Shown here one piece after another: positions 1 to 21,973 of a DNA stretch of 21,973 bases. Origin of the DNA: a virus; the IMG/VR virus record IMGVR_UViG_3300000956_000074, positions 1 through 21,973 of that record, one strand, 5' to 3'. Positions within the stretch are counted from its first letter, which is position 1; each line of letters opens with the position of its first letter. The position numbers and the translations under genes are program-made. Below the pieces are notes generated by a model. The model saw only the letters and a list, made by a program, of their open reading frames with translations. It ran no database searches and was not told the DNA's origin.

Positions 1-93
1 GGGGGGCCCGCGCTGTGCTCGGTGTGCGCGATGGAGAAGGCCGCATTGGACGCTTACAACGACTGCGTGGCCAGGATTAGGGAGCAGCCATGA
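1..93 (+). CDS. C-terminal end of an unknown small protein (5' truncated)
   Basis: An open frame enters from the left edge of the window and runs 30 codons to TGA at 91-93. The visible part has a CxxC pair (residues 6 and 9 of the fragment) followed by a helix-prone, charged tail. This could be the end of a small zinc-ribbon-like or coiled phage protein. Its stop overlaps the next start as ATGA at 90-93, the same junction used throughout the window, which supports it being real. The true start lies outside the window and no function can be assigned. Confidence 0.55.
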   Translation, partial: GGPALCSVCAMEKAALDAYNDCVARIREQP

Positions 94-341
94 CCCGCTG
101 CCTGCCCAGCACGCTGACCTGGTGCGCTGACGCTCAGCATGCGCGCACGGTATCCAGCGCCGGCCACGTCATCACTGGCACGCGCGGCGCCGCTGGGAAG
201 GTCTGGTACAACGCGTGGATCGGTGAGCCCAACAAGAGCCCGCATCTTGAGGCCGGATACGGACCTGATGGCCTGGCGCGCTGCAAGAGCGCGTGTGAGA
301 GGCATGCAGAGAGTTCAAGCAGCGAGGTGGCAGGGCAATGA
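90..341 (+). CDS. Small phage protein of unknown function
   Basis: This 83-residue protein starts at ATG 90 inside an ATGA overlap with the preceding stop. GGAG at 81-84 lies 5 bases upstream as a ribosome binding site. It contains a WYNAWIG segment (about residues 39-45) and a C-terminal half with two cysteines spaced as in CKSAC. It has no signal peptide or membrane segment. It overlaps the RusA start by 4 bases, so it probably belongs to the same replication/recombination-side operon. I do not recognise the family. Two other-frame readings across this stretch exist, but they lack a comparable SD and junction. Confidence 0.55.
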   Translation: MTRCLPSTLTWCADAQHARTVSSAGHVITGTRGAAGKVWYNAWIGEPNKSPHLEAGYGPDGLARCKSACERHAESSSSEVAGQ

Positions 342-733
342 CACACATCACCTTGCAAGTCCCATGGCCCCCGACGGGCAACCACGCGTACACAGTGGCC
401 CGTGGCCGCAAGATCCTGAGCAGCAAGGGCAGGGTCTACCGTGATCAGGTCGCAGTGATGATCGCTGCAGCAGCTCGAGGCGAGCGCCTGGCCGGCAGGC
501 TCTCGGTGCGCATCGAGGCCTACCCGCCAGACAATCGGGTGCGGGATCTTGACAACCTGATAAAGCTGCCGATTGATTGCGTGAAGCGCGCCGGCGTCAT
601 TGCTGACGACGGAGACATCGATCTGCTGTCCATCGAGCGCGGCTATACCTGCAAGGGCGGCGCGCTGTGGATTCGTATCAGTTCATTGGAGCGGCAGGAC
701 AATCCGAGGGCGTATCTGTACTGGACAACCTGA
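338..733 (+). CDS. rusA: RusA-family Holliday junction resolvase
   Basis: This 131-residue protein is of normal RusA length (about 120). RusA enzymes are dimeric, Mg-dependent endonucleases that cut four-way DNA junctions; in phages they resolve recombination or replication intermediates before packaging. The core is plainly visible: R-D-L-D-N-L-I-K at residues 69-76 and a second acidic pair at D90/D91. D70, D72, K76 and D91 fall at the same positions as the key residues of E. coli RusA. The N-terminal strand containing PWPPTGNH (residues 9-16) is also typical. The start ATG 338 overlaps the previous stop (ATGA) and the stop overlaps the next start (TGATG). In lambdoid phages rusA sits just upstream of the late regulator, which matches the next gene. 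Confidence 0.93.
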   Translation: MTHITLQVPWPPTGNHAYTVARGRKILSSKGRVYRDQVAVMIAAAARGERLAGRLSVRIEAYPPDNRVRDLDNLIKLPIDCVKRAGVIADDGDIDLLSIERGYTCKGGALWIRISSLERQDNPRAYLYWTT

Positions 734-1068
734 TGAGCGGAACCGCGACCCCCTTCGAACTCCATCTGCAGGCTAATCGCACCCCGCTGGGCGATGGCTA
801 TCTCACGACCCGTGAGCGACATGCGCTAGCGCTGTATTGCGAGGGAGTGAGCCCTATCAAGATTGCTCAGCGTCTGAGAATCGCTAGAAAGACGCTCGAC
901 AGCCTGATGCGCAACGCACGCACGCGCACCGGCGCAGATACAAATTACCAACTCATCGCGCTCTATTCCGCGAGCGACCACATCAGAGGGCTCGGCAGAT
1001 CCAGTAACGCGAGCAACCCCGCCCCGGAGGCGACGGTCACGCGAGCTGCCCCGAGCCGAGCCCTTTGA
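733..1068 (+). CDS. LuxR-type helix-turn-helix protein, candidate late-gene regulator
   Basis: This is a 111-residue DNA-binding protein. Residues about 24-80 fit the LuxR/GerE HTH fold: L-T-x-R-E-R opening (24-29), EGVSPIKIAQRL as the scaffold helix (37-48), and a recognition helix from about 51 to 65. The TGADTNYQLIALYS tail corresponds to the last helix. There is no receiver, PAS or autoinducer domain: the HTH is preceded by only about 23 residues and followed by a Ser/Ala-rich tail. I chose ATG 733, which overlaps the RusA stop as TGATG; an in-frame ATG at 667 would lie inside rusA. Its place between rusA and the terminase is where many temperate phages keep an antiterminator or late activator, so that role is inferred. 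Sigma-like or Q-like function cannot be decided from sequence. Confidence 0.8.
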   Translation: MSGTATPFELHLQANRTPLGDGYLTTRERHALALYCEGVSPIKIAQRLRIARKTLDSLMRNARTRTGADTNYQLIALYSASDHIRGLGRSSNASNPAPEATVTRAAPSRAL

Positions 1069-1094
1069 CCCTTGCAACAAAATCGGAGACAGAC

Positions 1095-1466
1095 GTGGAA
1101 CACAGAACCAGAGTGAAAGTCGAAGCCGGAATTGCAGTCGGCCTGCTGCTCGTCGTCATCAGCATGCTTTTCGCAAAGCATGCCGGCGCTCAGGAGCATC
1201 CCGCGTTTGGCGCGCGGCACACGACGACGCTGATCCTCGAAGTCGAGGTGGCCGATGTGGCGAAGCTTGAAGCAAAGGCCATCGACATTCTGCGCACGAA
1301 GTACGGTAAGACGCTCACAGAGGCTCGAGAACTACTGCGCGTCGACGGCAAGCTAGACGTTGCGCGGTGCATCGAGTGGGTGACCCTTAACGCCGTGACG
1401 AGCGTGGTGCAGTATCAGGCGACGAATGTTACGGTGGCGAATGAGCATCCGCAGGAGCAGCCGTGA
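1095..1466 (+). CDS. Small exported protein of unknown function
   Basis: This is a 123-residue protein. I chose GTG 1095 because GGAGA at 1085-1089 lies 5 bases upstream; a TTG at 1065 is also in frame but lacks such a site. The N-terminus is a Sec signal: basic residues up to about 10, a hydrophobic run at 11-27 and an A-G-A cleavage site at 30-32. The mature part has a beta-prone strand (TTTLILEVEVADV) and then charged helices, with no catalytic motif that I can recognise. It is the only exported product upstream of the terminase and overlaps the next gene by GTGA. Possible roles include envelope modification or a lysis accessory, but neither is supported by a motif. Confidence 0.65.
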   Translation: MEHRTRVKVEAGIAVGLLLVVISMLFAKHAGAQEHPAFGARHTTTLILEVEVADVAKLEAKAIDILRTKYGKTLTEARELLRVDGKLDVARCIEWVTLNAVTSVVQYQATNVTVANEHPQEQP

Positions 1467-1909
1467 GAGTTGTTTGGTCAGCTAGATCAGCCGACGGCCT
1501 GCGCGGCGCCGACATTGTTGCCGAAGACACGGTCAACGACTTCAAGGACAAGGCCATGCAAGGCACGTTGCAGGGACTTGGGAAGCTCGGACTCATCAAC
1601 ACGTTCCTGTTCACCAAGGACAATCAGGCCACGACCTGGGTGCTGCCCGGTAATGACATCGATGCGCTCGACGATGCCGTGACCGCGTATCGTCAAGCCA
1701 TCGGGCCGCTGGAGTTCGCTAGCATCACGCTGCTCGGTCCAACGGGAGTTGTGCGCCACCGAACAACAGGCGGCGGCAATCGTTTCTATCTGAGGTATCT
1801 CAACGGCAACCGGACCAAAGTTGATGGCGCCGTGCTGCTCGCTCAAGGCCTGCTTGCGCCAGATGAGTTGCCGGAGCAGATACCGGCGCCGGTGAAGAAC
1901 TTCCCTTAG
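1463..1909 (+). CDS. Phage protein of unknown function
   Basis: This 148-residue soluble protein begins at GTG 1463 in a GTGA overlap, with AGGAG at 1453-1457 five bases upstream. It ends in a Pro-rich tail (PEQIPAPVKNFP). The centre has a Gly-rich turn (TTGGGNRFYLRYLNGN, about residues 101-116) between beta-prone segments. There is no signal or membrane segment and I do not recognise the family. It is the last gene before the packaging module, and the 38-base gap behind it is one of only four sizeable gaps in the window. It probably closes the early/middle transcript, although no terminator-like U-run follows. Confidence 0.6.
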   Translation: MRVVWSARSADGLRGADIVAEDTVNDFKDKAMQGTLQGLGKLGLINTFLFTKDNQATTWVLPGNDIDALDDAVTAYRQAIGPLEFASITLLGPTGVVRHRTTGGGNRFYLRYLNGNRTKVDGAVLLAQGLLAPDELPEQIPAPVKNFP

Positions 1910-1931
1910 AAAAACAATCCTGGTCTATCAA

Positions 1932-1947
1932 ATAAGCGGTTGCTTAT
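1932..1947 (+). promoter_or_regulatory. Stem-loop directly against the terminase small-subunit start
   Basis: ATAAGC (1932-1937) and GCTTAT (1942-1947) form a perfect 6-bp stem with a GGTT loop. The right arm ends at the base before ATG 1948, and an in-frame TAA at 1933 rules out an earlier start. No SD-like sequence exists between stem and start. The element could control translation of the packaging operon or be an operator half-site pair. The remaining bases of the 1910-1947 gap are AT-rich and show no convincing promoter. Confidence 0.45.
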
Positions 1948-2256
1948 ATGTCTAGAGGTGGTAAAAGAATCGGCGCAGGCAGGCCATCCGGGGTGCCCAA
2001 CAAGGCAACCATGAATGCTCGGCAAGCGATCGCTGCTTTCGTCGACGGCAATGCTCATTTGCTGCAGGAACTGCTCGACGAGATACGCAAAGAGCAAGGC
2101 GCAAAGGCAGCGTGGGATTGCATGATGGACGTCATCGAGTATCACGTCCCAAAGTTACAGCGCACTGAGCTTACCGGAGCAGACGGCGGACCTGTACAGC
2201 ATGTTGTCCAGATAGTTGACCCTACCCGCAGGCCGAATGATCCAGCTACCGCATAA
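1948..2256 (+). CDS. terS: Probable terminase small subunit
   Basis: This is a 102-residue protein. Its N-terminus SRGGKRIGAGRPSGVPNKAT (residues 2-21) is the basic Gly-rich segment common to small proteins encoded just upstream of phage large terminases (DUF5681-like and TerS-like). The rest is helical (about 22-72) with a short acidic/Gly turn and a C-terminal tail. Small terminases recognise the packaging site and load the large subunit onto DNA. Assignment rests mainly on the motif and on gene order: its end overlaps the large terminase start by 20 bases. The start is fixed by the upstream in-frame stop at 1933. Confidence 0.7.
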   Translation: MSRGGKRIGAGRPSGVPNKATMNARQAIAAFVDGNAHLLQELLDEIRKEQGAKAAWDCMMDVIEYHVPKLQRTELTGADGGPVQHVVQIVDPTRRPNDPATA

Positions 2257-3577
2257 CTGGAATACTCGCCCATACCAGGACGCCATGTGGCGTTACATGG
2301 TCGCGGGCGGCATGGGACGCAAGCGCGGCGTTGCTGTGTGGCATCGCCGAGCAGGGAAGGACGAGATGGCGCTGCATCTGACAGCGACCGCCGCATTCGA
2401 GCGCATCGGTAACTACTGGCACATGCTCCCGGAGGCCAACCAGGCGCGCAAAGCGATATGGGATGCGGTCAACCCCCACACAGGCCGAAAGCGTATCGAT
2501 GAGGCCTTCCCGCCAGAGATTCGAGCACGCACTCGCAACGACATGATGATGATCGAGTTCACTAATGGAAGCACATGGCAAGTGGTGGGCTCGGACAACT
2601 TCAACAGCCTGGTTGGCTCGGCGCCCTGCGGCATCGTATTCAGCGAGTACAGTATTGCGAATCCCTCGAGTTGGGACTACCTGCGTCCGATCCTGAAAGA
2701 GAACGGCGGATGGGCGCTGTTTATCTACACATCGCGCGGCAAGAACCACGGCTACACGATGTACAAGATGGCCGAAGCAATGATGAGGCAGGACGGCAGT
2801 TGGTTCGCGCAGCGCCTCACTGTCGATGAGACCAAAGTTCTCACCAAAGAGGATATAGATGCCGAGCGCCGCGAGGGCATGTCGGAGGACATGATCCAGC
2901 AGGAGTACTACTGCAGCTTCGACTCCGCAAATCCCGGCGCGTACTACGGCAAGCAGATGCAGCAGGCATGGGCGGATGGGCGGGTAGGACGCGTTCCCGT
3001 GGCGCCAGGGGTGCCGTGTGAGACCTGGTGGGACCTTGGCATGGACGACTCAATGTCGATCTGGATCACGCAGACAGTGGTCCGCGAGGTGCGCGCCGTA
3101 GGCTACTACGAGAACTCAGGCGAGGGTCTGGCGCATTACTCCAAGTGGCTGCATGACTGGGCTGCTGCACGCGATCTGCGATTTGCACGCCATGGCATGC
3201 CGCCAGACATCGAGGTTAGAGAGCTCGGTACAGGCAAGAGTCGCAAGGAAGTCTGCGAGCGAGAGCTAGCGCTCAAGCCTGTTGTTGTCGCGCCTCGTCT
3301 TGAGATCGAGGACGGCCGGGAACAGGTGCGCCGTATCCTTGCGCAGACGTGGTTTGATGAGATCGGCTGCAAGCAGGGCATTGCCTGCCTCACCGAGTAC
3401 TCGAAGAAATGGGATGACAAGAACAAGGTTTTCATGAGCCATCACAACCACAACTGGGCGTGTCATGGCGCGGATGCATTCCGCACACTCGCGACGATTC
3501 ACAAGGGCCGGTCGACAGAATCGAAGTCTTCCAACTCAAGCCGAGCATTCGGCACTGGCTCCTGGATCAGCGCATAA
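2237..3577 (+). CDS. terL: Terminase large subunit (packaging ATPase/nuclease)
   Basis: This 446-residue motor protein pumps DNA into the prohead and cuts it. ATPase part: an unusual Walker A, HRRAGKD at residues 36-42, in a form common in podophage terminases; adenine-contact-like RPYQDAMW near residues 11-18; Walker B IVFSEY at 133-138, with E137 as the likely catalytic residue; and a TS coupling motif at 165-166. RNase H-like nuclease part: the first Asp in WWDLGMDDS (264-272), an acidic segment near 324-330, and the final HGADAF motif at 410-415. I chose ATG 2237 with AGG a few bases upstream; TTG at 2216 is in frame but has no better site. It overlaps the small terminase, and its stop TAA is followed at once by the portal ATG. 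Confidence 0.95.
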   Translation: MIQLPHNWNTRPYQDAMWRYMVAGGMGRKRGVAVWHRRAGKDEMALHLTATAAFERIGNYWHMLPEANQARKAIWDAVNPHTGRKRIDEAFPPEIRARTRNDMMMIEFTNGSTWQVVGSDNFNSLVGSAPCGIVFSEYSIANPSSWDYLRPILKENGGWALFIYTSRGKNHGYTMYKMAEAMMRQDGSWFAQRLTVDETKVLTKEDIDAERREGMSEDMIQQEYYCSFDSANPGAYYGKQMQQAWADGRVGRVPVAPGVPCETWWDLGMDDSMSIWITQTVVREVRAVGYYENSGEGLAHYSKWLHDWAAARDLRFARHGMPPDIEVRELGTGKSRKEVCERELALKPVVVAPRLEIEDGREQVRRILAQTWFDEIGCKQGIACLTEYSKKWDDKNKVFMSHHNHNWACHGADAFRTLATIHKGRSTESKSSNSSRAFGTGSWISA

Positions 3578-5557
3578 ATGGCATACGACGCAGCACAAGC
3601 CAACAAGCAGGCACCCATAGCCAAGGGCATTGACCCGGATGAGGTGCTGAAAGAGTTCACCGAGCGCTTCCCGCAGGCTAAGCAGCACCAGCGTGAGCAC
3701 CGGCACGAGTCGCGAGAACTCTACGACCTGAAAGCGGGCCGGCAGATGACGGATGTGGAGCGCGCTGCGGTTCGTCAGAAGTACAACGGCTCCTATCCCG
3801 AGATCGCTTTCAACGTCACCGACAAGTATTGCTCGGCGGTCGACGGGCTTCAGATCAACAACAGGCAGGAGATCAAGTATTTCCCTCGTGAGGAGGGCGA
3901 CGCCGGCATCGATGAGTTCTCAACCGGCATAGTCAAGTGGTGCCGCGACCAGAGCGAGGCCGAGGATGAGGAAACGGATGCGTTTGGCGATGTGTTCCTC
4001 ACCGGCATTGCCTGGGTAGAGCATTTCCTCGAGGATGAGGAGGACCCGGAAGCGCCATATATCGGGCAGAACCGCGTGGATCCGCTGGAGATGTACTACG
4101 ACGGCACGGCACGCAAGAAAAACCTGGTTGACCGCGCTTACGACATCCGCCTGAAAGCATTCACTGATTCCGAGTTCGAGGACAAGTTCGGCGAGGAAGC
4201 CTGGGGCATGTTCGACACGCCAGATGAAGGCACCGTCGAGCACGTCAGCCAGCCAGATGATTACGGGACGGGCAAACCCGGATCCAATCAGCCCAAGCGC
4301 ATCTACGTCGCCGACTATCAGTTCTGCCGCACCGTGCAGCACTGGATCGTGACGGCGCAATTGCCGAATCCGGACACCGGCCAAGTCGAGCAAATGCGTG
4401 AACTGGTGGACAAATCCACGTGGCGCTCCATGAAACAAGCGCTGGTGGTCTCAGGCATCCCTTACGAGTCAGAGAAGGTCTCCAAGCGTTGCTACTACCG
4501 TGCCTGGATTCGCCAGGACAAGATCCTGGGCAAGGTGCGTGAGCTCAAGTGCGGCTTTACGCGCGAGGCCATCACCGGAAAGCGCGATCGCAACACGAAC
4601 ACTTGGTACGGCATGGGCCGGGTGATCAAAGACCCGCAGCTGTGGCTAAACAAGTTCTTCGCATCGATCTTGTATACGCTGATGGTGAACGCCAAGGGCG
4701 GGTTGATGGCCGAGGAAGGCGCATTCGAGGACACAAACAAGGCCGAGGCCGAGTGGGCCAATCCCGCGGCGATCACCTGGACCGAAGCAGGTGCTATCTC
4801 TGGTGGCAAGATCCAGCCTAAGCCGCCCGCGCCGTATCCGCAGGGCATGGATCGGCTCATGGAGTTCACGCTTCAGCTGATGCCGCTGACATCGGGGATG
4901 AATCCCGAACTGCTGGGCCTCGCTGACCGTCAGCAGGCCGGCGTACTCGAGGCGCAGCGCAAGCAGGCCGCCATGGCAATCATCGCCTGGGTGTTTGACG
5001 CCATGCGTCGCTACTACAAGCGCAGTGGCAGGCTGATGCTCTCGATGATTCGCGAGTACCTGAGCGAGGGGCAGCTGATCCGCATCTCTGGCGAGGGCGG
5101 ACAGAAGTACGTGCGGCTCATCAAGGACAAACTCGTCGCCAAGTTCGACACCATCGTCGATGAATCGCCAACCAGCGTGAACATGCAAGAGCGCGCATGG
5201 GCTGCGCTGCGTGAGGCTGTGCCGCTCGGCGCGCAACTCGGTGCACCACCGCCGCCCTCAGCGATCAAGTACATCCCAGGGTTGCCGGCGGACTTCAAGG
5301 CCGAGTGGCAGAAGTCCATCGAGGATCCACAGAAGCAGCAGCAGGCCCAGGAGGGTGCGCAGCTGCAAAAGCAGGAGCTGAAAGCCAAGATCGCCAAGGA
5401 TCAGACGCAGGCGCAGCTCAACACTGCCAAGGCGCAGCAGATCAGCACGGAGACGCAGCTGGATGCGAATTCGCGGCCGATCTCGGATGCGCTGACGCAG
5501 ATGCAGACCGTGAAGGAAGCCGCGAACGCGGGCTCGATACAGGCCGGTGGCGCATGA
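3578..5557 (+). CDS. Portal protein, P22-like family
   Basis: This 659-residue protein has the size and layout of P22-type portals, which form the dodecameric ring at the DNA-entry vertex. Its features are a helical N-terminus, an ERAAVRQKYNGSYPEIAFN segment (about 61-79) that precedes the core, an acidic patch around 105-150 and a conserved VDPLEMYYDG stretch near 166-175. The last 90 residues are Gln/Ala/Lys-rich and predicted to be helical and coiled, consistent with the barrel helix above the ring. ATG 3578 directly follows the terminase TAA with no good SD, so translation is probably coupled. The stop overlaps the next start as ATGA. Order terS-terL-portal-scaffold-capsid is canonical. 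Confidence 0.93.
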   Translation: MAYDAAQANKQAPIAKGIDPDEVLKEFTERFPQAKQHQREHRHESRELYDLKAGRQMTDVERAAVRQKYNGSYPEIAFNVTDKYCSAVDGLQINNRQEIKYFPREEGDAGIDEFSTGIVKWCRDQSEAEDEETDAFGDVFLTGIAWVEHFLEDEEDPEAPYIGQNRVDPLEMYYDGTARKKNLVDRAYDIRLKAFTDSEFEDKFGEEAWGMFDTPDEGTVEHVSQPDDYGTGKPGSNQPKRIYVADYQFCRTVQHWIVTAQLPNPDTGQVEQMRELVDKSTWRSMKQALVVSGIPYESEKVSKRCYYRAWIRQDKILGKVRELKCGFTREAITGKRDRNTNTWYGMGRVIKDPQLWLNKFFASILYTLMVNAKGGLMAEEGAFEDTNKAEAEWANPAAITWTEAGAISGGKIQPKPPAPYPQGMDRLMEFTLQLMPLTSGMNPELLGLADRQQAGVLEAQRKQAAMAIIAWVFDAMRRYYKRSGRLMLSMIREYLSEGQLIRISGEGGQKYVRLIKDKLVAKFDTIVDESPTSVNMQERAWAALREAVPLGAQLGAPPPPSAIKYIPGLPADFKAEWQKSIEDPQKQQQAQEGAQLQKQELKAKIAKDQTQAQLNTAKAQQISTETQLDANSRPISDALTQMQTVKEAANAGSIQAGGA

Positions 5558-5733
5558 AGATCATCAAGTTCGACAACTGCGCGTTTGTAGCGAGTTACAT
5601 CGTCAGTTGGGAAAAACTGCAGGACGGTCGGCTCCGAATCCATCTAGAAGGCGGCAGGTCGGCCGACGTCGATCTCGAGTTCGATGAGTTCTGTAAGGCA
5701 ATGGAAAAACATTTCGTTCAGGCCGGAGTTTGA
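5554..5733 (+). CDS. Small protein between portal and scaffold (59 aa)
   Basis: ATG 5554 sits in an ATGA overlap with the portal stop, and the frame runs 59 codons to TGA 5731. The product is mildly acidic, with alternating beta-prone segments (SYIVSWEKL, GRLRIHLEGG) and a C-terminal helix. It may form a small beta-sheet fold. I see no known motif. The frame is open further upstream inside the portal gene, but the junction and size favour 5554. Tiny genes in this position are common in phage head operons and are mostly uncharacterised. Confidence 0.6.
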   Translation: MKIIKFDNCAFVASYIVSWEKLQDGRLRIHLEGGRSADVDLEFDEFCKAMEKHFVQAGV

Positions 5734-5734
5734 T

Positions 5735-5947
5735 ATGTCGATCTCAATTACCGGTATCAGCGCACAGGTGACTACCGCAGCGAGCGATCACCTGCTGATA
5801 CTTTCAATCAGGTGCGGCGACTGGCTGGGGCCGACCGCGTATGTGCAGTGGGATTCGAGTTCCACCGCTGACACGGTGGCCAACAAACTTCGGGAACTCG
5901 CCGATATGGTCTTGAAGGTCGCGCCATTACACATGAGGGAGGCCTGA
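5735..5947 (+). CDS. Small protein upstream of scaffold (70 aa)
   Basis: ATG 5735 has GGAG at 5725-5728 six bases upstream and follows the previous stop by one base. The 70-residue product has beta-prone N-terminal strands (ISITGISAQV) and an amphipathic helix (DTVANKLRELADMVLKVA, about residues 46-63). It has no signal or membrane segment. The tail of the gene supplies an AGGGAGG site (5936-5942) that serves the scaffold start at 5951. Function is not recognised; a minor head factor is possible by position only. Confidence 0.6.
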   Translation: MSISITGISAQVTTAASDHLLILSIRCGDWLGPTAYVQWDSSSTADTVANKLRELADMVLKVAPLHMREA

Positions 5948-5950
5948 TCC

Positions 5951-6853
5951 ATGTCCGCAGAACCCGCATTTTTCGCACAGTTGGCCGGAGGTGGAAGTGA
6001 ATCAGCAGCAGACCAATCAGGCGGCGGCGAGGCTGAGTCCGGCGCTGGAGCAAGTCCTGCAACAGAATCTTCTCAGGCACCGCCGGTGGCTGCTGCGCCA
6101 GCAGATACGGCAGGCAATGGAGCCAGTGCGCCGAGCGCTGAGCCTGTTGCAAGCAAACAAGCCGAGATCGACCGCAACCTTCAAGTCGCTCTGCGCGAAT
6201 CTCGTGCAGAGCTTAAGGAACTTCGTGCGGAACTGGCTCAACTGAAGGCGAGCCTCCCGCAGCCGGCGAAGGCCGAGACGCCAGCAGAGGAGGGCCCTGA
6301 CTTCTTGGCCGACCCCAAGGGCTATGTCGATGGCGTGAAGGGCGCCATCAAGAAGCTGGAGGATGACATCAAGGCCAAGGAGTCGACCCAGGCTGAGCAG
6401 GCTGAGCAGCAGAGGCAGGCGCAAGAGGCCTGGAGCAAGGTCCTGGAGTCCGAGGCCGCGTTCGCGGCTGCCACGCCTGATTATCACCAGGCGCTGGCTC
6501 ATGTACGCGGTGTCCGCACTCAGCAGCTGCAGCTGAGCCATCCGGACGCCACGCCCCAGCAGATCGCGCAGCAGATTCAGGCTGAGGAGTTCCAAGGCGC
6601 GGCTGCGCTACTCAAGCAGGGCAGGAACCCCAGCGAGTTCTACTACAACTACGCCAAGACGTTCGGGTACAAACCCGCTGCCCCACCTCCGCCGGCACTG
6701 GGCGCGAAGCCCGACAAGGACGCGGTACGCACCATGGGCAGCGGGGGCGGGGAGGGCACGCCCGAGGCAGAGGAAGTGCCGGAGGGCGTGATGCCAGAGT
6801 TTCTGCAGGCACGACGTGAGATGCAGGCGCAGTTCAAGCGCAGGTCGAAGTGA
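5951..6853 (+). CDS. Scaffolding protein
   Basis: This 300-residue protein helps capsid subunits assemble into a prohead and is normally released before DNA fills the head. It has the expected composition: a disordered Ala/Gly/Ser/Glu/Pro N-terminus (about 10-70), a strong coiled-coil (about 73-100, with RAELKELRAELAQLKASL), a charged Gln-rich helical middle, a segment with PSEFYYNYAKTFGY, and a short basic C-terminal helix (REMQAQFKRRSK). The basic tail resembles the coat-binding end of P22-type scaffolds. It lies between portal and capsid, as expected. The strong SD AGGGAGG is 8 bases before ATG 5951. Codon third positions are unusually AT-rich up to about base 6241 and then switch abruptly; see the overlapping frame at 5997-6245. 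Confidence 0.85.
   Translation: MSAEPAFFAQLAGGGSESAADQSGGGEAESGAGASPATESSQAPPVAAAPADTAGNGASAPSAEPVASKQAEIDRNLQVALRESRAELKELRAELAQLKASLPQPAKAETPAEEGPDFLADPKGYVDGVKGAIKKLEDDIKAKESTQAEQAEQQRQAQEAWSKVLESEAAFAAATPDYHQALAHVRGVRTQQLQLSHPDATPQQIAQQIQAEEFQGAAALLKQGRNPSEFYYNYAKTFGYKPAAPPPPALGAKPDKDAVRTMGSGGGEGTPEAEEVPEGVMPEFLQARREMQAQFKRRSK
5997..6245 (+). CDS. Candidate overlapping gene inside the scaffold gene (82 aa)
   Basis: A second frame opens with GTG 5997, five bases after a perfect GGAGG (5987-5991), and runs 82 codons to TGA 6243-6245. The product is strongly basic by count (11 Arg, 2 Lys, 2 Glu) and rich in Leu and Gln. It looks like amphipathic helices (for example LRHRRWLLRQQIRQ at 26-39), with no transmembrane segment. 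The SD lies in TTGGCCGGAGG, the same leader that precedes the glycosyltransferase and methyltransferase starts. In this interval the scaffold frame has G or C at only 34 of 81 third positions, against 34 of 39 directly after the stop. Both frames look protein-like. The alternative is an ordinary shadow frame in a low-complexity region with atypical codons, since the low GC3 begins at the scaffold start itself. Confidence 0.4.
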   Translation: MNQQQTNQAAARLSPALEQVLQQNLLRHRRWLLRQQIRQAMEPVRRALSLLQANKPRSTATFKSLCANLVQSLRNFVRNWLN

Positions 6854-7194
6854 TGGATGAAAATCTTGCCAATAATCATGGACTTTATGAACGGTATAGG
6901 GAAGTTCCTAAAGCCGAAGTCTGGGAAGTCATAAGGGACAATCTCAATAGGTCCTGGCTTCCCTCATTTGAGAAGCAATATCCAGGGGCAGCAGATGATG
7001 AGCGATGCGCTCTTAGGGTTGCCAGAATCATAGCGATCTTCGGTATCCAATATCGAAAATACGACTTCGACAAGTTCGTAGCTGAAACATGCTCATCCAT
7101 GAGACAGAAATCTGAAAAGGTGAGAAGACAACTCTTGAAAGCAGTGGAGGCCATTGAGCAATCAGAAGGGTTCTCTTCTGTTGCCTATTTGTAG
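6853..7194 (+). CDS. AT-rich accessory gene between scaffold and capsid (113 aa)
   Basis: ATG 6853 overlaps the scaffold stop (TGATG). The 113-residue product is a charged, helical, soluble protein with a cluster of aromatic residues (FGIQYRKYDFDKF, about 62-75) and a coiled C-terminal third. I recognise no family. By hand count the gene is about 44% GC, while neighbouring head genes are near 60%. It uses AT-ending and AGG/AGA codons that the neighbours mostly avoid. This suggests a recently gained moron-type gene inserted between two genes that are normally adjacent. It ends at TAG 7192 and is followed by the structured capsid leader. Confidence 0.65.
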   Translation: MDENLANNHGLYERYREVPKAEVWEVIRDNLNRSWLPSFEKQYPGAADDERCALRVARIIAIFGIQYRKYDFDKFVAETCSSMRQKSEKVRRQLLKAVEAIEQSEGFSSVAYL

Positions 7195-7369
7195 AGAAAA
7201 TAATCTTGCAATCCAAAGCCCTCTGTAGTACATAGCAACCTTCGGCGGCACGTCGTCAAGTGCATCGGGTTCCTCGGTCCCGACCCAAAACCGCCGCGTA
7301 TCACACGCGTGACTCATCAAGCCCAGATTGGCCGGGCTGGTTGTCTCTCAACCTTGATCGAGTCACGCA
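7195..7369 (+). promoter_or_regulatory. Structured leader of the major capsid gene
   Basis: This is the longest non-coding gap in the window (175 bases). It contains several complementary pairs: CGGCGG (7243-7248) with CCGCCG (7291-7296), enclosing TCGGG (7265-7269) with CCCGA (7279-7283), and then the large stem at 7307-7368. A weak promoter-like pair (TTGCAA at 7206-7211 and TACATA 17 bases later) is visible, but it is not convincing on its own. The gap probably hosts a late promoter, processing site or translational control element for the most heavily expressed virion gene. No U-tract terminator is present. Confidence 0.5.
7307..7368 (+). repeat. 15-bp inverted repeat ending at the capsid start
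   Basis: The left arm is GCGTGACTC plus ATCAAG (7307-7321). The right arm is CTTGAT (7353-7358) plus GAGTCACGC (7360-7368), complementary apart from one bulged C at 7359. The 31-base loop can form a smaller CCC/GGG stem (7322-7324 with 7334-7336). The right arm ends two bases before A of ATG 7370 and contains the only SD-like bases (GAG 7360-7362), so pairing would hide the ribosome site. It could also be a two-half-site protein operator. Confidence 0.75.
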
Positions 7370-8458
7370 ATGGCAGATACCGATTACCCAGTAAATTCGC
7401 CTTTAGCCGTCAAGCGCTGGGCGTCAGAGCTCATGAAGGAGTCTCTGAAAAAGACCCATGCCCAACAGTTCATGGGCACTGACAGCAACTCCCTCATCCA
7501 GATCAAAACCGAACTGAACAAGGGTCCGGGCGACCGCCTGACCTTTGGCATTCGCCAGCAATTGCAGGGTGCGGGTGTCTCCGGCGACAACACGCTGGAA
7601 GGCAACGAAGAGGCCCTGATCACCTACACTCAGAATCTCACCATCAACCAGCTGCGCCACGCGGTGCGCAGTAACGGCAAGATGTCCGAGCAGCGCGTGC
7701 CGTTCACGGTGCGCAATGAGGCCCGAGACGGTCTCGCCGATTGGTGGTCCGACCGATGGGACGCCTGGTTTTTCAACCAGATCACCGGGAACACACAGGT
7801 CACCGATGAGAAGTATTTTGGCTTCAACACGCTGAATGCTCCGGACTCGGGACACATGATCCTAGGGAACATCGGTCCGGCGGTTTCCTCGGGCATCGTG
7901 GCGCTCGCGGAAGCTTCATTGTCTGCCACCAGCACTGCGCGCTTTCATCTGGGCCTGATAGACCGGGCGCGCGAACGCGCAGCACTTGCGGTCAATACTT
8001 TCCGCCCGATCATGGTCGACGGGCAGAAGCGCTACGTCGCTTTCCTGCATCCCTACCAAGTCACGAGCCTGCGCCAGAGCGTCGCCAGCACGCAGTGGTC
8101 AGACATCCAATTGGCTGCGCTGTCCGCTCGCAATGAATCCGACAACCCGCTCTACAGTGGCGCGCTTGGCATCTACAACGACACCGTGTTGCATGTCTCC
8201 ACGCGCATCCCGCTGGTCGTGGGAGCAACAGCGGGCACACTCAATGTCGCACGCGCTGCCTTCTGCGGTGCTCAGGCGGCCTGCATGGGCTTTGGCCAGG
8301 GCTACGGCAAGAGTTCGATGGATTGGAACGAGGAGCTGTTCGACTACAAGAACAAGCTTGGTGTCGAGGCGGGCTGCATTGGCGGCATCGTCAAGACTCG
8401 ATTCAACGGTAGCGATTTCGCCGCCATGACGATGAGCACGTACGAGGTGGCAAGCTAA
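7370..8458 (+). CDS. Major capsid protein, N4-gp56 family
   Basis: This 362-residue protein forms the head shell. The N-terminus is diagnostic: NSPLAVKRWASELMKES (about 9-25), a GTDSNSLIQ segment (36-44) and KGPGDRLTFGIR (about 51-62), followed by a G-x-x-x-GNEE-type turn and strands with TINQLRHAVR. This is the pattern of the N4-gp56 type HK97-fold capsid family. The family varies around 320-420 residues, so it appears complete. ATG 7370 lies just after the inverted repeat and has only a weak GAG upstream, so translation may depend on unfolding of that stem. The stop overlaps the next ATG (TAATG), giving coupled expression with the probable decoration protein. Confidence 0.93.
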   Translation: MADTDYPVNSPLAVKRWASELMKESLKKTHAQQFMGTDSNSLIQIKTELNKGPGDRLTFGIRQQLQGAGVSGDNTLEGNEEALITYTQNLTINQLRHAVRSNGKMSEQRVPFTVRNEARDGLADWWSDRWDAWFFNQITGNTQVTDEKYFGFNTLNAPDSGHMILGNIGPAVSSGIVALAEASLSATSTARFHLGLIDRARERAALAVNTFRPIMVDGQKRYVAFLHPYQVTSLRQSVASTQWSDIQLAALSARNESDNPLYSGALGIYNDTVLHVSTRIPLVVGATAGTLNVARAAFCGAQAACMGFGQGYGKSSMDWNEELFDYKNKLGVEAGCIGGIVKTRFNGSDFAAMTMSTYEVAS

Positions 8459-8901
8459 TGGCTACCGTAACTCTTAGCAGCGCCGACAAGAACCAGGCCG
8501 AAGCTGTCCACGTCGGCACCAACTGCGGTGTCTACCGGGTATCACTGAGCGCGACAGCATCGCTCGACAGCGTCTGGCGCATCGGCAAGCTTCCGCATGG
8601 CGCGATCCCGCTGGAGGCCATCTGGTATCCCGGGGCTGCAGCACCAGCAACCTTCGTGACTCGATTCGGCACCAGCGCCAGCACTGAGCTGTTCTTTGCT
8701 TCGGACAGCTGGGCAGAGGCCGCTGGAACCAACTACCGCACGGCACGCCAGCTCGGCACCGCTCGTCAGGTCTCGCTATCTGATGAGGCAATGCCGCGCT
8801 TTGAGTACGTCACGATGGGCGGTGGCGTCGCGATCGACGTGAGTATCGGGCACATGGGCGACCTGGTGGTCTTCTACAAGATCCCAGGGCAGACCCCGTA
8901 A
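8458..8901 (+). CDS. Probable head decoration or cement protein
   Basis: This 147-residue protein starts in a TAATG overlap with the capsid stop, with GAGGTGG upstream. It is beta-rich, with Thr/Ser/Ala strands, a GKLPHGAIPLEAIWYPG turn (about 43-59) and a second half ending in a GHMGDLVVFYK strand. There is no signal, membrane or catalytic motif. Small beta-rich proteins encoded directly after the major capsid gene often cap or cement the shell, so that role is inferred from position, size and predicted fold. A minor structural role elsewhere in the head is the main alternative. Confidence 0.6.
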   Translation: MATVTLSSADKNQAEAVHVGTNCGVYRVSLSATASLDSVWRIGKLPHGAIPLEAIWYPGAAAPATFVTRFGTSASTELFFASDSWAEAAGTNYRTARQLGTARQVSLSDEAMPRFEYVTMGGGVAIDVSIGHMGDLVVFYKIPGQTP

Positions 8902-8908
8902 CGAATGA

Positions 8909-8931
8909 GGGCTGGCCGTTGTGGCCGGCCC
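8909..8931 (+). promoter_or_regulatory. Strong GC stem-loop after the head module
   Basis: GGGCTGGCC (8909-8917) and GGCCGGCCC (8923-8931) form a 9-bp stem with one G-U pair and a GTTGT loop. It sits in the 54-base gap after the decoration gene and 11 bases before the SD of the next gene. No U-run follows, so it is not a classical intrinsic terminator. It could slow or process the transcript, separating very high capsid expression from the accessory cassette behind it. Confidence 0.55.
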
Positions 8932-8934
8932 GCT

Positions 8935-8947
8935 CCTTGGCCGGAGG
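8935..8947 (+). promoter_or_regulatory. Ribosome binding site deciding a TTG start
   Basis: CCTTGGCCGGAGG ends eight bases before TTG 8956. Nearly the same block precedes GTG 10479, and its last 11 bases precede GTG 5997. It decides TTG 8956 over the upstream in-frame ATG 8905, which has no comparable site and would put the strong stem-loop inside the coding sequence. Confidence 0.65.
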
Positions 8948-8955
8948 GAAGTACT

Positions 8956-10389
8956 TTGCACTCGATTGGTCTTAGCACGGTTGTAGAGAACGTCGAAGCG
9001 GCGATACGCAACGGCAATCTCGATGCCGCCGAGCAACTGCTCACTCCGGCGATGGACCAGAGACCGCAGACTGCCGTGCTGTGGTTCTACTACGGCTCAC
9101 TCTGCGTCGCCCGCGGCCAGAATGCGCTGGGCCTGCAATGTCTACTGAAATCCCTCGACCTTGACCCGCACCCAGCCATCTGGGGCAATGCCGCAGCGTG
9201 CCTGCGCAACATGCAGCAGATCGAAGCTTGCCGAAAGCTGCTGCACATCGGGCTTGAGCACGACCCCGGCAACGTCAACATCCTGGCCAACCTTTGCGGC
9301 AGTTATGTCAATGAGGGCGACCCGCTGCCCGGTATGGCGGCCGGGGAGCAGGTCAAAGACCATCCCGAGGTTGGCCCGGCGGTGAAGTTCAACCTCGCGC
9401 TACTGAATCTGGAGGCGGGAAATCTGGCCGAAGGGTTCGAGTTCTACGCGACCGGCAGACACTCAGCGCGGGAGCGGCGAGCCTACGAGCCAGATCCGCC
9501 TGAGCTGACGCGGGAGATGCATCAGTACTTCACCGGGCAGTCAAGAACGGCCCTCAAGCCGAAGTTGCTGGTATACGGCGAGCAGGGGCTTGGTGATGAG
9601 TGCATGTTTGCAACCATGCTCGACGCCGTTGCCCTCGACTATACGGTGGTATTCGATTCGCACCCACGCCTGCAGTGGCTGCACGAGCACTCGACTTGGC
9701 GTCAGGGCATTGACCTGACGGGTACTCGAAAGGTGCGAGACCGCGTACTTTCATCGAAGGGTTGCGACGCGAAGGTCGCCATCGGCAACCTCGCGCGCTT
9801 CTACCGCGACAATATCTCGAAGTTCCCGGAAGGACCGTTCTACACCGCGCCACAGGCTCAAACAGCCCAGTACCGGGCCAAGCTCCAGCAACTGGCCGCA
9901 GGCCGAAAGATCATTGGCCTCGCGACCCGTGGCGGGCTCATGCAGACAGCTAGGCTATATCGCATGATGCCCATGGACGTTCTCGAGCAGCTGTTCTCGG
10001 ATCCGTCGGTTATGTTCGTCAGCCTCGACTACGAGGACATGACGCCGCTCGCGCAATGGGCACAGAAGTTCGGCCCGAACAAGTTCATTTGGCATCCATC
10101 GATCGTATGGCACTGGCAGTACGAGCACACCGCGGCGCTGGTCGCCGCAACGGATGCTGTCGTGACGGTGCCGCAGACCGCGGCGCACCTGTCTGCGGCG
10201 ATGGGGCACCCAACGTACGTGATGACGCCAAGTCGCCCTGACTGGCGTCTCGGGCTCACAGGGGAGACCTGGTACTGGTACCCCAACACCAACACGCGCC
10301 TGCTGCGGCAACAAGGGCAATCGTGGCAACCGGCCTTGTCCCGGTTGTTCGAGCTGCTGCAGGCGCGCTCTCTATCGGAGGCTGCATGA
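8956..10389 (+). CDS. TPR domain fused to a GT-B glycosyltransferase
   Basis: This is a 477-residue protein. Residues about 8-160 form tetratricopeptide-like helix pairs (repeats such as NLDAAEQLLTPAMDQRPQTA and ALGLQCLLKSLDLDPHPA), a protein-docking solenoid. Residues about 200-470 resemble the glycosyltransferase half of TPR-glycosyltransferases related to the heptosyltransferase and O-GlcNAc transferase superfamilies: YGEQGLGDE (207-215), GLATRGG (321-327), a TVPQTAAHLSAAMG donor-site segment (404-417) and PDWR (428-431). In many relatives the donor segment reads VDT-x-x-AH; here it is VPQTAAH, so catalysis or donor choice may differ. TTG 8956 is chosen because of the strong SD. It is the first gene of the transfer cassette and probably modifies a protein, perhaps a virion protein bound by the TPR part. 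Confidence 0.8.
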   Translation: MHSIGLSTVVENVEAAIRNGNLDAAEQLLTPAMDQRPQTAVLWFYYGSLCVARGQNALGLQCLLKSLDLDPHPAIWGNAAACLRNMQQIEACRKLLHIGLEHDPGNVNILANLCGSYVNEGDPLPGMAAGEQVKDHPEVGPAVKFNLALLNLEAGNLAEGFEFYATGRHSARERRAYEPDPPELTREMHQYFTGQSRTALKPKLLVYGEQGLGDECMFATMLDAVALDYTVVFDSHPRLQWLHEHSTWRQGIDLTGTRKVRDRVLSSKGCDAKVAIGNLARFYRDNISKFPEGPFYTAPQAQTAQYRAKLQQLAAGRKIIGLATRGGLMQTARLYRMMPMDVLEQLFSDPSVMFVSLDYEDMTPLAQWAQKFGPNKFIWHPSIVWHWQYEHTAALVAATDAVVTVPQTAAHLSAAMGHPTYVMTPSRPDWRLGLTGETWYWYPNTNTRLLRQQGQSWQPALSRLFELLQARSLSEAA

Positions 10390-10454
10390 AAGCACACACT
10401 GGATTTGCGCCGTGGCGATTTGGCGCTGAGCGCCGTCGCACGCGCGCACGTTAA
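10386..10454 (+). CDS. Possible 22-residue basic peptide
   Basis: ATG 10386 lies in an ATGA overlap with the glycosyltransferase stop and runs 22 codons to TAA 10452. The peptide ends in an Arg-rich stretch (ERRRTRAR). It might be translated by coupling and act as a leader, or be a chance frame. GGCGC (10422-10426) and GCGCC (10430-10434) inside it can form a small hairpin. Nothing else supports function. Confidence 0.25.
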   Translation: MKAHTGFAPWRFGAERRRTRAR

Positions 10455-10460
10455 AAACTT

Positions 10461-10473
10461 TCCTGGCCGGAGG
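10461..10473 (+). promoter_or_regulatory. Ribosome binding site of the methyltransferase gene
   Basis: TCCTGGCCGGAGG ends five bases before GTG 10479. It matches the leader before TTG 8956 except for one T. The repeated block suggests these cassette genes have independent, strong initiation rather than depending on coupling. Confidence 0.65.
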
Positions 10474-10478
10474 ATCTC

Positions 10479-11051
10479 GTGTCTCACGAATTTCAATCAC
10501 CGCTGCGCAGATGGGACGTCGTAGCTGGCCTGTGCCAGTCGATCGATGCGCGCACGTATGTTGAGGTTGGGTGCAAAGATGGGAGGACGACGGGACACGT
10601 GCTCGCTCAATGCCCCAACCTCCGCGCCATCGCGATTGATCCTTGGTGCGTGTCGCCGCCTGGCGGGGATGGTTCACGTGAAACATACGAGAATTGGGAC
10701 TTTGCCAAGATCGAGTCGGAGTTTTGGAAGAACTTAGGAGAGAACAAGGACAGGTGCGAACAGGCTCGCTGCACATCAGCACAAGCAAGCGGTTTCTGGG
10801 TCAATCCGGAATCCCAGGGTGTCGATGTTGTTTTCATCGACGCCCTGCACGACTACGAGAGCGTTAAGCAGGATATCGCGCTGTGGTGGCCGCGAGTGCG
10901 CCCCGGTGGCTATCTCTGCGGCCACGACTTCAACCACCGCTGGCCTGGCGTAGAGCGTGCCGTCGCAGAGCATTTCAACCTGATGGACGTGGGCCTAGCC
11001 CCTGACTCTGTGTGGTTCGTGCGCAAGCCTGCGCTGGCGGTGGCCGCATGA
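10479..11051 (+). CDS. Class I SAM-dependent methyltransferase (Methyltransf_24-like)
   Basis: This 190-residue protein transfers a methyl group from S-adenosylmethionine. It shows motif I VEVGCKDGRTT (28-38), an acidic strand end IDP (53-55), and the family signature FIDALHDYESVKQDI (119-133), then RPGGYLCGHDF (141-151). This is the pattern of the small Rossmann-fold methyltransferases often found in sugar and surface-glycan clusters. The target is not visible in the sequence; a sugar hydroxyl installed by the neighbouring glycosyltransferases is the simplest inference. GTG 10479 follows a strong SD. The stop overlaps the next glycosyltransferase start by ATGA, which ties the two activities together. 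Confidence 0.85.
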   Translation: MSHEFQSPLRRWDVVAGLCQSIDARTYVEVGCKDGRTTGHVLAQCPNLRAIAIDPWCVSPPGGDGSRETYENWDFAKIESEFWKNLGENKDRCEQARCTSAQASGFWVNPESQGVDVVFIDALHDYESVKQDIALWWPRVRPGGYLCGHDFNHRWPGVERAVAEHFNLMDVGLAPDSVWFVRKPALAVAA

Positions 11052-11800
11052 CTCGCTCAACGTACGCCTACTGGATCCGCGGCCGCGAATTCGCCGAGCT
11101 CGCCGCCAAATCCATAGAGAGCATCAAGCGGTTCGATCGGTTCATGGTGGACCGGCGCTTTGTGGTAGTCACTGACGATCCGCCTGAGGTTGTCGGCGAT
11201 AGCATCCAAGCCCCATGGCGCGATGTGTTCACGCGAGACGTCGAGATCCACCTGATCGGCCGCGGTCACCGGCCGGCGATGGTTGCGAATCTCGATGCTC
11301 AGATCGAGGTGCTGCACAACACGCCATCGGGCGAACGCGTGCTCTTCCTGGACGCCGACACCATCTGCCTCCAGCCCTTTCCCTGGACCGACGCAGACAT
11401 CCACGCCACGTGGCGCACTGATGTCAACGGCGATACAGAGATGGCTCGCCAGCAGCCTTGGAACTATGGAGTGCTGGGCGTGAACGTCACGCCGGCAACC
11501 ATCGAGGCTTTCTACTGGCTGCGCGCCCGCATCCTGCGCATGACGCCCGAGCGTCAGAAGTGGTACGGAAACCAGCTGGCGCTGGAACAGTTGCTGGGCC
11601 AGCCAAACGGCGGCAAGGAGCGGCGAATTCGCTGGACCCTGGAGGATGAGGGCATGCCGCTGACCGTCGAGGAGTTGCCGTGCTCGGTTTGGAACTACTC
11701 GCCGAGCACTGCCGATGAGGATGTGAGCGACAAGGGCATATTGCACTTCAAAGGCGGGCGTAAGGATCTGATCGAGGCTTACACGAGGGCGGCGGCATGA
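11048..11800 (+). CDS. GT-A type glycosyltransferase
   Basis: This 250-residue protein has a GT-A fold pattern. An N-terminal beta/alpha unit includes FVVVTDDP (38-45), then VLFLDADTICLQ (98-109) carries the D-x-D metal and nucleotide-sugar motif (D102, D104). WNYGVLGVN (138-146) looks like the acceptor loop, and ILHFKG (231-236) places a C-terminal His as in GT8-like enzymes. There is no signal or membrane anchor, so it acts in the cytoplasm. ATG 11048 overlaps the methyltransferase stop. It and the gene at 12122 are two different GT-A enzymes with little apparent similarity beyond the DxD and His motifs, suggesting sequential additions of different sugars. Confidence 0.82.
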   Translation: MTRSTYAYWIRGREFAELAAKSIESIKRFDRFMVDRRFVVVTDDPPEVVGDSIQAPWRDVFTRDVEIHLIGRGHRPAMVANLDAQIEVLHNTPSGERVLFLDADTICLQPFPWTDADIHATWRTDVNGDTEMARQQPWNYGVLGVNVTPATIEAFYWLRARILRMTPERQKWYGNQLALEQLLGQPNGGKERRIRWTLEDEGMPLTVEELPCSVWNYSPSTADEDVSDKGILHFKGGRKDLIEAYTRAAA

Positions 11801-11931
11801 AGCGCATAGCCACAGTCCTGCTGCTCCTCGCGCTCAGCGCCTGCGCCAATCACTGCCGCATCGACCAGACGCCGCCGGCTGATGCGACGTTTGAGGACAC
11901 CGAGCGGATGACGCGGGAGGAGTGCAAGTGA
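11797..11931 (+). CDS. 44-residue lipoprotein
   Basis: ATG 11797 lies in an ATGA overlap with the glycosyltransferase stop, and the frame ends at TGA 11929. The product has a textbook lipoprotein signal: KR at 2-3, a Leu-rich core and lipobox LSAC at 13-16. The mature peptide is 29 residues, starts CANHC and is acidic at its end. Ala at +2 predicts outer-membrane sorting by the Lol rule. Small phage lipoproteins can block superinfection by binding a receptor or can be outer-membrane spanins. There is no adjacent Rz-like partner and few prolines, so the spanin reading is weak. Its position inside the cassette hints at an infected-cell surface role. Confidence 0.72.
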   Translation: MKRIATVLLLLALSACANHCRIDQTPPADATFEDTERMTREECK

Positions 11932-12125
11932 CCGCTCACGAACTCGCCAAACTACTACTCGCGGGGCCAGACCTGCCTCTGATCCATTCAGATTCAGAGT
12001 ATGGATTTTCACTATTCGATGGAACTCTGCCAGAGATCTCCAGAGACAGTGCGATATATGACTGCAACTATGGCCGTGAAGCGCGGGAAGCGCTGAAGCA
12101 GCATGAGAGGTACATTTCCTTATGA
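11928..12125 (+). CDS. Small phage protein (65 aa) of unknown function
   Basis: GTG 11928 is preceded by GGGAGG (11915-11920) seven bases upstream and overlaps the lipoprotein stop as GTGA. A GTG at 11922 is in frame but too close to the SD. The sequence opens with an amphipathic helix and a PDLPL turn (TAHELAKLLLAGPDLPLI), a pattern seen in many uncharacterised small phage proteins, followed by a Tyr/Asp-rich centre and a helical tail. GC is about 50% by hand count, lower than the neighbours, and falls to about 42% in the middle third. It is coupled to the next glycosyltransferase by ATGA. Confidence 0.65.
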   Translation: MTAHELAKLLLAGPDLPLIHSDSEYGFSLFDGTLPEISRDSAIYDCNYGREAREALKQHERYISL

Positions 12126-12859
12126 AGCCGCTACGCGTTTTCATCGGTGTGGACTCTCGCCAGCCGGTGGCATTCAACATCGCGCAGGCCAGCATATGGC
12201 GCCATTGCAGCAGACCTGTGAGCATCACGCCCTTGGTGCTTCAGACCCTGCCAATCGATCGACGCGGGCTTACCGAATTCAGTGTGAGCCGGTATCTGGT
12301 GCCATGGCTGTGCGACTTCGAGGGCCATGCCTTGTTCGTGGACGGTGATGTGCTGTGCATGGGTGACATCGCGGAACTGCCATGGGACAGCGAGCATGCG
12401 GTGAGCGTGGTCAAGCACGAAACCGTGATGAAGAACGGCAAGGAGGTTGACGTTGGGTTCGAGCGGCCCTCGGTGATGCTGTTCAACTGCGCAAAGTGCA
12501 CGCCGCTGACACCGCAGTTAGTGGAGAGCGGCAAGCCTCACAACTTGCAATGGGCGCAGAGCATTGGAGAACTGCTTCCAGAGTGGAACTTCCTGGTTGG
12601 CTACGATCACCGGAACCACATGAAGTTCAGGCGTGGTGGGCCACTTGATGCGGTGAAGATCAAGCTCGCCCACTTCACGATGGGGCTGCCGATCTTCGAG
12701 CAGACCAAGGGTGACGAATACGCCGCTGAGTACGCGCGCGAGATGGAACTCGCCGGCACCACCTGCAGCTGGGAAGACATCATGGGCGACAGCGTGCACG
12801 CCAAGTGGAAAGCACCGCCCGCAATCGCATCGTTCCTGAAGCTCCAGGGCTTTGGATGA
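12122..12859 (+). CDS. GT8-like GT-A glycosyltransferase
   Basis: This is a 245-residue protein. Family marks are FIGVDSRQP (7-15) at the nucleotide-binding start, TEFSVSRYLVPWLC (51-64), ALFVDGDVLCMGDIAEL (70-86) with the D-x-D pair D74/D76, and the late LAHFTMGLP (182-190) with a His that usually helps bind the metal. This set matches a GT-A family common in phage and surface-sugar loci. No anchor is seen, so it should use a cytoplasmic nucleotide sugar, presumably from the host, because no sugar-nucleotide synthesis gene is nearby. ATG 12122 overlaps the preceding stop. It is the last gene of the accessory cassette; a stem-loop follows before the tail genes. Confidence 0.85.
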   Translation: MKPLRVFIGVDSRQPVAFNIAQASIWRHCSRPVSITPLVLQTLPIDRRGLTEFSVSRYLVPWLCDFEGHALFVDGDVLCMGDIAELPWDSEHAVSVVKHETVMKNGKEVDVGFERPSVMLFNCAKCTPLTPQLVESGKPHNLQWAQSIGELLPEWNFLVGYDHRNHMKFRRGGPLDAVKIKLAHFTMGLPIFEQTKGDEYAAEYAREMELAGTTCSWEDIMGDSVHAKWKAPPAIASFLKLQGFG

Positions 12860-12871
12860 ACCCCGCAATGT

Positions 12872-12900
12872 TTCATGTGCTGAGAGCCGCGGCACGTGAA
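12872..12900 (+). promoter_or_regulatory. Stem-loop between the cassette and the tail genes
   Basis: TTCATGTGC (12872-12880) pairs with GCACGTGAA (12892-12900), nine pairs including one G-U, with an 11-base loop. It occupies the 55-base gap before the adaptor gene and ends 14 bases before ATG 12915. There is no U-run. It may mark the right boundary of the inserted cassette or tune adaptor translation. Confidence 0.5.
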
Positions 12901-12914
12901 CAGGACAAAGAGAA

Positions 12915-13541
12915 ATGGCAGGACTTTCGACCGTTACCACCAGAATCCTCGACGACATCAATCGAGGCACAGACGCTACTGCCCGCGTCAAGCGCGCCAT
13001 CACCGACGCCATCTTCTACCACCGGGCGCAGCGCTTCGGCTGGAACCAGAAAAGGAAAACGTTCACGGTCTCAAGCGAGTATCAGAGCCTCACGGCGAAC
13101 TGGATCGAAGTCGACTCCATAGTCCTGCAGACAAATGGCGATGAACTTCTGCCGCTGTGCGAGAAGCCCTGGAGCCTCATCGAGGATTGGCAGCGCGATG
13201 CGGACGACACTGATGAGCCGACGCACTTTGCGATTCAGTACCGGCAACTTCGGTTGTGGGAACGGCCGGATGCCACCTACTCAGTAGAGATGGCGTACGT
13301 TTACGACCTGACGCCACCAGATGGCTCTCTGAGCGACAGCTTCAGCACGGCGTGGCTCACGGAAGGCGAACAGATGATTCGCCTGCATGCGCAGGGCGAC
13401 GTGCTGATCAATTACATCGACGGACCCGAGGCAATTGCAAAGGGCCAGCTTTGCATACAGCTGTCTCGGGAAATCATGAAACAACTGAAACGCCGTGCCA
13501 ATCGGGAGCAGGGTAGTTCAATGGTGCAGCCATGGCTTTGA
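12915..13541 (+). CDS. Head-to-tail adaptor protein, SU10-type
   Basis: This 208-residue protein forms the ring under the portal onto which the tail nozzle assembles. The N-terminus STVTTRILDDINRGTD (5-20), followed by TARVKRAITDAI and a RFGWNQKRKTF strand, is the pattern I associate with the phiSU10-type adaptor family. Further marks are an IEVDSIVL strand, an RLWERPDATYSVEM strand and an AWLTEGEQMIRLHAQG helix. ATG 12915 is preceded by AAAGAG; an in-frame TGA at 12897 excludes a start further upstream. The last 10 bases overlap the fibre gene. Its return to the structural order right after the glycosyltransferases shows that the cassette interrupts the head-tail gene order. Confidence 0.82.
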   Translation: MAGLSTVTTRILDDINRGTDATARVKRAITDAIFYHRAQRFGWNQKRKTFTVSSEYQSLTANWIEVDSIVLQTNGDELLPLCEKPWSLIEDWQRDADDTDEPTHFAIQYRQLRLWERPDATYSVEMAYVYDLTPPDGSLSDSFSTAWLTEGEQMIRLHAQGDVLINYIDGPEAIAKGQLCIQLSREIMKQLKRRANREQGSSMVQPWL

Positions 13542-14692
13542 AGAATCGAATCGTCGCGTTCATTGCTGGCGTCCTGCTGGGGCCGGCCATCGTATGGGCG
13601 GGACTGGAAACTGGCACGTACATTTCGGATCTCGTAGCTACCAATCCGCTGAGTTCGGACCTAGCGAGCACTGCGGACGATCATATTCGGCTGATCAAGT
13701 CGACGGTCAAAGCCACCTTCCCCAACATCAACAATGCCGTGACGGTCACCGACGAGTTGTTGAACGGAATCCCCACGGGCTCCGCAAACCCCACGGGCAC
13801 CATTGGGCTTTCCGCCGTGAATGGAAGCGCCACAACCTACCTTCGCTCCGATGGCGCTCCCGCGCTCTCTCAGGCCATCGCTCCAACGTGGACAGACCTG
13901 CATACGTTCTCCAACTCGCCAACCAGTGGCATTGACGGCAGCATTCTGCTCACAGACACCAGCAATCCGATATTGGGAATGCGCCAGAGCGGTGCGACAA
14001 CCGACAACAAGGTTTGGGATTTCATCCTAACAGGAGAGCAGTTCCGATTCAGAACATCAAATGATAGCGGTGTGGGCAATGTCACAATTATGGCCGTCGA
14101 CCGCACCGGTACCACGGTGGATCGCGTAGCATTTCCGACGGACAGTGCTGCAGCCTTTGTCGTCGGGACCATTGGCACGAACTACAACAACACCAGGCTC
14201 ATATCGCGTACCCCAAGCGCCTCAGCAGCAGCAGCACTGCTGCAGAATGTGGATGACACGATCCCAACTCTGCAGGTGCAGAATGAAGACACCGCCGGCA
14301 ACAATGTATTTGTGCTGTTTCGCACCGAGGCGGGGAGCGGCACCACGCGTGGATTGATCGACTTCGACCGGACTGGGGTTGTCACGCGCTACGTCACCAC
14401 TTCTGATGAGCGCCTGAAGAAGAACTTCAAGCCAGCGCCTAGTGCCCGCAGTGTCATCGATTGCGTCAAGGTCGAGTCCTTCGATTGGAAGGAGACCGGC
14501 TACCATGTTAATCACGGATTCGTGGCTCAGCGCCTCAAGAAATGCGCTCCCTATGCGGTCAGCAGCAGCGATGAGCCTTCAGTGACATGGGGCGTGGATC
14601 CCTCAAAATTAGTGCCGGCCCTCATCAAATACGTCCAGGAGCAGGACGCCCGCATTGCAAGGCTCGAGGCCAATGCCAACCGCCGTCATTGA
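13532..14692 (+). CDS. Tail fibre/spike with C-terminal peptidase-S74 chaperone
   Basis: This 386-residue protein carries a conserved fibre-base motif (TGTYISDLVATNPLSSDLA at about 28-46, then a DDHIRLIKSTVKATFPNI segment at 49-66), a Ser/Thr/Asn/Gly-rich beta shaft (about 80-285) and an intramolecular chaperone from about 288. The chaperone shows SDERLKKN with the self-cleaving Ser291/Lys296 pair, a VESFDWKE strand, HGFVAQ (328-333) and a final coiled helix (VQEQDARIARLEA). Such domains trimerise the fibre and are then cut off. Oddly, residues 6-23 look like a Sec signal peptide with a VWA cleavage site, unusual for a virion fibre. It probably recognises the host surface and is short for a receptor-binding fibre. 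Confidence 0.87.
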   Translation: MALKNRIVAFIAGVLLGPAIVWAGLETGTYISDLVATNPLSSDLASTADDHIRLIKSTVKATFPNINNAVTVTDELLNGIPTGSANPTGTIGLSAVNGSATTYLRSDGAPALSQAIAPTWTDLHTFSNSPTSGIDGSILLTDTSNPILGMRQSGATTDNKVWDFILTGEQFRFRTSNDSGVGNVTIMAVDRTGTTVDRVAFPTDSAAAFVVGTIGTNYNNTRLISRTPSASAAAALLQNVDDTIPTLQVQNEDTAGNNVFVLFRTEAGSGTTRGLIDFDRTGVVTRYVTTSDERLKKNFKPAPSARSVIDCVKVESFDWKETGYHVNHGFVAQRLKKCAPYAVSSSDEPSVTWGVDPSKLVPALIKYVQEQDARIARLEANANRRH

Positions 14693-16211
14693 CAAGCTGT
14701 CCGGTGGCCTAGCCCCGGATCAGGTCAACTACAACCTGCCCGACGGCGTCTTCAGCGACGCGCGCAACGTTCGCTTTCGCGATGACTCGGCCGAGAAGGT
14801 CAAGGGCAATGAGGCGGTGTTCGGCTCGCTGTCGAGCACGGCGATTTGGGCAAACAGCATCGGCGACGGTACGACCAGCTACTGGATCTATGGCAATGAG
14901 TCGGTGCTGTACGCAACGGATGGCGCCACCCATGCGCAGGTCAGTACAACCAGCTACAACGCCTCCATTGCGCTCGGTTATACGGGCGGTGAATTCCACG
15001 GCTTCGCCATCCTGAATGACGCCCAGGCCGTGCCACAGCGCTGGTCTCCGGGTCTGGCCAACAAGGTCCGTGACCTCGATAACTGGCCCTCGAGCACGTT
15101 CTGCAAGGTCATCAGACCGTTTGGCAACTTCATCGTCGCAATGCGGATCACGCAGGACGCGGTATACAACCCGCGTTTGCTGCGCTGGTCTGATGCCGCT
15201 GCATTCGGTGCATTGCCGCCGTCTTGGGACTACACCGACCCGACGAACCTGGCCGGCATCACCGAACTCGGCCACTCAGAGGATGAGATCGTTGACGGCC
15301 TGGCACTGCGTGACAACTTCGTCGTCTACAAGCAGGCGAGCACATTTTTGATGCAGCCGGTGGGCGGGCTCGACGTGTTCGCATTCCGCGAGGTGTTCAC
15401 GGAGTCCGGCATGCTCTCTGAGAACTGCGCAGCTGCGTTCAAATCGAATCATTTCGTGCTCTCAGACCATGACGTGATTGTGCACGACGGCTCCAGTATG
15501 GAATCGGTGGCGGACAAGCGCATTCGCCGATTCATTTTCAACAACATCGAGCCGACGCGCTTTGATCGCACGTTCGTGACCCTGAATCGGCGCGAACGGC
15601 AGATCTGGGTGTGCTTTCCAGAGTCTGGCAACGACTACCCGAATCTGGCTGCCATCTGGTCGATTTCGGACAACACGTGGCATATCCAGGAACTCGGCTT
15701 CGGCATGGCCTATGCAGCCGAGGGCATCGTGATTGGCGCGGAACTGACTTTCGACGGGCAAGTCGGCACGTTCGATGACCAGGGCGGGAGCTTCGATGAG
15801 CTCGACTTCACGCCCTTCGCGCGACGCCTCGTGATGTGGCGCGGCACTGCAAAGCAAGCACTGCAGTCCGATACTGGCGAGACCTTCAACGGCACAACGA
15901 TGAACTGCTACGTCGAGCGGGCCAATATGGGCCTGACTCGGGATGTGGGCAGCATCAAGCGCGTGCGGCGGGTGTTCCCGAAGATCATCGGGACCAGCGG
16001 CGATACGTTCAACGTCTATGTGGGCGCTCGCAGCGTGATCGACGGTGCAGTGACGTACAGCGGGCCCTTCGCGTTCACAATCGGGAGCAGCTACAAGATC
16101 GACTGCCGCGTGTCGGCGCGCTGGGTCTCGCTGAGGTTCGAGACTGCCATCACGAACAGCTGGAGGCTCGCGGGATTTGACTTGGAATTCGAGACAGATG
16201 GTCAACGCTGA
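14673..16211 (+). CDS. Tail stabilisation / nozzle protein, P22 gp10-like
   Basis: This 512-residue protein has the entry typical of this group, KLSGGLAPDQVNYNLPDGVFSDARNVRF (residues 8-35, shown here for its Gly-Gly and DGVFSDARN marks), and then many repeated short beta strands suggestive of a propeller-like fold (for example YWIYGNESVLYATDG, GGEFHGFAILND). In P22 the gp10 protein closes the channel below the portal and adaptor; in SU10-like phages the matching protein is called the nozzle. I chose ATG 14673 with GAGG close upstream; a TTG at 14655 is possible. It overlaps the fibre gene by 20 bases and the next gene by TGATG. Confidence 0.8.
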   Translation: MPTAVIDKLSGGLAPDQVNYNLPDGVFSDARNVRFRDDSAEKVKGNEAVFGSLSSTAIWANSIGDGTTSYWIYGNESVLYATDGATHAQVSTTSYNASIALGYTGGEFHGFAILNDAQAVPQRWSPGLANKVRDLDNWPSSTFCKVIRPFGNFIVAMRITQDAVYNPRLLRWSDAAAFGALPPSWDYTDPTNLAGITELGHSEDEIVDGLALRDNFVVYKQASTFLMQPVGGLDVFAFREVFTESGMLSENCAAAFKSNHFVLSDHDVIVHDGSSMESVADKRIRRFIFNNIEPTRFDRTFVTLNRRERQIWVCFPESGNDYPNLAAIWSISDNTWHIQELGFGMAYAAEGIVIGAELTFDGQVGTFDDQGGSFDELDFTPFARRLVMWRGTAKQALQSDTGETFNGTTMNCYVERANMGLTRDVGSIKRVRRVFPKIIGTSGDTFNVYVGARSVIDGAVTYSGPFAFTIGSSYKIDCRVSARWVSLRFETAITNSWRLAGFDLEFETDGQR

Positions 16212-16645
16212 TGGCGACATATACGCCAACACCGCCGCCGCAGGAACTCAAAGCGCTGGTGGAGTACATCCACCGAGAGTTGCGCCGCGTAGGCGATGCC
16301 GTGGCAGATCCCGCAGACAGCATCCACTACATGACTCCGTACGCTGATGCGTCTCTATCGGATGCCATCTCTGCCAACTGGAGGTGCCCGAACGCCAGGA
16401 TTATCCGATGCTCGACGAGCAACACTGTCACGCTCACCGGCATCGCGTACAAGCAGCCCAAGCGAACCTTCACCTACCTCAACAACGGCACTGGCGTGCT
16501 GGTCCTGAAGAACTCCGGTACAGAGTCATCCGCCAGCTTTCGTTTCGCGCTGCCAGCGTCCCTCTATCACGTCTCCGCGAACCACGCGGTGACCACATGG
16601 TATGACCCGGCAAGCTCGCGCCATCGCCCGGTGTCGCGCACATGA
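16211..16645 (+). CDS. Small tail-associated protein of unknown function
   Basis: This is a 144-residue protein. The N-terminus has a Thr/Pro-rich start (YTPTPPPQE) and a short helix (ALVEYIHRELRRVGDAV), while the remainder is beta-prone with regular strands (NTVTLTGIAY, RTFTYLNNGTGVLVLKN). That layout resembles small phage proteins with a virion-docking helix and a beta domain, so a structural role is likely but unproven. It starts at ATG 16211 in a TGATG overlap with the nozzle stop and ends in an ATGA overlap with the GNAT-like gene. Confidence 0.6.
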   Translation: MATYTPTPPPQELKALVEYIHRELRRVGDAVADPADSIHYMTPYADASLSDAISANWRCPNARIIRCSTSNTVTLTGIAYKQPKRTFTYLNNGTGVLVLKNSGTESSASFRFALPASLYHVSANHAVTTWYDPASSRHRPVSRT

Positions 16646-17073
16646 GGATCTACCAAGTCCCACACGACATGGTTACCGACTTCTGGTCGGCGATAGAGCC
16701 CATGCTTGCTCGCGCCATCGACCTGAATCCGCACCTGGACATGCCCGGTGTGCTGCGGCACCTGATGGCCCAATTCGCTCAGCTGTTTGTGGCCACGGAA
16801 GCCGGTGAGATCACCGCGGTGGCCGTGATGGAGCGCGTGCAGTACCCCTCGCATGTCGTGGGCAACATCTTGGCGCTCGCCGGCAAGCAGGGGACGTACA
16901 AGGCACACCTCGATGCCCTCAGCGATCGGATGGAGCAATGGGCTCGAGAGGTGGGATGCGATAGGATTGCATTTGTCGGCCGGCCGGGGCTGGAGCGCAT
17001 CGCACGCAGGCGTGGGGGTAAAACCATCCGCCTCTTGCATGCATGGCGAGACCTGAGCCCCGGTGACGCATGA
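16642..17073 (+). CDS. GNAT-like acetyltransferase-fold protein
   Basis: This 143-residue protein shows the beta-alpha pattern of GNAT folds: QLFVATEAGEITAVAVMERV (51-70) as strands 2-4, a central helix region with GKQGTYKAHLDALSDRMEQWARE, a short strand CDRIAFVGRPGLERIARRRG (106-125) and a C-terminal ending TIRLLHAW. The acetyl-CoA loop (Q/R-x-x-G-x-G/A) is not clearly preserved. It may therefore be a non-catalytic fold reused in the virion, or an active enzyme with a diverged loop. Similar small genes sit next to ejection proteins in podoviruses. Coupled at both ends by ATGA. Confidence 0.6.
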   Translation: MRIYQVPHDMVTDFWSAIEPMLARAIDLNPHLDMPGVLRHLMAQFAQLFVATEAGEITAVAVMERVQYPSHVVGNILALAGKQGTYKAHLDALSDRMEQWAREVGCDRIAFVGRPGLERIARRRGGKTIRLLHAWRDLSPGDA

Positions 17074-17453
17074 GCATATTCAGCAAGGCCAAGAAACTGG
17101 TCAAAAAGGTCAGCTATGACGTTGGGCTCAAGGACAAGCCTCGACGCCCCGGCGCACCCGATCCCGACCCAATCAATCCACTGACTGGCCGGCCGATGAG
17201 CCAGAACCTGCCTCAGCAGCCCATGGCGGCGCGGCCCCAGGGCCTGGGGCAGATGCCCTCGTACCTGCCTCAGCCTGTGTCGATGGATCAACAGATCCCG
17301 CAGGGCCTCGGCAGCAACGTATTTCGCTCGACACTCGCTCCTCTTCAGCAGCAGGGCTACGGGCTTGGCCAAGTAGATCCGCGGTTTCTGCAGGGCATCC
17401 AACAGATCCCCGGCGGTAACGCTGGGATGATCCCCTTCGGGATGCGCCGATGA
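17070..17453 (+). CDS. Pro/Gln-rich protein upstream of the ejection proteins
   Basis: This is a 127-residue protein. A basic amphipathic N-terminus (FSKAKKLVKKVSYDVG, about 4-19) is followed by a long low-complexity part rich in Pro, Gln, Gly and Met, with repeated PQG/QG-type steps (for example RPQGLG, QIPQGLG). No folded domain is evident. The position, directly before three large ejection-type proteins and joined by ATGA overlaps on both sides, suggests a minor internal or tail-tip protein. The basic helix could bind DNA, membrane or the ejection complex. Confidence 0.6.
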   Translation: MSIFSKAKKLVKKVSYDVGLKDKPRRPGAPDPDPINPLTGRPMSQNLPQQPMAARPQGLGQMPSYLPQPVSMDQQIPQGLGSNVFRSTLAPLQQQGYGLGQVDPRFLQGIQQIPGGNAGMIPFGMRR

Positions 17454-18556
17454 GCGGCGGCGGCGGCAACACCACCACGGTCCAGAAGTCGGATCCGCCG
17501 GCTTATCTGCAGCCGTTCCTGACGGACATCGCGCAGACCGCGTACCGTAACTCGCAGACACCGCCAGCTTACTTCCCGGGCGCAACGTTCCTGGGTCCAA
17601 CAGAGGGCCAGATCGGCGCCTTTGGGCAGCAGTTCGACTATGCGAACAGCGTGTTCGGTGGCGCCAATGCTCCGAGGTTCGGTGATGCAACGAACGCTCT
17701 CCAGCAGAACCTGCAGGGCACTGGGGGCCTCGGACAGCTGTCCTCGCAGATCACGCCATTCGCTGGGCAGCAGCTCCAGCAGGGCTTCTCAGGACCTCTC
17801 AGCGGTGCCTCTGGATTCGACACCTCGGGCGCTTTCAGCCGCGCGCTCAGCGGCACGCCTGATTACGCTGGGCTGCAGCGATCCATCGACGCTGCGAACG
17901 CGCCCATCCTGCGGCAGTTCAACGAGCAGGTTCTGCCTGAGCTGAATCAGCGCGCTGCATTCCTGGGCAATCCAACGGGCGGCATCAAGGCGGTGAATCG
18001 CATCCTGCCGCAGCTGGGAGCGCAGATGCAGGAGAACGCGCTGCGTGCGACGGAGGGCGAGCGGCAACGCGCGCTCGGTGAGCAGACTGGCGCCGCGCAG
18101 TTTTTGACGAATGCAGGCCAGCAGAACCGCTCGCAACTCCTGGGGCTTGGCGGCCTGGCACAGGGTCTCTCATCTCAGGTTGCTGGCAACCAACTCCAGG
18201 GCGCATCTCTGTTCCCGGATCTCGCGAATGCCGGCCTGATGCCGGGCCAGCTCTCCGGCCAGTTCGCCGACTTCGGCCGCGGGTTCCAACAACAGGCGCT
18301 CGACGACCAGATTGCGAGGTTCAACTACTACCAGGGACTGCCGAATCAATCGCTGCAGAACCTGGTGGGCCTGATCAATCCACAAGCGGGTTTCGGCGGG
18401 ATGCAGACCAATATCGGTCCCGGCGCGAATCGGACGGCTGGCGCTCTGGGTGGAGCGCTCAGTGGCGCCGCTGCAGGGACCGCTATTTCCCCTGGCTTCG
18501 GAACACTGATCGGCGGCGCCATTGGCGGGCTGGGAGGTTACTTTGGCTCTCGGTAA
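17450..18556 (+). CDS. Ejection (internal virion) protein with glycine zipper
   Basis: This 368-residue protein starts with a Gly run and TTTVQKSDPPAYLQPFL (about 8-24), a beginning shared by many podophage internal proteins. The body is Gln/Gly/Ala/Leu-rich and helical. The last 40 residues form glycine zippers (GALGGALSGAAAG, GGAIGGLGGYFG) likely to insert into membrane. In P22, gp7, gp20 and gp16 leave the capsid and build a channel across the envelope; this is the first of three genes in the matching position. ATG 17450 overlaps the previous stop. The next gene begins inside its last codons, and the SD of that gene (GGGAGG 18532-18537) lies within its zipper sequence. Confidence 0.7.
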   Translation: MSGGGGNTTTVQKSDPPAYLQPFLTDIAQTAYRNSQTPPAYFPGATFLGPTEGQIGAFGQQFDYANSVFGGANAPRFGDATNALQQNLQGTGGLGQLSSQITPFAGQQLQQGFSGPLSGASGFDTSGAFSRALSGTPDYAGLQRSIDAANAPILRQFNEQVLPELNQRAAFLGNPTGGIKAVNRILPQLGAQMQENALRATEGERQRALGEQTGAAQFLTNAGQQNRSQLLGLGGLAQGLSSQVAGNQLQGASLFPDLANAGLMPGQLSGQFADFGRGFQQQALDDQIARFNYYQGLPNQSLQNLVGLINPQAGFGGMQTNIGPGANRTAGALGGALSGAAAGTAISPGFGTLIGGAIGGLGGYFGSR

Positions 18557-19862
18557 CGGATTCACAGGCGGTCTCGGCCGACTTGGAGGGCTCTTTGCTC
18601 CAGATCCTTCCGGTGATCCAGCCGAATACAACCGGCAGGTTCAGCTCGGCGCTCTGCTGCAGCTTGGCCTCGGCACCCTCGCGGGTTCCGGTCAACCTGG
18701 CGCGACCTTTGGAAGTTCGCTGGCCGGAGGCCTACAGGCGGCCCAGCAGAGCGTGCAGGGCGCACAACAGCAGGCATTCTCAAGTCGCCGCCTGAAAAGC
18801 CAGGAGGAGCGAGAGGAGCGTATCGAGAAGCAAGAGAACGACCGCATCAAGCTCGCTCAGGGCGAGGCGGCGCGCAAGGACCGCGAGACGACGCAAGGCT
18901 ACGCGCGGCGCATCGCCACCGGACTCGGCAATGCCAAGGGCCGCGAACTCGGCTACCTGCAAGTGGTACGCGGCAGTCCTGAGTTCCGAGCCGTCGCGAA
19001 GGAGTATGGATTCGACCCCGGCAGCATCACGACGCCCGAGCAGGCGCAGGTGTTGGCGCAGGAGCTGTCGTCGCTGGGTGGGCTGGGGGCGGATCCCAAG
19101 GACATCGCCAGTGAGCCGCTGGAGGCAGTCATCGGGCCGAACGGTCAGCCGGTGCTGCGGCCTCGGTCTCAGGCTGTAGGCGCCACACCCTACTACCGAC
19201 CCAGCAATGCGCTCGCCGTGACGTTGCCCGATGGCACCACGATCAGTGATGGCCCGCCGGGCGCGGTGGGCGCGAACGAACTCACCAAGCCTACGGTGAA
19301 CAAGCTGCAGGAGAGCATCTTAGGCGCGCAGGACAGGCTGGATCGCCTGAATTCGACGTTGGCGACATACAAGCCAGAGTTTCTTCAGGCTCGCGGCCTC
19401 CTCAAGGCCAAGACCGGTGAGCTGGCAGAGTTTCTTGGCGGCGAACTCGATCCGGATAGCAGGAAGTTCCTCAGCGAGTACTCGGAATTCAAGGCTGCAG
19501 CAGCTAATGACTTCAACCAGACATTGCGGGAGTTGTCTGGCGCTGCCGTGACCGATGGCGAGGCCAAGCGCGCTCTTGCCGCAGCGCCGAGCCCGGAGGA
19601 CCGCTCGCCAACGCAGTTCGAGGCGAAAGCACGGGCGACCACCAAGACCATAAAGCGCGCGATCTTGCGGGCCAACTACGCTCTCAAGAACGGCATTGGG
19701 ACCAAGAGCGTTGAGGAGCTTTCAAAGATAATTCCGCTGGAAGCCGTGGACGCGATCTACGAAGCACGCGTGAACGACATCTTCGAGCAACTGGGCGGCA
19801 CAGACGACAAGCGAGCGGAGGCCATTCAGCGCGCGAATCAGGAGTTCGGCCTTGCCCGGTGA
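18543..19862 (+). CDS. Ejection (internal virion) protein, second
   Basis: This is a 439-residue protein. TTG 18543 is chosen because GGGAGG ends five bases upstream; an in-frame TTG at 18522 lies before that SD and has none of its own. The N-terminus has a Gly-rich hydrophobic segment (NGFTGGLGRLGGLFA, LGTLAGSGQPGATFGSSLAGG, about 4-69), followed by a charged helix (about 85-125, SQEEREERIEKQENDRIKLA) and a long helical body to the end. This fits a DNA-transfer protein that is stored in the head and ejected. It overlaps the next gene by 11 bases. No enzymatic motif such as a lytic transglycosylase is visible. Confidence 0.65.
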   Translation: MALGNGFTGGLGRLGGLFAPDPSGDPAEYNRQVQLGALLQLGLGTLAGSGQPGATFGSSLAGGLQAAQQSVQGAQQQAFSSRRLKSQEEREERIEKQENDRIKLAQGEAARKDRETTQGYARRIATGLGNAKGRELGYLQVVRGSPEFRAVAKEYGFDPGSITTPEQAQVLAQELSSLGGLGADPKDIASEPLEAVIGPNGQPVLRPRSQAVGATPYYRPSNALAVTLPDGTTISDGPPGAVGANELTKPTVNKLQESILGAQDRLDRLNSTLATYKPEFLQARGLLKAKTGELAEFLGGELDPDSRKFLSEYSEFKAAAANDFNQTLRELSGAAVTDGEAKRALAAAPSPEDRSPTQFEAKARATTKTIKRAILRANYALKNGIGTKSVEELSKIIPLEAVDAIYEARVNDIFEQLGGTDDKRAEAIQRANQEFGLAR

Positions 19863-21927
19863 GAAGATCACATTTGACGAGGCGCTGGCGAGCACCGCCG
19901 GAGCGCCTGAATCTCCGCAAACAGCGAAGCGCCGAATCACGTTTGATGAGGCGACGCAGGCTCTTGAAGCCACAGAAACCACCTTGCCGCCAGGCCCGGG
20001 AGTGAGCCGCGGCATACCTGGCTTCGAAGTTGCAAGCGTTGGCGGGCGCGGCCAGGCATCGACGTTCGTCAAAAAGCCGGAGCCAGCGGAGGGCGGTTTC
20101 GTGACTGCCTTCAAAGCGGATCTTCCAGCGGATGAGGGTACGCGGCTTCGCGTGCTCGCTGAGTCAGTGTTTCCCGGAGATCCAACTGGTATAGATCGGG
20201 TGGGGTTCCGCAATGGCCGGCCTGTATTCGTCAATGACAGAGGGCAGTTGCAGTATGTGGCCGGCAAGTTCGAAGGCGGAGCGGCTTCGATTGCTGCTTA
20301 CAGCCCCGAAATCATCGGCAGCACAGTAGGGGCGTTGACAGGCAGTCCTGTTCTAGGGTCTGCCGCCGGCGGGGCTGCCGGCAGAGCCGTGAAACGAGGC
20401 GTATCAAAGCTATTGTTTGATGAGCCTGTCACTCCGCTATCTGTTGCGAAAGAGGCTGCCATTGAGGGCGTGGTTTCTGGTGCTGGCGCTTTGGCCGGAA
20501 AGGCCACTGCCGGCGCTCTAGATTCTGGGCGTACGCTGCGTTTCTCAAATCGGCAATTGGCCAACGCAGAGCAGCAGCGCGAGTTGATTCGGCGTCAGAC
20601 TGGCATCGAATTGGATCTTGCGCAGGCATCCGGAGATCGAAGACTCATTGCATTGCGGGATTTCGCCGGCAGGTACCCAGGCCAGAGCGCCGAACTTATT
20701 CAAGCCCAGGATGAAATCCTGTCGGGGCAGTTCGATACAGCAGTAAACCGGGTTCTTGATCTGGTTGCTCAGCCAGGGTCGGCGCTTCGGGTCAACCAAA
20801 CAGGCGTGAACGCTGCATCTGAAGCGATCGAAGGGGCTAAAAGCGCTGTTCGACAGCAGGTCCGGCCTCTGTATGAGGCTGCCTATGCGTCCGTGCCGGA
20901 GGTCACAGATCCGAATATCCTGAAGTTCTTGAAGCTTCCTTATTTCGCCGATGCACTGAGGGCTGGTCGGAAGATCCAGGCACTTAAGGATCGAATAGAG
21001 GCGACGCCGGCCTTTCTGAACAACCCGAAGGTCAGTCTCAAGGATTTGGACTATCTAAAGACGGAAGGGCTCGATCAGAAGTACCGTCAGCTCGCTGGCC
21101 AGCAAGGAAAGGGCAGAGAGGCGAACGCACTTCTGGATGCCAAGAGGGAATTCGTCTCTGAGCTCGACAACATATCGAACGGCCTTTACCAGCAAGCTCG
21201 CGCTGCATACCAGCAAGGAATTCAAAAAACGGTCGAGCCGCTCGAGCAGGGCTTGGTCGGAACGCTTTCAAAGCTTGATCCACAACAGGCAGAGCTCGCC
21301 GCCAAGCTTTTCAACGGCGGCGGAGCAACCCCGGAATCAGTTGCGCTTTTGAAGGCAACACTTCAGCAGTACAACCCTGATGCATATTCTGGGCTGGTAC
21401 GTTCTTACCTTCAAAACTCGTATAGCAAGGCTCAGGCGTATACACAAGGTGGAGATATTGTCAACGTGCCCGGGAAGTTCCTAAACCAACTGGCAAAGAC
21501 ACCCTCCGAACGAGATTTGCTCAAGGCTATCTTGCCGCCGGGAGCGCTACCGGAACTGGAGGCTGTTTTGGATGCGGCCCAGAAACTAGCGAGAACGCCC
21601 CTGGGGGCTACGCGAACGTCCGGATCTAACACCTTCAGAGACCAGGCTATCGGCGAGGTCCTCAAAGGAAGAGGAAAAGCCGTTCTCAAGGCTATCACCA
21701 CTTCCAAGCAGTCATTGCGTGATGCGGCTGATTTCCAACTGCAAGAGCAGGGCGTTTTGAAGCTGACAGAGGCCCTGCTGGATCCGGCGAAGCGACGACA
21801 GCTGTCCTCGGTGATCAAGATGAAGGACGAGAACAAGAAGCTGATCATTCTGGGCGGCCTACTCCTTGGTGAAAGCACGACCGGATACCTGAATGATCAG
21901 GGCGAAAACGCCGGCGCCGCCCGATGA
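19852..21927 (+). CDS. Large ejection (internal virion) protein, third
   Basis: This is a 691-residue protein from TTG 19852, with AGGAG at 19840-19844 seven bases upstream. The N-terminus carries two copies of ITFDEA (6-11 and 29-34) in a flexible region. Residues about 145-185 hold a Gly/Ala segment (GSTVGALTG, GSAAGGAAGRAVKRG) that may enter membrane. The body from about 220 is a long helical protein (RRQTGIELDLAQASGDRR, AYASVPEV) resembling podophage DNA-transfer proteins. A late hydrophobic stretch (LIILGGLLLGES, about 672-683) could be a second membrane contact. No peptidoglycan hydrolase motif is visible. The stop overlaps the next start as ATGA. GC declines somewhat toward its 3' half. 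Confidence 0.68.
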   Translation: MPGEKITFDEALASTAGAPESPQTAKRRITFDEATQALEATETTLPPGPGVSRGIPGFEVASVGGRGQASTFVKKPEPAEGGFVTAFKADLPADEGTRLRVLAESVFPGDPTGIDRVGFRNGRPVFVNDRGQLQYVAGKFEGGAASIAAYSPEIIGSTVGALTGSPVLGSAAGGAAGRAVKRGVSKLLFDEPVTPLSVAKEAAIEGVVSGAGALAGKATAGALDSGRTLRFSNRQLANAEQQRELIRRQTGIELDLAQASGDRRLIALRDFAGRYPGQSAELIQAQDEILSGQFDTAVNRVLDLVAQPGSALRVNQTGVNAASEAIEGAKSAVRQQVRPLYEAAYASVPEVTDPNILKFLKLPYFADALRAGRKIQALKDRIEATPAFLNNPKVSLKDLDYLKTEGLDQKYRQLAGQQGKGREANALLDAKREFVSELDNISNGLYQQARAAYQQGIQKTVEPLEQGLVGTLSKLDPQQAELAAKLFNGGGATPESVALLKATLQQYNPDAYSGLVRSYLQNSYSKAQAYTQGGDIVNVPGKFLNQLAKTPSERDLLKAILPPGALPELEAVLDAAQKLARTPLGATRTSGSNTFRDQAIGEVLKGRGKAVLKAITTSKQSLRDAADFQLQEQGVLKLTEALLDPAKRRQLSSVIKMKDENKKLIILGGLLLGESTTGYLNDQGENAGAAR

Positions 21928-21973
21928 CCACCCCCGAAGACAGGCGCAGGGATGCCCCAGATGGACCGGAGGA
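21924..21973 (+). CDS. Start of a further gene (3' truncated)
   Basis: ATG 21924 lies in an ATGA overlap with the preceding stop and stays open for 16 codons to the window edge. The visible residues are charged and Arg/Asp/Pro-rich. The junction type matches the rest of the operon, so a co-transcribed tail or lysis gene is likely, but identity cannot be told. Confidence 0.5.
   Translation, partial: MTTPEDRRRDAPDGPE

Follow-up and report, generated by a model that had tools for sequence, protein, structure and literature searches.

The window analysed here is an entire IMG/VR virus record of 21,973 b, which is probably a genome fragment. Its plus strand carries a portal protein gene of the P22 type (3578..5557; PF16510, E=1e-78; phrog_156, E=7e-77), a putative scaffold gene (5951..6853; 300 aa, starting at ATG 5951) and the gene of a major capsid protein (Phage_capsid_3; 7370..8458; PF13252, E=8e-68; phrog_334, E=6e-82). 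None of the named scaffold families in PHROGs and Pfam matched the middle gene by sequence, and its sole match was phrog_24697, a family without known function (E=5e-5). The label "scaffold" therefore rests on synteny and composition. The gene sits between portal and major capsid protein, a place shared by 76 homologues, and like other tailed-phage scaffolds it combines an acidic, disordered N-terminus with a coiled coil. In full, its layout comprises an N-terminal motif, a disordered Ala/Gly/Glu/Pro linker, the coiled coil and a conserved C-terminal part.

When the window's scaffold was used as a single-protein query, no relatives were found in IMG/VR or in phage records. Searches with alignments of the major capsid protein, scaffold and portal gathered approximately 270 loci, of which L177 and L178 are the nearest relatives (portal 59% and scaffold 46% identical). 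The portal-scaffold gap of the window holds two small ORFs, 5554-5733 (GC 0.51) and 5735-5947, without homologue in these loci; in several relatives the scaffold begins almost directly after the portal. Between scaffold and major capsid protein lies ORF 6850-7194 (114 aa), with GC and GC3 both at 0.44, whereas the GC of the phage is about 0.60. It had no homologue in the fetched loci and looks like a recently acquired gene. Methyltransferase- and glycosyltransferase-like ORFs, judged by eye, occur at 10479-12859 within the structural module.

Inside the scaffold gene, a second frame, +1 relative to the scaffold, is open from upstream of 5951 through to a TGA at 6243-6245 (scaffold CTG AAG). 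Starting from GTG (5997-5999), 46 nt after the scaffold ATG, it would encode a basic protein (+11) of 82 aa (5997..6245, plus strand). A Shine-Dalgarno-like GGAGG (5987..5991), which doubles as a Gly-Gly pair of the scaffold, precedes this GTG with a 5-nt spacer, and an alternative in-frame GTG (5991..5993; 84 aa) overlaps it. The original prediction had named the start, the GGAGG five bases upstream, the length of 82 residues and the stop, and every coordinate was right. AlphaFold2, run on the single sequence, placed helices at residues 3-53 and 59-81 (pLDDT 76).

We compared these features with what chance alone gives. Open +1 ORFs of 84 codons or more arose with P=0.32 in synonymous shuffles and P=0.50 in codon-order shuffles. 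The length is thus at chance level because +1 stops require Leu, Val, Ile or Met codons, which are absent from the linker. A Shine-Dalgarno-led +1 ORF of at least 60 codons appeared in 2% of synonymous shuffles with genome codons and in 21% of those with the gene's own codons. The +1 translations of 77/77 scaffold N-terminal regions were positive, with a mean of +25 per approximately 100 codons; the charge of the window ORF (+10, compared to +19 predicted from genome-codon shuffles) is less basic than chance. Length, openness, Shine-Dalgarno sequence and basic charge of the +1 frame therefore carry no weight, as all are at chance level for an Ala/Glu/Gly-rich scaffold. The product had also been described beforehand as very basic and amphipathic-helical. 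The amphipathicity held (P=0.0005, see below), but the basic charge is the chance default of the +1 frame. Nor is a basic partner within an acidic scaffold supported as a general property, since the corresponding products of relatives carry charges of -4 to +2.

The third codon positions of the scaffold frame are more informative. A recount gave G or C at 35/82 of them over 5997-6245 and at 33/39 over 6246-6365, close to the 34/81 and 34/39 counted originally. Amino-acid content does not account for the drop (stratified test, p=1e-10). By maximum likelihood, GC3 changes at 6242 (2-lnL interval 6233-6251), confirming that the break coincides with the stop of the second frame. Overall, GC3 was 0.43 in the first 98 codons and 0.81 in the remainder, and the only equally low 82-codon stretch elsewhere was in the small ORF 6850-7194. 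The caveat that low GC3 precedes 5997 is also correct, as GC3 was 7/15 in 5951-5996, that is, from the scaffold ATG on.

The coiled-coil codons 78-97 of the scaffold (6182..6241, plus strand) separate the effect of the ORF from that of the protein domain, as they lie within the +1 ORF in the window and beyond it in the relatives. Here GC3 was 7/20 in the window, compared to 19/24 in L177, 18/24 in L178, 19/24 in L170 and 20/24 in L173 (Fisher p=0.005 against L177; p=0.0009 against L177, L170, L173 and L010 pooled). The values for L179 (13/24) and L181 (12/24) were less clear, overall GC3 being lower there. These contrasts indicate that low GC3 tracks the ORF and not the domain. The GC3 argument for overprinting thus stands against controls.

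The scaffold frame itself is conserved through the overlap. It aligns with homologues at the N-terminus (MSAEPAFFAQL in the window versus MSSNAEFISSL in a homologue) and across codons 78-97, and it matches L177 on either side of the codon-usage break (ALRESRAELKELRAEL versus ALREARGEIKALRQQI). Since scaffold homology continues across the break, a general frameshift or an assembly error could be rejected, and both frames appear to be coding, which supports overprinting over a frameshift, as originally proposed. The N-terminal parts of the scaffolds diverge fast among these loci.

To the coding statistics of the second frame we applied a codon score and a test for amphipathicity. The codon score of the window's +1 frame exceeded that of its host frame (D=+0.10), so that it is the +1 frame that carries the phage's own codon statistics. 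Confirmed portal, capsid and terminase genes supplied 448 control +1 ORFs of at least 50 codons, and not one of them beat its host (0/448); among scaffolds, this occurred only in the window, in the six members of the +1 family described below and in L198-L200. A within-zone codon-score shuffle (window P=0.025-0.03) was discarded because it has no power: confirmed family members gave P=0.25-0.88.

In shuffles that preserved both the scaffold protein and the codon set of the zone, the hydrophobic moment of the window's +1 product at 100 degrees was exceeded with P=0.0005 on three scales, a result that rests on one sequence and on a test picked after the claim of amphipathicity. Neither 60 nor 170 degrees gave an excess; prolines were scarcer than in shuffles (P=0.03). 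In 126 other scaffold ORFs, P from the same test fell below 0.05 in 4 cases and had a median of 0.48, as for a null; of the approximately 130 scaffold ORFs tested, the window had the lowest P, tied with L009. Both measures thus give the second frame coding statistics beyond the expectation from its host gene.

These results bear on the possibility that the ORF arose by chance, in a linker rich in Ala, Gly, Ser and Glu and without the Leu, Val, Ile and Met codons that give +1 stops, its Shine-Dalgarno sequence being just a Gly-Gly pair. Indeed, 32% of synonymous shuffles match its length, many scaffolds have long +1 ORFs, and +1 translations are all basic. However, such ORFs mostly score negative and under the host frame, whereas the window ORF scores positive and above its host, like the conserved family; its product is also less basic, poorer in prolines and more amphipathic than chance. 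A chance ORF with automatic basic charge was our first reading, and it was abandoned once closer relatives revealed a conserved +1 protein. We now regard it as very unlikely. The scaffold gene of the window is instead, judging from its sequence, probably overprinted by a +1-frame gene.

Six scaffolds in the collected loci, those of L170 (identical to L011), L171, L176, L173, L179 and L181, contain a +1 ORF of 62-64 codons at the same place. It starts 43 nt from the scaffold ATG in L170, L171, L176, L179 and L181, nearly the distance seen in the window (46 nt), and 28 nt from it in L173. The starts at 43 nt are ATG, ATG, GTG and GTG, with Shine-Dalgarno-like sequences in L179 and L181. Scaffold GC3 is low over these ORFs, which stop just short of the conserved coiled coil. 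The coincidence of the GC3 break with the +1 stop recurs in L170, L171, L173 and L181, all with a conserved +1 protein. Leave-one-out HMMs detected the +1 products of L170, L171, L173, L179 and L181 at 12-75 bits, and each member outscored the whole set of 500 synonymous shuffles made from its own scaffold. The products are near neutral (the charges of -4 to +2 given above), with an N-terminal long helix (AlphaFold2 pLDDT 83) and, on the C-terminal side, a Gly ahead of alternating hydrophobic residues (e.g., GHELTINLQLE). Searches of PHROGs, Pfam, PDB and Foldseek with the +1 proteins returned nothing above noise, and no free-standing homologue of the family was present in the collected loci.

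Synonymous-site conservation, the check suggested with the original prediction, was assessed in these relatives, and third positions were more conserved inside the +1 ORF than downstream. In four comparisons, third-position identity inside versus downstream was 48/62 versus 117/237 (p=9e-5), 34/59 versus 78/237 (p=9e-4), 37/60 versus 88/237 (p=7e-4) and 35/57 versus 98/234 (p=0.01), and positions 1 and 2 showed no such rise. Between L170 and L171, scaffold residues vary more in the +1 zone (12-16/20 identical per block) and third positions less, whereas directly downstream 60/60 scaffold residues are identical and third positions vary freely. Accordingly, substitutions that are silent in the scaffold and change the +1 product amounted to 0.23 per site inside, compared to 0.50-0.87 downstream; those that change the scaffold and are silent in the +1 frame amounted to 0.19 inside, 0.01 in the adjacent segment and 0.15-0.29 further on. 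Only position-specific contrasts were used, because the comparison of N-terminal and downstream synonymous identity over all pairs is confounded by mosaicism. N-terminal synonymous conservation was also higher in some unrelated scaffold pairs, e.g., L019/L027, probably for this reason. From these comparisons, the relatives very probably carry an overlapping +1 gene.

The relationship of the window to this family is less close. Its product showed no detectable homology to the family profile (2.5 bits, P=0.11 against synonymous shuffles), none of the pairwise +1 alignments with single relatives was significant, and the two agree in position and overlap mode only. The window gene may therefore belong to the family and have diverged far from it, or have arisen separately at the same site. 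Homologues with an intact scaffold and a disrupted second frame, which had been named beforehand as speaking against the overlap, do occur in part: the scaffolds of L177 and L178 are intact but have stops in the +1 frame, and L010 is without the coding signature. This indicates that the +1 gene has been gained and lost and is not universal.

The scaffolds of L010 (3900-4775) and L173 (4001-4942) are sisters with 67% identity. The +1 gene is present in L173, and the linker of L010 is shorter and without a +1 coding signature; the difference is a candidate for a recent loss or gain. In a further group of scaffolds, L198 (3620-4549), L199 (3587-4549) and L200 (3183-4136), the GC3 contrast is sharper still, at 0.34-0.42 against 0.77-0.81, and +1 ORFs of 65-80 codons score above the scaffold frame. 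L198 and L199 are near-identical downstream, and their N-terminal linkers differ.

Low GC3 could also have entered with the scaffold itself, if its N-terminal third was imported from a lower-GC phage, or is less strict in its codon choice, with the open, protein-like +1 frame as a side effect of the low GC3. This would fit the low GC3 from the scaffold ATG on, including the 7/15 ahead of 5997, the small ORFs of odd composition on both sides of the scaffold (5554-5733, GC 0.51; 6850-7194, GC 0.44) and the fast divergence of scaffold N-terminal parts. However, low GC3 alone does not produce amphipathic periodicity, as the P of 0.0005 was obtained with the zone's own codons. In addition, the break falls on the +1 stop, within a coiled coil that is homologous to that of the relatives, and the same coincidence is found in L170, L171, L173 and L181 with their conserved +1 protein. 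We therefore consider such a mosaic origin unlikely, and overprinting remains our preferred explanation.

For the overprinted gene we propose the following scheme. The scaffold would be translated from ATG 5951, and ribosomes would initiate independently in the +1 frame at GTG 5997 (or 5991), behind the GGAGG; independent initiation is suggested by the Shine-Dalgarno sequence together with the equivalent starts in the family. The predicted product would be strongly amphipathic and all-helical, 82 residues long, and end at TGA 6243. The scaffold linker, being disordered and free in sequence, would tolerate a second frame, so that the third positions of the scaffold, which are the second positions of the +1 frame, could be selected for Leu, Gln, Asn and Val. 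With the usual GC-ending codons the +1 frame would read rich in Arg, Pro and Ser; with GCA, GCT, CTT, CAA and GAA it would read Gln, Leu, Asn and Val and form amphipathic helices. Which GTG serves as the start, that the frame is translated, and that the product is made together with the scaffold late in infection are inferences. Programmed frameshifting during scaffold translation might instead take ribosomes into the +1 frame, in which case the product would be fused to the first scaffold residues; the +1 frame is indeed open back through the scaffold start. The start codons of relatives at an equivalent place (43 nt) and the Shine-Dalgarno-like sequences in L179 and L181 argue against this, and we give frameshifting hardly any credence compared with independent initiation.

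What the product might do is more tentative. The maximum 19-residue Kyte-Doolittle mean is 0.51 for the window product and 0.05-0.46 for those of relatives, so there is no membrane-like segment, which makes a function in lysis like that of phiX174 E unlikely. The proposed co-expression with the scaffold points to a putative accessory of procapsid assembly, which perhaps binds scaffold, portal or capsid via its amphipathic helices; we put this forward as a possibility. It is likewise conceivable that the overlap is real and the product a putative accessory acting on the host, in counter-defence, superinfection exclusion or regulation. Many overprinted genes are accessories with a patchy distribution, as is seen here, but the +1 gene keeps to one site in the scaffold linker in different lineages, which speaks for expression together with the head proteins. 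Taking the assembly reading further, we tentatively suggest that this podophage-like lineage harbours an undescribed +1 family in the scaffold linker, with the window as a diverged or independent member. The linker might then be a repeated birthplace or refuge of overlapping genes, whose helical products would be made together with the scaffold and act in procapsid assembly.

In a limited literature search, we did not find a +1 gene nested in a tailed-phage scaffold gene. Same-strand genes that lie wholly inside another gene are familiar from small phages and viruses; in head genes of tailed dsDNA phages, to our knowledge, few are documented. Standard gene callers discard such genes, and standard annotation would usually miss the nested +1 family of the relatives. 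The codon-score contrast detects such overlaps from single genomes and was checked here on a family conserved between lineages. The ability of a disordered scaffold linker to carry a second gene would explain the coexistence of both frames, and the finding supplies an unexplained protein of the assembly module.

Nested genes have been known since phiX174, and the known cases share some of these traits. The D protein of phiX174 is an external scaffolding protein. In this member of the Microviridae, gene E is nested in gene D (PMC8227390). As in the window, a small gene lies wholly inside a head-assembly gene in another frame; however, phiX174 is an ssDNA phage and E a lysis protein with a membrane-spanning region, whereas the window product has no membrane-like segment. 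In the spanin genes of lambda-like phages, Rz1 is embedded in Rz as a +1-frame gene with its own start. The window resembles this case in coming from a tailed phage and holding a nested +1-frame gene, for which an own start is likewise proposed; Rz1, in contrast, is an outer-membrane lipoprotein of the lysis cassette, and the window has a scaffold gene and a soluble-looking helical product. In lambda, Nu3 lies within C, and in this and other nested scaffold genes a second product arises by internal initiation in a head gene. The internal start of Nu3 is in frame, so that the products share sequence, whereas the window uses a different frame. The order of portal, scaffold and major capsid protein in the window is that of P22-type head modules (PF16510, Phage_capsid_3).
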